A stretch of 64,000 bases of DNA. Origin: Chloroflexota bacterium. Its GTDB lineage: Bacteria > Chloroflexota > Anaerolineae > Aggregatilineales > Phototrophicaceae. Under the pieces are notes generated by a model. The model worked only from the letters and a program-made list of their open reading frames with translations. It made no database searches and was not told the DNA's origin. Where the stretch lies: NCBI GenBank assembly GCA_028875245.1, contig JAPPEU010000061.1, forward strand, positions 62,001 to 126,000. The letters run 5' to 3'. A program made the position numbers and the translations under genes. This document shows positions 1 through 64,000 of the stretch, piece by piece (positions within the stretch are counted from its first letter, which is position 1; each line of letters begins with the position of its first letter).

Positions 1-830
1 TCGACCGCTTCACAGCTGACGCCGGCCCGGGCGAATTCGCGCGCCGCTTTGTTCGCGCCATAAACGGCATCATACATCGCCCGCATCTGCGCGCTCGGCT
101 CGCCAAGGCAAAACGTGCGCGTGATATCCGCCGGATAATCGTTGTACCGCGCGCCGAAGTCGATCAAGAGAAACTCGTCTTCACCCCAAATCCGGTCGCC
201 GGTATCGCCGTGCGGCTGTCCACTTTTTTCGCCCGTCAACACCAGCAAAAAGGCGAAGCCCTGCGCGCCGCGCTCAAGCATTTCCGCCGACAATCGATCC
301 GCTATCTGGCGTTCCGTCAAGCCTGGCCGCGCCCAGTTCATCGTCGCCTCCAGGGCGGCTTCGCTGATGTCGATGGCCTGCTGGATATTGGCGATCTCTT
401 CCGGCGCCTTGCGCGCGCGCATGTTCAGGAACAGCTCGCCGGCGTCGAGAGCATTCGCCGGAGACAGGCCCGCGTTTTCCAGCGCCCGCCACTCAAAGTA
501 ACGCAGCGTTTGGCCGTCCATAGCGCAGGTTGCGCCCCCCGGCGCCAAGGCCGATACCGCTTCGCGAAAGGCGCCCTCGAAGCCGCTCTCATCCGTCCAC
601 ATAAAACGGCGCGCTTCCAGCTCGGGCCGCGCCTCCAGCTTGACCACTTCCAGCTCCGGTATAATGAACGAGAGCCCTTGCCTGCTGTAGAGGCCCAATA
701 TGGGGCGTTCCGACAAGTGGAAGTGCAATCCGGTGAAGTAGACCATGTTTTCGCCGGGAACAAAGGCGACCAGATCCGCGCCGCTTCGCCCCAGCAGATC
801 ATCCAAACGCGCCAAAAAATCGATTATCAC
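1..830 (-). CDS. M24 family metallopeptidase (Xaa-Pro aminopeptidase-like), 3' end outside window
   Basis: The minus strand reads without a stop from a GTG at 830 to the window edge, about 276 codons. The N-terminal half (residues about 1-130) has the creatinase-like fold pattern, with GENMVYFTGLHF near residue 27. The second half enters the M24 pita-bread domain and carries DFGARYNDYPADITRTF, which holds the two metal-binding aspartates of the family (DFGA and ADITRT). The remaining His and Glu ligands would lie beyond position 1. The GTG is preceded by GAGGGGAG about nine bases upstream, and no ATG lies near the family start. M24 enzymes of this type remove N-terminal residues before proline in the cytoplasm; substrate specificity cannot be read here. 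The gene is divergent from the PhzF-like gene. Confidence 0.86.
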   Translation of the reverse strand, partial: MIIDFLARLDDLLGRSGADLVAFVPGENMVYFTGLHFHLSERPILGLYSRQGLSFIIPELEVVKLEARPELEARRFMWTDESGFEGAFREAVSALAPGGATCAMDGQTLRYFEWRALENAGLSPANALDAGELFLNMRARKAPEEIANIQQAIDISEAALEATMNWARPGLTERQIADRLSAEMLERGAQGFAFLLVLTGEKSGQPHGDTGDRIWGEDEFLLIDFGARYNDYPADITRTFCLGEPSAQMRAMYDAVYGANKAAREFARAGVSCEAV

Positions 831-1021
831 AGACCTTGTCTCCCCTCGCTGTCGCATCCAACATGATTGTAGTCGAGGCGGGCGGCATTCGTCCACACAG
901 GAGCCGCCGCCGGAACAAGCAGCCGACCGCTGTAGAAGTCACGGCGATTCAGGCATGACAGGTCGGCGCTGGCCCATTATCTTTGAGCTGGAAGGCCAGC
1001 CCGTGGGGGATGAATCGACGT

Positions 1022-1948
1022 ATGCGCCTGAATTATCATCTGCTTGACGTCTTTAGCGAGCGTCAATTTGGCGGCAATCAACTGGCGGTCTTCCCGGACC
1101 CGCCGCGAGACTTGCCGGCGCGCGCTATGCAGGCGATCGCCAAAGAACTCAACTTGAGCGAGACCACCTTCGTTTTCCCGCCCCATGACAAGAGCAACGA
1201 TTTCCGTCTGCGGATTTTCACGCCCGCCGCCGAGCTGCCAATGGCCGGCCACCCCACCATTGGCAGCGCCTACATGCTCGCCCGGCTAGGCACGCTGGGG
1301 CGCATCGACGGCGAAAAGTCGATCACCTTTGAAGAAGGCGTCGGACCGATAACGGTGACCCTGCGCGTCCGCGCAGACGGCGAGCCGGCCGAAGTCTGGA
1401 TGCGCCAGCCGAGCCCGCAATTCCTCGATATCCAGGACGACCGACGCCTGATCGCCGAGATTCTGTCATTGAGCGCTGACGAGCTGCGCCCGGACGCGCC
1501 GGTACAAGTCCTCAGCAGCGGTCTGCCCTTTCTGTACGTCGCCATCAAATCATTGGACGCAGTTCGCAGGATCCGCCTTCGCCACGACAAGTGGGCCGAT
1601 CATCTGGCGGGCACGCGAGGCGAAAACATCTTCGTAACCACAACCGAGACCGTGCGCGAGGATTCCACCGTTCACAGCCGCATGTTCGCGCCGGCCCTCG
1701 GCATCAACGAAGATCCCGCTACCGGGTCCGCGAGTGGGCCGCTCGGGGCCTATCTGCTGAAATACAATCTGGTTCAAACCGGCGACATAATCAGCGAACA
1801 GGGTTTCGAAATCGGCCGACCCAGTATTCTGCGCATTGCGCTGCGCCGCCGCGGGAAAACCTTCAGCCCGGTCGCAGTCGGCGGGGCATGCGCTTATATC
1901 GGTTACGGTTCGCTGTGCATCGACCTGGACCGACTTATGCTAGAATGA
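1022..1948 (+). CDS. PhzF family isomerase/epimerase
   Basis: The protein has 308 residues and both halves of the PhzF (diaminopimelate-epimerase-like) fold. The N-terminal half shows FGGNQLAVF, then NLSETTFVF with the likely catalytic Glu47, then FTPAAELPMAGHPTIGSA. The second half has the matching EDPATGSASGPLGAYL near residue 240. The family covers isomerases acting on small amino-acid-like molecules. No phenazine genes are nearby, so phenazine synthesis should not be inferred. ATG 1022 is chosen because homologues begin a few residues before the LLDVF motif and a GGGGGA tract lies about eleven bases upstream. ATG 1010 is in frame but sits directly on that tract. Confidence 0.87.
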   Translation: MRLNYHLLDVFSERQFGGNQLAVFPDPPRDLPARAMQAIAKELNLSETTFVFPPHDKSNDFRLRIFTPAAELPMAGHPTIGSAYMLARLGTLGRIDGEKSITFEEGVGPITVTLRVRADGEPAEVWMRQPSPQFLDIQDDRRLIAEILSLSADELRPDAPVQVLSSGLPFLYVAIKSLDAVRRIRLRHDKWADHLAGTRGENIFVTTTETVREDSTVHSRMFAPALGINEDPATGSASGPLGAYLLKYNLVQTGDIISEQGFEIGRPSILRIALRRRGKTFSPVAVGGACAYIGYGSLCIDLDRLMLE

Positions 1949-1963
1949 AGCCGAGAATAACCA

Positions 1964-2347
1964 GTGGCGAAGAAGATGCAGAGCGCGCAAATTGACCATT
2001 ATGACCCGCGCGCCGTGTTCCGCGGCTTGTTTGATGGCGACAATTACCTTAACCGCGTCGCCGGCGCCTGTGTTTACCAATGCCCGCGCTGCCGTCACCA
2101 GATACGTTTCCGCTGGCGCAGCTTCTATCAAGCCGATGGCCGCTCCGCTTTCAAAGGCAACCTGCGGCGCTGCTTTGACGATATGACGCCGGTCCTCTCC
2201 ACCGACGAACAAGGCTTCCTCGATTTTTTTTGCCCGACCTGCAGCGCGCCGACCCGTGTCATCTTCAGCGCGCATGATTATACGGCGATCGCTTATCACT
2301 TTGATATCTATGCGGCGCTGGTGGGCGCAGGGACGCCGCGGACATGA
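1964..2347 (+). CDS. Small protein with a two-CxxC zinc ribbon
   Basis: A 127-residue protein of no family I can name. Two CxxC pairs (CPRC at residues 40-43 and CPTC at 90-93) probably bind one zinc ion. Further cysteines lie at 36 and 70. It starts 16 bases after the PhzF stop. Its stop overlaps the start of the next gene (ATGA), so the two are probably translated together, and the partner carries a helicase-associated domain. The start is uncertain: GTG 1964 or ATG 1976, neither with a good Shine-Dalgarno sequence. Confidence 0.7.
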   Translation: MAKKMQSAQIDHYDPRAVFRGLFDGDNYLNRVAGACVYQCPRCRHQIRFRWRSFYQADGRSAFKGNLRRCFDDMTPVLSTDEQGFLDFFCPTCSAPTRVIFSAHDYTAIAYHFDIYAALVGAGTPRT

Positions 2348-4062
2348 ATAACCTGTTTGCCACTCTGCGCGATTACGATCCCGGCATGCTCCTCGCCCTG
2401 GCGGAAACCTGGCGCATCGACAGCAAGGGCCTCGCCGACGACGACATGATCCGGCAGCTGCAAGCGGCGATGCTCGATCCACAGACAGCCGAAACAGTCT
2501 GGGACCAGCTCGATGAGCCGGCCCGCGCCGCCCTGCAGCTCCTCGTCAGCAGTTCACAAGGTCGGATGAAAATCGGCCAGTTCGAGCGCTTCTACGGCAA
2601 GATCAGAAAGCTGGGCCGGGCGCAGATCGAACGCGAACAGCCGCATATCGCCGGGCGGACCATCGCGGAGACGCTCTATTACCGCGGCCTCATCGGCGAA
2701 GGTTTCGACAATGTGGATGGCAATCTCATCGGCTTTATATTCGTGCCGACCGATTTCATCAGCGCCCTGCCCCTGCACAAGACCAGCTACGAAGCGCTGG
2801 ATGCGGGCGCGGACATCGCGGGTGATGAACTGCCCGCGCTGGGTGTGATCGACGCCGTCGATGAGGTCAGCCGCGCCGATACCTCCATCGTCGATGATTT
2901 GGCGACGCTGCTGGCTCTGCTGCAAGCGCGCCCGGCCGAGTTGGATGCCGAGCGAATCGCGCCCGCCTCCGCCGCCGCCATCACGCCCTATCTTTTGCAA
3001 AGGGACGAAAATCGGCTGAGTTTCATGCTGGCGGTCGCCATCAGCGCGAATCTGATTTCAACACAAGACGGGCAGGCCCGCCCCAAACGCGACGAAGCGC
3101 GCAGCTGGCTGGAAGCGGCCCGCGCCCGCCAAATCCAGACGCTGGCGACAGCCTGGCTCGAGAGCGCAAGCTATCGCGATATGTGGCATATCCCGGGCCT
3201 GCAGCCGGAAGATTCTGGCTGGTCCTACGATGCGGCCGCCGCCCGCCGGGCCGTGATGAGCCTGCTGGCCGATCTGCTGCCCGATCATGGTTGGGTCTCC
3301 ATCAACGATATCATCGATATCATCAAAGAGTTCGAGCCGGATTTCCAACGGCCCGATGGCGATTACGAAAGCTGGTACATCCGCAATGACGCCGGCGAAT
3401 TCCTCACCGGCTTCGAAAGCTGGGACGCCGTCGAAGGCTCGCTCATCGAGTTTTATCTGGTCGGGCCGATGCACTGGCTTGGCTTGGTGGATATCGGCGA
3501 AGATGTCACCCGACTGACGGCTTACGGGCGCGCCTTCCTGGAGATCAGCGATTGGCCCAAACCTGTCGAGCCCGAAGCCGGCATTGATGTACAAAACGAC
3601 GGCACGCTGCTGGCGTCGCGCCGCGTCAATCGCTTTGAACGCTTTCAACTAGCGCGTTTCGCTCATTGCCTGCAAACGGGCGATCCTTATGTCTATCGCA
3701 TTGATGCCGCCAGCATTCAGCGCGCCGCCGCGCAAGACATCCATGCCAAGCACATCCAATCCTTCATCGTCCGACATCTCGAGGGCGATCCACTGCCGCT
3801 GCCGATCATCAAATTCCTGCGCAATTGGCAGGCCGGCGCCCAAACCTCGGTGGCGCTTGAAACAATGATCGTCTTGCGCACAACTTCAGAAGAGACCTTG
3901 GACAAGATTTTCGCGACGCCCGCCTTCCGCCGCTTTCTGGGAGCGCGCCTGGGGCCGATGGCCTGCGCCGTCCGCGCCGATCAGTGGGAAGCGCTGCGCG
4001 CGAGCCTCGCCGAAAACGCTATAGAAGTTGATATCAGCCGCTTGCACAATGACTTCGGCTGA
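2344..4062 (+). CDS. Helicase_C_3-like (XPB/Ssl2 N-terminal-type) domain protein
   Basis: A soluble protein of 572 residues. The clearest part is near residues 420-500: the sequence VQNDGTLLA, then an aromatic and Arg-rich RFERFQLARFAH segment, a Tyr-Arg (VYRIDAASIQRA) strand-helix, and a PLPLPIIKFLRNW segment. This order matches the Helicase_C_3 / XPB-Ssl2 N-terminal domain as I recall it. No Walker A or B motif is visible, so it is not itself a helicase. The N-terminal 150 residues resemble the winged-helix array found in similar actinobacterial and Chloroflexota proteins. It overlaps the zinc-ribbon gene by four bases. Role in nucleic-acid transactions is inferred. Confidence 0.72.
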   Translation: MNNLFATLRDYDPGMLLALAETWRIDSKGLADDDMIRQLQAAMLDPQTAETVWDQLDEPARAALQLLVSSSQGRMKIGQFERFYGKIRKLGRAQIEREQPHIAGRTIAETLYYRGLIGEGFDNVDGNLIGFIFVPTDFISALPLHKTSYEALDAGADIAGDELPALGVIDAVDEVSRADTSIVDDLATLLALLQARPAELDAERIAPASAAAITPYLLQRDENRLSFMLAVAISANLISTQDGQARPKRDEARSWLEAARARQIQTLATAWLESASYRDMWHIPGLQPEDSGWSYDAAAARRAVMSLLADLLPDHGWVSINDIIDIIKEFEPDFQRPDGDYESWYIRNDAGEFLTGFESWDAVEGSLIEFYLVGPMHWLGLVDIGEDVTRLTAYGRAFLEISDWPKPVEPEAGIDVQNDGTLLASRRVNRFERFQLARFAHCLQTGDPYVYRIDAASIQRAAAQDIHAKHIQSFIVRHLEGDPLPLPIIKFLRNWQAGAQTSVALETMIVLRTTSEETLDKIFATPAFRRFLGARLGPMACAVRADQWEALRASLAENAIEVDISRLHNDFG

Positions 4063-4079
4063 CCCGCCGGGCCGGCTCA

Positions 4080-4901
4080 TCAATCCTCAAAACCCAGCTG
4101 ATAAACCGCCTTCTTCTTCCAGCCGGCCAGCTTGGCGACCTCGCTGGCGGCGCGCGAAAGCGTTTCACCCGCCCCCCGCCGCTCTGACAGCGCTCGTCTC
4201 ACCCGCGCCTCGGACCAAACTGCCGCGCCCGCTTCGGCGCCGGCGATGACCAAGGTCACCTCTCCCCGCGGATTGTCTTGCGCGAAGTAGTCGCGCAATT
4301 CATGCGCGCTGCCGCGATAGAAACGCTCGAATTTTTTGCTGATTTCGCGCGCGACGCACACAGGCCGCCCCCCGCCCAGCACCTCCGCAATCACAGAAAG
4401 CGACGCGGCCAGACGGTACGGGCTTTCATAAGCGATCAAGGTCTCGCCGCATTCGGACAAGCTGATTAGCAGCTCTCTCAATCGCGCCGCCTTGCGCGGC
4501 AGGAAACCCAGATAAATGAAACGGTCGCTAGCCATGCCCGAGCCAACCAGCGCTGTCGTGAGCGCGCAGGCGCCCGGAAGCGGTATCACATCGTGCCCGC
4601 GATCAATCGCCGCCGCGATCAACTCAAAACCCGGGTCGGAGATCCCTGGCGTCCCCGCATCTGAAATCAGCGCCACATCGCCGGCGCTCAGTGCGGCAAA
4701 TATGGCATCCAGCTTGGACAGCTTGTTGTGCTCATGATAGCTGGTCATCGGCGTATCGATGTCATAATGCCGCGTGAGAACGCGCGAGGTCCGCGTATCC
4801 TCAGCCGCGATCAGCGACGCTTCCCGCAAGACGCGCAAGGCGCGCAGCGTCATATCTTCGAGGTTGCCGATCGGCGTCGGCACGATGTAAAGCGCGCCCA
4901 T
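4080..4901 (-). CDS. rsmI: 16S rRNA (cytidine(1402)-2'-O)-methyltransferase
   Basis: The 273-residue protein has the full set of RsmI marks: VPTPIGNLEDMTLRALRVL at the N-terminus, AEDTRTSRVL near residue 33, YHEHN near 55, and SDAGTPGISDPG near 80, which forms part of the S-adenosylmethionine pocket. It methylates the ribose of C1402 in the decoding centre of 16S rRNA. Length is normal for the family. It converges with the Helicase_C_3-like gene, the two stops being 17 bases apart. Confidence 0.95.
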   Translation of the reverse strand: MGALYIVPTPIGNLEDMTLRALRVLREASLIAAEDTRTSRVLTRHYDIDTPMTSYHEHNKLSKLDAIFAALSAGDVALISDAGTPGISDPGFELIAAAIDRGHDVIPLPGACALTTALVGSGMASDRFIYLGFLPRKAARLRELLISLSECGETLIAYESPYRLAASLSVIAEVLGGGRPVCVAREISKKFERFYRGSAHELRDYFAQDNPRGEVTLVIAGAEAGAAVWSEARVRRALSERRGAGETLSRAASEVAKLAGWKKKAVYQLGFED

Positions 4902-4924
4902 CTCGCTCGTTTCCTTAGACGAAA

Positions 4925-6124
4925 TTAAGCCGGGAAGACATGCGCCAGCGCCTCGGGCATGACGCTCTTGAAAGCGGCCAGGCTGTGACCGCTGCCCAAT
5001 TCAACGAAGCGGTAATTGAGATCCGGGTCATGCGTCGTGCGGCGCTCCAGAATGCCGCGCAGCGCCAGCGCCGGTTGATAGAAGCGCAGGTCCTGTTCAT
5101 AACGGCCCACCGACTGAAAAATGCGATTGGGCAAAAGTGGCGAATCGCGGAAGCGCTGGGCGAATTCCTTCAGCAAATGCACGGCCGGTTCGCGGCCCAA
5201 AGGCGGCGAAATCATAATCAAGTGGCCAAAGATAGCCGGGTTCTTCAATGCCGCATGCGCCGCCGCAACCGCGCCCTCGCCCACGCCTCCCAAACCCAGC
5301 TCAAGCGGCTCAATACGGTGTTCCGCCTGCAAAAAAGGCAGCAGCTCAGCCGCGATCGAGGCGTAGTGTTTGTCATTGCCGACATACTCCGCCACACGCT
5401 CCGACTGATTGCCGCTGGCGAGCATGGCGATGATGATCGGCTCCATCCGCCCGTGCTTGATCAGCGCGTCGGCGATGAATGGCACTTCCAGCGCGCCCAT
5501 CGCCCATTGCCCGTCCATCAGGATGAGCAGGCGGTAATCCCTGCCATCGTTGGCGTCATAACCCGGCGGCGTATAGACCCAGAGGCTGCGGCTGTTGAAA
5601 CCGAGCTGCGCTGAGCTGAACTGATGTCGGTAGACCCGTCCCCGCGCCACCGCGCTCATCGCGCTCCAACTCGGGAATGGGCGCGCGCGCGGCATCTGCA
5701 ATACCGACGTGTGCACCTGATTGCTGCTGATCGACAAGTCATTGCGCGCATCGGCTTGCCAAAAGCGGCCAACTCGATCCATCAGATCAAGCTCTTGCGC
5801 CAGGGGCGTGCCCGGATCGTCAATCGCAAACATGTAGTCAATCAAGGCGTCGCGCTCGAAGAATCGCTGAAAGTACCAAAGCGACGTGTCTTCAAGCCGC
5901 GCCATATTCTCAAAGGGCGGGTCTCGCTTGACGATGTCGATGTTCAGCGCCACACTGCGCGCTGTCCATGAATCGTAGACGAAGGTCGCTTTGCTCCGCT
6001 CAACCCAAGGCCACTCATCCTGGGTCGAGAGCAATTCATCCACCAGCCCCTGGCGATCATCAGGCGCGGTCTGATAAATCTCACACAAGAACTGGATGAA
6101 AGAATTCCATCTGGATGAAGCCAA
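4925..6124 (-). CDS. Fes/EsD-type alpha/beta-hydrolase lacking the nucleophile serine
   Basis: About 399 residues. An N-terminal region (1-150) resembling enterochelin-esterase-type accessory domains precedes an alpha/beta-hydrolase core: LWVYTPPGYD, then RLLILMDGQWAMG, then a nucleophile elbow, then a C-terminal GSGHSLAAF that could supply the catalytic histidine. The elbow reads GVGEG where active members have GxSxG, so the serine is replaced by glycine and the protein may not hydrolyse esters. TTG 6124 is taken as start because GGAGGG lies six bases upstream. An ATG at 6163 is in frame but has no ribosome site. It sits just upstream of rsmI on the same strand. Confidence 0.75.
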   Translation of the reverse strand: MASSRWNSFIQFLCEIYQTAPDDRQGLVDELLSTQDEWPWVERSKATFVYDSWTARSVALNIDIVKRDPPFENMARLEDTSLWYFQRFFERDALIDYMFAIDDPGTPLAQELDLMDRVGRFWQADARNDLSISSNQVHTSVLQMPRARPFPSWSAMSAVARGRVYRHQFSSAQLGFNSRSLWVYTPPGYDANDGRDYRLLILMDGQWAMGALEVPFIADALIKHGRMEPIIIAMLASGNQSERVAEYVGNDKHYASIAAELLPFLQAEHRIEPLELGLGGVGEGAVAAAHAALKNPAIFGHLIMISPPLGREPAVHLLKEFAQRFRDSPLLPNRIFQSVGRYEQDLRFYQPALALRGILERRTTHDPDLNYRFVELGSGHSLAAFKSVMPEALAHVFPA

Positions 6125-6232
6125 GTTCCGCCCTCCTCGCCGCTTCGGCAGCGACAGACACATTTTAGCACTTGCATCGCTTATGCAAAAATGAGCGGGG
6201 CGCCTGTCCAGGGCAATCGCATCAAATTATTT

Positions 6233-6424
6233 TTCAACACAGAGGACGCAGAGGACACAGAGGTCAGGTAGTTTCTGACGACAATTCCTCCAAATCCACC
6301 GTTTGAATAGGGCAAAGCTGCCAGAGAAACTTCATTTGCCGCTCAACAAATACAGTTGAAACAGAACATAAGCGTCTATTTTGTTTTTCTCTGCGATCTC
6401 TGCGCCCTCTGTAGTTAATTTTTA
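6233..6424. repeat. ACACAGAGG-type inverted repeat element
   Basis: The left arm (6233-6263) contains three tandem copies of an (ACACAG/ACGCAG)AGG unit. The right arm (6385-6424) contains the inverted form (CTCTGCG...CCCTCTGT). The arms enclose about 120 bases of AT-richer DNA with no convincing gene. This explains most of the gap between the esterase and the acetyltransferase. Related single or diverged arms occur near 39760 and at 58499-58600. Confidence 0.6.
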
Positions 6425-6681
6425 GTTTGAGTTTGTATCATTTTGTTTCATCATTTTGAAGCGATTATCCTGCGTATCGCGCCCAGGGCGCCTGTCATGA
6501 ATCTCCTGGTCCGCCGGTGTGATAATGCGTCTACCGCGCAGGCGCTGGACATTGCGTACAAAAACTGCGCGTCTGACGTCCGTCTGTTGTATGATGATGT
6601 GGGATTGCCGTGGCGGATTGCCATCCGAGCCGGCAGCGACCGCGAGTCGCATCGCTGCATGACACAGCGCAAGGGGCAAAA

Positions 6682-7086
6682 ATGACGAGACCTTTCATCT
6701 TCTCATTTACTGAGCCGGTCAATCCCGAAGCATTGAGAATGCTTTTTGAGCAGACGAGCTGGGCTAACAATCGCAGCCCGCTGGATATTCAGCTGATGTT
6801 GGATCGCAGTTATTTCACGCTCGGCGTCTGGGACGAAGACCGCCTGATCGGGTTCGCCCGTGTGATTACGGATGATCGCTATCGCGCCCTCATAGACGAT
6901 GTCGTTGTCGATAGCGCCTATCGCGGCCGGGGCATCGCCTCGCAAATGCTCGACAAAATGCTCAAGCGCCTGCAGCATGTCGAGATCATCATGTTGGACT
7001 GCGCGACCGAGCTGGAGGGCTTCTACGGCAAGTTCGGCTTCAAGCCCAAGGGCGGCAGTTCGCTCGAACTCAGGAATGCCGGCTGA
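6682..7086 (+). CDS. GNAT family N-acetyltransferase
   Basis: 134 residues with the GNAT acetyl-CoA fold: LGVWDEDRLIGFARVITDD (strands 2-4), then VVVDSAYRGRGIASQML, which is motif A with the R/QxxGxG/A pyrophosphate-binding loop, then FYGKFGFKPKGG at the C-terminus. The acetyl acceptor is unknown. ATG 6682 has AAGGGG nine bases upstream; longer in-frame extensions lack this. It stands alone. Confidence 0.88.
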   Translation: MTRPFIFSFTEPVNPEALRMLFEQTSWANNRSPLDIQLMLDRSYFTLGVWDEDRLIGFARVITDDRYRALIDDVVVDSAYRGRGIASQMLDKMLKRLQHVEIIMLDCATELEGFYGKFGFKPKGGSSLELRNAG

Positions 7087-7120
7087 GGGGCAATTCCGTG
7101 ATCAACGAAATGCGAGCGCC

Positions 7121-7148
7121 TTGCGCCTCTGTCGGAATCGGTTATTAT
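7121..7148 (+). promoter_or_regulatory. Predicted sigma-70-type promoter of hisC-like gene
   Basis: TTGCGC (7121-7126) and TATTAT (7143-7148) are separated by 16 bases. Transcription would begin near 7155, about 40 bases before the ATG at 7195. Confidence 0.5.
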
Positions 7149-7194
7149 CCGCCTCAGAATTGGCCTCGATTCCTAAACGATCCCGCCCCGAGAT

Positions 7195-8313
7195 ATGATT
7201 GAACTGCGCCTGAATCCTCATATTGAACCCTTCGCGCGAGCCGACAGCCGCCCCTCGCCGGAGGAGATCCGCGCTCGGCAGGGGCTGGACAAGATCTACG
7301 AACTGGCGAACAACGAGAATCCCCTGGGGCCCTCGCCGCGCGTCATTGAGGCGATCAGCGCCGCAGCCGGCTCGCTTTCATATTATCCCGACTATTCCGA
7401 CATCGAGTTGCGCCGGGCCATCTGCAAGGTACTGGGCCCTGGCCTCAGCCCAGAGCACATCTATACCGGCTGCAGCGGCTTCGAATCGCTCGAGTTGATC
7501 ATGCGCGCATTTCTCACCCCGGGCGACGAAGTGATCCTGTCGCCCCCGACATTCAGCGGCGCGTATAGAAAAGTCGCCGAGCCGCTGGGCGCCAGGGTCC
7601 TTGAAGTTCCGCTCGCGCCTGAGACCTTTCACTACCGTCCGCAAGCCGTGCTGGGGGCGATCAGCGACAAGACCAAGCTCATCATGCTCTGCAATCCCAA
7701 CAATCCAACCGGCACCATCATCCGGGCGGCGGCCATGGACGAGCTGATGCGCGGCCTGCCGGAGCATGTAATCGTAGTCGCCGATGAAGTTTACCATCAC
7801 TTCGTCGACGCGCCCGATTACCCCGACTCCCTTCAATATGTTCTGGCGGAGAAGAATATCGTCATCGTGCACAGCTTCTCCAAAGCTTACGGCATGGCTG
7901 GTTTGCGCCTCGGTTATGGCATCGCCAAGCCGCGGATCGCCAACTACATCGCCGGCTTGCTGCGCGGCTTCCACCAGAACAAACTGGCGCTGGCGGCCGG
8001 CATCGCCGCCTGTGCGGATCAGGCGCATGTGCGGCGCTGCGTCGACTTCCTGCGCGGGGAAGTGCGCTGGCTCTGCGAACAATTCGATTTGCTCGATATC
8101 AAATATTGGAAGCCATCAACAAATTTCATCCTTTTCGAGACGCCGATGCTGGCGGATGAGCTCAACCAGAAGCTGCATGAACGCGGCTTTCTCATGCGGG
8201 CGCAGACGGGCAACAATCTGCCCTACGCGATTCGCGTCAGCGCCGGCGCGCGAGAGGCCAATCAAGCCTTCATTGCCGCATTGGAGGAGATTCTGGCCGC
8301 CGCCTCTCATTGA
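7195..8313 (+). CDS. hisC: Histidinol-phosphate aminotransferase-like PLP enzyme
   Basis: 372 residues of a class I/II aminotransferase. ANNENPLGPSP near residue 38 is typical of HisC. CNPNNPTGT near 163 and ADEVYHHF near 195 bind the cofactor. HSFSKAYGMAGLRLGYG near 223 contains the lysine that forms the PLP Schiff base, followed by the phosphate-binding arginine. HisC converts imidazole-acetol phosphate to histidinol phosphate. No other histidine gene is adjacent, and related aromatic or threonine-phosphate enzymes look similar, so the substrate is likely but not proven. Confidence 0.85.
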   Translation: MIELRLNPHIEPFARADSRPSPEEIRARQGLDKIYELANNENPLGPSPRVIEAISAAAGSLSYYPDYSDIELRRAICKVLGPGLSPEHIYTGCSGFESLELIMRAFLTPGDEVILSPPTFSGAYRKVAEPLGARVLEVPLAPETFHYRPQAVLGAISDKTKLIMLCNPNNPTGTIIRAAAMDELMRGLPEHVIVVADEVYHHFVDAPDYPDSLQYVLAEKNIVIVHSFSKAYGMAGLRLGYGIAKPRIANYIAGLLRGFHQNKLALAAGIAACADQAHVRRCVDFLRGEVRWLCEQFDLLDIKYWKPSTNFILFETPMLADELNQKLHERGFLMRAQTGNNLPYAIRVSAGAREANQAFIAALEEILAAASH

Positions 8314-8352
8314 TGGAATCCGGTCGAAACAAGACAACGAACCAACCGATCA

Positions 8353-8381
8353 TTGCCCTCCCTTTGCGCCTGTGATACAAT
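8353..8381 (+). promoter_or_regulatory. Predicted promoter of the rpsB-tsf-(merB)-pyrH cluster
   Basis: TTGCCC (8353-8358) and TACAAT (8376-8381) are 17 bases apart. The start would lie near 8388, leaving an untranslated leader of about 140 bases before rpsB. Such leaders often carry ribosomal-protein autoregulation, but no specific structure is recognised here. Confidence 0.55.
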
Positions 8382-8525
8382 CCGCCGCGGAATCTTGCCC
8401 TTTGGCTTGCATTCCTTAATCCCACACATCGGGACTTGCGGTGGGTGTTGCTCGCCCAGGCGGGTTTTCACCGGAGGATGAACGATGTGCGAGAATCAAA
8501 CACCGTCTATTCAAGGAGTCTTCTC

Positions 8526-9443
8526 ATGCCCTCGGCAGTAAACATGCGCACCTTGCTCGAAACGGGCGTCCATTTCGGGCATCGCACCAACAAGTGGAAT
8601 CCCAAGATGGATGAGTTCATCTTCACCCAGCGCAACGGGATTCACATCATCGATTTGCAGATCACCCTGAAGAACCTCAACAGCTTCCACGACATGCTCG
8701 CCAATTTGATCGCCGGCGGCGGCTCCGTCCTCTTCGTCGGCACCAAACGCCAGGCGCAGGAAATCGTCCAGCGCGAAGCCGCCCGCTGTGGCATGCCCTA
8801 CGTCAATTATCGCTGGCTGGGCGGGACGCTGACCAATTGGAAAACCATACGCAGCCGCATCGATACGCTGAATCAACTCGAAGAGCGGCGCGACGCCGGC
8901 GAGTTCGACCGGCTCACCAAGAAAGAAGGCTTGGTGCTCGAGCGCAAAATCGCCAAGCTGCAGCTGCGCCTGGGCGGCATCCGCGAAATGAAACGCGTGC
9001 CCGATCTGCTGATCGTCGTCGACGCCGAGCGCGAATTCACCGCCGTCAAAGAAGCCAACATTCTGAAGATCCCAGTGATGGCCCTGGTCGATACCAACGC
9101 CGACCCCGACATGGTGGACCATATCCTGCCCGCCAATGACGATGCCATGCGCTCCATTCGCCTGCTGATTGGCGCTCTGGCTGATGCCGTGCTCGAAGGC
9201 CACAACCTGCGCCAGTCGGCCGGCGTCGAAGAAGAAGAGGAGCCATTCTTCACCGAAACCTATGACGAAGAACTGGCCGATGAAGACCTGCTCGGCGAAT
9301 CGACCCTGGCCAAACTGCGCGACACCAAACTCTTCGGTGAAGCAGAAGGTGAAGCGGCCGAAGGCGAGGCGGCCCCCGGCGACAACGGCGCAGACAGCGC
9401 TAAAGAAACCGACGCCGCCGGCGCCAGCCAAGACAGCGATTAA
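8526..9443 (+). CDS. rpsB: 30S ribosomal protein S2
   Basis: 305 residues. The N-terminus reads MRTLLETGVHFGHRTNKWNPKM, and IIDLQITL, FVGTKRQAQ, YVNYRWLGGTLTNW, and PDLLIVVDAEREFTAVKEA follow, all hallmarks of S2 on the 30S head-body junction. The last 80 residues form a Glu/Ala-rich acidic tail after the normal end of the family, an extension seen in several phyla. AAGGAG precedes ATG 8526 by about eight bases; an upstream in-frame extension from 8436 lacks homology. tsf follows after 35 bases, as is usual. Confidence 0.96.
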   Translation: MPSAVNMRTLLETGVHFGHRTNKWNPKMDEFIFTQRNGIHIIDLQITLKNLNSFHDMLANLIAGGGSVLFVGTKRQAQEIVQREAARCGMPYVNYRWLGGTLTNWKTIRSRIDTLNQLEERRDAGEFDRLTKKEGLVLERKIAKLQLRLGGIREMKRVPDLLIVVDAEREFTAVKEANILKIPVMALVDTNADPDMVDHILPANDDAMRSIRLLIGALADAVLEGHNLRQSAGVEEEEEPFFTETYDEELADEDLLGESTLAKLRDTKLFGEAEGEAAEGEAAPGDNGADSAKETDAAGASQDSD

Positions 9444-9478
9444 ACCAAACACGCAAACCGACGGAGACAAATATATAA

Positions 9479-10084
9479 ATGGCAGTCACTGCAAAAGAGG
9501 TCAAGCAACTGCGAGAGGCAACCGGCGCCGGCCCGCTCGATTGCAAAAAGGCGCTGGAAAAACACAATGGCGACCTGGACGCCGCCGCGAAATACCTGCG
9601 AGAAAAAGCGCTAAAAGACGGCATCAAGCTCCAGGGTAAAGGACGCAGCGCCAACGAAGGCGTCATCGGCAATTATGTTCACTTTGATAATCGCCTGGCC
9701 GTGATCGTCGAAGTCAATTGCGAGACGGACTTTGTCGCCGCGACCGATCAATTCAAAGCCTTCGCCAAAGATATCGCCATGCACATCGCCAACATGAACC
9801 CGAAGTATGTCAAGCGGGAGGACGTGCCCGAAGACCAGATCGCTGCCGAGACAGGCCTGCAGCTGCAGCGCGCGCTGGACGAGGGCAAGCCCGAGCATAT
9901 CGCGGAAAAAATGGTCGCCGGCCGCATGAACAAATGGTATGAAGAATTCGTGTTGATGGAGCAGTCCTTCATCAAAGACGATGACAAGACGATCGGCCAA
10001 TATCTGCAGGAGACGGTCGCCGAAGTCGGCGAGACGATTCATATCGGCCGCTTCCAGCGCTTCGCCATCGGTCAAGACGGCTAA
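9479..10084 (+). CDS. tsf: Translation elongation factor Ts (short form)
   Basis: 201 residues. It opens with VTAKEVKQLREATGAGPLDCKKAL, the UBA-like region, and carries the EF-Tu-contacting EVNCETDFVAATDQF motif (TDFV) near residue 80. It exchanges GDP for GTP on EF-Tu. Length matches the compact form found in Thermus and Chloroflexota rather than the 280-residue E. coli form, because the second core subdomain is reduced. It lies between rpsB and the MerB-like gene. Confidence 0.95.
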   Translation: MAVTAKEVKQLREATGAGPLDCKKALEKHNGDLDAAAKYLREKALKDGIKLQGKGRSANEGVIGNYVHFDNRLAVIVEVNCETDFVAATDQFKAFAKDIAMHIANMNPKYVKREDVPEDQIAAETGLQLQRALDEGKPEHIAEKMVAGRMNKWYEEFVLMEQSFIKDDDKTIGQYLQETVAEVGETIHIGRFQRFAIGQDG

Positions 10085-10188
10085 AGCCCTGATAATCGAT
10101 TCTTAGTACGGGCGAGCCCGTAGCACGCACTTGATTTCCAAACAACGGTTGCCGATTTAAGCTGGTATCGCTTTCGTTGCACGGCCCT

Positions 10189-10869
10189 ATGACCCCGACC
10201 GAATCCGATTGGCAGATCAGGCTGCACATCTTCAAGACCCTCGCTGCCAGCGGTCACGCGCCAAATGCGCAAGACCTCGCCGCCGACGTTGGCATCGCAA
10301 TTGACGATGTTCGCCTGGCTTTGCAGCGCTTGCAGGCCGCCCATGCGCTCGTGCTGCGTGAGGGCAGCGGCGATATCTTGATGGCGCACCCCTTGTCGGC
10401 AAGTCCGACGGATTACCGCGTGCTGCTCGGCGATACGGCGCTCTACGCCAACTGCGCCTGGGACTCGCTCGGCATCCCCGCCATGCTCGGCAAAGACGCC
10501 CGCGTCCAAGCCCGCCATCCCCTCAGCGGCGAGCTCATCGAATATGGCATAGACGCCGGCCAGCTTGTCGGCTGCCGAGATGCCATAGTGCATTTCGCCC
10601 TGCCATTCAGACAATGGTACGCCGACATTGTAGATACATGAGCGACGATTCTGCTATTCCGGTCGGAATCGGAAATCGAGCGCTGGCGCCGCATTGAGGG
10701 GCGGGAGCGTGGCGCTGTATTGACGCTGGAGCAAGGCTGGGAGCTCGCAAAGCGCTGGTATCACGACCGCATGTCGCCAGGGTTTCGCGGTCGCGAAGCA
10801 GCAGATGCCATCGCGATATTTCGCGCTCTCGGTTTGACCGACGACTTCTGGACGATGCCGCCGAATTGA
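10189..10869 (+). CDS. MerB-like (alkylmercury lyase family) protein with in-frame TGA at catalytic Cys: candidate selenoprotein
   Basis: Read through the TGA at 10639-10641, the gene gives 226 residues, the family's normal length. Residues 1-70 form a winged helix (AQDLAADVGIAIDDVRLAL). NCAWDSLGIPAMLG at 88-101 holds Cys89 and Asp92, in the Cys-x-x-Asp spacing of MerB Cys96/Asp99. VHFALPFRQWYADIVDT leads to the TGA at codon 151, where MerB has Cys159 (62 residues after Cys89, against 63). After the TGA the same frame gives ATILLFRSESEIERW, then LTLEQGWELAKRWYHDR, and ends at TGA 10867, all family-like. A hairpin follows the TGA. MerB cleaves carbon-mercury bonds. It is either a selenocysteine enzyme or a recent nonsense mutant of a cysteine codon. 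It lies between tsf and pyrH. ATG 10189 is the chosen start. Confidence 0.75.
10641..10684 (+). promoter_or_regulatory. Candidate bacterial SECIS-like hairpin after the TGA
   Basis: Three stacked helices can be drawn. Bases 10641-10644 pair with 10681-10684 (AGCG/CGCT), 10646-10650 with 10074-type partner bases 10674-10678 (CGATT/AATCG), and 10656-10660 with 10665-10669 (ATTCC/GGAAT). The apical loop is GGTC at 10661-10664, 19 bases after the TGA. A G in the first two loop positions and this distance agree with my recollection of bacterial SECIS rules. A GC-rich coding region can form such a hairpin by chance, so this is suggestive only. Confidence 0.45.
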
Positions 10870-10933
10870 GTTGCCTGCTGCCGGTTTTTCGGCGAATATG
10901 CGGATGGGCGAAGCACCGATCATAGGAGCGACA

Positions 10934-11692
10934 ATGACAGCGAATGACCAGTTGCCGTATAAACGTGTGCTGCTGAAGCTCAGCGGCGAAGCCCTGGCCG
11001 GCGGCAGCGGCATGGGCATTGACCCGGAGAAGGCGGCCTATATTGCGCAGCGCGTGCGCGAGGTATACGCCCTCGGCATGCAGATCGCCATCGTCATCGG
11101 CGGCGGCAACCTCTGGCGCGGCGAACCGGCGGCCAAGCTGGGCATGGACCGCAGCACCGCCGATCACATGGGCATGATCGCCACCGTGATGAATGGCCTG
11201 GCGCTCCAGGATGCGATTGAACGCCTTGGCATCGTCACGCGCGTGCAAACCGCCGTCGAAATGAACTCAATTGCCGAACCCTACATTCGCCTGCGGGCGA
11301 TCCGCCATTTGCAGAAGGGGCGCGTCGTCATCCTGTCCGGCGGCATCGGCAGCCCCTACTTCACCACTGACTCGGCCGCCGCCCTGCGAGCGAGCGAAAT
11401 CCACGCCGATGTCATCGTCAAAGCGACAAAGGTGGATGGCGTCTACTCGGCTGATCCGGTGGAGAACCCCCGCGCGGCACGCTACAGCAAGCTGAGTTAC
11501 CAGGAGGTGCTCGACCAGCAGCTGCGGGTGATGGATACGACCGCCTTCACCCTCTGCCAGGAAAACACAATGCCGATCATCGTACTCAATTTCTGGAATC
11601 CCCATGACCTGGTCGCGGCGCTGCGCGGCGACGAGGCCATCGGCACCGTCATCAGCGACAGCCCCGGTCTCCAGGCCACGCTGCCCATGTGA
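10934..11692 (+). CDS. pyrH: UMP kinase
   Basis: 252 residues of the bacterial amino-acid-kinase type. YKRVLLKLSGEALAG near residue 9 is the phosphate loop. VIGGGNLWRG near 55 and DHMGMIATVMNGLALQDA near 78 shape the UMP site, and TTDSAAALRASEI with KATKVDGVYSADP near 155-178 complete the ATP site. It makes UDP from UMP. ATG 10934 has TAGGAGCG upstream. pyrH usually follows tsf and precedes frr. Here the MerB-like gene separates it from tsf and no frr follows. Confidence 0.95.
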   Translation: MTANDQLPYKRVLLKLSGEALAGGSGMGIDPEKAAYIAQRVREVYALGMQIAIVIGGGNLWRGEPAAKLGMDRSTADHMGMIATVMNGLALQDAIERLGIVTRVQTAVEMNSIAEPYIRLRAIRHLQKGRVVILSGGIGSPYFTTDSAAALRASEIHADVIVKATKVDGVYSADPVENPRAARYSKLSYQEVLDQQLRVMDTTAFTLCQENTMPIIVLNFWNPHDLVAALRGDEAIGTVISDSPGLQATLPM

Positions 11693-11764
11693 CGCTTGCC
11701 GGTAGATATGGAAATTGTCGCGGGGGCGCTGTGTGTCACCCGAAGATAGACCAAATATGCCAGC

Positions 11765-11868
11765 GGGCGATTCACCGAATCGCCCCTACAAGGCTTGTCC
11801 GGTGCTGGGTTACGATAACCCAATGGCGGTCACAAGCGGACGCTGTAGGGGCGAGACTTGTCTCGCCC
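11765..11868. repeat. Pair of REP-like palindromes in inverted orientation
   Basis: GGGCGATTCaccGAATCGCCC followed by CTACA (11765-11790) faces TAGGGGCGAGACttGTCTCGCCC (11845-11868). Each is a perfect palindrome of nine base pairs, and the TAG/CTA ends mark orientation. This is the family seen at 22721, 27525, 29757, 29941, 42420 and 45280. The rest of the 500-base gap holds GGCCCCCC/GGAGGGGG-type tracts and no gene I can support. Confidence 0.75.
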
Positions 11869-12213
11869 TTTCGCATGGACGGGCGTTTCAGCGCCGCGCG
11901 TAGACACTGCGGGTCAAACGCCCCTGTTTACGTTGCGGTCAGCCAACCCCACCCCCGGCCCCCCTCCCCGAAGCATCATGGAGGGGGAGCAAGACGCTGC
12001 GCGATGCAAGGTATTTTGCGTGGGCGGCGGTTATACCGCGCGTGTGTCTACAGCAGTCGTTTGTGGAGAAATACTAGATCTCTATGCCCTGTTCTAACTC
12101 GCGAGGGACTGTGGTAAAGCTTTAGGAATCTGCTGCAATATTTGCAGGCGGAAGCGAGCCAACAAGCAGCGGACAAGCCCTAGAGCCGTACAATAGTGAA
12201 AAAGATCTCAAAC

Positions 12214-13623
12214 ATGGGCAATCAGAAACAGATCGCCGTCTTTTCCATGACCCCGCTCTTCCCCGATTTCGCCATGGGCGGCGGGCAGGTTCAATTGAAG
12301 AAGATCGCGCTGCACCTCGGCGAGCTGGGTCATCAACTGACCATCCTCTCGACGCGGCGCGAAGGCAGCATGACCCCCTTTCACTGGCACGAGAATGTCG
12401 AGATCCGGCCTATCCTGCGCTTTAAGCAGCCCTACCCCGAACCCTATTTCACACCCATCTACCACATCGCCAACGCCATGCGCTACGTCGGCGAGGCCAT
12501 CGCGGACGCCGATATCCACTACAGCCACGATGGCGGGCTCATCTTCCCCTACGTCCATCAGGCGGCGCCAACGGTGATTTCACTGCGCAGCGTCATCTAT
12601 CCCGAGACGATGCAATGCGCCTTCCTGTTTCAAGGCGATGAGTGGATTCTGCCCTCCGAGCACAGCCGCGCCTCTTACGAAGCGGCCGTTTCTCAATTCG
12701 CGCCCGCCGTAGGCGAAAGGATGCATGCCATCCACAATGGCTTCGACTGGGATGTTTTCCGCCACACGCCGCCCGCCGATATATTCTCCCTCATTCCGGC
12801 CGAAATCGCCGATCATCCCGTGATGCTCTTCCCCCATCGTCCCGAGGAACACAAAGGCATTTACCAAGTCATTCAAGTGGTGGACCGCCTGGTGCGGACT
12901 ATGGGCTGGGAGGACCTGCGCGTGCTTGTGCCTCGCTGGCTGGATGCCGATAGCGACCCGCTCCTGCGCGCCTACTACGACCGCCTGCAAGGGACGATTC
13001 ATGCGGCCGGCTTAGCTGATGTGTTCCTGTTTCACGACTGGATCAGCGAGGCGCTCCTGCCCGAGTATTACAGCCTGGGCGATGTCACCATGTGCATCGG
13101 CAATTGTGTGGAGACCTTCGGCAACACGCCTTTTGAATCTCTGGGCTGCGGCACCCCGCCAATTGTCTCGCGCGTGGCCACCTATCGCAGCCTGCTGCCC
13201 GACGAGCATATCGATCGCGTCGATTATGGCGATATCGAGGGCGCAGCCGCCCTGGCGCACGCGATCCTGAGTGAGAAACGCCGCGCCTCCCCCGCCACCT
13301 TGCGCTACTTGAAATCCGAATTCTCGCTTGAAGCGATGGTCACTGCCTTTGCCGATGTCATCTTGAATGCGGTCAAGAAGCCGCCGATCCGCCACCGGCT
13401 GCCCAAGCTGAGACGCTCAACCCAATACAAACTGGCGCCTTGGTGTTACATCTCGCCAAAACGCGGCATCTTTCACGACTTCCGCAGCGACTACAAGCGC
13501 GATGAGCTTCTGGCGGGCCTGGCTCTTGACCGCCCCGCCGGTTTTCCGGGGACGGCAGTCCCGCCGGCGCGCCTTCATGCCTGGCTTGACGACGGCTACA
13601 TCGTGCCCCTGGTTGAAGCCTGA
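12214..13623 (+). CDS. Glycosyltransferase, GT-B fold (GT4-like)
   Basis: 469 residues. The N-terminal domain begins IAVFSMTPLFPDFAMGGGQVQLKKIALHLGELGHQLTILS, the usual donor-independent opening with a Gly-rich loop. The C-terminal domain has LFPHRPEEHKGIYQVIQVV (strand and helix around the nucleotide-sugar site), then ETFGNTPFESLGCGTPPIVSR, the conserved E-x7-E region. It probably transfers a sugar in the cytoplasm. A possible -10 TACAAT at 12189-12194 places the transcript start near 12201, favouring ATG 12214 over GTG 12196. No other envelope genes are adjacent, so the acceptor is unknown. Confidence 0.85.
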   Translation: MGNQKQIAVFSMTPLFPDFAMGGGQVQLKKIALHLGELGHQLTILSTRREGSMTPFHWHENVEIRPILRFKQPYPEPYFTPIYHIANAMRYVGEAIADADIHYSHDGGLIFPYVHQAAPTVISLRSVIYPETMQCAFLFQGDEWILPSEHSRASYEAAVSQFAPAVGERMHAIHNGFDWDVFRHTPPADIFSLIPAEIADHPVMLFPHRPEEHKGIYQVIQVVDRLVRTMGWEDLRVLVPRWLDADSDPLLRAYYDRLQGTIHAAGLADVFLFHDWISEALLPEYYSLGDVTMCIGNCVETFGNTPFESLGCGTPPIVSRVATYRSLLPDEHIDRVDYGDIEGAAALAHAILSEKRRASPATLRYLKSEFSLEAMVTAFADVILNAVKKPPIRHRLPKLRRSTQYKLAPWCYISPKRGIFHDFRSDYKRDELLAGLALDRPAGFPGTAVPPARLHAWLDDGYIVPLVEA

Positions 13624-13699
13624 TCGGGCCCCGATACCCCCGTTGCGATCAGCTCGCCATGCAACGGAACAGCCCGCGATGCGTAGCAGCTTTTGCGCG

Positions 13700-13708
13700 T
13701 GTTATACT
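13700..13708 (+). promoter_or_regulatory. Extended -10 promoter before the TPR gene
   Basis: TGTTATACT (13700-13708) is an extended -10 (TGnTATACT). No good -35 lies 17 bases upstream. The TPR start codon follows 34 bases later. Confidence 0.4.
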
Positions 13709-13741
13709 CGCAATAGTCGCCTGTATTGAGGTTGGAGGGCC

Positions 13742-14620
13742 ATGGCTGTAATTGCTGAACTAATCGAAGCCGGCTTGCGCTTGAAGGGGGCGGGCAACCT
13801 GCGTGCCGCCATTGAGCATTTCAAGCAGCTGCACGCCACTTATCCCGGTCATGCGCGCATCATGTTTGAACTGGCGGCCGCCTGGCGCGCTTTCGGCGTG
13901 CCTGAACAGGCCCTGCCGCTCTATCGGGAATTGCTGGCTATGCCGAAAAACCAGGGCTTGCCGGCGAAAGATATGCCCCGCCTCTATACGCAACTGGGCG
14001 CAACCCTGCTGGAATTGGGCGAGCTAGGGGAAGCGATGGCGGTCATCGAAGCGGGCTTGCAGCGCCACCCAAGCTACCGCTCCTTGCGCGCCTGGCGCAT
14101 CTTCGCCTTCGTTGAAGCCGGCTCGCCGCAATTCGCCCTGCTGGATGCGCTCGAACTGATGCTCGAATCGCTGGCGCCCTCGCGTTGGGATATCTTCGAA
14201 GACGACATCAAAGCGATGGTCAAGGCGATGCGCGCCAACCAGCCCGCGCGCGAGATCGACCGCGAAGAAGCAGAATCGGAGACCGTAGAAGAGGAGACGC
14301 CGGCGGAGCCAGCCGAGGACAGCGCCCACTCTGAAGCACCACAAGAAATGAACGAAGACGCCGGCGCTCCCAAACGCGATGAGATCGCCGTAACACTGGA
14401 AGCGCCTGATACGCCGGCGGTCGACATAGAAGTTAATCTCGTCGCCCCGGCCAAGAAGAAAAAGACAGTCAGCCGGAAGAAAAGAGCGCGGCCGCAATTG
14501 GGCAAGAAAGCGGTCCGCATCGATATCGCCGGTGAAGCGGATGCCCCGCCGCCACCAGCGGACGACGACAGCGACGCCTCGGCGAGCGGCACGGTCAAAA
14601 TTCCGATCGACTTGGATTAA
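13742..14620 (+). CDS. TPR-repeat protein with a charged tail
   Basis: 292 residues. Residues 1-130 fold as about three tetratricopeptide repeats: AGNLRAAIEHFKQLHATYPGHARI, FGVPEQALPLYREL, and LGELGEAMAVIEAGLQRHP. Residues about 170-225 are rich in Glu, Ala and Pro. After that comes a lysine/arginine cluster (KKKKTVSRKKRARP) and an Asp-rich end. TPRs bind partner proteins; the tail is probably disordered. No partner can be named. GGAGGG precedes ATG 13742 closely. Confidence 0.8.
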   Translation: MAVIAELIEAGLRLKGAGNLRAAIEHFKQLHATYPGHARIMFELAAAWRAFGVPEQALPLYRELLAMPKNQGLPAKDMPRLYTQLGATLLELGELGEAMAVIEAGLQRHPSYRSLRAWRIFAFVEAGSPQFALLDALELMLESLAPSRWDIFEDDIKAMVKAMRANQPAREIDREEAESETVEEETPAEPAEDSAHSEAPQEMNEDAGAPKRDEIAVTLEAPDTPAVDIEVNLVAPAKKKKTVSRKKRARPQLGKKAVRIDIAGEADAPPPPADDDSDASASGTVKIPIDLD

Positions 14621-14646
14621 GGCCCGAGCCCGCCCAAGCCTGGCCG

Positions 14647-14674
14647 TTGGATTCCGCCCGCGTCGGCGTATAAT
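14647..14674 (+). promoter_or_regulatory. Predicted promoter of the small membrane protein gene
   Basis: TTGGAT (14647-14652) and a perfect TATAAT (14669-14674) are 16 bases apart. Transcription would begin near 14681. Confidence 0.55.
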
Positions 14675-14707
14675 GCGCCCTGACCGTCGACAATGATAAG
14701 ATTCGAC

Positions 14708-14893
14708 ATGCCTGTCATACTAGCTCACGGCGCCTTGGGGCCCTTCGACGAAATCATCTTTCTGAGCATTGCCGTCGTATTCCTGGCCATGATGGGCATC
14801 AGCTGGATGCGCAGCCAGCAGCTGCCGGACGAAGAAATCGACACGGCCGAAGAGCGGCGCGAGGCTGACAGCGAACATTTTGAACTGGAATAG
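14708..14893 (+). CDS. Small single-pass membrane protein
   Basis: 61 residues from ATG 14708, or 66 from ATG 14693. After a short N-terminus (ILAHGALGPFDE), residues about 16-32 form one membrane helix (IIFLSIAVVFLAMMGISW). A short acidic tail rich in Glu and Asp follows. The predicted transcript start near 14681 favours the later ATG. It is nine bases upstream of the VOC gene. Function unknown. Confidence 0.62.
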   Translation: MPVILAHGALGPFDEIIFLSIAVVFLAMMGISWMRSQQLPDEEIDTAEERREADSEHFELE

Positions 14894-14902
14894 AGGAGCG
14901 CT

Positions 14903-15292
14903 ATGAGACTTGAACACATCGCCTTCAATGTAAGCGACCCGGCCGCGCTGGCGGCTTGGTATGTCGCCAACTTCGACATGAAAATCGTCCGCGCATTTGA
15001 CGAGCCGCCCTACATCCACTTTCTGTCGGATAGCGCCGGCAAAAGCCTGATCGAAATCTACAGCAATCCCCTGGGCGATATCCTCAATTATGGCGACCAC
15101 CACGCGGTCACCTTTCATCTGGCCTTCGCCGTTGACGACATGGAAGCCGAGCGCCGGCGTCTGGTCGTCGCGGGCGCAACCCTCGACGGCGATATCGACC
15201 ATCGAGACAATGGCGACAAACTGGCATTCCTGCGCGACCCCTGGGGCTGCCCGATTCAACTTGTGCAACGCGTCAATCGCATGATTGATTGA
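14903..15292 (+). CDS. VOC (glyoxalase/bleomycin-resistance) superfamily protein
   Basis: 129 residues. The typical opening LEHIAFNVSDPAALAAWYVANF gives the first metal histidine. LIEIYSN near residue 50, HLAFAVDDMEAERRRL near 75 and FLRDPWGCPIQLVQR near 112 follow the paired beta-alpha-beta-beta-beta pattern. Such proteins hold a divalent metal and act on small molecules; the substrate is unknown. The AGAGGAG ahead of ATG 14903 is strong. Confidence 0.85.
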   Translation: MRLEHIAFNVSDPAALAAWYVANFDMKIVRAFDEPPYIHFLSDSAGKSLIEIYSNPLGDILNYGDHHAVTFHLAFAVDDMEAERRRLVVAGATLDGDIDHRDNGDKLAFLRDPWGCPIQLVQRVNRMID

Positions 15293-15299
15293 CAGCGCG

Positions 15300-15597
15300 A
15301 TGACCCTCGCGATTGAATTTGACCTGCGCGTCGACGGCGAAGCATCGCCGGAGGCCTTCCTCGACAGCTATGAGCTGGACCTGATGTTCGATAGCACGCG
15401 GCGATCGATCGGCGCTGGTTTGCGGCGGAAATTCAGCGACGCCTTCTGCGCGGAAGGAACATGGCGAAGCGCCTCGCTTCACCATTCACGGCGTATACGA
15501 CAACGCCATCGAAGAGATGGAAATCCGCTATCATGTCGACGCCTGCTGTCAACGATTCCTGCTGCGCGTCATGCAGATCCTTAACCAGCGCGCCTGA
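15300..15597 (+). pseudogene. Small unknown gene broken by a one-base frameshift
   Basis: ATG 15300 opens a frame whose first 45 codons look coding (LAIEFDLRVDGEAS, then LDLMFDSTRRSIGAGLRRKFSDAF). It then turns into Arg/Ser-rich nonsense. From about 15450 the +1 frame reads RKEHGEAPRFTIHGVYDNA, then EEMEIRYHVDACCQRFLL, and stops at 15597. Joining the frames near 15440-15460 gives one protein of about 98 residues that I do not recognise. An extra base near TTCTGCGCGGAAGG would explain it. Sequencing error is possible. Confidence 0.55.
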
Positions 15598-15618
15598 GCC
15601 GAGGGAAAGAGAAGTATT

Positions 15619-16068
15619 ATGCGTGTTCTACTGCAGCGCGTCCGCGCCGGATCGGTAACGGTCGATGGCGAAATCACCGGCAGCATCCAAAACGGATTCG
15701 TCTCCCTGGTCGGCGTGACGCATACTGACACAACGGCGGAAGCGGAAAAGCTGGCCAAGAAAACCGCCAATCTGCGCGTCTTCTCCGACAGCGGCGGCAA
15801 AATGAATCTCTCACTTTTGGATGTCGCCGGCGCTGTACTGGTCGTCTCCCAATTCACACTCTACGCCGATGCGCGCAAAGGACGCCGGCCCAGTTACATT
15901 GGCGCCGCCCCGCCTGAAAGCGCCGAACCGCTCGTGCGTCATTTCGCCGAATCCCTGGCCCAGGCCGGTGTGCGGCAGGTGGAGCATGGCGTCTTCGGCG
16001 CGCTGATGCAGGTCTCAATCCAAAACGACGGCCCGGTGACGATCATGCTGGACAGCGACCAACTCTAA
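15619..16068 (+). CDS. dtd: D-aminoacyl-tRNA deacylase
   Basis: 149 residues. [18 protein letters not shown] opens the protein, FVSLVGV and ANLRVF follow, and the catalytic [17 protein letters not shown] motif lies near residue 75. The [11 protein letters not shown] segment is family-typical, while the usual Gly-cisPro motif appears as DGPVTI near residue 139. It hydrolyses D-amino acids and glycine mischarged onto tRNA. Length is normal. Confidence 0.95.
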
Positions 16069-16245
16069 TTCTCATCTTATGGCTGTGCATTCGCGCGCGG
16101 TGAAGCCGCCGCCCACGCAAATGACTCTGCGTCTCGCTTTGGGCAAGCAACTGGATGAGCTAAGCGCTCGCAAGGTCTACGCCCCTTCTCTAGCTCGCCG
16201 GGGCAGGGGCCGGGGGATGGGCTTTGCCGCTGGCAAAGAATACAG

Positions 16246-16281
16246 ACAAACGAAAACGGGCGACCCATCTGGATCGCCCGC
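16246..16281 (-). terminator. Intrinsic terminator after the ammonium transporter
   Basis: Read on the minus strand, CGGGCGA-loop-TCGCCCG (seven pairs, 16257-16280) is followed by TTTTCGTTTG. It lies 30 bases past the transporter stop. Confidence 0.75.
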
Positions 16282-16310
16282 TGAAGCGTCTTTTCTGTAA
16301 TCAGTTTGCG

Positions 16311-17789
16311 CTATTCATCGTCCGCTTCCCGCAGGGGCAGCACATTCGGCCATACAGAGGCATGATGCTCGAAAGCGTCAATGCCGATGCGGTCCGCTTC
16401 CGGAGCGACATGCAGAAGGTCTCGGGCATTCAAAATGTAGAACATGACATAGCTGGTAACGCCAACCCATATCGCCACGCCGACTACGCCGACAAGCTGC
16501 GCGCCAAACAGGTCGAGAGAGCCGCCGTCCAGCAAGCTCGCCGTATATTTCCATCCGCCCGCTTCCAAGAGCGGGGAGGAACCAACAATGCCGATCATCA
16601 AGGTGCCGAATGCGCCACAAGCGCCATGCACCGAGAATGCGCCGACCGCGTCATCAATTTTCATTGATTCGATTACGCCGATCGAGATGACCAGTACGAC
16701 ACCGGCCAACAGACCGATGATGATCGCATTTAGCGGTGTAACGGTCGAGCAGCCAGCCGTGATGGCAACTAGGCCCGCCAATGACCCGTTGAGAATGAAA
16801 CTGACGTTCCAGTTCTTGGTGACGAAATAAGTATGGAACATGGCGCCTAAAGCGCCAGCCGCCGCCGCCAGCGTTGTGTTGACGGCAACAAGACCCAACT
16901 GATTGACGTCGCCCGCGCCGAGAGTCGAGCCGACATTAAAGCCGTACCAGCCGACCCAAAGGATGAAAGTGCCCAGCGACGCAAGCGCCAGGTTGGAAGC
17001 CGCCGGCGGACGACCAAAAACGCGACCGGCGCGGGGACCCAGCATATAAGCGCCAATCAAGGCAACGATACCACCGGTCATATGGACGATCGTAGATCCC
17101 GCAAAGTCAACAAAGCCCTGTTCCAATATCCAGCCTTCACCCCAGGTCCAGAAGACGACCACTGGATAAATGATCGCGCCCAGGATTGCGCTGTAAATGA
17201 GCTTGCCGACAAATTCCGTCCGTTCCGCCATGGCGCCCGTGGCGATGGTCGCCGCCGCGCCGGCAAAGGCGAACTGGAAGAAGAAGTTCACAAAGAGCGA
17301 ACCGTCGCCTTCTCCCGCGCCCGTCGCGCCGCCCAGCAGCAACGGTATGGCGCCGGGCGCCCAGCCGCCGCTGGCCAGCCCAGCGCCAGCAGTGCCGAAT
17401 GCGATGCCGAAGCCAACGATAAAGAAGACGATGCCGGTGACACAGGCGTCCATGAAGTTTTCAGCGAGCGAGTTGACCACCCCTGTCTCACGGATCATGC
17501 CGCCTTCCAGCATGGCGAAACCGGCCTGCATGAAGAAGACCAAAAAGCCCGCCAGCAGAATCCAAACGTGATCGAGATTGTTCTGCACCGCATCGACATT
17601 TTCTTGCACCATTTCAATGGTGAGCGCGTCCGCCATCATTCCTTCCGCGGCCGCATCGTCCGCCGCCGGCTCGTCTTGTGCGATTGTTCCAAAGCCGAAG
17701 CTATAAAGAATGACCAGCCCCAGGAATATCGAGATCAAGCGGTAAATCATCTTGCGTTTGCCGCCGAAACCCATCTTGCGTTTATCCAT
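16311..17789 (-). CDS. amt: Ammonium transporter (Amt family)
   Basis: 492 residues with a signal-like N-terminus (IYRLISIFLGLVILYSFGFGTIA), an Asp/Ala-rich linker, and then eleven predicted membrane helices. NLDHVWILLAGFLVFFMQAGFAMLEGG begins the channel core. The twin-histidine pore is visible as STIVHMTGG and FSVHGACGAFG. A cytoplasmic tail (EADRIGIDAFEHHASVWPN) is the usual regulatory end. It conducts ammonium across the membrane. No glnK/PII gene is adjacent, which is less common. ATG 17789 has GAGGGG just upstream; ATG 17813 has none. Confidence 0.93.
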   Translation of the reverse strand: MDKRKMGFGGKRKMIYRLISIFLGLVILYSFGFGTIAQDEPAADDAAAEGMMADALTIEMVQENVDAVQNNLDHVWILLAGFLVFFMQAGFAMLEGGMIRETGVVNSLAENFMDACVTGIVFFIVGFGIAFGTAGAGLASGGWAPGAIPLLLGGATGAGEGDGSLFVNFFFQFAFAGAAATIATGAMAERTEFVGKLIYSAILGAIIYPVVVFWTWGEGWILEQGFVDFAGSTIVHMTGGIVALIGAYMLGPRAGRVFGRPPAASNLALASLGTFILWVGWYGFNVGSTLGAGDVNQLGLVAVNTTLAAAAGALGAMFHTYFVTKNWNVSFILNGSLAGLVAITAGCSTVTPLNAIIIGLLAGVVLVISIGVIESMKIDDAVGAFSVHGACGAFGTLMIGIVGSSPLLEAGGWKYTASLLDGGSLDLFGAQLVGVVGVAIWVGVTSYVMFYILNARDLLHVAPEADRIGIDAFEHHASVWPNVLPLREADDE

Positions 17790-18066
17790 TTTCCCCTCCG
17801 CGCGGACGAACAATCTTCGTTCGAATTCTGCACATCAGTGTACTCGCTGCGCCGCGAGAGAGATTAGCGCAATTTTGCCCCAATTACCGGCAATCATTTT
17901 AGCTATTTCTTACAAAATTCGTGCAGCCCGCGCCAATCTGACGCGGAATCAATAGAAAAAGAGGTGGTGATACGACGATGACAGCCCGCGCGAACCTGGA
18001 ATCCCGCGGTTCGCAGAGCCTGCTTTGTATGTTTTCACTAGAAAGCGCAGGGCTGTTCTCGCTTAA

Positions 18067-19713
18067 TCAGCCGAGCGCTTCGTGTTTAATTGCTTTCAGC
18101 CGCTTCATCACATCATTGGCGCCGCGGCCAAAGTGCTCATAAAGCGCCCGGTACTCCTGATAGAGTTTGTCATAAATCGCCTGATTCTCGGGGATCGGCG
18201 TTACGACTTCGTCCTTCAATTTGCCCATCTTGCGCGCCGCCGCCTGGATGTCCGGGTAGATGCCGGCGGCGACGGCAGCGTGCATCGCCGAACCCAAAGC
18301 CGGCGCCTGCGCCGAGCCCGACAATTTGAAGACCCGTCCGGTGACATCGGCGTAAATCTGGCGCAGCAGCGCGTTCTTCTCCGGCAATCCGCCAGCCGCC
18401 ACCAATTCCTTCACTTCGATTCCCCGCGCTTCGAATGCCTCGATGATCTCGCGCGTGCCAAAGGCGGTCGCTTCTATCAACGCGCGGTAGATATCAGGCG
18501 CGCGAGTCGCCAGGCTCATGCCGAGCAGCAGGCCAGTCAAGTCGACATCGACCAGTGTGCTGCGGTTGCCATTCCACCAGTCCAGGGCGATCAAGCCATG
18601 TTCGCCGGGATTTTGCTTCGCCGCCTCGCGCTCCAGGTACTCATGCAGATTGAGCCCGCTTGCTTCCGCCGCCCGATGATATTCCGGCGGCGCCGCATGA
18701 TCGACAAACCAGGCGAAGATATCGCCGACAGCGCTTTGGCCGGCTTCATAACCGTATAGCCCCGGGATGATGCCGCCCATGACGACGCCGCACATGCCAT
18801 TGACCTCGCCCAGCTCCCTCGCCGATAAAATGTGACAGCAGGACGTGCCCATCACCAGCACCATGACGCCGGGTTCCGTCGCTTTGACGGCCGGCGCGCT
18901 GACATGGGCGTCGACATTGGCGACGGCGACCGCTGTCCCGGCCGGCAGCCCCATCATCGCCGCCATCTCCGGCCGCAATTCGCCCGCCTTGCTGCCCAAT
19001 TCCGCGAAGTCGCGGCCGACCATCTCGTCGACCACATTCTCGAATCGAGGGTCCAGCGCTTTGAAGTAGGCCCGGCTGGGGAAGTCGCCATCCTGCACCA
19101 TCGCCTTATAACCCGCCGTGCAGGTATTTCGCGTCTCGACGCCGGTCAATTGCCAGATCACCCAATCGGCCGCCTCGATGAAGCGATCAATCCGCGCGTA
19201 GATATCGGGCCGCTCCTGCAGGATTTGTAACAATTTACTAAAGAACCATTCTGAGGAGATCTTGCCTCCATAACGCGGCAGCCAGGTCTCTCCCATTTTG
19301 CGCGCCGTCTCGTTGATCTGGTCCGCCTGTCGCTGCGCCGCATGATGCTTCCACAGCTTAATGTAGGCATGGGGCTCGTCTTCAAGCTCGGGCAGGAAGC
19401 AGAGTGGCGTACCATCATTTTTCGTCGGCATCGGCGAGCTGGCGGTGAAATCAATCGCGATGCCTTTGACCTCGTTCGGCGCTACGCCGCTGGCGCTTAA
19501 GACCGCCGGCACCGTATGCGCGAAGGTGTCAAGATAATCACGCGGATGCTGCAGCGCCCAATCCGGCGGCAGCTTCCGGCCCGACGGCAAGGCCTGATCC
19601 ATGACGCCATGCGGATAATCGAAAACCGATTCCGCCACTTCAGCGCCATCGCGCGCGTCCACCAGAACCGCCCGGCCGGACAGCGTCCCAAAGTCAAGTC
19701 CAATTGTGTACAT
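18067..19713 (-). CDS. araB: Ribulokinase (FGGY family)
   Basis: 548 residues. TIGLDFGTLSGRAVLVDARDG opens the FGGY fold. DFTASSPMP, KLWKHHAAQRQAD, GGKISSEWFF and AADWVIWQLTG are ribulokinase-like. VMGTSCCHI and GYEAGQSAVGDIFAWFV form the second ATP domain, with ALDWWNGNRST and GGLPEKNALLRQIYADVTG near the C-terminus. It phosphorylates L-ribulose or a related ketopentose. araA and araD are not in the window. MYTIG at 19713 is the family start; GAGG lies upstream. It is divergent from the P450 gene. Confidence 0.92.
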   Translation of the reverse strand: MYTIGLDFGTLSGRAVLVDARDGAEVAESVFDYPHGVMDQALPSGRKLPPDWALQHPRDYLDTFAHTVPAVLSASGVAPNEVKGIAIDFTASSPMPTKNDGTPLCFLPELEDEPHAYIKLWKHHAAQRQADQINETARKMGETWLPRYGGKISSEWFFSKLLQILQERPDIYARIDRFIEAADWVIWQLTGVETRNTCTAGYKAMVQDGDFPSRAYFKALDPRFENVVDEMVGRDFAELGSKAGELRPEMAAMMGLPAGTAVAVANVDAHVSAPAVKATEPGVMVLVMGTSCCHILSARELGEVNGMCGVVMGGIIPGLYGYEAGQSAVGDIFAWFVDHAAPPEYHRAAEASGLNLHEYLEREAAKQNPGEHGLIALDWWNGNRSTLVDVDLTGLLLGMSLATRAPDIYRALIEATAFGTREIIEAFEARGIEVKELVAAGGLPEKNALLRQIYADVTGRVFKLSGSAQAPALGSAMHAAVAAGIYPDIQAAARKMGKLKDEVVTPIPENQAIYDKLYQEYRALYEHFGRGANDVMKRLKAIKHEALG

Positions 19714-19853
19714 AGGCAAACCTCGCTTAGTCGCCAAGGTGTTCTCACTCTATATTGTCTCGCAAGCCTCGAAACATGGCAAATCGTAGCGGCTGCCGGT
19801 GTAGCCAACGGGCCCGTTTTGGGCTAGGATGAAGGTAGACACAGGAGCGCGCG

Positions 19854-21296
19854 ATGAAGCCCGCGGCGAGCGATAACGGAAGAGCGATCTCAGCCAGCGC
19901 ATTCCCGCCGGGACCGACCGAGATGGGCGAAGGCGTCTGGCAGAATTATCTATTTTACCGCCGGTTTTTCAGAGACCCGCTGAGCCATGTCACGCGCTGG
20001 ATGGAAACCTATGGCGATGTCTGGCATTTCAAAATCGGCGATGCCCACACTTACTCGGTCGCCAACCCCGATGTCATCTATGAGCTCTTCGTGCGCCAAG
20101 CCAAGCGCTTCATCAAGGGACCTGCCTATACCAGCCGCAAGAGCGGCCTGGCGCGCTTCATGGGCGAGGGGCTGGTAACAAGCAATGGCGACTTCTGGAA
20201 ACGGCAGCGGCGGCTGGTGGCGCCGGCTTTCCACGCGATTCGCGTACACGCCTACGCGGACACGATGGTCAATTATACCCTGAAACGGCTGGCGGCTTGG
20301 CGCGACGGCGCGCTGGTCGATGTCGATGAAGAGATGATGGAGCTCACGTTGACGATCGTCGCGCGCACGCTCTTCGATGCCGATGCCTCAAGCACGGTCA
20401 ACCAGGTCAAGAAAGCGGTGGCGGTGGTGCAGAAAGCCAACAACACCGCCAGCATCCTGCCGCATTGGCTGCCGACGCCGCTGCGCCTGCGTTCCTGGCG
20501 CGCCAACAGAGCGCTCGACAATATCGTATATGGCTTCATCAATCAGCGGCGCGCAACCGGCGAAGACCGCGGCGATCTGCTTTCGATGCTGCTGCTGGCC
20601 GAAGATGAAGATGGCGAGCGCATGACCGACCTGCAAGCGCGCGACGAGGCGGTGACGCTCTTCCTGGCCGGGCATGAAACCACCGCCAACACCTTGAATT
20701 GGACCTGGTGGCTCCTGGCACAGCATCCGGAGGTCGAAGCCAAGCTGCACGCGGAGTTGGACGCGGCCCTGGGCGGGCGCCCGCCAACGCTCGAAGACCT
20801 GCGCAAGCTGCCCTACACCGACATCGTCATCAAAGAAGCCCTGCGCCTCATGCCTGCCGTCTGGTTAGTCAGCCGAACGGCGGCGGAAGACACCGAGGTT
20901 TGCGGCTACCCCATGCCGAAGGGCACGACGGCGCAGGTCATGATTTATCTTTTGCATCGCCACCCGGAACATTGGACGCAGCCAACGGCCTTCATCCCCG
21001 AGCGCTGGCTGCAACCCGAGATCGAGCAGCTGCACAAATACGCCTACCTGCCTTTCGCCGGCGGACCGCGCATCTGCATCGGCAACAGCTTCGCCATTAT
21101 GGAAGCAAACCTGCTTCTGGCGACCATCGCGCAGCGCTACCGCCTGCATTTGATCGAAGGCGTCGAAATCAAGCCGGCCGCCTTGATCACCATGTTCCCG
21201 CGCGACGGTCTGCCCATGCGGCTCGAGCGGCGCGCATTGACTTCGGCGCCCCGAAGTGAACCTATGGAAGCGGCTGCCGCCATACCCCGCAACTGA
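19854..21296 (+). CDS. Cytochrome P450
   Basis: 480 residues. Helix C is WKRQRRLVAPAFH near residue 120. Helix I carries AGHETT with His274-Glu275-Thr-Thr, used in oxygen activation. The ExxR of helix K is KEALRLMP near 335. The heme loop is FAGGPRICIG with Cys408 as thiolate ligand; the first glycine of the usual FGGG is Ala. LWLVSR-type and PERWLQP segments suit a CYP102/CYP4-like long-chain family. It has no fused reductase and no ferredoxin gene nearby, so electron donors are elsewhere. No signal anchor is visible. Confidence 0.93.
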   Translation: MKPAASDNGRAISASAFPPGPTEMGEGVWQNYLFYRRFFRDPLSHVTRWMETYGDVWHFKIGDAHTYSVANPDVIYELFVRQAKRFIKGPAYTSRKSGLARFMGEGLVTSNGDFWKRQRRLVAPAFHAIRVHAYADTMVNYTLKRLAAWRDGALVDVDEEMMELTLTIVARTLFDADASSTVNQVKKAVAVVQKANNTASILPHWLPTPLRLRSWRANRALDNIVYGFINQRRATGEDRGDLLSMLLLAEDEDGERMTDLQARDEAVTLFLAGHETTANTLNWTWWLLAQHPEVEAKLHAELDAALGGRPPTLEDLRKLPYTDIVIKEALRLMPAVWLVSRTAAEDTEVCGYPMPKGTTAQVMIYLLHRHPEHWTQPTAFIPERWLQPEIEQLHKYAYLPFAGGPRICIGNSFAIMEANLLLATIAQRYRLHLIEGVEIKPAALITMFPRDGLPMRLERRALTSAPRSEPMEAAAAIPRN

Positions 21297-21311
21297 AAGG
21301 AGCGATATGCC

Positions 21312-22640
21312 ATGCCCGCAACAACCAGAGACAGCAGCATTCAACTCATCATCGGAATCCTGCGCGACGCCGGCGAGCCCATTTCAAACCGGCGCTTCGA
21401 CGATGAAGTAAGGCGCATTCTCGGCGGCGACTACAAGCAATCTCAGCACATCCGCATTAGCAATCTGCGCACCGCCCTCCGAAGCGTCGGCGTCGTGTCT
21501 CATCCAAGGCGGGGCCTCTGGGGCTTAATGCCAGATGCCGATGAGCGCCTCGCGGAATTGGAAGGCGTCAACATCTGGCAGGCACATATCCGTATCCGCG
21601 ATGAGAAAAGACGCGGAAGCGAAGAACGCGCGGCCGCGGAAACCGCTAACCAGCAAGCCGCCATGCTTAAACTCACCCGCAAACTGGTTGAAACTTGGGG
21701 GCCCTCCGGCTACGAGCACCGCATCCGCGAACGCATCCGCGAGGAAGTCGCCGACCTCTGCGATGAGACGCGGGTGGATGGCCTCGGCAATCTGATCTGC
21801 CGCGTCGGCAGCGGCGGGAAGAAAGTGCTGATCGCCGCGCACATGGACGAGATCGGCTTGATGGCGAATTACCAGGAGCCGGAGAGCAGCTACCTGCGCT
21901 TCACCAACCTCGGCGGCTTGCGTCAAGATACGCTCAATGGCAATCGCGTGCAATTTGAAGACGGCGCCGTCGGCGTCATCGCGGTGCAGCAGGGCGGCGG
22001 CAAAGCCCTGAGCGATTTCTACATTGATGTACAGGCGGACCGCGATGGCAACGCCACGCCCGTCGGACAGCCGGCCGCTTTCATGCGCGAGATGCAAGTG
22101 CGCGGGGAGCGCATCGTCGCCAAATCGCTCGACGATCGCATCGGCTGCGTCGTCGCTATCGAAGCGATGCGCCGCCTGAATCGTCAAACACCCAACGAAT
22201 TGTACTTTGTTTTCACCGTCCAGGAGGAAGTTGGCCTCCGTGGCGCGAAGACGGCCGCCCAGGGCCTGCATCCCGATATCGGCATCGCCATCGACGTCAC
22301 CGGCAGCGGCGACCAAATCCGCGGGCAAAAGATGCTGGTCAAGCTCGGTGGCGGCGCCGCCATCAAAGTGCATGACCCCGGTTTGGTGGTGCCAGTCGCG
22401 ATCAAGAACTGGATGATCGAGCGCTGTGAAGCGGATGGCATTCCCTACCAGTTGGAACTCCTGGCCGGCGGCACCACGGACGCCTCAGCGATTCAACTCG
22501 CGGATGCCGGCGTTCCCAGCGGCTGCATCTCCATCCCGACTCGTTACCTGCATACAACCAGCGAAACCGTTGATATTGGCGATGTCCAAGCCTGCATCGA
22601 CCTCTTAAGCGGCTTGCTATCCAGTGCAATCGAACTCTGA
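21312..22640 (+). CDS. M42 family peptidase with N-terminal Mrr_N-like winged helix
   Basis: 442 residues. Residues about 8-75 (ILRDAGEPISNRRFDDEVRRIL, then NLRTALRSVGVVSHPRRGLWGLM) resemble the Mrr N-terminal winged helix. A charged linker follows. From about 115 it is an M42 glutamyl-aminopeptidase-like enzyme. The metal ligands are all present: AAHMDEIGLM (His), AKSLDDRIGC (Asp), TVQEEVGLRGAKTA (Glu-Glu, catalytic and ligand), AIDVTGSGD (Asp) and PTRYLHTTSE (His). M42 enzymes form dodecameric shells. The fusion is unusual. Start ATG 21312 has AAAGGAG 15 bases upstream. Confidence 0.88.
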   Translation: MPATTRDSSIQLIIGILRDAGEPISNRRFDDEVRRILGGDYKQSQHIRISNLRTALRSVGVVSHPRRGLWGLMPDADERLAELEGVNIWQAHIRIRDEKRRGSEERAAAETANQQAAMLKLTRKLVETWGPSGYEHRIRERIREEVADLCDETRVDGLGNLICRVGSGGKKVLIAAHMDEIGLMANYQEPESSYLRFTNLGGLRQDTLNGNRVQFEDGAVGVIAVQQGGGKALSDFYIDVQADRDGNATPVGQPAAFMREMQVRGERIVAKSLDDRIGCVVAIEAMRRLNRQTPNELYFVFTVQEEVGLRGAKTAAQGLHPDIGIAIDVTGSGDQIRGQKMLVKLGGGAAIKVHDPGLVVPVAIKNWMIERCEADGIPYQLELLAGGTTDASAIQLADAGVPSGCISIPTRYLHTTSETVDIGDVQACIDLLSGLLSSAIEL

Positions 22641-22720
22641 CCCTGACATGGACGTGATTTCATGCGACTTACGAGTTAAATCGCCAGCGACTAGACGATT
22701 TCAAATCAATCGGTAATCCC

Positions 22721-22745
22721 TAGGGGCGAGGCGGTGACTCGCCTA
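22721..22745. repeat. Single REP-like palindrome
   Basis: TAGGGGCGAGGCGGTGACTCGCCTA is a diverged copy of the TAGGGGCGA...TCGCCC unit. It occupies the short gap between the M42 and MDR genes. Confidence 0.65.
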
Positions 22746-22783
22746 CTCTTGCACGCCCAATCTTGAAGAACTGAGATCCAGGT

Positions 22784-23758
22784 ATGAAAGCCGTTCTTTG
22801 CCACAGTTTCGGGCCGCCGGAAAACCTGAGCGCCGCCGATATCCCAAGCCCGCCGCTTGAGGACGGCCAGGTCAGAATTGCGGTGCGCGCCTGTGGCGTC
22901 AACTTTCCAGACGCCCTAATGATCCAGGGCTTGTATCAATTCAAACCGGCCTTCCCCTTCAGCCCGGGCTTGGAAGTCGCCGGCGACATCATCGAAGTGG
23001 CCGCCGATGTTAACGAGCTGGCTGTCGGCGGGCGCGTCATGGCGACAATGATGTTTGGCGGCTTCGCCGAAGAAGTCGTCGTGCCCGCGGCAACAGTCCT
23101 GCCCATGCCGGACGGCATGAGTTATGAGCAGGGCGCCGGCTTTTGCCTGGCTTACGGCACATCCCATGTCGCCTTGACCCATCGCGCTCGCTTGCAGGCG
23201 AATGAGACGCTGCTGGTGCTGGGGGCGGCCGGGGGACTTGGCTTGACTGCCGTTGAACTCGGCAAAATAATCGGCGCGCGTGTGATTGCGGCCGCCAGCA
23301 GTCCTGCCAAGCTGGAGTTGGCGCGCTCTTATGGCGCCGACGACACGATCCTCTACACCGGTGAAAACCTGCGCGACCGCCTGAATGCGCTGACGGACGG
23401 CCGCGGCGTCGATGTCATCTTTGACCCCGTCGGCGGCGACATCTTTGACCAGGCCGTCCGCCGCATCGCCTGGGAAGGGCGCTACCTGGTCATCGGCTTC
23501 GCCAGCGGGCGCATCCCGTCGCTGCCGCTGAATATCGCGCTGCTTAAGAACGCGTCCATCGTAGGCTTGTTCTGGGGCGCCTACCTGCAGAACAATCCCC
23601 GCGTGATCCGCGAGTCATTCCTAGAGCTTGCGGCATTGTTCGCAGCCGGGGTACTCAAGCCGCATATCCATCAAGTCTTCCCCCTGGATGAAGCCGCCAG
23701 CGCCCTGCGCGAACTGATGAACAGGCGCGCCATGGGCAAGATCCTGCTCAAAACCTAG
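22784..23758 (+). CDS. Quinone-reductase-like zinc-independent MDR oxidoreductase
   Basis: 324 residues of the medium-chain dehydrogenase/reductase family. VRACGVNFPDALMIQGLYQFKP and FSPGLEVAGDIIEV form the catalytic domain. LVLGAAGGLGLTAVELGKIIGARV (AAxGGxG) is the NADPH-binding Rossmann turn. DVIFDPVGGDIFDQAVR and GRYLVIGFASG are typical of quinone oxidoreductases and acyl-CoA-linked relatives. The zinc-binding cysteine cluster of alcohol dehydrogenases is absent. Substrate unknown. Confidence 0.88.
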   Translation: MKAVLCHSFGPPENLSAADIPSPPLEDGQVRIAVRACGVNFPDALMIQGLYQFKPAFPFSPGLEVAGDIIEVAADVNELAVGGRVMATMMFGGFAEEVVVPAATVLPMPDGMSYEQGAGFCLAYGTSHVALTHRARLQANETLLVLGAAGGLGLTAVELGKIIGARVIAAASSPAKLELARSYGADDTILYTGENLRDRLNALTDGRGVDVIFDPVGGDIFDQAVRRIAWEGRYLVIGFASGRIPSLPLNIALLKNASIVGLFWGAYLQNNPRVIRESFLELAALFAAGVLKPHIHQVFPLDEAASALRELMNRRAMGKILLKT

Positions 23759-23911
23759 CGTCGCCTCCTCCCCGCTTGTGTCCGCAGCGCCGGCCCGCGA
23801 ATAATTGTTCTAGCCCAAATCGCTCGATATGACGTTCTATGCTATGCTGACTGATGTGCCCGCTCTCATTTGCAGGTGCGGGCGAATTGCCAAGTAGAAC
23901 GGTTTCGATGC

Positions 23912-26900
23912 ATGCCCTATCGCGCGGATAACGAACCCGAATACATTGATGACGATGACTATCACGATCCTGAGGATTTCGGCGCAGCCGGCCGGCCTGG
24001 ATCAAACGTTCTCGGCGGCAGCGGCTCCCGGAGTGACAATGATAGCGAAAGCGCTCCCGAGCAGCCGGGCGAGCGCTCTGCGTCCGCGCGGGAACCCGCC
24101 TTCGAGCCCGAGCCGCGGGGGCGAGCCAAGCGATCAAGCTCCCCCGGCAAACGCAGCAAGATGAAAGCGCGGAACCCGGCGCCATCAATCGCGAGCAGCG
24201 AAGAGCGGCGCGCTCGTTTGGCGGGGAAGCGCCTCGCGCCAAAAGATCGCAGCCCCTCCCGCCGCGAGCGCCAGGAGCCGCCCCAGCCTCAAGAAGCCGA
24301 ATCAAGGCCCTTGGGAAAGCTGCGCGCGCGCTTTGGCCGGGGCGATAAGGACCCCAGCGCCGAGTCTGAACAAGAAAGCTCCCGCCTTTCCGGCATCGCC
24401 GCTGGCATCAAAGCGTCCCTGCGCGGACGGTTCGCCGCCCTGCGCGACGGGGGCAGCCCGGCGGCCAACGATGCGTCCGCATCACGGCGCGACAAAGGCG
24501 CATCCCTCCCTCTCAGCGACCGAGCGAGTCAGCCGCGCTCCAGCAAAGCCCCCAGAATCGAGTCAGACAATTGGTTGGACCTGGACCGCAAACTCGACCT
24601 GCTCGGCGTCGCGCTGGTCTTTGGCGCGATCATTCTATTCTTCAGCGCCCTCTCAGCCGAGCAGGCCGCCATCAGCGGTCTCAACACCATCATCGGACAG
24701 CTGCTCGGTTGGGGCGCCTTGGCCGTGCCAGCCGCCATGTTCGCCATCGGGCTATGGCTGATTATCCGCCATTTTGGCGATCAAGCGCCCACGATCGACC
24801 CTGTTCGCCTGTCCGGCCTTGTTCTCGCTTTTCTGGGCGTTCTGATATTCTTCCAGTATGCCGAAAGTTTCAACTACGCCGAGGCGATCGCCCGCTTCGA
24901 CTCATGCCGCAATCCCACCAATCCCGCCTGCGTCGACGCCCTCGTGCAGGGCTCGTATCAAGCGGGGCGCGGCGGCGGCCTTGTCGGCGGCTGGCTGTAC
25001 AGCGCGCTGGTCAACAACCTGACAGAAGTGGGCGGCTTCATCGTCGTGCTGATGGTCATGACCTTCGGCGCGATGATGATCACCCGCTCCAGCATGGCCG
25101 AGATGGCGGTGGCGGCTATCGGCATCGGGCGCGGCTTGCGCAGCAGCATGAGCCAACACGCGGCGAAGCGGCGCGCTGCCCGCTTGAGCGCCCAGGGCCA
25201 CCTCGCTTTGCAAGAAAGCAAAACGCATGTGCGCGTCGCAAAGCCGGCCCCCGAGCAACTGACCGGCCGCGGGGGAGACGCCCGCGCGCTGCCTGAACCG
25301 AGCGCCGAAAACAGACCGATTCCCGTTCGCATACGCGAGTTTCTGGGCTGGCGTGGCAAAGCCAATGCCGATCTGAACGCGGAACCGGCGCCGCTCATGG
25401 CCGAAGCCGTCGGTCAACACAGTGCCAAACTTCCCGGCGTATTCGCGCGCCTCTTCGGCCGGAGCGCCGACGCCGCGCCCGACCTGCCTCAACCGCCTGC
25501 GCCAAGCGCCGGCCGCCTGGAACGCTTCCTTAATCTCGGCGACGATCTGCCCTTTTCGGCGACCAAGCCACCCGCCTGGCAGAAACCCGAACGACCAACG
25601 AGCGCTCAGCCGCCGCCCGCGCCCAGCTTCGATCCCGCGAGCGGTCGCGCGCCTGCGATGCCCGATCCTTTCCCGCCCGAGCCGCCGAGCACCCCGCCCG
25701 CTCCACCAAGCATTGAGACAAACGGCTCATCGGAAGATCGCAGCCTGAAAACTCTCGAAGAAGCGCCCACCAACATCGATCCGCCAGCGCCAACTGACGA
25801 ACCAGCAGAGCTCGCAATTGAACCGTCCCCCGAAGAAAGCGCGAAAAACGAAATGGCGGAAGCGGATCCGCCGGGCGCCGAGCCCGCGGCGCCAACGTCA
25901 AGCGAGCCGGAAGCCCCCGTCAAGCGCAGCCTTTCCGCGCCCCGCCCGCGCATTGATTGGCGGCTGCCGGAATACCGCGAATTGCTCAATAGCGGCACCG
26001 AAGGCGAGCTGGACCGCGAGCCGCTGATGCGCCAAGCCCAGATCATCGAAGACACGCTCGCCAGCTTCGGCGCGCCCGGTCGCATTGTGGAGATCAATTC
26101 CGGCCCGGTCATCACCCAGTATGGCGTCGAACCGGCTTATTTGACCTCGCGCGCGGGCAAGCAGAACCGCGTCAAAGTTGGCGCGATCGCCAAGCTGGAT
26201 AAGGACTTGCAGCTTGCCCTCGGCGCAAAGTCGATCCGCGTGGAAGCGCCTGTGCCGGGCAAGGGCTATGTCGGCATCGAAGTGCCCAACCCGGATTCCG
26301 CCCGCGTCAGCCTGCGCGATGTCATGGAATCCCAAAGCTACCAGCAGATTGAATCACCGTTGGCCATCGCCCTCGGCGTCTCCGTTGACGGCACGCCAAT
26401 CTCCGGCGACCTGACACAGATGCCCCATCTCTTGATCGCCGGCACCACCGGCTCGGGCAAATCGGTCTGCGTCAACGCCATCATCAACAGCATCATCGCC
26501 GTGAATTCGCCCGATGCCGTCAAATTCATTATGGTTGATCCCAAACGCGTTGAATTGACCGGTTACAATGGCGTCCCCCATTTGGTGGCGCCGGTCGTGG
26601 TCGAGCTGGAGCGGACCATCGGCGTGCTGCGCTGGGTGACCACCGAGATGGACGCGCGCTACAAAAAATTCAGCCAGGCCGGCGCCCGCAACATCGTCGA
26701 CTTCAACAGCATCCTCGACCCCGATCTGGCGCCGATGCCCTACATCGTCGTGGTCATTGACGAGCTGGCCGACCTGATGATGATGGCCCCCGACGACACC
26801 GAGCGCGCCATAACCCGCATCGCCGCTCTGGCGCGCGCCACCGGCATCCACCTCGTCATCGCCACCCAGCGCCCCTCTGTCGATGTCGTCACCGGCCTCA

Positions 26901-27466
26901 TCAAAGCCAATTGCCCGGCGCGCATCGCCTTCGCCGTCGCCGGCAGCGTCGACAGCCGCGTGATCCTCGACCAGCCCGGCGCCGAACGCTTGTTGGGCAA
27001 AGGCGACATGCTCTATCTTTCCGGCAACTCGCCGGCGCCCCTGCGCATGCAAGGCGTTCACGTCTCCAATGAAGAAATCAACCGGCTTATCCGCTACTGG
27101 AAGCTGCAAGGCGCGGGCATTGAAGGCATTGATCCCATCCCCCTGCCGGCCCTGCCGCCCAGCCAGGCGAGCGACAGCAACATGTCAAACGGTGGCGACA
27201 GCGGGCAAAATCAGGATGCAGGGCAAGCCGCTTTCTGGGATATGACGCCGGCTTCCACGAGCGCCGAACCGGAGGAAGACGAACTCTATCAAACGGCGGT
27301 CGATATGGTGCGCCGGTTGGAAAAAGCCTCGATCTCGCTCTTGCAGCGGCGCTTGCGCATCGGTTACACGCGGGCCGCCCGCCTGATGGATATGATGGAA
27401 GAACGCGGCGTCGTCGGCCCGCCGAAAGAAGGCAGCTCCAAACCACGCGATGTCCTGCCGGAGTGA
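23912..27466 (+). CDS. ftsK: DNA translocase FtsK/SpoIIIE
   Basis: About 1184 residues. Residues 1-220 are hydrophilic and rich in Arg, Ser, Pro and Glu. Four or so membrane helices lie between about 227 and 395. A Pro/Ala-rich linker of about 300 residues follows. The motor domain starts with IDWRLPEYRELL near 690. Walker A is GTTGSGKS near 842, Walker B is IVVVIDELADL near 945, and ATQRPSVDVVTG follows. The C-terminal gamma winged helix (ISLLQRRLRIGYTRAARLMDMMEERG) reads the KOPS-type sequences that direct the pump. It clears chromosome ends from the division septum. MPYRADNEPEY at 23912 is taken as start; the upstream frame is not protein-like. Confidence 0.94.
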   Translation: MPYRADNEPEYIDDDDYHDPEDFGAAGRPGSNVLGGSGSRSDNDSESAPEQPGERSASAREPAFEPEPRGRAKRSSSPGKRSKMKARNPAPSIASSEERRARLAGKRLAPKDRSPSRRERQEPPQPQEAESRPLGKLRARFGRGDKDPSAESEQESSRLSGIAAGIKASLRGRFAALRDGGSPAANDASASRRDKGASLPLSDRASQPRSSKAPRIESDNWLDLDRKLDLLGVALVFGAIILFFSALSAEQAAISGLNTIIGQLLGWGALAVPAAMFAIGLWLIIRHFGDQAPTIDPVRLSGLVLAFLGVLIFFQYAESFNYAEAIARFDSCRNPTNPACVDALVQGSYQAGRGGGLVGGWLYSALVNNLTEVGGFIVVLMVMTFGAMMITRSSMAEMAVAAIGIGRGLRSSMSQHAAKRRAARLSAQGHLALQESKTHVRVAKPAPEQLTGRGGDARALPEPSAENRPIPVRIREFLGWRGKANADLNAEPAPLMAEAVGQHSAKLPGVFARLFGRSADAAPDLPQPPAPSAGRLERFLNLGDDLPFSATKPPAWQKPERPTSAQPPPAPSFDPASGRAPAMPDPFPPEPPSTPPAPPSIETNGSSEDRSLKTLEEAPTNIDPPAPTDEPAELAIEPSPEESAKNEMAEADPPGAEPAAPTSSEPEAPVKRSLSAPRPRIDWRLPEYRELLNSGTEGELDREPLMRQAQIIEDTLASFGAPGRIVEINSGPVITQYGVEPAYLTSRAGKQNRVKVGAIAKLDKDLQLALGAKSIRVEAPVPGKGYVGIEVPNPDSARVSLRDVMESQSYQQIESPLAIALGVSVDGTPISGDLTQMPHLLIAGTTGSGKSVCVNAIINSIIAVNSPDAVKFIMVDPKRVELTGYNGVPHLVAPVVVELERTIGVLRWVTTEMDARYKKFSQAGARNIVDFNSILDPDLAPMPYIVVVIDELADLMMMAPDDTERAITRIAALARATGIHLVIATQRPSVDVVTGLIKANCPARIAFAVAGSVDSRVILDQPGAERLLGKGDMLYLSGNSPAPLRMQGVHVSNEEINRLIRYWKLQGAGIEGIDPIPLPALPPSQASDSNMSNGGDSGQNQDAGQAAFWDMTPASTSAEPEEDELYQTAVDMVRRLEKASISLLQRRLRIGYTRAARLMDMMEERGVVGPPKEGSSKPRDVLPE

Positions 27467-27522
27467 ATGCTGCGGCGCAATCGTTCCCGCTAAAACATTG
27501 ACTACCTTTGAATCGGCGATGC

Positions 27523-27600
27523 TTGTAGGGGCGGCTTATCAAGTCGCCCGAAAACACGCGCTTTCGCTGCGACGGGCGACCCAGTGGCTCGCCCCTACAG
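27523..27600. repeat. Paired REP-like palindromes (BIME-like unit)
   Basis: TGTAGGGGCGGCTTATCAAGTCGCCC (from 27525) faces GGGCGACCCAGTGGCTCGCCCCTACA (ending 27599) across about 26 bases. The pair fills most of the FtsK-to-aldo/keto-reductase gap. Confidence 0.75.
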
Positions 27601-27651
27601 ACTCCTCTTTTTCGGATTCGTAATTTTGTGTGAGGCAAGTCGCGACTTGCC
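27601..27651. repeat. Repeat flanking the palindrome pair (copy 1)
   Basis: Right after the palindrome pair, TTCGTAATTTTGTGTGAG (27617-27634) matches exactly 30032-30049, which also lies about 17 bases after a palindrome pair. Bases between pair and repeat also align. Confidence 0.65.
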
Positions 27652-27765
27652 AGGGGCAGCGATAATGCCAACAATCAGCGCACTAGCCCTGCAAACAGCA
27701 ACAATGGTCCTGCACATCACCCGCCCTTGCGCTACAATACGGCGCGGATAGAAAGGACTCGCCAA

Positions 27766-28743
27766 ATGAAATACGCCCAAATTCCCGGCATCGACAAACC
27801 GATCTCGCGCCTGCTGCAGGGCAGCATCATGCTCTCGGCCGACGACCGCGACGGCAACTTCCGCCTGCTGGACGCCTGCTTCGAAAACGGCTTCAACGCC
27901 TTCGATTCCGCCCATAGTTACGGCGCCGGCCTCACGGATACCGAGCTGGGCGCCTGGATCCAGTCGCGCGGGATTCGCGATGAAGTGGCGATCCTGGGCA
28001 AATGCGCCCATCCGGAAAACGGCATCCGCGATCGTGTCCGGCCCGAGTACATCCGCCGCGACCTGGCCGAATCTCTCGAGCGCCTGCAGACCGACGCCGT
28101 CGAGCTCTTTCTGCTGCACCGCGACAGCCGCGAATACCCCGTCGGCGAGATTGTCGATGTCCTGCACGAGGCAAAAGAAGCCGGGCAGATCGGCGTCTAT
28201 GGCGGCTCGAATTGGCTGGCCGATCGCGTCAAGGCCGCCAACGATTACGCCGCCGCCAACGGAAAGACGCCCTTCACGGTCAGCAGCCCGCAGTTCAGCG
28301 TCGCCGAAATGGTCAAGCCGGCCTGGGAAGGCTGCATCAGCGTCAGCGGCGCCCAAGGCGAAGCCGACCGCGCCTACTACAAGGAAAACGAGATCTCATT
28401 GTTCACCTGGTCAAGCCTGGCCGGCGGCTTCATGACCGGCAAGTTCAGCCGCGACAACCTCGACAGCTTCACCGAATACTGGGACACCAACCCCATCGAA
28501 GCCTATGCTTATGAGAACAACTTCAAGCGCCTCGACCGCGTCATAGAACTGGCGGCCGATAAAGGCCTGTCCCCAGCGCAAATATCGGTCGCTTACGTGC
28601 TCAGCAACAATCCGCGTTATCACGCCATCGTCGCCAACTGGGCCACTGAGCAAGTCCCGGATAACGCTGCCGCCGCCGATATCCAACTGAGCGCCGCTGA
28701 AATCGCCTGGCTCGAATTGAAAATGGAGGAGAAACCTGCATGA
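27766..28743 (+). CDS. Aldo/keto reductase
   Basis: 325 residues of the TIM-barrel family. FDSAHSYGAGLTDTELGAWI holds the catalytic Asp and Tyr. LGKCAHPENG gives the Lys on strand 4, and LFLLHRDSREYPVGEIVD the His on strand 5. YGGSNWLADRV and WSSLAGGFMTGKF are cofactor-side motifs of the NADPH-dependent AKRs. AAAGGA precedes ATG 27766. It overlaps the next oxidoreductase by four bases (ATGA), so both probably act on related, possibly sugar-type, substrates. Confidence 0.9.
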   Translation: MKYAQIPGIDKPISRLLQGSIMLSADDRDGNFRLLDACFENGFNAFDSAHSYGAGLTDTELGAWIQSRGIRDEVAILGKCAHPENGIRDRVRPEYIRRDLAESLERLQTDAVELFLLHRDSREYPVGEIVDVLHEAKEAGQIGVYGGSNWLADRVKAANDYAAANGKTPFTVSSPQFSVAEMVKPAWEGCISVSGAQGEADRAYYKENEISLFTWSSLAGGFMTGKFSRDNLDSFTEYWDTNPIEAYAYENNFKRLDRVIELAADKGLSPAQISVAYVLSNNPRYHAIVANWATEQVPDNAAAADIQLSAAEIAWLELKMEEKPA

Positions 28744-29726
28744 GCGACAAGATTCGATGGGGGTTGATCGGTCTCGGCCTCATCTCGCGCAAGTTCGCCA
28801 ACGGCCTGGCATTCGCGCCCGACGCGGAGATTTATGCGGTCGCCTCCCGCTCGCAGGAGAAAGCCGATGCCTTCGGCGCTGAATACGGCGCGAGCAAATG
28901 CTACGGCAGCTACGAAGAGCTGGCGCAGGACCCGAACGTGGATGTCGCCTACATCGGCACACCCAACAATTATCACCTGCCCCATACGCTCCTCTGCCTG
29001 GACGCCGGCAAGCATGTGCTCTGCGAAAAGCCTTTCGCCGTCAACGCGAAAGAAGCCCAAATCATGATCGCGCGCGCCCGCGAACGGAACCTCTTCCTGA
29101 TGGACGCCTTCTGGACCCGCTATTTCCCGGCGATGTTCAAACTGCGCGAGCTGCTGGCGGAGGGTGCCATCGGCGATGTCATGCTGGTGACGGCGGACTT
29201 CGGCGGTCGCGGCCCCGTCATACCGGAGAGACGGCACTTCAATCCCGACCTGGCTGGCGGCGCTCTGCTTGATGTCGGCTCCTACTGCCTGCAATTCGCG
29301 TCCATGATCTACGGGGTGCAGCCCGCCGAGATCGTCTCCCAGGTCGCCATCGGCGAGACCGGCGTCGACGAACTCTCGGTGCTGGTATTCAAATACAGCG
29401 ATTATGAAATGGCGACGCTCACATCGGCGCTCCGCCTGGGGACGCCGCACGAAGCCCGCGTCATGGGAAGCGACGGCTATATCGCCATCCCCAATTTCTG
29501 GCATCCCAGCGAACTCACGCTTGTACGCCCGGGGCAGGAACCGGAAACCTTCAGCTTTCCCTACGAAGGCGAAGGCTTCCATTTCGAGGCGATCGAAGTC
29601 GCGCGCTGCATCCGCGCCGGCTTGACCGAAAGCCCCATCTACCCGCTCGACGAAACCCTGGCGATCATGGAGACCCTGGACCGCATCCGCGCCGACTGGG
29701 GCATGCGCTATCCCTTCGAGGAGTAG
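28740..29726 (+). CDS. Gfo/Idh/MocA family oxidoreductase
   Basis: 328 residues. The Rossmann opening WGLIGLGLISRKFANGL binds NAD(P). DVAYIGTPNNYHLPHTLLCLDAGKHVLCEKPFAVNAKEA is the hallmark, with the EKP lysine of the active site. The C-terminal beta-sheet domain includes GGALLDVGSYCLQFA, where Asp and Tyr assist catalysis. These enzymes oxidise or reduce sugars, inositols and their derivatives. It is translationally coupled to the aldo/keto reductase. Confidence 0.92.
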   Translation: MSDKIRWGLIGLGLISRKFANGLAFAPDAEIYAVASRSQEKADAFGAEYGASKCYGSYEELAQDPNVDVAYIGTPNNYHLPHTLLCLDAGKHVLCEKPFAVNAKEAQIMIARARERNLFLMDAFWTRYFPAMFKLRELLAEGAIGDVMLVTADFGGRGPVIPERRHFNPDLAGGALLDVGSYCLQFASMIYGVQPAEIVSQVAIGETGVDELSVLVFKYSDYEMATLTSALRLGTPHEARVMGSDGYIAIPNFWHPSELTLVRPGQEPETFSFPYEGEGFHFEAIEVARCIRAGLTESPIYPLDETLAIMETLDRIRADWGMRYPFEE

Positions 29727-29756
29727 CCGAGTACAATCAACACATTCATCATATTC

Positions 29757-29834
29757 CGTAGGGGTGAGACTTGTCTCGCCCGCCCGCCAATGTAATGTTC
29801 TTAGAGCGACCCAATCGCTCGCCTCTACAACGAA
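29757..29834. repeat. Paired REP-like palindromes
   Basis: TAGGGGTGAGACTTGTCTCGCCC (29759-29781) faces GCGACCCAATCGCTCGCCTCTACA (ending near 29831). One strand of the second unit is diverged. Confidence 0.7.
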
Positions 29835-29940
29835 CGCTCTTCAATCAAACTGTACCCAGTGATCCTTTTTTTCATGCGCGCCCTGCGCCCTCTATTTTAG
29901 TGAATCTACTAAATTCCATCTGCAATCCTATCGAAAGCCG

Positions 29941-30049
29941 CAGGGGCGAGACGGTGGCTCGCCCGAATACGTATTGGATCGCCACGACGGGCGAGACAAG
30001 TCTCGCCCCTACAGATTCCTATCTTTGCGGGTTCGTAATTTTGTGTGAG
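29941..30049. repeat. Paired REP-like palindromes with flanking repeat (copy 2)
   Basis: CAGGGGCGAGACGGTGGCTCGCCC (29941-29964) faces GGGCGAGACAAGTCTCGCCCCTACA (29989-30013). TTCGTAATTTTGTGTGAG at 30032-30049 repeats 27617-27634 exactly. Between 29727 and 30089 I see only these repeats and no gene. Confidence 0.75.
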
Positions 30050-30089
30050 CCGAGTTGTCACTCGCGAGCGGCTGTAGTTCAAAATCGAT

Positions 30090-30118
30090 TTGACAGCGCC
30101 GCGCCGCCCTGCTAGACT
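30090..30118 (+). promoter_or_regulatory. Strong sigma-70-type promoter of the B12 operon
   Basis: A perfect TTGACA (30090-30095) and TAGACT (30113-30118) are separated by 17 bases. The transcript would start near 30125, just ahead of the riboswitch. Confidence 0.72.
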
Positions 30119-30140
30119 TGCTTCCATCTACATATTCTAA

Positions 30141-30257
30141 GACTCAGGCGCGTCTGAACCCGGATGTTCGACGCCTAAAGGGAAAGTCGGTGCAAGTCCG
30201 ACACTGTCGCGCAGCGGTAACTGATTCTTGAATCAGAAGTCCGAATGCCTGCCTGAG
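30141..30257 (+). promoter_or_regulatory. Cobalamin riboswitch
   Basis: The conserved core reads GGGAAAGTCGGTGCAAGTCCG, ACACTGTCGCGCAGCGGTAACTG, then a side stem (GATTCTTGAATC), then AGTCCGAATGCCTGCCTGAG. ACTCAGGCG at the 5' end pairs with TGCCTGAG at the 3' end to close P1. A terminator-like hairpin follows, so adenosyl- or other cobalamin binding should stop transcription into the B12 import genes. Confidence 0.9.
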
Positions 30258-30314
30258 CCTTAGCTCGTAAATCTTTCGCGTCAAAAGGGAGACGAGCATG
30301 GACCAGCGACCAAT

Positions 30315-30345
30315 GCCCGCCCGACGACGGCGGGCGTTTTTATTG
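30315..30345 (+). terminator. Riboswitch-controlled intrinsic terminator
   Basis: GCCCGCC (30315-30321) and GGCGGGC (30329-30335) form a seven-pair stem followed by GTTTTTATT-type T-rich DNA. It lies between the riboswitch and the binding-protein gene. Confidence 0.75.
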
Positions 30346-30381
30346 TCCAGCCCCGTTTCCTCCGCTGTCCAAAGGAGGGAC

Positions 30382-31584
30382 ATGATGAAAGCCACACTCT
30401 TCACCGTATTCGTTTTCCTAGCCAGCCTGCTGCCGGCATCCGCCCTGGATGAAAACCTGACCGCCAGCTGCGTGAGCGATTACGCCGCCGATGTCGATTA
30501 TTTCCCGCAGAAAGTCGAAATCGTCGACGCCGCCAAATTCACCGTCGAGTATCACAATAATTACAAGGTCCTGAAGGTCGCCGACGCCTTCGACGGCGCG
30601 CCCGGCTTCGAATATGTCCTGGTTCAATGCGGTACGCCCGCGCCATCGCCCGCCGACTTCGCCGATGGCGCCCAGTTCATCGAGACGCCGACCGGCGATC
30701 TCATAACGCTCTCAACGACTCAGCTGCCCGCGCTGGCTCAGCTCGGCTTGCTTGATCATCTGATTGGCGTCGACAGCGGCTTCTACATCAGCAGTCCCGC
30801 AGTCGCAGACATGATCGCGGCGGGAGAAGTGGCCGAGGTCGGCTTCGGCGCGGAAGTCAACATCGAACTGATTCTGGAGCTTGAGCCGCAGCTGGTGATG
30901 AGCTACGGCTACAATCCCGCCACCGACGCGCACCCAGTCCTGCTGGAAGCCGGCATCTTCACCGCGCTTGACGCCAGCTGGCGCGAGCTTTCGCCCCTGG
31001 GCCGCGCCGAATGGCTCAAGTTCACCGCGCTCTTTTACAATCAGGAGGCGCAAGCGAACGCGATCTATGAGGACATCGTGGCGCGCTATGAGGCGATTCA
31101 AGCATCGGCTGCGGCAGTCGCGGACGAAGACCGGCCCCAGGTGCTGATCAACTCCTTCCTGGGTTACGCCGATGCCTGGTTCATCCCCGGCAGTGATACC
31201 TACGTCGGCCAACTCATACGCGATGCCGGCGGCGTTCTGCTGCTGGCGGAAGAAGGCTCAGCCACAAGCCAGGCACTGAGCTTCGAGCTTGCCTACGAGG
31301 GCGGCTTCGACGCTGAAATCTGGCTCGTTGAGACCTTCGGGGTCTATTCGAGCGAGGGCCTGCTCGCACTGGACAGCCGCTTTGGCGACTTCGCCGCATT
31401 CCAGTCCGGCGATATCTGGAACAACAACCGCGATGAAAACGCCAACGGCGGCAACAATTATTACGAATGGGGCGTGACCAACCCCCATCTGGTCTTGGCG
31501 GACCTGCTGGCGATCTTCCACCCCGAGCTGATGCCCGCTCACGAATTCGCCTTCTATCAGCGCCTGACGAGTGAGGGCGAATAA
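30382..31584 (+). CDS. B12-type ABC transporter substrate-binding protein
   Basis: 400 residues. A signal peptide (MMKATLFTVFVFLASLLPASALD) sends it out. The rest is a cluster A-II (BtuF/FhuD-like) binding protein: LSTTQLPALAQLGLLDHLIGVDSG, then LILELEPQLVMSYGYN, then AEWLKFTALFYNQEAQAN, joined by the long helix of the class. AAAGGAGG sits just before ATG 30382. The riboswitch upstream points to cobalamin or a corrinoid as ligand. It probably works with the permease and ATPase that follow. Confidence 0.88.
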   Translation: MMKATLFTVFVFLASLLPASALDENLTASCVSDYAADVDYFPQKVEIVDAAKFTVEYHNNYKVLKVADAFDGAPGFEYVLVQCGTPAPSPADFADGAQFIETPTGDLITLSTTQLPALAQLGLLDHLIGVDSGFYISSPAVADMIAAGEVAEVGFGAEVNIELILELEPQLVMSYGYNPATDAHPVLLEAGIFTALDASWRELSPLGRAEWLKFTALFYNQEAQANAIYEDIVARYEAIQASAAAVADEDRPQVLINSFLGYADAWFIPGSDTYVGQLIRDAGGVLLLAEEGSATSQALSFELAYEGGFDAEIWLVETFGVYSSEGLLALDSRFGDFAAFQSGDIWNNNRDENANGGNNYYEWGVTNPHLVLADLLAIFHPELMPAHEFAFYQRLTSEGE

Positions 31585-31585
31585 C

Positions 31586-32722
31586 ATGTCGCAACTGGCG
31601 GGCAAAGCCGTCCATCACGCTCCCGCCTCCAAGCGCATCGGGGCGCGCAAGGCGAGCCATCGCCGGCCGGCTTCCTGGGCAAGCCGCCAGTTTTCCGGGG
31701 CAAGGCCGCTCGTCTTGATTCTGCTTCTGACGCTGCTCGGCGCGCTGCTGCTGCTGAGCCTCGCTCTCGGTTCCGCCGTGATTCCCTTAGACCAGATCGT
31801 CAACGTTCTGCTCAGCGGCGAGGCAGACAAGCCGGCCTGGACCAATATCGTGCTCAAGTTCAGGCTGCCCAAGACGATGACCGCAACGCTCGCCGGCATG
31901 GCCCTGGGCGTCAGCGGGCTGCTCATGCAGACCTGGTTTCGCAATCCCTTGGCCGAGCCCTTCGTCCTGGGCGTCTCATCAGGCGCCAGTTTGGGGGTCG
32001 CCCTGGTCGTGCTGACCGCCGGCGCAGGAGGTGGCGCGCTGCTGGCCGGGCTGGGCTTGGCGGGCGATCTCCTGCTGACGGCCGCCGCTGGCCTGGGCGC
32101 TGCAGTCACGATGGGCTTGGTGCTGCTCGTCGCCGCGCGCATACAGAGCAGCGTCACCCTGCTGATCCTCGGCTTGATGTTCGGCTATCTGGTGGCGGCG
32201 CTGGTCAGTCTGCTGCTTTACTTCGCGCTGCCGGAGCGGATTCAAGCCTATATCAACTGGACATTCGGCTCCTTCAGCGGCGTCACCGGCGCGCAGCTGC
32301 CCCTGCTCGCCATCATCGTGCTGGCGGGCTTGCTGCTTGCCGCGGCGCTCGTCAAACCCTTAAACGCCCTGCTGCTCGGCGAGGATTACGCCCGCAGCCT
32401 GGGCGTCGACCTGAAACCGACGCGCATCGGCATCGTGCTGGCCACCGCCCTGCTCGTGAGCGCGGTGACGGCATTCTGCGGCCCGATCGCCTTCATCGGC
32501 ATCGCCGTGCCCCATCTCTGCCGCGCGCTCCTGGCCAGCGCCGATCATCGCCTGCTGCTGCCCGGCACTTGCCTGGCGGGCGCTTGCGTCGCCCTCTGCG
32601 CCTCTATCATCGCCGAGCTGCCCGGCAACAATCTCGTCCTGCCGCTCAATGTCGTCACCGCTTTGCTGGGCGCGCCGGTTGTCATGCTGGTCGTCCTGCG
32701 AGCCATGCGGGGGGCGCCATGA
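31586..32722 (+). CDS. FecCD/BtuC family ABC transporter permease
   Basis: 378 residues. A basic N-terminal stretch of about 40 residues precedes nine or ten membrane helices. FRLPKTMTATLAGMALGVSGLLMQTWFRNPLAEPFVLGVSSGASLG is the family hallmark. LLLGEDYARSLGVDLKPTRI is the coupling loop that docks the ATPase, and FCGPIAFIGIAVPHLCRALL follows. It is the membrane channel of the B12-type importer. Its stop overlaps the ATPase start (ATGA). Confidence 0.92.
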   Translation: MSQLAGKAVHHAPASKRIGARKASHRRPASWASRQFSGARPLVLILLLTLLGALLLLSLALGSAVIPLDQIVNVLLSGEADKPAWTNIVLKFRLPKTMTATLAGMALGVSGLLMQTWFRNPLAEPFVLGVSSGASLGVALVVLTAGAGGGALLAGLGLAGDLLLTAAAGLGAAVTMGLVLLVAARIQSSVTLLILGLMFGYLVAALVSLLLYFALPERIQAYINWTFGSFSGVTGAQLPLLAIIVLAGLLLAAALVKPLNALLLGEDYARSLGVDLKPTRIGIVLATALLVSAVTAFCGPIAFIGIAVPHLCRALLASADHRLLLPGTCLAGACVALCASIIAELPGNNLVLPLNVVTALLGAPVVMLVVLRAMRGAP

Positions 32723-33729
32723 CCGCGCCCGCGCTGACCGCCCGGCAACTGACAATCGGTTATCGCCGCCGCTCCAAAGGCGATATCGTGCTGGCGCAGG
32801 GCCTTGACCTGGATTTGCAATGCGGGGCGCTGGTCGGTTTGCTCGGCCCAAACGGCGTCGGCAAATCCACCTTGCTGCGGACCCTGGCGGGCATGCAGAA
32901 GCCGCTGGCCGGGCGCGTGCTGATTAAGGGGCGGGACGGCGCCTCGCTCACGCCACAAATGCGCGCCCGGCATCTGAGCCTGGTCTTGACCGAAGCGCCG
33001 CAACCTGATCTGATGAACGGCTACGCCCTGGTCGCGCTCGGCCGGCATCCACACAGCGACTGGCTCGGGCGCCTGACCGAGGCGGACCATCGAGCAGTCG
33101 CCTGGGCGATTCATGCTGTCGGCGCCGACGATATTGCCGAACAGCCTCTGGCTAAGCTCAGCGACGGCCAAAGGCAAAAGCTCATGATTGCGCGGGCTTT
33201 GGCGCAGGAAGCCGATGTCATGCTGCTTGACGAGCCAACCGCCTACCTTGATTTGCCGCGCCGCGTGGAAACGATGCAACTGCTCAAAGATCTGGCTCGT
33301 TCAGCCGCTCGCGCGATATTGATTTCGACGCACGATCTTGACCTGGCCCTGCGCAGCTGCGATCAACTGTGGCTCATGAGCGCGGCGGGTATCGTAGGCG
33401 GCGCGCCGGAAGACCTGGTGCTGGCCGGGCGCCTGGGCGAGACTTTCAGCGCCGACGGCATCCGCTTCGACGCGCGCAGTGGCGCATTCCTCCTTAATAC
33501 GGCGCCCGGGCGGCGCGTTCGCGTCGATGGCGAGGGGGCAGGCGCCATCTGGATGCGGCGCGCCCTCACGCGCAATGGATACTCGCTGACCGATGAATCC
33601 AGCGCGATCGAGGTGAGGCAGCGCTCCAATGGCGTCGGCCAGCTATGGCAGATTAGTCTTCAGGGGCGCTCGAGCGAGCATGCCACGATTCAAGCCGTCC
33701 TGGACGCGCTGGAAAGCGAAGGGGCATGA
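32719..33729 (+). CDS. B12-type ABC transporter ATP-binding protein
   Basis: 336 residues. Walker A is GPNGVGKST (residues 43-51). The signature is LSDGQRQK, with Asp for the usual second Gly. Walker B is [11 protein letters not shown], and STHDLDLAL has the switch histidine. About 90 residues follow the ATPase core, longer than BtuD. That extension has a beta-rich pattern ([18 protein letters not shown]) and may be regulatory. Overlap with the permease supports a single operon. Confidence 0.92.
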
Positions 33730-33886
33730 CGAATGCGAGAAAGCAGCGCGGGCTCGTGCTGGTTCATACCGGCGACGCAACGCGCCGGGCGCGCTGATCG
33801 AATACGCCGACACCGTCACCGAGATGGTCAAGCTGAAACATGCTTTCGACAACGGCATCAAAGCCCGCGCCGGCATTGAGTTCTGA
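33726..33886 (+). pseudogene. cobO: cobO remnant (internal deletion and frameshift)
   Basis: The first 17 codons ([17 protein letters not shown]) match the start of CobO, a corrinoid adenosyltransferase, up to the TGD of its TGDGKGKTT P-loop. The sequence then jumps, one frame over, to [36 protein letters not shown], which is the CobO C-terminus (TGRNAP...LIE.AD.VTEM..VKH.F..GIKA..GIE.F). About 130 middle residues are missing. The ATG overlaps the ATPase stop, as expected for a coupled gene. A functional adenosyltransferase is impossible from this locus. Confidence 0.82.
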
Positions 33887-33918
33887 TCATGTCTCGCCGA
33901 ATCCAATGATGCAGCCGC

Positions 33919-36012
33919 CTACATGACGACGGCGGCGGAACGCGGCGGAATCACAATGCCACCGTCAGCGGCGCGCCAGGTCTCGTCATCCACCAGGCGA
34001 TAACGGCTCAGCTTGTGCTCCCCATCCACAGTGGCAGCCAATGTCACGGCGCTGTCTTCATAATTGGCGATCGCCAGGCCAGGAACGCCACCGGACTTGC
34101 TGAGAAAGACGGCATAAGGCCGATGCGCTTCGCCATCGCTTGTCCTGACCGTCGCGCCAACCTCATGGCGGAATTCGCCATCCCAGAAGGTGTCGCGCAA
34201 TTCTGTACGCAATGCGTCCATGCGCGCGCCATAATCCATCGTCAACGGAAAATCGTCCAACTGTCCTTTGAAGTTGTATGGCTCGTAGCTCATGATGTAG
34301 CGATACAGCAGGCATTGGTTGACCATGTTGCGATCGTTGAAGCCGCTGATCGCCGTCATCAGCGGCATGCGCGGCAGCATGTAGCGCGAAAGCGGCACGT
34401 GCGCTTTGTCCCAGCTGCGATGATAAGACAAGTGGTAGACCTCGAACTGCCAGTCATAAATGCCTTCGCCGGCGAAAAGAAAATCGGGATTGACCGCGCG
34501 GCTCATCTTCTCCAGATACTGCTGAAAGTCGTTATCTCTGGAAAAAACCGGGAAGCCCGGGCGATGTCCGTGGCGCTCATCAAAGCAGAGCAAGGCCGGC
34601 GAATGATGCTGGTTCTCATCGTAGAGTATCCCGTCGGCGCCCAGGTCCAGCACTTTCTGGAATTCCCCGGCGCTCACCGCGAAATATTCGTCGCTGCCAA
34701 AACACATCGGAATCAAACGCTTGGTATTGATGTTGAGGGCTTGCGTCGCCGTGTGATATTGATAACCGTTGTAGTGGTAATAATCGCCGTAGGGATCCTT
34801 AATCGCCAGCCGATGAAGATCTTGGCGGAACCATTCCGTCGCGCGATCAGCCCAGGTGAACTTGGCAAATAAGATCAGCTTAACGCCATATGATTGAATC
34901 TCGGCAATCGCCGCTCTGAGCTCGTCGAAGCTGCCGAGCCGCGGATCCGGATCATGTGAGGGATTGCCCTGATCTTGCCCGCCGTCATTCCAGCCGACCA
35001 ACTGAATCGCCTTGACGCCATGCCGCGCCGCCTCTGCTCCAATCTCGCCCAGCTCCTTGAAGGGAATGCGCAATTCATCTTCCGGCGAGTTGATGTGCAG
35101 CTGCCACCAGGCATGCGGCCGGCGCGCCCACTCCGGAATCTCCGGCGTCGTCATCCAGCCCTCCCGCCAGCGCTTGTACACATCCACCCCCTGCTGCCAG
35201 CCGCCTTGATAGGGCTGCACGGCGATCGGCGTCAGGTCGCGGGTCTCGCCCGGTTGAATGTATGGCAGATGAATGGCGGCGAAGCGCGTCGCCACATCAA
35301 TACCACTGATGGACGGGGACGCCGGCACGCGCGAGTCAATGGCGCTGTCATAACCCGGGCGCAGCTCATTGTGCCAGGCCACCAACTCCGCGCTCGGCTC
35401 GCTGACGCCAACATACAGCCCGCGGTCACGGCTGCGCAGAAGCACATAAGGCGCCGCTGGCGCGCCGCTGCGCCAGGAGTCCGGCCCGTATTGCACCGGA
35501 TAATCGAAGCCATAATAACCCAGCGTGTTTTCAAAAGCGGGATAAAGACTGCGGCGCACCGCCTCGGCGTATCCGTAATGAAAAGACTCGAATGCTTCCG
35601 CGTCCGGCGGCCGTTGAACATCACCGAAGTAGGGACAATGTACGCTCTCGACAACATATTCCGACTGATTGTCAATGCTGAGCGCGAAGGTTGCCTGCGC
35701 GCCCGCCAGCACAACGGACAGCGAAAGCTTGATGTCATGCTCGCCGCCGTAAGCCGACGTCACGCTGTCCCATGCGAAATTGACCCGTCCTCCATCCGCC
35801 GAAAGCTCAGACATCGAGACCGGTTGTTTTTCACCCAATACCGGATTGTTGCGCCGGCCGGGCAGCGGGACCAGCAGCTGAAATGACAGGCCAAGATGCC
35901 GCCGGTTGATGACTTCCCAAGCGGATGCCTTGTCAGTGAAGCCGACCAGTGCGCCGGTTTCACGCGCGAACTCAAGCCGCAGCGCCTCATTTTCCAAAGT
36001 GATGATATCCAT
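33919..36012 (-). CDS. Putative glycoside hydrolase (DUF6259-like)
   Basis: 697 residues, no signal peptide. Residues 1-270 look like a beta-sandwich domain. From about 300 there is a TIM-barrel-like part: HAWWQLHINSPEDELRIPFKEL, then GVKAIQLVGWNDGGQDQGNPSHD, then GVKLILFAKFTWAD, then LGADGILYDENQHH. The acidic residues in the last two could be catalytic. A small beta domain ends the protein. I recall this as the DUF6259 type near GH36-like clans, but cannot test it. It is the last gene of the sugar ABC operon, so it probably trims the imported oligosaccharide in the cytoplasm. Confidence 0.72.
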   Translation of the reverse strand: MDIITLENEALRLEFARETGALVGFTDKASAWEVINRRHLGLSFQLLVPLPGRRNNPVLGEKQPVSMSELSADGGRVNFAWDSVTSAYGGEHDIKLSLSVVLAGAQATFALSIDNQSEYVVESVHCPYFGDVQRPPDAEAFESFHYGYAEAVRRSLYPAFENTLGYYGFDYPVQYGPDSWRSGAPAAPYVLLRSRDRGLYVGVSEPSAELVAWHNELRPGYDSAIDSRVPASPSISGIDVATRFAAIHLPYIQPGETRDLTPIAVQPYQGGWQQGVDVYKRWREGWMTTPEIPEWARRPHAWWQLHINSPEDELRIPFKELGEIGAEAARHGVKAIQLVGWNDGGQDQGNPSHDPDPRLGSFDELRAAIAEIQSYGVKLILFAKFTWADRATEWFRQDLHRLAIKDPYGDYYHYNGYQYHTATQALNINTKRLIPMCFGSDEYFAVSAGEFQKVLDLGADGILYDENQHHSPALLCFDERHGHRPGFPVFSRDNDFQQYLEKMSRAVNPDFLFAGEGIYDWQFEVYHLSYHRSWDKAHVPLSRYMLPRMPLMTAISGFNDRNMVNQCLLYRYIMSYEPYNFKGQLDDFPLTMDYGARMDALRTELRDTFWDGEFRHEVGATVRTSDGEAHRPYAVFLSKSGGVPGLAIANYEDSAVTLAATVDGEHKLSRYRLVDDETWRAADGGIVIPPRSAAVVM

Positions 36013-36024
36013 AATTGTCTCCGC

Positions 36025-36897
36025 TTAACCTTTGATTGACCCCGACGTCAGCCCGCGAATGAACCAGCGCTGCAGTAAGACATAAATGACGATCATGGGG
36101 ATGCTGGCGATGCTCAAAGTCGCGAATATGACATTCCATTCCGCCCGCCCAAATTGAAGGAAGAATACCTGAATCGTTAATGTAAGCGGGCGCAGCTCGT
36201 CTGAGCGGATGAGCAGCAGGGGCAGAAAATATTCGTTCCAGGCGCCGACGAATGTCAAGATGGACACCGTCGCCACCGCCGGCCCCGATATCGGCATGAC
36301 AACGCGCAGAAAGGCCGTGAACTCGGAGCAGCCGTCGATCTTCGCCGCTTCACGCAGCTCATTCGGAATCGAACGGAAAAAAGCCTGAAAGATGAATATC
36401 GACAGTGGAATCGCGCCGGATGCAATCGCCAGGATGAGGCCCAGATAACTGTCCGTCAGCTTCAGCCGTACAAACAGCACATAGAAGGGAATAATGGGTA
36501 CGGGCGCTTGCATGGTGAAGACGAAGACCAACAAAATAATGCCGCTGAAGCGAAACGAGAACTTGGCAAAGGCGTAACCGGCGATCGAAGACAGGCAGAC
36601 GACTACCAGCACGGCGCCAATCGATACGATGCCGCTGTTCAGCAGCGCTCGCCCGAGCCTCGCCTTTTCCCAGGCGTCGGCATAATTCTGCAATGCCGGC
36701 TCGGCAGGCAGGCCCCAAATGTTGGAGATTAGCTCGCCCGGGGTCTTGAACGACGCCAAAATCATCCACAAGACCGGATAGACGATGATGATGGTGAAGA
36801 GTATCAGAATCGCGTGATTGAAAAGCGATACCAGCACGTGACGCCAATGGATGCCCTGCTGCCTTGATTCTTGCCCGCTGAACCGCGCTGCGCTCAT
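36025..36897 (-). CDS. Carbohydrate ABC transporter permease (MalG type)
   Basis: 290 residues, six predicted membrane helices. The EAA coupling motif is ELREAAKIDGCSEFTAFLRVVMPISGPA near residue 180. LMWMILASFKTPGEL opens the family-like first loop, and NEYFLPLLLI lies near 230. The C-terminus ends with RWFIRGLTSGSIKG, typical of MalG. It forms the sugar channel with the preceding permease gene, 14 bases upstream. Confidence 0.93.
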   Translation of the reverse strand: MSAARFSGQESRQQGIHWRHVLVSLFNHAILILFTIIIVYPVLWMILASFKTPGELISNIWGLPAEPALQNYADAWEKARLGRALLNSGIVSIGAVLVVVCLSSIAGYAFAKFSFRFSGIILLVFVFTMQAPVPIIPFYVLFVRLKLTDSYLGLILAIASGAIPLSIFIFQAFFRSIPNELREAAKIDGCSEFTAFLRVVMPISGPAVATVSILTFVGAWNEYFLPLLLIRSDELRPLTLTIQVFFLQFGRAEWNVIFATLSIASIPMIVIYVLLQRWFIRGLTSGSIKG

Positions 36898-36910
36898 GCG
36901 ATCCTGACTT

Positions 36911-37831
36911 TCAGTCCGTATTATCGCCGCTGGTCATCAGTTTGAGCTGGATCGCCGCGACCAGCGTGACGATGACAAGCAGGACATAAGACAAGGCGGC
37001 GGAAAAACCGAAGCGATAGAACTTGAAACCGCGAATATAAATGTGCAGGGCCATGACATTGGTGGCGTTGGCCGGGCCGCCGGCCGTCATGATGAAGGGA
37101 ATATCAAAGACGTTGAATGCCCCCATGACCGAAATCGTAACGTTGACAATCATCACCGGCTGCAGCATGGGCAGCGTGACGTGCAAGAATTGCTGCCATA
37201 CCGACGCGCCATCAATGCGCGCCGCCTCATAAAGCTCATCGGGGATCGACTGCAAGCCGGCCAGAAATATGACCATGTGGAAGCCGTACCACTTCCATAT
37301 ATCGACCAGGATGAGGGAATTTAGCGCCACCGCGGCGTCGCCGAGCCAATCCTGCACCAGGACGCCCAAACCCAGACCGCGCAGCAGGCTGTTAATCAAA
37401 CCGAATTGCGGATTGAACAGCCAGGACCACAAGACGCCCACAACCACAAATGACATGACCACCGGCATGAAGAGGCTGGTTCGATAAAATGTCCGCCCCT
37501 TCAAAGCCTGATGCAGCAGAATCGCCAGAAACAGGGACAAGACTATCTTGCCAAGCACCGTCCCCACCGCATAATGCACATTATTCATCAAGACGGCGCC
37601 CGTCATCGGATCGCTCAATATCTTCTCGAAATTGCGCAAGCCAATATACCTTGGCTCCTCAATGCCATCCCAGCGCAGGAGCGACATCTGCAGGCCACTC
37701 ACAAGTGGATACAGCTTGAAGACGCCGTACACAGCTAAAGCCGGCAAGATCCACAAGTACGGAGACAGCTTTGACAGCCGCCGCCGCCGCGCGCTAACAG
37801 GCTCGTTCTTCGGCATTATTGTGGCAGGCAC
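36911..37831 (-). CDS. Carbohydrate ABC transporter permease (MalF type)
   Basis: 306 residues, six predicted membrane helices. SPYLWILPALAVYGVFKLYPLVSGLQMSL starts the protein. The coupling loop is ELYEAARIDGASVWQQFLHVTLPML near residue 215. FIMTAGGPANATNVMALHIYIRGFKFYRFGFSAALSYVL is strongly MalF/UgpA-like. No ATPase is encoded in this operon; sugar importers often share one MsmX-type ATPase. Confidence 0.93.
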   Translation of the reverse strand: MPATIMPKNEPVSARRRRLSKLSPYLWILPALAVYGVFKLYPLVSGLQMSLLRWDGIEEPRYIGLRNFEKILSDPMTGAVLMNNVHYAVGTVLGKIVLSLFLAILLHQALKGRTFYRTSLFMPVVMSFVVVGVLWSWLFNPQFGLINSLLRGLGLGVLVQDWLGDAAVALNSLILVDIWKWYGFHMVIFLAGLQSIPDELYEAARIDGASVWQQFLHVTLPMLQPVMIVNVTISVMGAFNVFDIPFIMTAGGPANATNVMALHIYIRGFKFYRFGFSAALSYVLLVIVTLVAAIQLKLMTSGDNTD

Positions 37832-38009
37832 AGGCCTAAAACCTCAGTAGTCCACATTACTGGTGTGAGAATTCGCGATACTCCAAAAACCCCCCCTTCC
37901 CTCATTTTGGGGACGCCCGCCATGGAGATGGCGGTAGGGGCCGGGGATGGGGGCAATACCGAATGGGGCAAGGGCATGGACCCTCACCCCCTAATCTGCC
38001 GTAAACTGA

Positions 38010-39320
38010 CTATAACTCGAATTCGTAGCCGTCGGCGTAGAGCTCGTCCAACACGCCCTGGATGTTATCGGCGGCTTGGCTCGCGGTAACTGTCTTGGCG
38101 ACAATCCCTTGCTGCTGTTCCTGGAAGGCGCGTGTGATCTCGGGCGGCCAGTACCAATCGAGATAGACGAATTGATTGGGCGCCGAAATGTCGCCATAGC
38201 GAATCGACAGCGGATCATCGCTGGGTTGAACCCCGATGTTTGTCGACACCGCGTCGGCATAGACCGCGTTGCGCAGCGCCACCATCTCATCGGTCGTCCA
38301 GAAATCCAGGATGGACCAGGCGAGCGCTTCCCGCTCAGGCGCGATCCGCGAATAGATGCCAGTAGCCCATCCCGTGCCGCCCGGCAATTGACGTTTCACC
38401 ATCTCGTCATCCACAGAGCGCAAGGGGTTGACAAAGGACAGATCAAGTTCGGGGAAGTCCCCCATTCTATAAGTGCCAACCCAACCGCCCCAGTGGTACC
38501 AGAAGGCGGCATTGCCCGAGGTCAGAGACAGCTCCGCCGCCGGGACGTCCATGCTGTTGACCCCGTCCACGAACATGCCGTCGTCCGTGTAGGCTTGCAA
38601 GATCTCCAAGCCGGCCAGATGCTCCGGATCGGTGAACTTGGTGTTGCCGGTCAAAACATCAAAGGTGCCTTCGACTGGCCGATTGCCCGAGGTCTGCGCA
38701 TAAGCCCAGAACTGCCACACCGGCCACAAATAAATATTCAACCCGGAATGCGTGAAAGGCGCGTAGCCGGCCGCCTTGAGATCGTCCGCCATATCCAGCA
38801 GCTGCTGGTAGCTCTCCGGCTCGCCTTCGAAGCCGACCGCGTCCAGCGCCTTCTGATTGTAGAAGAAGGGGAAGCCGCTGATGCCGCCGTTCGGTATCGC
38901 CCAAAGGCTGCCGCCGATGGAATAAGTCTCGAGACCGATTGGACGGAAGCGATCCAGATAATCCACGTCAGACAGGTCCTTCAAGCGGCCGCCAACCGCA
39001 TACCGCCTCAAATCCTGCCCGTTGAGATCCATGATGTCAATCTGGTCGCCCGCGATTTCGGCGGCGGCGAACAGCTCGGTATAGCGTTCGCTTGTCAAGC
39101 TGCGCCACACCACCTTGACACCGGGAAATTCTTCTTCAAGCCTGGCGATAAAATCTGCCTGCTGCGAGGCCTCGCCGGCGCTCATGACGACGAAATCGCC
39201 TTGATAGTCGTCCTGCCCCAAAACCGGCAAATGGCTGATGTTGCTGGCCGCGGCCGCTGCTACGGTGCCTGCGCTGGCGGCCGCCTTGAGGAATTCGCGT
39301 CTGCTAAGCTTCTTGCTCAT
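38010..39320 (-). CDS. Sugar ABC transporter substrate-binding protein (Tat-type signal)
   Basis: 436 residues. The N-terminus KKLSRREFLKAAASAGTVAAAAA has the twin-arginine motif, so export is probably folded and Tat-dependent. The family 1 binding-protein core follows (VKVVWRSLTSERYTELFAA, IMDLNGQDLRRYA, AIPNGGISGFPFFYNQKALDAVGF, GNAAFWYHWGGWVG). GAAAGGA lies ten bases before ATG 39320. It is the first gene of the operon. A 178-base gap with GGGGCCGGGG tracts separates it from the first permease. Confidence 0.9.
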   Translation of the reverse strand: MSKKLSRREFLKAAASAGTVAAAAASNISHLPVLGQDDYQGDFVVMSAGEASQQADFIARLEEEFPGVKVVWRSLTSERYTELFAAAEIAGDQIDIMDLNGQDLRRYAVGGRLKDLSDVDYLDRFRPIGLETYSIGGSLWAIPNGGISGFPFFYNQKALDAVGFEGEPESYQQLLDMADDLKAAGYAPFTHSGLNIYLWPVWQFWAYAQTSGNRPVEGTFDVLTGNTKFTDPEHLAGLEILQAYTDDGMFVDGVNSMDVPAAELSLTSGNAAFWYHWGGWVGTYRMGDFPELDLSFVNPLRSVDDEMVKRQLPGGTGWATGIYSRIAPEREALAWSILDFWTTDEMVALRNAVYADAVSTNIGVQPSDDPLSIRYGDISAPNQFVYLDWYWPPEITRAFQEQQQGIVAKTVTASQAADNIQGVLDELYADGYEFEL

Positions 39321-39413
39321 CTCAAAATCCTTTCAACAATACATTTTGTCTATACGGCTCACGATGAGTTTATTGTAGTTTTTCACCTCCTCGTTTCGAT
39401 CACGACTACATGA

Positions 39414-39442
39414 AGTCTACCGAGAACGTTCACAGATGTCAA
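39414..39442 (-). promoter_or_regulatory. Promoter of the sugar ABC operon with LacI-type operator
   Basis: On the minus strand, TTGACA (39437-39442) and TAGACT (39414-39419) are 17 bases apart. The spacer contains GTGAACGTTCTC (39422-39433), a palindrome centred on AACGTT like many LacI-family operators. A repressor there would block RNA polymerase. No LacI regulator gene is in the window. Confidence 0.6.
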
Positions 39443-39529
39443 AAGCGAGCCGCTCGCCGGCAGCGAACAGAACTCCCGCGCTCACAGAAAATTACAAGCC
39501 TTTTGCTCGCGCGCGCAGGTCCATAAGAA

Positions 39530-39557
39530 AGAAAAAGACCGACATCGCTGTCGGTCA
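39530..39557 (-). terminator. Intrinsic terminator after tRNA-Val
   Basis: GACCGACAGCGATGTCGGTC (39537-39556, minus strand) forms an eight-pair stem followed by TTTTTC. Confidence 0.8.
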
Positions 39558-39570
39558 ATCTCTCCACCAG

Positions 39571-39643
39571 TGGGCTGTACAGGACTCGAACCTGTAACCT
39601 CCTCGACGTCAACGAGGCGCTCTGCCAGTTGAGCTAACGGCCC
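39571..39643 (-). tRNA. tRNA-Val (anticodon GAC)
   Basis: 73 bases with all four arms. The anticodon stem is CCTCG/CGAGG with loop TTGACGT, giving anticodon GAC. The T arm is ACAGG-TTCGAGT-CCTGT. The acceptor has a C-A mismatch at the fifth pair (GGGCCGT against ACAGCCC). The discriminator is A and no CCA is encoded. Confidence 0.93.
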
Positions 39644-39814
39644 GGTTTGCACCCATTGTAACGTAGATGAGGCCGCGCGCGCAAGGGTCTAGCCTGTCGC
39701 TGTATCTAGCAATTTGTCATTTGAAATAGCCGTTTCGCCCAACAATAGGCCCTAGCTCTATGCCCTCTGTGTACTCTTTGGTGAAAATTGCAGCGACTGC
39801 ATCACCCGCGCCAT

Positions 39815-39844
39815 TTGACAAAGGCAACGCGCTCGCCGTATCAT
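39815..39844 (+). promoter_or_regulatory. Predicted promoter of the DnaJ-domain gene
   Basis: TTGACA (39815-39820) and TATCAT (39839-39844) are 18 bases apart, placing the transcript start near 39851. Confidence 0.55.
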
Positions 39845-39877
39845 AGCGCCATCGTGCCGCCAAGGCAGGGGCGCCCT

Positions 39878-40681
39878 GTGCCAAGCTCAGCAACCGAAGA
39901 AATCAAGTCCCGCTTTCGCCGGATCCAGGACGTCAAATATGCCAGCACGGCAGCCCAGACGCCCCTCACCGCGCGCAATCACGAACCCGATATCGTGGTC
40001 GAGACCTGGATGAACAGCCGCCTCTTTGTCTACATTCTGGAGACGCCGCCCAAACCACGGCAGATAAAATCCGCGCTCAAGCAGAACAGCAGCGCCAGCA
40101 TCGGCTCGCTCTTTCTCATTGACGCCGCTCTCCTGCCCGCCGACGGCTATTGCGGACGGCTGCGCGATTGGCAAGACGACCTGCGAGTGATGAACATGGG
40201 CACCATCTACGCCTTCGCGCTCGAGGAAGACGAGCTGCGTCTGATCCAGGTCAACATCGATGAGACGACGCAGCGCAACCAGTTCATCGTCTGGCACACG
40301 CTCGACTTCCCCTTTGACGCCGTATCCGTGCGCCGGCGCGATTATCAGACGAATATCCGCGGCAGCTGGCTAATCGGCGATATCGCCTCGACCAAGTTCA
40401 AGCGCCGCATCAGCGAGGAGCGCGCCCGCCAGCGCTTCCACTATCGGACCAAGCGCAGCCAGCCACTAGAAACAGCGGGCGCTGAACAGATCAATGCCGC
40501 TTATCTGGCGCTGGAAATTGAAGTGGGGGCGGGCCAGGAAGCGGTGAAAGAGGCCTTCCGCAATCTGGCGCGCAAGTATCATCCCGATGTCAGCGAGCAT
40601 GAAAAAGAAGAGGCGGAAAAGCGCTTCAAAGAAGTGAAGTCCGCTTACGAGCAAATCAAGACCCATCGGCGCTGGCGTTGA
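39878..40681 (+). CDS. Protein with C-terminal DnaJ (J) domain
   Basis: 267 residues from GTG 39878. The N-terminal 200 residues are alpha/beta in pattern and not recognised. The last 55 are a J domain: AYLALEIEVGAGQEAVKEAFRNLARKYHPDVSEHEKEEAEKRFKEVKSAYEQI, containing the HPD triad that stimulates DnaK ATPase. The J domain being at the end rather than the start is less common. AGGGG lies six bases before GTG 39878, and the predicted transcript start near 39851 excludes longer forms. No dnaK is nearby. Confidence 0.82.
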   Translation: MPSSATEEIKSRFRRIQDVKYASTAAQTPLTARNHEPDIVVETWMNSRLFVYILETPPKPRQIKSALKQNSSASIGSLFLIDAALLPADGYCGRLRDWQDDLRVMNMGTIYAFALEEDELRLIQVNIDETTQRNQFIVWHTLDFPFDAVSVRRRDYQTNIRGSWLIGDIASTKFKRRISEERARQRFHYRTKRSQPLETAGAEQINAAYLALEIEVGAGQEAVKEAFRNLARKYHPDVSEHEKEEAEKRFKEVKSAYEQIKTHRRWR

Positions 40682-40705
40682 GCGCACAAAGTTCTGATTC
40701 GCGAT

Positions 40706-40963
40706 TCACCCCGCCAGAATCTCTACGGCGCGCAGCAGCGCCCCGTCATCGCCGACGTTGCCGGGGAAAACGACATACCTGCCAAGCACCACCGGCAGCA
40801 CAAAGAGCAGCCCTACAAACTGCACTCTGTGGAAAGAATAATTGTCGCTGCCTCGAATTGACAGCGCCAAACCATTATCGCCTGGCGAGATGAGCCGAAC
40901 CGCAGCCCGGAACATGTGGAGCGCTGGAATCGCACCTTGGCCGCGATGGGGCATGGCAGCCAT
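40706..40963 (-). CDS. Doubtful small ORF
   Basis: The minus strand reads 85 codons (start possibly 40915), with FRAAVRLISPGDNGLALSIRGSD and VQFVGLLFVLPVVLGRYVVFPGN. The codon use is plausible but nothing is recognised. On the plus strand the same DNA, in one frame with a single TGA, reads TIIAWRDEPNRSPEHVERW then TLAAMGHGSHANPMTAA, which also looks protein-like. The region may hold a gene remnant on either strand. It is the only stretch of about 300 bases between the J-domain and DinB genes. Confidence 0.25.
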   Translation of the reverse strand: MAAMPHRGQGAIPALHMFRAAVRLISPGDNGLALSIRGSDNYSFHRVQFVGLLFVLPVVLGRYVVFPGNVGDDGALLRAVEILAG

Positions 40964-40987
40964 GCCAATCCCATGACGGCGGCTGCG

Positions 40988-41488
40988 CTAGCCTGCTTTG
41001 GCCAGACAATGCGCGCTGAAGCTATTGTCCGCTCCCGCGGCGCCGCTGATTTGCGCGATCATCTGCCGCATCTCGGCGCGATGAAGCGTATTGTGGTTGA
41101 AGAAATGGAAAATCGTCTGCCAGACCGGTGTCCTCATCTCGGTTTCGCGGTAGACGATATCGACCTCGCGCGTTACCGTGAGATCATCCAGCGCGGCCAT
41201 ATAACGCATCCACCGCGCTTCCACCCGGTCCCAGGCCGCTCTGATTTGCTCGCGTGTGGGATCATCCATCGTGACGGCGACAGTGGTGACCTTGACGCCG
41301 TTAAGTCGTTCCAGGCTCGCATGCATCACATCCACGACATGAACGCACTCGCGCTGCAAAGTCCCCCAGGAATAACCGGTATCGACCGTGAACGCGGCTT
41401 CCTGCAACGGCATAATCGCCTCATCCCACAGGCGTCGATCTTCGCCTGTCTGATACTCGAAGATCGCTTTGACGATATCGGCCGTCAT
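40988..41488 (-). CDS. DinB-like four-helix protein (downstream copy)
   Basis: 166 residues, all-helical. It has the DinB/YfiT-type pattern: a histidine in the second helix (QRECVHVVDVMH) and an HNTLHRAEMRQMI motif in the last helix giving two more. Metal binding is therefore plausible. Some relatives are thiol-dependent transferases; the function of this one is unknown. Its start overlaps the stop of the other DinB-like gene by four bases, so the pair is coupled and probably arose by duplication. Confidence 0.8.
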   Translation of the reverse strand: MTADIVKAIFEYQTGEDRRLWDEAIMPLQEAAFTVDTGYSWGTLQRECVHVVDVMHASLERLNGVKVTTVAVTMDDPTREQIRAAWDRVEARWMRYMAALDDLTVTREVDIVYRETEMRTPVWQTIFHFFNHNTLHRAEMRQMIAQISGAAGADNSFSAHCLAKAG

Positions 41489-42009
41489 TTGCGAAACACC
41501 CCGGTCAGATATTGCATCAGGCTGAGATCGAAGGCCGGCGGCTCATGCACCTCGGCCACCATGCGCATGATGTCCGAACGATGCGTGCTGCCCTGGTAGA
41601 TGACATCCATAATCAACTGCCACACTTTCAATTTGTCCGCCGAGCCGTCAGCGGCGGGCGCGCAGTCGGAGAAAAACAAGGCGGCGTCGAGCTCGCTGGC
41701 AAGCTGCGTCCAGCCAGCGTGAATCGCCTCCCACTGCATTTGCATCTTTGCTCGATCGGCTGAAACGGGCATTGCCGGCGCAGCATCGGGCAAGCTGCCT
41801 CGGATGCGCTGCAGGCAGGTCCCTTCGTTTTCGAGTATGTGCCAGCATTCACGCTGAATCGAGCCCAAGCCGAATCTAACTTCCTGGTTAAACTGCGCGT
41901 CAGTCAGTGGCGCGATGGCGAGCCGCCAGACGCGCGCGCCTTCCCAGCAATTGTGCTGTATCAGCTTGCGCGCGAAATCAAGATTGGCCCTGCCAGCTTC
42001 CAGGCTCAC
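41485..42009 (-). CDS. DinB-like four-helix protein (upstream copy)
   Basis: 174 residues, related to the next gene along its whole length (QRECWHILENEGTCLQRIRG against QRECVHVVDVMHASLERLNG). The last-helix motif is YQGSTHRSDIMRMV, so the first histidine of the HxxxH pair is Tyr. Metal binding may be altered. It lies 30 bases downstream of tRNA-CAU. Confidence 0.8.
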   Translation of the reverse strand: MSLEAGRANLDFARKLIQHNCWEGARVWRLAIAPLTDAQFNQEVRFGLGSIQRECWHILENEGTCLQRIRGSLPDAAPAMPVSADRAKMQMQWEAIHAGWTQLASELDAALFFSDCAPAADGSADKLKVWQLIMDVIYQGSTHRSDIMRMVAEVHEPPAFDLSLMQYLTGVFRK

Positions 42010-42038
42010 TTCGATTCTGTGGGCTCGGTTGACCTAGA

Positions 42039-42111
<73 letters not shown>

Positions 42112-42149
42112 GCGCGACGCCGGCCGCAGCGACCGGCAAATTGAGCAGG

Positions 42150-42220
42150 AGCGGGTAACGGGATTCGAACCCGTACTGACACCTTGGAAGGGTGGAGTGC
42201 TACCGTTACACCATACCCGC
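42150..42220 (-). tRNA. tRNA-Gly (anticodon TCC)
   Basis: 71 bases with acceptor GCGGGTA/TACCCGC, anticodon stem CACCC/GGGTG-type with loop CTTCCAA, and T arm ACGGG-TTCGAAT-CCCGT. Discriminator T is usual for glycine. Confidence 0.93.
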
Positions 42221-42230
42221 AATTTAACAG

Positions 42231-42304
42231 TCGGGGCGCCCGGATTCGAACCGGGGACCTCACGGACCCAAACCGTGCGCGCTACCGGGCTGCGCCACGC
42301 CCCG
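42231..42304 (-). tRNA. tRNA-Pro (anticodon TGG)
   Basis: 74 bases with acceptor CGGGGCG/CGCCCCG, anticodon stem CACGG/CCGTG, loop TTTGGGT, and T arm CCCGG-TTCGAAT-CCGGG. It is first in the minus-strand order Pro, Gly, CAU. Confidence 0.93.
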
Positions 42305-42418
42305 AATGCTCAGCTATCTTAACCGTCGCGCGTCACATAGTAAAGTCGAAAGTGCATTGGCTCATCCATTTCGACTGAACGTCAAATCAGTCCGTTTAGT
42401 CGCTTGCCAGGGGAAGCT

Positions 42419-42500
42419 GTAGGAGCGAGCCATTGGGTCGCCCGTCGAATGGAATAGCGTACACAAGCGGGCGTTTCGGCGAAAAGCCCCTGCAACTGTC
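42419..42500. repeat. Paired REP-like palindromes, diverged
   Basis: CTGTAGGAGCGAGCCATTGGGTCGCCC (42419-42445) faces GGGCGTTTCGGCGAAAAGCCCCTGCA (42470-42496). It separates the tRNA cluster from the NYN gene. Confidence 0.65.
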
Positions 42501-42539
42501 TTGTTGTGAGTTGGTCAATTGAAGAAGCGCACCTTGGAC

Positions 42540-43016
42540 TTATCCGTCCGGCTCGCCGCCGAAGGCGTCGAATAATTCATCGACTTCTTCCGGGGACACG
42601 CTGGGATGAATCTCTTCGCCGCGAGTCTCCTCCAGCGCGCCGCGCCGGTTTAGAAGCTGCGCGAAGTGAACCGAGGTCATCTGCTTCATCCGACGGCTGC
42701 GGGCATGATTCAGCACTTCACGATCGGAAGAGACAAGGGTCCAATTGGGCGCGTCTTTAATGGCGCCGATGCGCCGCTTGATCAAGTCGTCGGCGCTGCT
42801 GTGCTGAGCGGCGGCAAAGACGACCGTCACGCCCCGGGTCGACATGCTTGAACTGCCGCCGGGAAGACCATGATCAAATATCACCGTGCATTTCTTACGC
42901 GTTCTGGCGGCGAAGCCCTTCAATTTGTTGACCAACCGGGCTTCATCGTTCGGATCATCGAGGCTGATATCCGGCAAGTGAGCGATGAGATTGTGTCCGT
43001 CGATCAAATAGGGCAT
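42540..43016 (-). CDS. NYN/YacP-like PIN-fold RNase
   Basis: 158 residues from ATG 43016. MPYLIDGHNLIAHLP is the typical opening, with the first acidic metal ligand. CTVIFDHGLPGG, SADDLIKRRIGAIKDAPNWTLVSSDREVLNHARS carry the rest of the PIN-like acidic site. The family includes YacP/Rae1, which cleaves mRNA at the ribosome. The start lies inside the kinase-like gene by 44 bases at its 3' side. Confidence 0.78.
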   Translation of the reverse strand: MPYLIDGHNLIAHLPDISLDDPNDEARLVNKLKGFAARTRKKCTVIFDHGLPGGSSSMSTRGVTVVFAAAQHSSADDLIKRRIGAIKDAPNWTLVSSDREVLNHARSRRMKQMTSVHFAQLLNRRGALEETRGEEIHPSVSPEEVDELFDAFGGEPDG

Positions 43017-43059
43017 GGGCAAACCAGGAGCAAACCGCTCAGTCGCGCGGGAGCCATCA

Positions 43060-44340
43060 TCATGCGACCGCCGCCGCATAGACAGGCAGCCCCATCGTGA
43101 AAATGCTGCCGACATTCAGCCGACTCTGCACATCCAAAAAGCCGCCATGGGCCTGACAGATCGCCCGCGCTACATACAAGCCCTGCCCCAAGCCGGGCGG
43201 TCTGGCGTCGGCAGCGCTCGCGCCCCCGCGGTAAAAGCGCTCGAAAATATGCGGCAGGTCCTCCCCGCTGATGCCGACGCCGTTGTCGCTGACGCTGATG
43301 AGGGCGTAGGTCTTGGCGTCTCGCAGCTCGGCGCGCGCCGCCACCGCGACATAACCGCCATCGCTGTTGTAGCTGGCGCCGTTGCGTATCAAGTGCCCCA
43401 AAGCCCACTGCAAACGACTGTCATCGCCGCGGATTTGAACGCCGCTCAGTCCGCGCGTCATCACCAGCAGATCAATGCCGCGGCTTTTGACTTCGGCATC
43501 GATGCCGTTGACAACCGACCAAATTGCGCTTTCGACTATGACCGGCTCGCGCCTGACATCATAGACGCCGGCGCTCAGTTGCGAAATATCCACCAATTCC
43601 AAAGCCAGCTGATCGAGGACATCGACATTGCGCAGCAGTTTGTCCAGCAGCCTCTGGTTGATATCGGCATCTTCCGGCTGAGCGCTCAACAATTCGCCCG
43701 CCAGTTTGATGACGCCGACCGGCCGTTCCATGTCGCGCGCGATATGCGTCACGAAGCCGTTTTTCAGTCGTTCCGCCAAGGCATCATGCGTCACATCGCG
43801 CAGAATGATGACGGTGCCGATGCGTCGCTTGCCCTCGTCGCCGATGGCGATCAATTGCGCGCGCACAAATCGATTGTTCAGCGGCAGCTCAGCCGATTCG
43901 CCCAGGGGCGTTAATTCGGCGGCCGTATCGCCCACATCGCGATACTGCTCAAACATGGCGCCTAGCGCGCTATCCCAGAAGGCGCGCTTCCCGCCGAGCA
44001 TCTCTTGGGCCGCCTGGTTCATCATCGTTACTTTGCCGTTGATGTCCTGCACGACGATGCCGTCTTCGAGGCTGCTCAAGACCTGCGTGAGCCGTTCCAG
44101 CTCGCCCCCGCGCTGCCGTCCCTCAGTTTCCAGCGCTTCCACGCGGCGCCGCAGGGTGGCGCTTTCGGCGATCTGGCGCTGCGAAATCTGGCGCTGGCGC
44201 TGCAATTCAAATTCAAGCTGCCGCCGCCGGCTCAGCCCGCGATACAGACGGCGAAAGAGTGATTCGCTCGCCTGGCCGAAGCGGTGAACATCCCCCAAAT
44301 CGGCATTTACTTCGCCATGTGACTCTCGCGGAATGTTCAT
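43060..44340 (-). CDS. Sensor histidine-kinase-like protein lacking the H-box histidine
   Basis: 426 residues, soluble. Residues 30-85 are a coiled coil (QLEFELQRQRQISQRQIAES). A PAS domain follows (SSLEDGIVVQDINGKVTMMNQAAQEMLG). The H-box region reads KNGFVTHIARDMERPVGVIK; the residue where SHELRTP has His is Arg202. The catalytic domain is intact: LGHLIRNGASYN (N box), SVSDNGVGISGEDLPHIFERFYRG (G1/F), GLGQGLYVARAI (G2). It may bind ATP yet not autophosphorylate at the usual site, although His199 is three residues away. No response regulator is adjacent. Confidence 0.87.
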   Translation of the reverse strand: MNIPRESHGEVNADLGDVHRFGQASESLFRRLYRGLSRRRQLEFELQRQRQISQRQIAESATLRRRVEALETEGRQRGGELERLTQVLSSLEDGIVVQDINGKVTMMNQAAQEMLGGKRAFWDSALGAMFEQYRDVGDTAAELTPLGESAELPLNNRFVRAQLIAIGDEGKRRIGTVIILRDVTHDALAERLKNGFVTHIARDMERPVGVIKLAGELLSAQPEDADINQRLLDKLLRNVDVLDQLALELVDISQLSAGVYDVRREPVIVESAIWSVVNGIDAEVKSRGIDLLVMTRGLSGVQIRGDDSRLQWALGHLIRNGASYNSDGGYVAVAARAELRDAKTYALISVSDNGVGISGEDLPHIFERFYRGGASAADARPPGLGQGLYVARAICQAHGGFLDVQSRLNVGSIFTMGLPVYAAAVA

Positions 44341-44511
44341 GGCTATCCTAGCAGCGCCTCACAGTGCCGGGCGCGGCACTGTGAATCTCAAACGAAAGCG
44401 ACAGTCATTGCCGCTCTATCGCTTGATTATAGTCAAAGTCCGGCAGGCCCGCGTCCTTGCTGCGGCGCAGATTGCAAGCCGCCAACTATCGGCTATCATC
44501 GTAGATGACGG

Positions 44512-45279
44512 ATGACAGACCCGACGAGGTCAACCCCGGCGATGCAAAATGTGGCACCGACACGCCGCTTGAACAGACGCTCGCGCGACTTTTTGCTCGC
44601 GGCCGCGCTGGTCTTCCTGCTGGGCGCGGCGCTGACCGTGGCCGGTATCGTCTTGCACATTTTCAGCCTCGTCGTCCCCTCCAATAATGGCTACGAAGCC
44701 TACGATCTGACGCGGAAAGCGCTGTTGTCGGTCGGCATTGGCATCGCCTTCGTCTCGCTGCTGATGGCGCTAAGAGCGGTCTCCTGGAAAACGGACAACG
44801 CGCTGGCCTGGCAGCTTGGCGAGCTTCTTGCCGAACAACTCGATCGTCAGTTCGTCTTGATCCGCAACATCAGCAAGGGCTCGCTCGGCGCCATCGACGC
44901 GGCCCTCGTGAGCAAACATGGCGTCTTGGTGCTGCGGATCACCCAACGCAAAGGTGAATACTTCAACGAAGGAGGGGAATGGCTGCGGCGCTCGCGAAAT
45001 GGGCATTGGCGTCCCCTGCGCTGGAACCCGACGCGCGCTGTCGTCAAGGACGCCTTAAAGCTCAAGGACTTCCTCAAAGATTGGGAGCTGACCGCCGTGC
45101 CGGTTTACGCCGTGGTCGTCTTCCTGCGCGACAAACCGGCGGCCCAGTTCACAGCGCGGGAGCCGGCCGTGCCTGTCGTTCACGCCAGCGGGCTGATCGA
45201 CGATCTGCAAGACAGCTATTTCGCCCGAGCGCGGCTCGACGCCGATTCCGTACAGCAAGTCCTGAACTTGCTATATTAA
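44512..45279 (+). CDS. NERD-domain membrane protein
   Basis: 255 residues. Two membrane helices lie near residues 27-48 (FLLAAALVFLLGAALTVAGIVL) and 70-86 (LLSVGIGIAFVSLLMAL). The C-terminal 160 residues resemble a NERD (nuclease-related) domain: FVLIRNIS, then AALVSKHGVLVLRITQRKGEYF, then NPTRAVVKDALKLKDFLKDW, then VPVYAVVVFLRDK. The usual catalytic-type acidic and Lys residues are only partly visible. It sits 41 bases upstream of addB on the same strand. Confidence 0.7.
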   Translation: MTDPTRSTPAMQNVAPTRRLNRRSRDFLLAAALVFLLGAALTVAGIVLHIFSLVVPSNNGYEAYDLTRKALLSVGIGIAFVSLLMALRAVSWKTDNALAWQLGELLAEQLDRQFVLIRNISKGSLGAIDAALVSKHGVLVLRITQRKGEYFNEGGEWLRRSRNGHWRPLRWNPTRAVVKDALKLKDFLKDWELTAVPVYAVVVFLRDKPAAQFTAREPAVPVVHASGLIDDLQDSYFARARLDADSVQQVLNLLY

Positions 45280-45309
45280 TGGGCGACTCACCGAGTTGTC
45301 CCTACAAGG
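45279..45309. repeat. REP-like half-unit preceding addB
   Basis: GGGCGACTCACCGAGTTGTCCCTACA (45281-45306) is a diverged unit that starts at the very end of the NERD stop codon. The next bases, AGGGGGAG, appear to serve as the addB ribosome site. Confidence 0.65.
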
Positions 45310-45320
45310 GGGAGATTGGC

Positions 45321-48300
45321 GTGGCGAACATCCTGCATCTCGCGCCCATCGGCAGCGGCAAGACCAGGCGAGTTCTATCGCTTCTGCGTGAGTTGAGCGA
45401 AACCAGGCGAGCAATGCCGCCGACGGTTTGGGTGCTGCTGGCGACGCGGCGGCAGGAGCTCAGTTTACGGCAGCGGCTGATCGAGGGCGCGGGCGCCGCT
45501 TCGGCCTATTTCAATATCGAATTCTTCAACTTCTACAGCCTCAACGCCCGCCTGCTCAAAATCGCGGGAAAGCCCGTCCGGCGGCTCAACAACGTGGCGC
45601 GCCAGGCCCTGCTGCGCCGCTTGCTCGCGGAGATGCTGGCGGATGATCAACTCGATTATTTCCATCGCATCGCTGACAAGCGGGGCTTCGCGGCGGTTCT
45701 GGCCGAGCTCATCGACGAACTCAAGCAAGCGAGCGTTGATGTCGACGAATTCGCCGCCGCCGCCCGGAGCGACAAAGACCGGGAAATCGCCAAAATTTAC
45801 CGCCGTTATCAAGACATGCTCAGGCGAAGCGATCTGGCCGATGTAGAGGGGGAAGGCTGGCTGGCGCTGGCGACCTTGCGCGCCCGGCCCGATATCGCAG
45901 CCCATGTCGATCGGCTGCTGGTCGATGGCTACGATCAGTTCACGCTCGTACAAGCGCAGTTGCTCGCGGCGCTGTCCCGGTCGATACAAGGTGTCCATAT
46001 CACCTTGACGGACGATCCGGCAGCGCGCTACCAAGCCCTCCCGCATCGCAGCGCCCTCGCCCGCAAGCGCCTTCAAGCGGCCTTCGCCGATGCCGGGCTC
46101 GCCTTGGAGCAGGAAACTATCGAACCGGCGTCCGCTGAGCGCCATCCCGACCTCGAAAACCTCAGCAAGAACATATTCCGCGGGGCGCCGGCGGCGAGCC
46201 AGAGCGATGCCATTCACCTGATGGCCATGCCGAACCCGGCCGAAGAAGTCAAGAGCGTCCTGCGCTCCATCAAAGGCAAACTGCTGGCGGACGTTTCTCC
46301 AGACGATATGCTGGTCGCCCTGCGGGATTGGGACCGTTACGCCGCCCATTTCGAAGCGGGCGGCCGTGAATATGGCCTCCCGCTGCTGCTGCACCAGGAG
46401 CGCGCCCTGGATACCAGTCCCGTGATCGCCGCGCTGATCGACCTGCTGCGGCTGCCGCCACATTTCCGCCGCCGCGAGCTGCTGGATGTCCTGCATTCGC
46501 CGTACATTGACACCGGCCTGAGCGAGCAAGAAATTGACCTGCTTGAGCGGCTCAGCCTGAAACGGCGACTCCTCGGCGGCCCCTTGTCGGCTTGGCTGGA
46601 CCTGATAAACAGCGCCGGCCAAGCCATCATCCACGAGGGCGACGACCCCCAGCCCACCGTGTTGACACCGGCGCAGGCGGACGAACTGCGGACCCGATTG
46701 TCCGCCTTTTTTCATGGCATTACCCCGCCCGATCGCGCCGACGCCTCAACATACGTCTCCTGGCTGGATCAATTCCTCGGCGGCCGGCCGCCAACATACG
46801 CGGAAAGCCCAGCGTCTGAAAACACCGAAGACCGCTACGCGCTCAACATAATCAGAAATGTTTGGGATGACCGGGACGCCAATGCCAGCAACGCAAGACG
46901 CAATCTCAATGCGCTGGTCGGGCTGAAACGCATTATGGGAGAATTCCTGGCCAGCGCCGATGCCCTGCGCGCGACCTTTGGATCGACATCCGACCTGGAT
47001 TGGCGGCAATTCCTGGCCGACCTCGTCCATGCTCTGGAATCGACGGCGGCCGACCCCAATGAAACATCACGCGCCGGGCGGATTCTGGTAACAACAGCGA
47101 CGGAGGCGCGCGGCTTAATCCATCGGCACATCTACGTGCCCGGGCTGGCGGAAGGCCTTTTCCCAAGCGAAGCGGCGGAAGACCCGCTCTATCTGGATTC
47201 CGAGCGCGAAGGCCTGCAGGCCCGCGGTATTCCGCTGGCGACGCAAAGCGAGCGCGTGGACGACCAGGGCCTGTTCTACGAGCTGATCAGCCTGCCGCAA
47301 GAATCGCTGACACTGTCTCGCCCGACATTGAAAGCGGGCAAAACCTGGCTGGAAAGTCATCTGTGGCGGGCGGTCAAGGCTGTCTTCCCCAAACAGCCGA
47401 TCACGAGCCGGCCCCTAGGCGCGGTCATCCAGCCGCCGGAAGCCGCCAGCGGCGCCGAACTGCTGCTGGCTGTCGCCGATCAACTGAACGGCAGCGACCC
47501 GCAGGAAGCGACATCCGCCTTGCGAATGCACTCCTGGATTCTGCTTCAGGAAAATTATGCCAAGGCCTGGCAGCGCATCGTGGACGGCCGCCGTATCGAG
47601 CGGGGCCGCCTGTCCTTTTCGCCGCATGACGAGTACAGTGGCATCCTGACTCGTCCAGCCCTGCTGGCGGCGGCCGCAGGCGAGTTGGGGAGTGAGCGCG
47701 TCTGGAGCGCATCGCAGCTGAAAGATTATGGGCTTTGCGGCTTTCGTTTTTTCGCCAGGCGGCTGTTAAACCTGGAAGCGGCGAGCGAGCCGGAAGCCGG
47801 CATCGACGCCTTACAATTCGGCCAACTCAGCCACGCCATCCTGGAAGCGACCTACCGTCGGATAAGAACGAATCAGCTCGAGATTCATGAGAACAATCTC
47901 GACAAGGCGCTGGCTATTTTCCATGAGCAGGCGGAAGCGCTTTTACAAGACGCGCCGGCGGAGTTCGGCTTCCGCGCGAGCGCAACCTGGAAGGAAGAAG
48001 CCGAGCTGCTGCGCAAGCGACTGGCCGCCCTGGTGGAACTGGATTTCTCGCCCAAGAGTCCGCTGAGGCGCTTCGGCCACGCCCGTCAAGTGCGGATGCT
48101 GGAGCATCGCTTCGACGACGCCTGGATCGAGATGCCGGGCGATATGCCGCCGATCCGCGTATCCGGCGTCATCGATCGCGTCGACTGGGCTGATGACGAG
48201 CTGGTCCTGGTCGATTACAAGACCGGCAGCGGCGCAATCAGCCGGCGTCAAATGGAGCTCGGTCGCGACTTTCAGATGGCGGTCTACGCGCTGGCGCTGG

Positions 48301-48581
48301 ATTGGGCAAACCCGGGCGGATCCAGGCTGAGCGGCGGCTTATTCTGGCGCTTGCGCAATCTCAAACCCAGCGGCGTCTATTCCGCTGACAACGATGAGGA
48401 CCAGGCCGCCCTCGAAATGGCGCGCCAGCACATCGCCTTCAACCTGCGGCAGGGCCGGCGCGGGCGCTTCCCCGTTGACGCGAGCCAACTTGAAGGCGGC
48501 AAATGCGCCAGCTACTGTGAATATTCTCATTTCTGCCGCCTGCGCGTCACCAACCGGCACAAGCCAATCCCGCAATCATGA
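45321..48581 (+). CDS. addB: ATP-dependent nuclease subunit AddB
   Basis: 1086 residues from GTG 45321, with GGGGGAG eight bases upstream; ATG 45279 would begin inside the repeat. ILHLAPIGSGKTRRVL carries a P-loop. Inactivated helicase-like domains follow. The C-terminus has the AddB nuclease: WSASQLKDYGLCGFRFF, QFGQLSHAILEATYRR, then ELVLVDYKTGSG with the catalytic Asp and Lys, and CASYCEYSHFC. Those cysteines plus CGFRFF would hold a 4Fe-4S cluster. With AddA it resects double-strand breaks and loads RecA. Stop overlaps an upstream ATG of addA. Confidence 0.9.
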   Translation: MANILHLAPIGSGKTRRVLSLLRELSETRRAMPPTVWVLLATRRQELSLRQRLIEGAGAASAYFNIEFFNFYSLNARLLKIAGKPVRRLNNVARQALLRRLLAEMLADDQLDYFHRIADKRGFAAVLAELIDELKQASVDVDEFAAAARSDKDREIAKIYRRYQDMLRRSDLADVEGEGWLALATLRARPDIAAHVDRLLVDGYDQFTLVQAQLLAALSRSIQGVHITLTDDPAARYQALPHRSALARKRLQAAFADAGLALEQETIEPASAERHPDLENLSKNIFRGAPAASQSDAIHLMAMPNPAEEVKSVLRSIKGKLLADVSPDDMLVALRDWDRYAAHFEAGGREYGLPLLLHQERALDTSPVIAALIDLLRLPPHFRRRELLDVLHSPYIDTGLSEQEIDLLERLSLKRRLLGGPLSAWLDLINSAGQAIIHEGDDPQPTVLTPAQADELRTRLSAFFHGITPPDRADASTYVSWLDQFLGGRPPTYAESPASENTEDRYALNIIRNVWDDRDANASNARRNLNALVGLKRIMGEFLASADALRATFGSTSDLDWRQFLADLVHALESTAADPNETSRAGRILVTTATEARGLIHRHIYVPGLAEGLFPSEAAEDPLYLDSEREGLQARGIPLATQSERVDDQGLFYELISLPQESLTLSRPTLKAGKTWLESHLWRAVKAVFPKQPITSRPLGAVIQPPEAASGAELLLAVADQLNGSDPQEATSALRMHSWILLQENYAKAWQRIVDGRRIERGRLSFSPHDEYSGILTRPALLAAAAGELGSERVWSASQLKDYGLCGFRFFARRLLNLEAASEPEAGIDALQFGQLSHAILEATYRRIRTNQLEIHENNLDKALAIFHEQAEALLQDAPAEFGFRASATWKEEAELLRKRLAALVELDFSPKSPLRRFGHARQVRMLEHRFDDAWIEMPGDMPPIRVSGVIDRVDWADDELVLVDYKTGSGAISRRQMELGRDFQMAVYALALDWANPGGSRLSGGLFWRLRNLKPSGVYSADNDEDQAALEMARQHIAFNLRQGRRGRFPVDASQLEGGKCASYCEYSHFCRLRVTNRHKPIPQS

Positions 48582-48601
48582 GGCCGGAGCGAGAACACCG
48601 C

Positions 48602-51600
48602 ATGCAATTCACCCGCGAACAACAAGACGCCATTCGCATCAACGAGGCGAATCTGATCGTGGAGGCCGGCGCCGGCACGGGCAAGACGCGCGTGCTCATC
48701 GAACGCTACCTGCAACTGCTGGACGACAACCCCGATTGGCGCATCAGTTCCCTGGTGGCCATCACCTTCACGCGCGAGGCGGCCTATGAAATGCGTCACC
48801 GGCTGCGGCAGGAGTTGGAAGCGCGCGCGCGGCATGAGGACGGCGAGCGTTGGGCGCGCCGCCTGGCTCAGCTGGATCGGGCGCGCATCGACACGATTCA
48901 CGGCCTTTGCGCGGACCTCCTGCGGGCGAACGCGGCTCAAGCGGGCGTCGATCCAAAGTTTGAGGTGATGGATGAAAACGAAGCCGCCATCCTGCTAGAC
49001 GACACGGTGGACGATGTGCTGGCGGCGGTCGAAGCGCCCGTTTCGCGTCTGTTCGCCCACTATGATGCCTTCATGATTGAGAATGCGCTCAAGCAGCCAA
49101 GCCTGATCAATGCGGGATATGAGCCACCGCCCGCTGATGCGGAGGCGCTTTTCCAGCGCTGGGAAAGTCATTGGTCCGAAGACGTCGTCCATGAGCGGCG
49201 AAAATTGCTCAGTTGCGCTGAATTGGCGGCGCTCGCCCCGGCAGGACCGGCGTCGGACGAAGACAAGCTGGCGGCGCTTATCGCGCAGTATCGGGGTTAT
49301 CTGGATCGCATCGAGAGCTCCGACGACGCCCGCGATATCGTCCAGCTGATGGAGGAATGTTACGGCAGGGGCGCGGTCGGCAACAAGGGCTCGGCAAAAG
49401 CATGGGGCGGCAACGACGCAAAGCGTGAAGCGGCGCAGTCGCTGCGCAGCCTAAGAGCGCGGATAAAAGACGCGCTTGATTCAGTTGGCGCCCCGCCCGG
49501 CGAACTCGATCGGGCGACCGCGGAAGTCTTGCCCCTTTGGCATCAGCTCCTGCAGCGTGTGAAGATGACCTATCGCGAAAGAAAAGAGGAGCGCGCCCAA
49601 CTGGATTTCGATGATCTCGAGCGCTTGACGGCGCAATTGCTCCAAGACCCTGTGGTCCGGAATCGATACCGCGGCGCCGAGTTCAAACATCTGCTGGTGG
49701 ATGAATTTCAAGACACCAATGCCGCCCAATGGCAAATCATAAGCTCACTGGCGGACTTGCGGCAGGGCGGCTTGCTCTTTCTCGTCGGCGATCCCAAGCA
49801 GAGCATCTACCAATTCCGCGGCGCCGATGTCAGCGTTTTCAATCGCGTTCGCGCGGAGCTTGACCAACTCGAAAGCGGCCGCGTCCTCCCCCTGTCAAGA
49901 TCTTTCCGCGCGCATCGTCCGCTAATCGACCAGTTCAATGCGCTCTTCGGGCAGATTCTGCAGCAGGACGCGGACAGCCCGGTCGCGGATTTTGAAGTCC
50001 CGTTGGGCAAAGCGATGACCGCCGCCCGCGCAAAGCCGCCCGCCCTGCCCGCCATCGAAATCCAACTGCTCGTTCCACCTGAGCAGGACGAATCGGCCGA
50101 GCGCGATACAGAGCGCCCGCGCCGCCGTGAAGATTCCACTGCCGACGACATGCGCCGCTGGGAAGCCGATGAGATCGCGCAGCACATCAAGCGCATGGTC
50201 GCCGACGGGCGCCCGGTGTTTGACCGAGAAAGCAGCTCGACCCGCGCCATGGAATATCGCGATGTCGCTGTCCTCTTTCAATCGACGACCAAGCTGACGC
50301 TCTATGAAGACGCCTTCAAGACGCATGAGATTCCCTACCTGACGGTCGCCGGCCGCGGCTACTATGACCGGCAGGAAGTCTGGGATATGCTCGATCTGCT
50401 GCGCTTTCTGCACAATCCCGCCGACAACCTGGCCCTGGCGACAGTGCTGCGCTCGCCCATTTTCGCCTTCAGTGATGACCTGCTCTACGCCCTCTGCCTG
50501 GATGCAGCCGAAGATGCCCCGCTGCAGCTTTGGCCCGCCTTGACGACGGCGACCGACAAGTCGATGCCAGCCGTGGGCGGCGCGGATCTGCCGCTAATCC
50601 GCCATGCCGTGGAAACGCTAATGGACCTGCGCCGCGCGGCCGGCCGGGTGACGATCTCAGAATTGCTGCGGCTCGCCCTGGCCAAAACCAATTATCTGGC
50701 CATCCTGACCGGCTTGCCCGATGGCGCCCGCCGCCGCGGCAATGTCGAGAAATTGCTGGAACTGGCGGAAGAGAGCGGCAAGATCACCCTGGGCAAGTTC
50801 TCACGCTATCTGGTGGAATTGTCCGCGCGCGAAGCACGGGAAGGCGAAGCCGCGCTGGAGCCCGGCAACGCCGTTCGCTTGATGACCGCGCACGCCAGCA
50901 AGGGTCTCGAATTCCCGCTTGTCATCCTGGCCGACGCCGCCTGGGCGCGTGGGGTTCAAGGCGCGCCGACGCTGATCGCCGATCCGGGGGCTGGGCTGAG
51001 TTGTCGCGTATTCCGCGAGGAAACGCATCAATACGAAAGTGGCTATGCCCACCGCAGCAACCTGAAGCTGCGGACGCTCAAGGAAGAGGCGGAGCGCAAG
51101 CGCTTGCTCTATGTGGCGGCGACGCGGGCGCGTGATTATCTCTTCATCAGCGGCAGGGTGAACCAACGCGGCGGGGGCGATTGGACGGCGCGCGGCTGGC
51201 TGAAACTGCTCTTGCCCGCGCTAGGGCTCGACGATCCGCCAACTGAGTCCTGTACTTTGCATGCATTCGCGGGCGGACAGATACGCGTTCTGATGCCGCC
51301 GGCGCCAGCCGCGCGCTTTGGCCAGCCTGCGGTCAGCGCCAACAAGCGCCTCTGGGACCTGGACTTCAACGGTGGCCGATTCCCGCCGCTTGCGCCGCCC
51401 TTGATGAAGACGCTGCCGCCTTACACCGCCGCCCTTCCCCGTCATATCAGCGCCACGCAGCTCGAGGATTTTGGCGCCTTTCAACGCGGCAGGGATTCCG
51501 AGCGCGCCAAGGACCTTCGCCGACAGTTTCGCAACAGCGTCTTGAACAAAATGCCGGAAGTCGACGGCCTCATGCTTGCGCCTGACCGCCCGACGCCGCG

Positions 51601-52168
51601 ATTGTTCGGGCAAATCGCGCATGAGGTTCTGCGTTATGCGGATTTCTCGGCGGAGTTCGCCCCCAGCGAAGACATGATCCGGGCAATCGCTTGGGAAAAG
51701 GGAATCACGAATCCCGCAACAACGCGCCAGGTAAGTCGCGAATTACACGGCATGCTGCAGGATTACCGCGCCAGCGTCGTCTGCAAATGGATCAACGCCG
51801 CGCGCGCCGCCGCCCGTCCGCTTTATACTGAACTCCCTTTCATCTACCGCAGGAATGAGCGCGTAATCCACGGCGTCATCGATGTCTTGCTGCAGCAAGA
51901 GGACGGCGCCTGGGTTATCATCGATTATAAGACCAGCGCCGTTCATGATGGCGATTATGCCAGGCACGCCAGGCGTTTCCGGCTGCAATTAGGTATCTAC
52001 GCGGCGGCCCTGCAAGAGCAATTCGCTCTCGCGCGCTTTCCGCTGACGGTCATCCATTATCTTCGTGGCAATGAAACGGTGACGCTGTTAAGCGGCGACT
52101 GTCTGCAAGCCTTGGACCAACTGGAATTGACGATTGACGAGTTGATGGCGCCCGATGATCAAACTTAG
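48602..52168 (+). CDS. addA: ATP-dependent helicase/nuclease subunit AddA
   Basis: 1188 residues of UvrD-type helicase with a C-terminal nuclease. FTREQQDAI is the Q motif, VEAGAGTGKTRVL Walker A, VAITFTREAAYEMRHRL motif Ia, LDFDDLERLTAQLL and LLVDEFQDTNAAQW motif II, LVGDPKQSIYQFRGADV motif III, RLMTAHASKGLEFPLVIL motif V and RKRLLYVAATRARDYLF motif VI. WVIIDYKTSAV near residue 1107 is the nuclease motif. ATG 48602 fits the family; ATG 48578 overlaps the addB stop and is possible. Confidence 0.93.
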   Translation: MQFTREQQDAIRINEANLIVEAGAGTGKTRVLIERYLQLLDDNPDWRISSLVAITFTREAAYEMRHRLRQELEARARHEDGERWARRLAQLDRARIDTIHGLCADLLRANAAQAGVDPKFEVMDENEAAILLDDTVDDVLAAVEAPVSRLFAHYDAFMIENALKQPSLINAGYEPPPADAEALFQRWESHWSEDVVHERRKLLSCAELAALAPAGPASDEDKLAALIAQYRGYLDRIESSDDARDIVQLMEECYGRGAVGNKGSAKAWGGNDAKREAAQSLRSLRARIKDALDSVGAPPGELDRATAEVLPLWHQLLQRVKMTYRERKEERAQLDFDDLERLTAQLLQDPVVRNRYRGAEFKHLLVDEFQDTNAAQWQIISSLADLRQGGLLFLVGDPKQSIYQFRGADVSVFNRVRAELDQLESGRVLPLSRSFRAHRPLIDQFNALFGQILQQDADSPVADFEVPLGKAMTAARAKPPALPAIEIQLLVPPEQDESAERDTERPRRREDSTADDMRRWEADEIAQHIKRMVADGRPVFDRESSSTRAMEYRDVAVLFQSTTKLTLYEDAFKTHEIPYLTVAGRGYYDRQEVWDMLDLLRFLHNPADNLALATVLRSPIFAFSDDLLYALCLDAAEDAPLQLWPALTTATDKSMPAVGGADLPLIRHAVETLMDLRRAAGRVTISELLRLALAKTNYLAILTGLPDGARRRGNVEKLLELAEESGKITLGKFSRYLVELSAREAREGEAALEPGNAVRLMTAHASKGLEFPLVILADAAWARGVQGAPTLIADPGAGLSCRVFREETHQYESGYAHRSNLKLRTLKEEAERKRLLYVAATRARDYLFISGRVNQRGGGDWTARGWLKLLLPALGLDDPPTESCTLHAFAGGQIRVLMPPAPAARFGQPAVSANKRLWDLDFNGGRFPPLAPPLMKTLPPYTAALPRHISATQLEDFGAFQRGRDSERAKDLRRQFRNSVLNKMPEVDGLMLAPDRPTPRLFGQIAHEVLRYADFSAEFAPSEDMIRAIAWEKGITNPATTRQVSRELHGMLQDYRASVVCKWINAARAAARPLYTELPFIYRRNERVIHGVIDVLLQQEDGAWVIIDYKTSAVHDGDYARHARRFRLQLGIYAAALQEQFALARFPLTVIHYLRGNETVTLLSGDCLQALDQLELTIDELMAPDDQT

Positions 52169-53120
52169 AAACTGGCTGGCGCCGGAATGGGCGCGGCCCG
52201 GCCATCCGCTGCTGCAATACGAATTGACTGGCTTTCGCCAGCCTGGGGCATGGCGCGGCTTCCTGATTCAACTGCTGGTTTTGTCAGCCCTGCTCGGCGG
52301 CGGTGGCGCGCTCTACGCGGCATTCAACATCGGCTCGGCGAGCGCCGCAAACCTCACAGGCCTCATCTGGCGCAGCCTCTATTATCCCGCGTTGGCGCTG
52401 CAGCTGCTCACCATGATCATGGCCCTGGTATTGGGAGCGGCCGCCGTCGGGGCGGAACGCAGCCGCAAGACCTGGGACAACCTGCGCGCAACCGAGTTTG
52501 GCGCCGGGTTGGCGCTGCGCGCGCGTTGGGCCGGCATCCTCTATCGGCTGCGCGCGCCGCTAATCCTGATTCTCGCAGCGCGCTTCATCTTCATCGCCGG
52601 CATGTTATACGATCTGACCGCTTTCGGCGGCTATTACCCGGAGATGCTCGGCGCGCTGGCGACGCCGTCTTTGCCCGATGGCCGCCTGGACCTGCTGCTC
52701 ATCGCCTTGACAGCGACGGCCGCCCTGTTGCTGCCGCCCGCGTCGATCGCCACCGCCGCCGCCTTCGGCATTCTGCTCTCGGTTGCCATCAAGGAGCGCA
52801 TCTACGCCCTGGTCATCCAGATGCTTGTGATAAGCGCGCAACTGCTATTCGCCGCGGCCGGGGCGCTTGCCATCACACAGACGCTTCAAAGCGGCGTCTC
52901 GACGGCGAGCGATTGGCATTTCGCCTTATTCTTCGCCTATGCCGGCTTCGGCGACTGGGGATTGCTCCTGGCGCAGCTCGGCAGCCTGGGCGAAATCTGG
53001 GGGCGCCTGCCCTTCGGCTGGGCGCTGAGTCTCGCGCTCATGCTGCTGCTGCTTGCCCTGGGGCTGGCTGCCGACGGCATGATGTGGCTGGCCGCTCGTC
53101 TGTCGGAGAGCCGGGGATAA
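52155..53120 (+). CDS. Multi-pass membrane protein (ABC-2-permease-like)
   Basis: 321 residues with about six hydrophobic helices: WRGFLIQLLVLSALLGGGGALYAAF, IMALVLGAAAVGAE, a loop with ERSRKTWDNLRATEFG, then IALTATAALLLPPASIATAAAFGILL and more. The ERS(R)KTWD loop recalls the amphipathic coupling segment of ABC-2 permeases. It overlaps the addA stop by 14 bases, yet no ABC ATPase is adjacent, so any partner is elsewhere. Function not established. Confidence 0.7.
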   Translation: MIKLRNWLAPEWARPGHPLLQYELTGFRQPGAWRGFLIQLLVLSALLGGGGALYAAFNIGSASAANLTGLIWRSLYYPALALQLLTMIMALVLGAAAVGAERSRKTWDNLRATEFGAGLALRARWAGILYRLRAPLILILAARFIFIAGMLYDLTAFGGYYPEMLGALATPSLPDGRLDLLLIALTATAALLLPPASIATAAAFGILLSVAIKERIYALVIQMLVISAQLLFAAAGALAITQTLQSGVSTASDWHFALFFAYAGFGDWGLLLAQLGSLGEIWGRLPFGWALSLALMLLLLALGLAADGMMWLAARLSESRG

Positions 53121-53200
53121 CTGTCTCGAGCGGGCGCGCGCCGCGCCGAATCAAGGCAGTGGCACGTTGCATCTTCGCTGGAGTCTATCGCCATATCAAC

Positions 53201-54268
53201 ATGAGTGTCACAAGCGCTGACTACCAAAAAATGACCGACTATCTGGGGCGTCTCTATGGCTGCCAGCTTTTCGCCCGGGGCGGCGTTGAGCATCCGGTAA
53301 CGGTCTATTATCCAGCGGAGTCGCAAACCGACGATGTGGACAGTCTGCTCGATCCCTGGCTGCCCCGCGCCGAAGAGGCGGACTTCGCCTGCTACGATCA
53401 CAGCTATCTGCAGGATCTGCAGAATAGCAAGCCCGGGCTCTACAATGGGCGGACCTTTACCTTGAAGCGCATTCGCCAAAGCCCGCTGAAACTGCGCGGA
53501 GGGATCGGCAGCTACTATGACATGCTGGCGACCTGCGCCGCCCTGGAGCGCGAAATGCGCGACGCGGCTGAAGGCGGTTCATTGCGCGCGCCCTCGCGCA
53601 GGGCCTATCACCGGAGGATCGCGCCACAAGATTCGCTCCAGCGTGGAGACAAGCGCAGCGCCGCGATCGGCATCGGCACGCTCACCGTTTTCAATGATCG
53701 CGGGGTCTACAAGGCGATGCTGGCCAGGCGCTCAGCGTCGACCGCCTTTGACAGCAACCTGTTTCATGTACTGCCGGCCATGATGTTCGGGCCGACGACG
53801 GCTGAATTTGGCGATCCGCGCGAATGGAGCGTCAAACATCAAATCCTGCGCGAAGTGCTGGAGGAGCTCTTTGGCCTGCCGGAAGAAACACAGCCAGAAC
53901 GCTGGGATTACTTTTACGATCATCCGGCGCTGCGCTATCTCATGCAACTGTTGGAGGCGGGGAGCGCGCAGCTTTGCGCCACCGGCATCGTGCTCAATCT
54001 CTTGACGCTGCGCCCGGAAATCAGCGCCTTGCTCCTGATTCATGATCCGGCCTGGTACGCCCGCGTCAGCGCAAAGGACAGCGATATGCCCCTCCTCACC
54101 GCGGACGAAACGCTGGAGGGCAGCCTCGTAATGGCGCCGATTGCCAATGACGAAGACTTCCTCGCTCATTTTCCGCCCGACCTTCACCTGATAATGCCGG
54201 CCCAGGCGACAGCGACCATGTGGTTGTGCATTGATCGGGCGCGCCGAGAGATAAACAGGACCGCCTGA
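53201..54268 (+). CDS. Nudix-like protein with diverged signature
   Basis: 355 residues, soluble, not confidently assigned. Residues 60-115 (YDHSYLQDLQNSKPGLYNGRTFTLKRI, then GGIGSYYDMLATCAALEREM) precede a possible Nudix fold. There, GIGTLTVFNDRGVYKAMLARRS leads to FHVLPAMMFGP and ILREVLEELFGL. The last resembles REUxEExGU, but each gap differs by one residue from the Nudix box, so catalysis is doubtful. The shape is like C-terminal Nudix-type domains attached to bacterial signalling proteins. ATG 53201 is the only sensible start. Confidence 0.55.
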   Translation: MSVTSADYQKMTDYLGRLYGCQLFARGGVEHPVTVYYPAESQTDDVDSLLDPWLPRAEEADFACYDHSYLQDLQNSKPGLYNGRTFTLKRIRQSPLKLRGGIGSYYDMLATCAALEREMRDAAEGGSLRAPSRRAYHRRIAPQDSLQRGDKRSAAIGIGTLTVFNDRGVYKAMLARRSASTAFDSNLFHVLPAMMFGPTTAEFGDPREWSVKHQILREVLEELFGLPEETQPERWDYFYDHPALRYLMQLLEAGSAQLCATGIVLNLLTLRPEISALLLIHDPAWYARVSAKDSDMPLLTADETLEGSLVMAPIANDEDFLAHFPPDLHLIMPAQATATMWLCIDRARREINRTA

Positions 54269-54382
54269 GCGAAACTTCCCGCTATCCCAAACGGGCCTGG
54301 CATGGGTTAGAATTGACGCTCACGGATCAACGCATGGCTGACTGCAAGCATCAATCAACCGACGTGTGGAAAGGACGGCATC

Positions 54383-54844
54383 ATGCCAGCCACCGGGGAA
54401 ATGGCGCCCGATTTTGAATTGCTGAATCAACGCGGCGAATCGGTAAAACTCAGCGATTACCGCGGCCGGAAAGTCCTGCTCTTCGCCTATCCAAAAGCGG
54501 GCACATCAGGCTGCACGGTGCAGGCTTGCGGCTTCCGCGATAACCTCGCGCAGATCGAAACCGCCGCCGCCGTCGTGCTCGGCTTGAGCCCCGACGAGCC
54601 GGCCGCCCTGGCGAAATGGGTCGAAGACGAAGGCTTGCAATATGACCTGCTTTCCGACCCCGAGCACCAGGTGCTGGAAGCCTGGAGCGCCTGGGGAGAG
54701 CGGTCGATGTATGGCAAGAAATACATGGGCGTGATTCGCTCGCACTGGATCATCGGCGAAGATGGCAGGGTGCTTGATGAACAGCTCAAGGTCAGCCCCA
54801 AGAAAAGCATCGAAAAGGCGCTCAAGTTCCTAGCCGGCGGCTGA
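54383..54844 (+). CDS. bcp: Peroxiredoxin, BCP/Prx-Q type (copy 1)
   Basis: 153 residues. PDFELLNQRGESVKLSDYRGRKVLLFAYPKAGTSGCTVQACGFRD holds the peroxidatic Cys (SGC) with a second Cys five residues on, the Prx-Q spacing. LLSDPEHQVLEAWSAWGE and HWIIGEDGRVLDE complete the fold. It reduces peroxides with thioredoxin. A paralogue lies at 60839. Confidence 0.92.
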   Translation: MPATGEMAPDFELLNQRGESVKLSDYRGRKVLLFAYPKAGTSGCTVQACGFRDNLAQIETAAAVVLGLSPDEPAALAKWVEDEGLQYDLLSDPEHQVLEAWSAWGERSMYGKKYMGVIRSHWIIGEDGRVLDEQLKVSPKKSIEKALKFLAGG

Positions 54845-54922
54845 AACCGATTGCGGCTTGGCCGGCGCGCCATCGCTTAGGCGGCAAGTCCAGCGGCTGC
54901 CTGTTACCCAACACGATTATCG

Positions 54923-56419
54923 ATGTCATTCTTGCTTGCAATGAAAGCGCGCTTCTTCTGGGCACTGCTGGTCTTGGCGCTGTGTACAGCCTGTTCTCCC
55001 GCCGGATTGGCGAGGCAAGGCGCCGCAGACAGTCTGCCTTCCACCGCTGATATCGTCTATGTGACGCCGACGGCGCTGCGGACTTTGGTGCCTACAGCCG
55101 CGCGGCATCAGCCAACCGCGACCGTCGTCGAAAGCGGTCAAGTGGAGAGCGCGCCTGAGCTTGGCGCCAACTGCGAGGCAATCCTGGAGCAATTATACGC
55201 GGAGGCCAGCGACCGCTGCCTGGCGGGGCCAAGCGGCTATTTCTGCAGCGGCGGGCTCCCCCCAATCGCCGAGCCACAAAACGACGCCTTCAATACGCCC
55301 GGCGCTCTAGTGGAAGCGGCGCGTGTTGACAGCCTGCGCAACCCGGCGCTGGCAGACCGGCAGGGAATGGGAATCGTCTGGCTGCGGCTGGAAGATGACT
55401 TGCGGATCAATGCCTTGCTGATAGGCGACCTGCGAATCCGGCGCGTGGCATCCCCCGCCGGAAACAGCTGGCGCGCTTTCACCGTGGAGAGCGGTGTCAT
55501 GCCGTTCGACTGCGCTTCAGCGCCCGCCACCGGCGCCCTGGTTCTGCAGAGTTTCTACGGTCAAGGCGCGCGCTTGACCATCAATGGCGTTACAGCGGAT
55601 ATCAACGGCACGCTGATTGTCCTGACGCAGAGCGACAGGACCCAGTTCATTGCCGTTGAAGGGCAAATCCGGTTGGGGGCATTTGGGCAACTGGCGGCGC
55701 TCGGCGTCGGGCAGCAGTTGGACCTGCGCTACGAGCAGGGCGATTGGCGCAAACCGCTGCAAATGCCGGGAGCGCCGAAACTGCTGGAATACGAATTGAT
55801 CGAACATCTGCCGGTGCGCCTGTTCGAGCGGCCCGTACCGATACCGCAGCCCGGTTACGCGCAGACGCAGGGCAATGTGAACATGCGCGCGGCGCCCGAC
55901 ATCAGCGCGCGCCTCCTCTATCAAGTGCCGGCTGGCGAAACGATGAGCGTACTCGGCATCAGCTCCAATCGCGAATGGCTGCACATCCGCCTTGGCAATG
56001 GCGAGACCGGCTGGATGAGCGCTGAACTGCTGGCGCGCGCGCTGGGCGAAATCAATCAGGTCTATGATCAGACGCCGGAGCCGCCGCAGCGCTTTGGCGC
56101 TCATGCCCAGCTGGCGTCGGTCAACGTCCCGGCTGGCGGCAATCTGCGCGAAGCGCCCGACACCGCCTTCCGCGTCAAGCGCACTCTCCCCTACGGCATG
56201 CAGACCAATCTGCTCGCGCGCAGTCCCTATAGTCCATGGGTGAAAGTGAGGGCCGAAGGGGTCACCGGCTGGATGGCTTTGTTCACCCTGGAAACCAAAT
56301 CGGTGATCAGTTCGCTGCCCATTGATTACAGCGTTCCATTGCCGCCCCGGGCCACGCCAACGCCGTCTTTCAGCTACGGTGGCGGCCATGCTTATCCCAA
56401 TCCCGAGGGCGGTTACTAG
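54923..56419 (+). CDS. Lipoprotein with tandem SH3-like domains
   Basis: 498 residues. The signal peptide ends in a lipobox-like LCTAC, so Cys25 or thereabouts is probably lipidated. A cysteine-containing middle domain follows (NCEAILEQLYAEASDRCLAG, then GYFCSGGLPP). Two bacterial SH3 domains sit at about 315-375 (GNVNMRAAPDISARLLYQVPAGE, then GETGWMSAELL) and 400-465 (GGNLREAPDTAFRVKRTLPYG, then VTGWMALFTL). A Pro/Thr/Ser tail ends it. It is likely a surface protein binding the wall or polymers; function unknown. Confidence 0.78.
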   Translation: MSFLLAMKARFFWALLVLALCTACSPAGLARQGAADSLPSTADIVYVTPTALRTLVPTAARHQPTATVVESGQVESAPELGANCEAILEQLYAEASDRCLAGPSGYFCSGGLPPIAEPQNDAFNTPGALVEAARVDSLRNPALADRQGMGIVWLRLEDDLRINALLIGDLRIRRVASPAGNSWRAFTVESGVMPFDCASAPATGALVLQSFYGQGARLTINGVTADINGTLIVLTQSDRTQFIAVEGQIRLGAFGQLAALGVGQQLDLRYEQGDWRKPLQMPGAPKLLEYELIEHLPVRLFERPVPIPQPGYAQTQGNVNMRAAPDISARLLYQVPAGETMSVLGISSNREWLHIRLGNGETGWMSAELLARALGEINQVYDQTPEPPQRFGAHAQLASVNVPAGGNLREAPDTAFRVKRTLPYGMQTNLLARSPYSPWVKVRAEGVTGWMALFTLETKSVISSLPIDYSVPLPPRATPTPSFSYGGGHAYPNPEGGY

Positions 56420-56453
56420 CGCGCTCAGCCGCGGCTGACAGGATGCTGCCGCC

Positions 56454-58346
56454 CTAGAACCAGGTGATGATCAAGATCAAGACCGCGAGCAGCGCGCCCA
56501 GCAAGACGCCGATGGTGGCTTGGCGCGTCAACGGCGGGGCGACGGCATAGGGGCGTGGTCTGATCGCCAGTCGGCGCAGACGCCCGGCGAGCGCCAAGCC
56601 GCCGACAAGCCCTAAACCAGATATCAGCGCGCCAACGTCGCGTGGCGGCGTCGACCCCAAGTACACATTTAACGTATAAGCGCCGGCGGGCAGGGAGACG
56701 CTGATCAAGCCCAAGCCCGGCGAAGGCAGGACCGGCACGGCGCTGCCATTGACCGCCGCCGTCCAGCCGGGCCACCAATAGTTCAGGATTATCGCTTCAA
56801 ATGGCGCCGGCGCGCTGATGCGCCAGCTGTGAGATTCGGGCGCATTTTGCAGCAGCGTTGCCCGCGCCCCGGCCGGGAGGCGGCTGTGATCGAATTTATC
56901 GATCGGGTAGCCATCAGTGTAGTCGTCCAGCAGGCGCTGCCGGTCCACATCCCGGCTCGCCGTTTTCGGGAAGTACTCCCTCCCGTAGGTCGCGCCGGTA
57001 GCACTAATGGTCATTAGCGCCGCGGCCGAGAGGTTTGGCCCGGCGTAATTCCAGACCAGCATTCCCGAGATCTGCAATCCGGAAATCACGGGCGTGGCGA
57101 TAGCCAGCGTGATGGCGGCGAAACGCAATTTGCCTGACAGGCGGCTCAGCAAGAATCCGTTCAAACTCGCGAGATATGCCAGGCAAACGGCTAAGGGTCC
57201 CAGAAGCCGCCAGGGAAACTGTAGATAGCGAACAATGGGCGCTTGGTCCCATAGGCTCATGGACTCAGGAGTCAACATGAATATCAGCGGCGCGGACAGA
57301 CCAAAGAATAAGACGGCAGCCAGGAAAGTCTGGGGATGACGCGTCCGGTAGCCGCGGACGTACAGCGCCAAGGCGCCGCAGAGCCCGACCAGCGCGTAAG
57401 TCCATTGCGCGATGCCGATGTGCAGCGTATCGGCAAATTCCGGTAGATCGCTGCCATGAAATTGTTCCGGTATCTTCAGCAGCTCGCTCGGGGACCGCCA
57501 ATACTTTTTGTCAATGTCCCAGAAGAGCGTCTCAAGCGAGACCGATTCCGTTTCAAGGAGTACCGGCAGCCAAAAGGCGGCTGCGACCAGTATTCCGGTG
57601 ATCAGCGCCAGCGCCGCCCACTGCTCGCCCTTGCCATCGAGCTGGCCGGCTTCGCGATTAAGGCGCTGAATCAAGCCCTCGAAAGCCAGCCAGGCGAATG
57701 CGAAAGCGGTCAGCGCAACAGCGCTCAGATTGTGCGTGTTGATCAGCGCGACTTCCAGCAGCAGAACCAGGATGAAATTGCGCGCGTTTGGAGCGTCGCG
57801 CAGGTCGTCCAGTCGCCAAAGCAAAATTGGAAAGAGGGACAAGGCCAAATTCTCCGGAAACGCGCCGCGCTGATGGACGTTAACATGAAATAGATAGGGG
57901 CTGTTGACGTAAATCAGCCCGCCGAGCAACGCGCCAAGCCTGCCGCATCGCCGCCGGCAGAACAGATACATGCCCGCGCCAGCCATCAGAAAACTGAGCA
58001 GCAGCAGCCAGCGCAAAGACTGGATTTCGTTGAGATTGAAACCGAGTTGCAAGGCGCTGGTGATGTGGTAGGTCAGGCTGGAGTAATAATGGAAGAGTGG
58101 CGAGCCATAGCCCCAGTAAGTGTCTTCCGCCCAGGATGGAAAGTACTCGCCATGCGTCCAACTGCGCTGCATGGACGCCATGCGAAAGAGATGATGTTTT
58201 GTGTCATGGCCGTAGGGCAGGCCGCTGCCAGCCAGGAGCGGCTTCGCGGCGGCGAGCGACAAGATGATGACCAAGGCCAGCGCAGGATCCAGGATTTTCA
58301 GATGCCGGACTGCAGCGAAAAGCCGCATGCGCAATCCGCGCGCCAT
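56454..58346 (-). CDS. 6-pyruvoyl-tetrahydropterin synthase-related membrane protein
   Basis: 630 residues with about ten to twelve membrane helices. SGLPYGHDTKHHLFRMASMQRSW, then WGYGSPLFHYYSSLTYH, and YVNSPYLFHVNVHQRGAFPENLAL are the marks of the PTPS-related / YfhO-like family, which is GT-C-like in layout. The Asp in GHD would match the GT-C metal or lipid-phosphate site. A beta-rich C-terminal domain (SHSWRISAPAPFEAIILNYWWPGW) lies outside the membrane. It is probably a glycosyltransferase for surface sugars, though unproven. ATG 58346 has GAAGGGTGG upstream. Confidence 0.8.
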   Translation of the reverse strand: MARGLRMRLFAAVRHLKILDPALALVIILSLAAAKPLLAGSGLPYGHDTKHHLFRMASMQRSWTHGEYFPSWAEDTYWGYGSPLFHYYSSLTYHITSALQLGFNLNEIQSLRWLLLLSFLMAGAGMYLFCRRRCGRLGALLGGLIYVNSPYLFHVNVHQRGAFPENLALSLFPILLWRLDDLRDAPNARNFILVLLLEVALINTHNLSAVALTAFAFAWLAFEGLIQRLNREAGQLDGKGEQWAALALITGILVAAAFWLPVLLETESVSLETLFWDIDKKYWRSPSELLKIPEQFHGSDLPEFADTLHIGIAQWTYALVGLCGALALYVRGYRTRHPQTFLAAVLFFGLSAPLIFMLTPESMSLWDQAPIVRYLQFPWRLLGPLAVCLAYLASLNGFLLSRLSGKLRFAAITLAIATPVISGLQISGMLVWNYAGPNLSAAALMTISATGATYGREYFPKTASRDVDRQRLLDDYTDGYPIDKFDHSRLPAGARATLLQNAPESHSWRISAPAPFEAIILNYWWPGWTAAVNGSAVPVLPSPGLGLISVSLPAGAYTLNVYLGSTPPRDVGALISGLGLVGGLALAGRLRRLAIRPRPYAVAPPLTRQATIGVLLGALLAVLILIITWF

Positions 58347-58498
58347 GTGCCACCCTTCTTGCGCGGCCCGCGCAAGCGTATGCAATCGAGATTATGACGA
58401 GCCATTATACATATCAGACTGTATCCGTACAAGCAGCGACCCGCCGCCCAGCGCGGCGATGCCCGAACGCGGGTAGTGTATCGAAGTCGGTGGAAATT

Positions 58499-58600
58499 CA
58501 TTTTCACCACAAAGGAAAGAAGGACACAAAGAAATTGCATATAGTCTACGTTTCTCGGTGTCCTCGATTTTCTCGGTGTCCTCGGTGGTAAAGTTTTTTG
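58499..58600. repeat. Inverted repeat element related to the ACACAGAGG family
   Basis: The left arm (58502-58534) is CACCACAAAGG...GGACACAAAG. The right arm (58550-58593) is the inverted CTCGGTGTCCTCG twice, ending in GGTGGTAAAG. The short middle is AT-rich. It explains the gap between the PTPS-related and MFS genes together with their promoters. Confidence 0.55.
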
Positions 58601-58686
58601 TTTCCACCAAAAGGGATACACTTCCCGAACGTGGGCGGTATGAAATTCCGCGCCTTTCAATGTATATTTATGAATAATAGACATAC

Positions 58687-60744
58687 TTGAGAAAGACCCT
58701 GCCCTTGGCGCAGAATCGAAACGCCGGCGAAGCGGGCTACAAGCGGCGCATCAATGCCTGGGCGATGTACGACTGGGCGAATTCAGCCTTCGCCACCACC
58801 ATTCTCGCCAGCCTGCTGCCGATTTATTACAGCACAGTCGCCGGCAGCGCCTTGCCCAGCGAAGCGACCGCAACCGCCTACTGGTCCTTGACCATCAGCT
58901 TTTCGCTCTTCGTTTTGGCCATCGCTTCGCCCATTCTCGGCGCCATCTCCGATGTCATGCGCAGCAAGAAGCGCTTCCTGGCGATATTCATCGGCGGCGG
59001 CGTCATTGGCACGGGCTTGCTGATTTTTGTCAGCACCGGCGATTGGCTGCTGGCATCGCTCTTTTTCGTCCTGGGGCGGATCGGCTTCGGCGGCTCGATC
59101 ATCTTCTATGACGCCCTGCTGCCCCATGTCGCGCGCGAAGAAGACCGCGACTGGGTCTCTTCTCGCGGTTACGCCCTGGGTTACCTGGGCGGCGGCATCC
59201 TGCTCGCCATCAATGTCGCCATGTTCCTCTTCATCCCGGACAGCGTCTTTGAGCAGGCTGGCATTCGCCTCTCCTTCCTGAGCGTCGCCGTTTGGTGGCT
59301 GCTGTTTTCATTGCCGCTGCTGCGTCATGTGCCTGAGCCGCCATCGGGCGCGGCGACGCTGAAGCCAGGCGAATCGGTGCTGGGCGTCAGTTTGCGGCGG
59401 CTGCTGGAAACATTCCGCAACATCAAGAAGTACCGCGAGCTGTTCAAGTATCTGGTCGCTTTTCTGATCTACAACGACGCCATCGGCACGATCATCGCCC
59501 TGGCGGCGATCTATGGCGCCGAGCTGGGCTTCGGGCTGGAAGAGCTCGTGCTGGCGATCCTGATGGTGCAATTCGCCGGCATCCCCTTCGCCATCATTTT
59601 TGGCCGCCTGCCCGCGCGCAACGAGGGCCGCGCGCCCTTCTTTCTGGCCTTCATCCTCATCAACGCTGTTGTCATGCCCCTGCTGGGAATAAGCCTGGCC
59701 AAGGCCTTGCCGGCCGATGTCAGCGGGGCGGAGCCTGCGCCCTACCGCGCAGTTAAGGAATTCGTCGGCGAGGGCGGCTACGATGCGGGCACGGGCTTGC
59801 TCGCGCCGGCTGGTGATTGGCGGGAAGTCCTTGTCCCGGGCGAGGAGCTTATCGGCGATGGTTTCATGGGGCGGCTGACCGCGCTGCTGACTGGCCGTCC
59901 GGACGATCTGGTTTATCTCGAATCAGATGCGGCTGAGGGCGCCCTGTCATTCGCCTTTCATGGCCAAGACCTGGCGCTGAGCTATCGCCTGTCGCCGGAG
60001 GGCGGCGCAATCGGCTTCAACCTGGATGGCGTCGCCTTGACATCTGAAGACGGCGCGCCATTGACGATCGACACCTACAGCGAAACCGTCCGCCATGGCG
60101 AAACGGCGACGATCGAAATCGCCGAAGCGGGTCAACACCGGCTCGAAATTGTCAAGGTCGCGGCGCGGGGGGATGAAGCGCGCGAGGGCGTCATCGCCCT
60201 TTCGCGAATCGAGGTGCTGCCGCCGGCGCGCCAAAGCAGCCTGCCCACCATCGCGCTGATCATCGTCGCTTTCGAGGTCCTTGCGTTGGCGGTCGCATGG
60301 CTTTTGCGTTCTTCTTTTGTCGGCTTGTCGAATCGGCTCGACACGCGGCGCAGCATCCTTCTGTCCTTATTCGTCTACTGCATCGTCGCCTGCTGGGGAT
60401 TCGTCCTCAATGCCACGGTGGAATTCTGGATGCTCGCGCTGATGGTGGCGATGGTTCAAGGCGGCAGCCAAGCCCTCAGCCGCAGTCTCTACGCCAGCTT
60501 GTGCCCGAAAGCGAAGAGCGGCGAGTTCTTCGGTTTCTACAGCATCATGGAGAAATTCGCCTCGATCATAGGCCCGCTTACCTTCGCCTTCGCCGGCATC
60601 GTCCTGGGCAGCAGCCGGCCGGCCATTCTCAGTTTGATCCTGCTCTTCGTCGCCGGCGGATTTCTGCTCAGCCGCGTGGATATTGCCGAGGGCCAGCGCG
60701 TCGCCCGCGAGGAGGACGCCGAGCACGGGCTCGCCAGCCAGTAA
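58687..60744 (+). CDS. MFS transporter (Atg22/UMF type) with inserted extramembrane domain
   Basis: 685 residues. INAWAMYDWANSAFATTILASLLPIYYS is the hallmark start of the Atg22-like family, followed by LFVLAIASPILGAISDVMRSKKRF. Eight or so helices precede residue 338 and four follow residue 516. Between them, 340-515 are hydrophilic and beta-rich (GALSFAFHGQDLALSYRLS, then IEIAEAGQHRLEIVKVAARG), resembling a jelly-roll inserted in a loop. The family moves amino acids or other solutes; substrate unknown. The start is uncertain: TTG 58687 lacks a clear ribosome site. Confidence 0.85.
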   Translation: MRKTLPLAQNRNAGEAGYKRRINAWAMYDWANSAFATTILASLLPIYYSTVAGSALPSEATATAYWSLTISFSLFVLAIASPILGAISDVMRSKKRFLAIFIGGGVIGTGLLIFVSTGDWLLASLFFVLGRIGFGGSIIFYDALLPHVAREEDRDWVSSRGYALGYLGGGILLAINVAMFLFIPDSVFEQAGIRLSFLSVAVWWLLFSLPLLRHVPEPPSGAATLKPGESVLGVSLRRLLETFRNIKKYRELFKYLVAFLIYNDAIGTIIALAAIYGAELGFGLEELVLAILMVQFAGIPFAIIFGRLPARNEGRAPFFLAFILINAVVMPLLGISLAKALPADVSGAEPAPYRAVKEFVGEGGYDAGTGLLAPAGDWREVLVPGEELIGDGFMGRLTALLTGRPDDLVYLESDAAEGALSFAFHGQDLALSYRLSPEGGAIGFNLDGVALTSEDGAPLTIDTYSETVRHGETATIEIAEAGQHRLEIVKVAARGDEAREGVIALSRIEVLPPARQSSLPTIALIIVAFEVLALAVAWLLRSSFVGLSNRLDTRRSILLSLFVYCIVACWGFVLNATVEFWMLALMVAMVQGGSQALSRSLYASLCPKAKSGEFFGFYSIMEKFASIIGPLTFAFAGIVLGSSRPAILSLILLFVAGGFLLSRVDIAEGQRVAREEDAEHGLASQ

Positions 60745-60792
60745 ACCGCCGCGGCGGCTGACCTGCCCGCCGACGAAATTCCCGCTCTTCAA

Positions 60793-60801
60793 TGATATAA
60801 T
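60793..60801 (+). promoter_or_regulatory. Extended -10 promoter before peroxiredoxin copy 2
   Basis: TGATATAAT (60793-60801) is a perfect extended -10. No convincing -35 is present. The start codon follows 37 bases later. Confidence 0.45.
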
Positions 60802-60838
60802 GAAGATATAGGTTAAGTCTGACATCTGAGCAATCGAC

Positions 60839-61312
60839 ATGCCGACCATTGGACAAGCGGCGCCCGACTTTGAACTGCTAAATCAAGACGGGAAACCCGT
60901 CCGGCTCAGCGATTATCGCGGCTCTCGCGTGATCATATTCGCCTTCCCCAAAGCCAACACCATGGGCTGCAACAATCAAGCCTGTTCTTTCCGCGATGTC
61001 TTTCCCCAAATTGAAGCGCATAGCGCGGTGGTGCTCGGCGTCAGTTCCGACAGCGTCGATGTCCTAGCCGGCTGGAAACGGCGCCAGAAGCTGCAGTATG
61101 ACCTGCTCTCCGACCCCGATCACAAGATGCTGGATGCCTGGGACGCCTGGGGTTTCAAGCTCTTCGTCATAACACTGCCGATCTCGGCGACGCGCTCGTA
61201 TTGGGTCATTGATGAACAGGGCATACTGGTCGACATGCAAATCGGCGTCCGCCCGCAGGAGAGCGTTGACAAGGCGCTGGCGGCTGTCGAGCGCCTGAGC
61301 AGAGCCGGCTGA
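60839..61312 (+). CDS. bcp: Peroxiredoxin, BCP/Prx-Q type (copy 2)
   Basis: 157 residues. The active-site segment FAFPKANTMGCNNQACSFRD has the peroxidatic Cys and a second Cys five residues later. LLSDPDHKMLDAWDAWG and YWVIDEQGILVDMQ follow. The Thr-Pro/Ser before the active Cys is Thr-Met-Gly here. It is about half identical to the copy at 54383, by eye. Confidence 0.92.
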   Translation: MPTIGQAAPDFELLNQDGKPVRLSDYRGSRVIIFAFPKANTMGCNNQACSFRDVFPQIEAHSAVVLGVSSDSVDVLAGWKRRQKLQYDLLSDPDHKMLDAWDAWGFKLFVITLPISATRSYWVIDEQGILVDMQIGVRPQESVDKALAAVERLSRAG

Positions 61313-61439
61313 AACATCAAGGCCCAGGCGGAGAGATCCAGCTTTTTCACCAGGGGCGAGCCGACCTGATCTGTTCGTGTGGGCAATGCCCGATGTATGA
61401 TATGGCGCGTTATCTGAGGAAATGGATGGGGAACGGTCG

Positions 61440-62465
61440 ATGAAACTCATTCTTATTGGATTCGGCGTCGTGGGTCAGGGATTCGCTGAGATCCTGCGCG
61501 ACAAAGCGGTCGAGCTCAAGCGCAAGCACGGGTTCGCGGCGGCCATTATCGGCGTAGTAACCGCCAGCAAGGGCGCGCTTTATCGCTCCGATGGATTGGA
61601 CATTCCCGCCCTGCTGGAAGCGGCGCATGGCGGTTGCTTCTCCCACTATCCCGATCAGCCGGGGCTGCGGCGCGGCTGGAGCGCAGACGAAATGATCGCG
61701 GCCGGCGAGGCGGACGCGCTGGTCGAAGTGAGCCCGACAAACCTGGAAACAGCGCAGCCGGCCCTCGACATCTGCAAGCTGGCGCTCGACGCCGGCATGC
61801 ACCTGGTGCTCGCCAACAAGGGACCGGTCGCCCTGGATCATGCCAATCTTCGTGCGCAGGCCCGCGCCAAGGGTGTGCAGATGCGCTACGAAGCGACCGT
61901 CATGGCCGGCACGCCGACGATGCATCTGGCGGAAGATGCCCTGGCCGGCTGCGAGATTCTCTCCGCCCGCGGCATCCTCAACGGCACGACCAATTACATC
62001 CTGACCCAAATGGAAAGCGGCATGTCTTACGAGGGGGCGCTTAAGCAGGCGCAAGAGCTGGGTTACGCCGAGACGGATCCGACGGGCGATGTCGAAGGCT
62101 GGGACGCAGCCGGGAAAGTCTTGATCCTGGCCAATGCCCTCTTCGGCGCATCGTTGACCATGGCCGACCTGGACGTCAGCGGCATAACCCATATCAGCGC
62201 GGCAGACATTGCGGAGGCGCGCGCGGCGGGCTGCCGCTACAAGCTGATTGCCAGCGCCACAGCAGAAGGCGGCATGGTGAAGGCGGCCCGCCTGCCACTC
62301 GCCGACCCTCTGGCCAGCGTCGGCGGATCGACCAACGCCATCACCATGAAGACCGACCTCCTTGGCGATATCACGCTGATAGGCGCTGGCGCCGGCAAAC
62401 TGGAAACAGGCGGCGCCATCCTCGCCGATCTCCTTGCCATCCAGCGCGCGGCGGGCCCGTCATGA
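61440..62465 (+). CDS. hom: Homoserine dehydrogenase
   Basis: 341 residues. KLILIGFGVVGQGFAEIL binds NAD(P). ADALVEVSPTN and LANKGPVALDHA mark the active domain, as do EATVMAGTPTMHLAEDALAGCEILSARGILNGTTNYILTQME, GYAETDPTGDVEGWDAAGKVLILAN with the catalytic Asp, Glu and Lys of the substrate site. It makes homoserine from aspartate semialdehyde. The C-terminal ACT domain of many homologues is absent, so feedback by threonine is less likely. ATG 61440 has GGGGA upstream; ATG 61422 is possible. Confidence 0.9.
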   Translation: MKLILIGFGVVGQGFAEILRDKAVELKRKHGFAAAIIGVVTASKGALYRSDGLDIPALLEAAHGGCFSHYPDQPGLRRGWSADEMIAAGEADALVEVSPTNLETAQPALDICKLALDAGMHLVLANKGPVALDHANLRAQARAKGVQMRYEATVMAGTPTMHLAEDALAGCEILSARGILNGTTNYILTQMESGMSYEGALKQAQELGYAETDPTGDVEGWDAAGKVLILANALFGASLTMADLDVSGITHISAADIAEARAAGCRYKLIASATAEGGMVKAARLPLADPLASVGGSTNAITMKTDLLGDITLIGAGAGKLETGGAILADLLAIQRAAGPS

Positions 62466-62527
62466 TCGTGAAGCGCAACCAACAGGTAAACATTGCGTAA
62501 AGACTTGTAAATACGCGATATCGAGCT

Positions 62528-62557
62528 TTGATAATTCATTCCCGCCTATGCTATACT
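62528..62557 (+). promoter_or_regulatory. Predicted promoter of pspA
   Basis: TTGATA (62528-62533) and TATACT (62552-62557) are 18 bases apart. The transcript would start near 62564, leaving a leader of about 45 bases. Confidence 0.55.
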
Positions 62558-62610
62558 TGCTGCAATCTGTGGCGGCCGAAGTCCAAGCTCAGTAAAGGAA
62601 AAACCCGAAC

Positions 62611-63291
62611 ATGCCATCCATTTTACAGAAGGTCCAAACGCTCTTTAGTGCCAACCTGCACGGCATGATTGACCGTGCGCTGGAGACGAATTCGCTGAAG
62701 GTCATGGACGAATATATTCGGCAGGTCGAGCGCAACCTGGAAGCGCTTGAAGACTCGGCGGCCACCGTCGGCGGTTCCGTGCGCACGCTCAAACGCAAGT
62801 ATGAAGAATTCTCCAACCAGTCGGACAAGCTCGATCGCGATATCGACACCTTGATCCTGCGGGGCAAGGATGACCTGGCGGCGGCGGCCCAGGCTGAACT
62901 GAACACCAAACAAGAACTGGCGCAGGAGTATTACGAGCAGTGGCAATCCCAGGAAGAGCAATACCAGGGCATGCTGAATATGCGCCTCAAGCTCGAAGGG
63001 CGCTTGACCACCATCAAGCAGGAACGGGAAAAGATGCGCTCGCTGCTTGAATTGGCCGAAACTAAGAAGGTGATGACCAAGACCCTCAAGAGCATGGACA
63101 AGCTCGATACCTCGGGCGACCAGGAAATCGACAGCCTGCTCGATTCCATCTACTCGCAGATCGATCAAGAAGACGCGCGCGCCGAGCTGGCCAGCGCAAA
63201 GCTCTCCGATCAAATCGAGGACACGGTGGGCATCGGCCAGGTCGAGCTGCAATTGGAAGAGCGCCGCCAACGTCTATTGGGGCAGGATTGA
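62611..63291 (+). CDS. pspA: PspA/IM30 (ESCRT-III-like) membrane-stress protein
   Basis: 226 residues, nearly all helical and heptad-rich, the PspA/Vipp1 layout. QKVQTLFSANLHGMIDRALETNSLKVMDEYIRQVERNLEALED opens it, and long coiled coils (KLDRDIDTLILRGKDDLAAAAQAELNTKQEL) follow. It coats and protects the inner membrane. The gene that follows encodes a two-helix membrane protein, possibly the docking partner, though this is inference. Confidence 0.85.
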   Translation: MPSILQKVQTLFSANLHGMIDRALETNSLKVMDEYIRQVERNLEALEDSAATVGGSVRTLKRKYEEFSNQSDKLDRDIDTLILRGKDDLAAAAQAELNTKQELAQEYYEQWQSQEEQYQGMLNMRLKLEGRLTTIKQEREKMRSLLELAETKKVMTKTLKSMDKLDTSGDQEIDSLLDSIYSQIDQEDARAELASAKLSDQIEDTVGIGQVELQLEERRQRLLGQD

Positions 63292-63424
63292 AGCGCCGCT
63301 GAACTCCGAGAAACTGGCGACATCGCCGCGAAATCCGGACGCTGGGACTGACCGGCTCAGAAGCGCGCTTTCATATTTGGATTCCGTCGAATCCAGTTTA
63401 TTGGGGAGAGGGAACGTCAAGCGC

Positions 63425-64000
63425 ATGGCAGTTAATAGCGAGGCTCGGCAGAAGGTCTTCGGCACACTACTGGCGAACGCCTTGCTCCGTTGGGAAACGC
63501 TGGTCACCCTGATGGTGACGGCGATCCTGTTTTTGTTCGTGCGCGATGTCAGCTTGCCGTTTCTGGAATGGCAGCCCTGGTTCTGGCTGGTGCTGGGCGG
63601 CTTGGCCGAGACGGTGCTGGTCGCGTCTACCTTGACCGATCCCGAAGCGACAGAGCAAGCGCTGGCGGAAGACTTCGAGCGTGAATACGACTTGCGCAAC
63701 ATCCGCAACCGCGTCTCGCGCGAGCGCCTGCGCGATGCCTTCGAATATCGCCGCAACATGCTCAAGCTGGCGGATGCCGCCCGCGGCGCCATGCGAACGC
63801 GCAAACGAACCCTGGTCAGCGACATCAACGACTGGATCGCCCACATGTACAACCTGGCGAACCGCATCGATTTCTTCGAAAGCAATGAGCGCGCCGCCCG
63901 CGATTTGCAGGATGTGCCGCGCAAAATCGCCGAGGTCAAGCGCTTAATCAAGAACGACAAAAACGAGCTGACGCGGCGGGACCGCATGCGCCAGCTAGAA
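63425..64000 (+). CDS. Membrane protein with coiled coil, 3' end outside window
   Basis: 192 codons read to the window edge. Two membrane helices lie near residues 27-39 (LVTLMVTAILFLFV) and 52-65 (WFWLVLGGLAETVLVAS). A charged helical region follows (ATEQALAEDFEREYDLRNIRNRVSRERL, later AARDLQDVPRKIAEVKRLIKND). The gene sits 130 bases after pspA on the same strand. Not recognised. Confidence 0.75.
   Translation, partial: MAVNSEARQKVFGTLLANALLRWETLVTLMVTAILFLFVRDVSLPFLEWQPWFWLVLGGLAETVLVASTLTDPEATEQALAEDFEREYDLRNIRNRVSRERLRDAFEYRRNMLKLADAARGAMRTRKRTLVSDINDWIAHMYNLANRIDFFESNERAARDLQDVPRKIAEVKRLIKNDKNELTRRDRMRQLE

Follow-up and report, generated by a model that had tools for sequence, protein, structure and literature searches.

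A MerB-family gene with an in-frame TGA in a Chloroflexota bacterium: a probable selenoprotein with relatives in several phyla

The gene at 10189-10869 of the window (the whole stretch of 64,000 nucleotides that was analysed, from a Chloroflexota bacterium) very probably encodes a selenoprotein of the MerB family, in which an in-frame TGA stands at the column of the catalytic Cys159. Selenocysteine (Sec) incorporation is inferred from the DNA alone, without any measurement of the protein or of selenium. More broadly, the MerB family is proposed to hold at least two further active-site designs, a Cys/Sec design forming an almost Sec-only clade in several phyla and a Sec/Sec design, which together would make up a widespread and largely unannotated selenium-based cleavage of organometals outside mer operons; this wider proposal is leaned towards and not asserted. 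The features on which the analysis rests are as follows.

10189..10869, + strand: MerB-family gene, predicted selenoprotein of 226 residues with TGA codon 151 as Sec (Pfam MerB, read-through frame, relatives)
10453..10455, + strand: Cys89 codon (TGC), MerB Cys96 column (sequence, alignment)
10462..10464, + strand: Asp92 codon (GAC), MerB Asp99 column (sequence, alignment)
10639..10641, + strand: in-frame TGA, predicted Sec151, MerB Cys159 column (alignments with relatives and the MerB profile)
10656..10669, + strand: apical SECIS hairpin AUUCC-GGUC-GGAAU within the coding region, loop 19 nt past the UGA (fold, covariation, codon constraint)
9479..10084, + strand: tsf (elongation factor Ts), upstream neighbour, context only (TIGR00116; position conserved in the genus)
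10934..11692, + strand: pyrH (UMP kinase), downstream neighbour, context only (TIGR02075; position conserved in the genus)

Reading frame and family membership

The frame opens with ATG, reaches the TGA as codon 151 and runs on for 75 further codons before it stops at a second TGA (10867-10869). In the sequence-only reading this open stretch was taken for the C-terminal half of a MerB protein, and the match of the read-through protein to Pfam MerB (PF03243; E 7.7e-28; 97.4 bits, above the gathering cut-off of 27) bears this out, as it covers residues 69-191 and spans the TGA. The alignments also upheld the claimed spacing of Cys89, Asp92 and the TGA, which line up with the catalytic positions Cys96, Asp99 and Cys159 of MerB/MerB2; the set is complete only if Sec is counted as the equivalent of Cys159. 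The NCBIfam alkylmercury lyase equivalog cut-off of 193 bits was not reached (74.9 bits), and the position of MerB Cys117 is His in the genus of the window gene. The predicted product is a member of the MerB family and not the canonical enzyme. The gene is also present in G000, its own genome (4.2 Mb, 88 contigs), and promoter and terminator scans returned no matches.

A structure prediction with Cys substituted for Sec gave a pLDDT of 96.5 and a pTM of 0.92. Its nearest solved structures were MerB2 (5C17, Z 19.7) and MerB (3F0O, Z 16.2; also 3F2F), and in a sequence-profile alignment residue 151 pairs with the MerB2 active-site cysteine.

Conservation of the TGA column

Whether other Chloroflexota carry TGA or Cys at this column had been raised as a check in the sequence-only reading, and TGA was found at the same codon, not at random positions. 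In the same taxonomic family, 34 of 98 genomes have a full-length relative containing a single in-frame TGA, which always lies at the codon aligned with residue 151; Cys89 and Asp92 are retained. These 34 relatives rule out the fresh nonsense mutation of a Cys codon that had been offered as the rival, and a read-level error, named as a possible refutation, cannot account for a TGA that recurs in genomes assembled independently of one another.

MerB matches were collected over 400 genomes of the phylum, and the TGA-containing genes together with a set of Cys genes gave an 88-protein alignment; it leaves out two decayed copies and the matches interrupted by TAG or TAA. All 69 in-frame TGAs, distributed over 60 genes, sit on a catalytic Cys column: 51 genes carry the TGA at the Cys159 column only and nine at both the Cys96 and Cys159 columns, while the remaining 28 of the 88 have Cys at both. 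A scan of named genomes yielded 293 relatives, and the best 80 of these 293 all combine a TGA in the Cys159 column with Cys in the Cys96 column; they belong to Chloroflexota, Acidobacteriota, Actinomycetota, Gemmatimonadota, Calditrichota and KSB1, and the closest relatives in the scan are Chloroflexota, many labelled Anaerolineae. The Cys form is absent among the best 80 of 293, even though one of the two search patterns wrote the Sec column as Cys and was able to match Cys codons only. The counts from named genomes and from the phylum genome set share species, and the data are mostly from metagenome-assembled genomes. Dozens of species keep the TGA at this one column, which excludes chance.

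Median dN/dS was 0.26 before the TGA and 0.31 after it (145 pairs), and purifying selection persists downstream of the TGA. In the tree, the Cys/Sec clade has a support of 98/97. One small Cys subclade inside it (L051 and L052) is best read as a putative Sec-to-Cys reversion, and L097 is a separate classic-type MerB with Sec-Cys where Cys159-Cys160 is expected.

Several individual copies were observed alongside these sets. Those of L050 (G081) and L058 (G086) are decayed or internally deleted and constitute natural losses, the L058 copy still lying directly upstream of pyrH and downstream of tsf. On the Rubrobacter radiotolerans plasmid NZ_CP007515.1, merB (L214, 3935-4204) is annotated as a 90-residue organomercurial lyase whose end is the conserved TGA; its frame shifts soon after the TGA, so either the gene has decayed or its sequence contains errors. 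Close to the Cys/Sec clade there are also Cys-only relatives, namely L051, L052 and two plasmid genes from Paraburkholderia and Sphingomonas (L215, L216). In all four, Cys occupies the Sec column and, as a linked change, has also replaced Asp in the Asp99 column.

The SECIS hairpin

A hairpin directly after the TGA had been noticed from the letters alone, and it proved real, at 10656-10669, with compensatory changes in relatives. The 47 nt after the UGA in the window fold with -13.9 kcal/mol into a stem AUUCC/GGAAU and a loop GGUC, in a sequence dictated by Phe-Arg-Ser-Glu codons. Its geometry lies within the bacterial SECIS limits quoted in PMC13188914. Over 104 distinct sequences, standard pairs occupy 98.5% of the stem pair cells, and changes on both sides (C-G to T-A, A-T or G-C) were found in 13 cells as against at most 3 in 1000 shuffles; pairing fell to only 42-64% when the partner strand was slid out of register. 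The loops of these 104 sequences are GGUC (81), AGUC (18), GUGA (4) and GGGG (1). In E. coli fdhF the SECIS likewise has GGUC as its apical loop, almost equally far from the UGA, with a different stem sequence.

Codon usage in the hairpin is constrained as well. Its Ser codon is TCG in 91 of 91 cases versus 27% elsewhere in the same genes, and its Arg codon is CGG in 74 of 81 versus 20%; the corresponding p-values are very small but indicative only, since related sequences are not independent. A hairpin of -3 kcal/mol or better within the spacing and loop limits follows every one of the 69 TGA sites, including the first TGA of genes with two, compared with 33% of random places.

Selenocysteine machinery

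A search for selA, selB, selD and tRNA-Sec had also been suggested, and all four were found in the gene's own genome: SelA with 555 bits, SelB with 335 bits, SelD with 379 bits and tRNA-Sec with 70.7 bits and the anticodon TCA. The selD gene itself contains one internal TGA (L191, G000:C84:5166-6101), as expected for the known Sec-containing SelD. SelB was present in 30 of 30 genomes with a TGA-MerB, in two of them (G342, G047) only as fragments under the cut-off, and tRNA-Sec in 29 of the 30, with no match in G253 (85% complete). Co-occurrence with SelB says little by itself, since 291 of 400 genomes in the phylum have SelB.

Genomic neighbourhood

The neighbours identified at the window gene are rpsB, tsf and pyrH. 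No mer operon surrounds the gene, and no convincing functional partner was found among the neighbouring genes. MerA over the curated cut-off was found neither in its own genome nor in 26 of the 30 TGA-MerB genomes; it was found in the other 4.

Other surroundings were observed in other groups. In 18 loci of an Anaerolineales group (L183 1531-2961, L145, L146, L150 and L151 among them) the gene immediately upstream of the Sec-MerB gene encodes HMG-CoA reductase. In L205 (G163), a classic-type MerB at about 6001-6366, with Sec-Cys for Cys159-Cys160, lies about 1.2 kb from an open reading frame at 3866-4492 that matches the ArsP_1 permease family.

Genes with two TGA codons

TGA at both catalytic Cys columns was found in L054 (G031), L057 (G033), L100 (G452), L101 (G108), L102-L104 (G234), L105 (G493), L106 (G434) and L207 (G170), the last of which is outside the 88-row alignment. 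In the nine such genes checked, both TGAs are trailed by a SECIS-like hairpin, and the Sec/Sec genes fall into at least two well-separated clades of the tree. They are candidates for double-selenocysteine active sites, in two or three subtypes, and an active site of this kind appears undescribed in the literature searched.

Proposed mechanism and alternative readings

In MerB, Cys96 and Cys159 bind mercury while Asp99 takes part in proton transfer (PMC4525700, PMC8261052). A mechanism is proposed in which the UGA at codon 151 would be decoded as Sec by SelB and tRNA-Sec, steered by the downstream hairpin within the gene. Sec151, in place of MerB Cys159, would then serve as a metal ligand alongside Cys89 (Cys96), with Asp92 (Asp99) completing the catalytic set; on the model of MerB, the Sec/Cys pair would grip the metal of an organometal, and Asp92 would give a proton to the leaving carbon. 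As a ligand in this position, Sec should lack its proton at neutral pH, and it should hold soft metals more firmly than Cys does. The lower pKa and stronger soft-metal affinity of selenium are inferred to ease capture of the organometal, and handing the metal on to a small thiol or a partner protein is inferred to be the step that needs a solution.

The Sec-MerB assignment of the sequence-only reading is strongly supported by the conserved TGA column, the SECIS and the Sec machinery, with mercury as the substrate remaining an inference only. The preferred reading is a constitutively expressed organometal lyase with mercury as its default substrate and other soft organometals possible, which is likewise inferred. 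Organometal lyase activity as such is considered moderately probable. That the protein acts on an organomercurial or on some other soft organometal is inferred as well, and mercury is only the default guess, given the lack of a mer operon and of any MerA above the cut-off in the genome that carries the gene. Indeed, the tsf/pyrH or HMG-CoA reductase neighbours, the scarcity of MerA and the change of Cys117 to His all speak against a plain role in mercury resistance.

A tentative but serious alternative is that the gene encodes a genuine MerB-fold selenoprotein with another job, as a lyase or binder of a different soft organometal or metalloid, or in the housekeeping of metal or selenium. Housekeeping genes flank it in the genus (and HMG-CoA reductase in another group), 26 of 30 genomes have no MerA over the cut-off, and a Sec-MerB of another lineage sits near an ArsP-type permease gene; however, the set that is the hallmark of MerB chemistry (Cys89, Asp92 and the position of Cys159) is kept throughout the Cys/Sec clade.

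Membership of the known SaoL family of the SAO system is very unlikely and was rejected. SaoL is itself listed as a MerB-like selenoprotein (PMC13188914), and its model NF040728 gives a weak match to the window protein and ends on the TGA column of L099, but that match of 40.8 bits is far under the cut-off of 140 bits, which was reached in none of the 400 phylum genomes. No sao genes are among the identified neighbours (rpsB, tsf and pyrH, the immediate neighbours only), and about 75 residues follow the Sec. The tree was built without true SaoL sequences. Still harder to credit is the insertion of some amino acid other than Sec, through a general reassignment of TGA or through leaky read-through. 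The frame stays open however TGA is decoded, but reassignment was rejected because TGA is also the stop codon of this gene and homologues have Cys at the column; a SECIS and the complete Sec machinery were found as well. A newly arisen stop in place of a Cys codon, a pseudogene or a sequencing error there could be argued only from the single stop in frame and from the two decayed or deleted same-place relatives (L050, L058). This reading was rejected as practically untenable: the TGA recurs across dozens of species from several phyla, purifying selection continues after it, and the SECIS is conserved with compensatory changes.

Significance

Gene callers truncate such genes at the TGA, as in the 90-residue annotation on the Rubrobacter plasmid, and genes cut in this way would therefore be missed by surveys that demand Cys159 or a full-length protein. 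Very few Chloroflexi MerBs were included in a 2021 survey (PMC8261052). If the enzyme is active, selenium supply would be tied to the turnover of organomercury or other organometals. The natural series of Cys/Cys, Cys/Sec and Sec/Sec forms offers a direct test of what selenium contributes to a soft-metal active site.

Comparison with known systems

With MerB (PF03243; PDB 3F0O, 1S6L) and MerB2 (5C17), the window protein shares the fold, the N-terminal winged-helix region and the Cys96/Asp99/Cys159 columns. Unlike both, it has Sec at the Cys159 column, His for Cys117, an extra C-terminal stretch and no mer operon. The double-TGA genes resemble the window gene in belonging to the MerB family and in having a TGA with a hairpin at the Cys159 column, and differ from it in the extra TGA at the Cys96 column and in their separate clades of the tree.

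No described Sec form of the enzyme was named in the sequence-only reading, but a MerB-like selenoprotein, SaoL, is already in the literature (PMC13188914). SaoL (NF040728) of the SAO system is listed in reviews as a MerB-like selenoprotein with the motif CU (PMC13188914). It is only distantly related to the window protein, has one Sec, and was the only MerB entry among selenoproteins found in the literature, the original SaoL papers lying outside the reach of the search; in the reference given for this entry, Zhang and Gladyshev 2008, the main text says nothing of MerB. SaoL is like the window protein in being MerB-related with a predicted Sec near the active site (PMC13188914), and differs in its motif, CU as against TUA, and in length, the window protein continuing for about 75 residues after the Sec where the 159-position SaoL model about ends. 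The last position of that model falls on the TGA column of L099, and it is suggested, though not shown, that the Sec of SaoL stands at the same column as that of the window gene. A MerB-related selenoprotein is thus known as a kind; what looks new, as far as the literature searched goes, is the Cys/Sec clade, with its full-length genes and wide distribution, together with the Sec/Sec forms.
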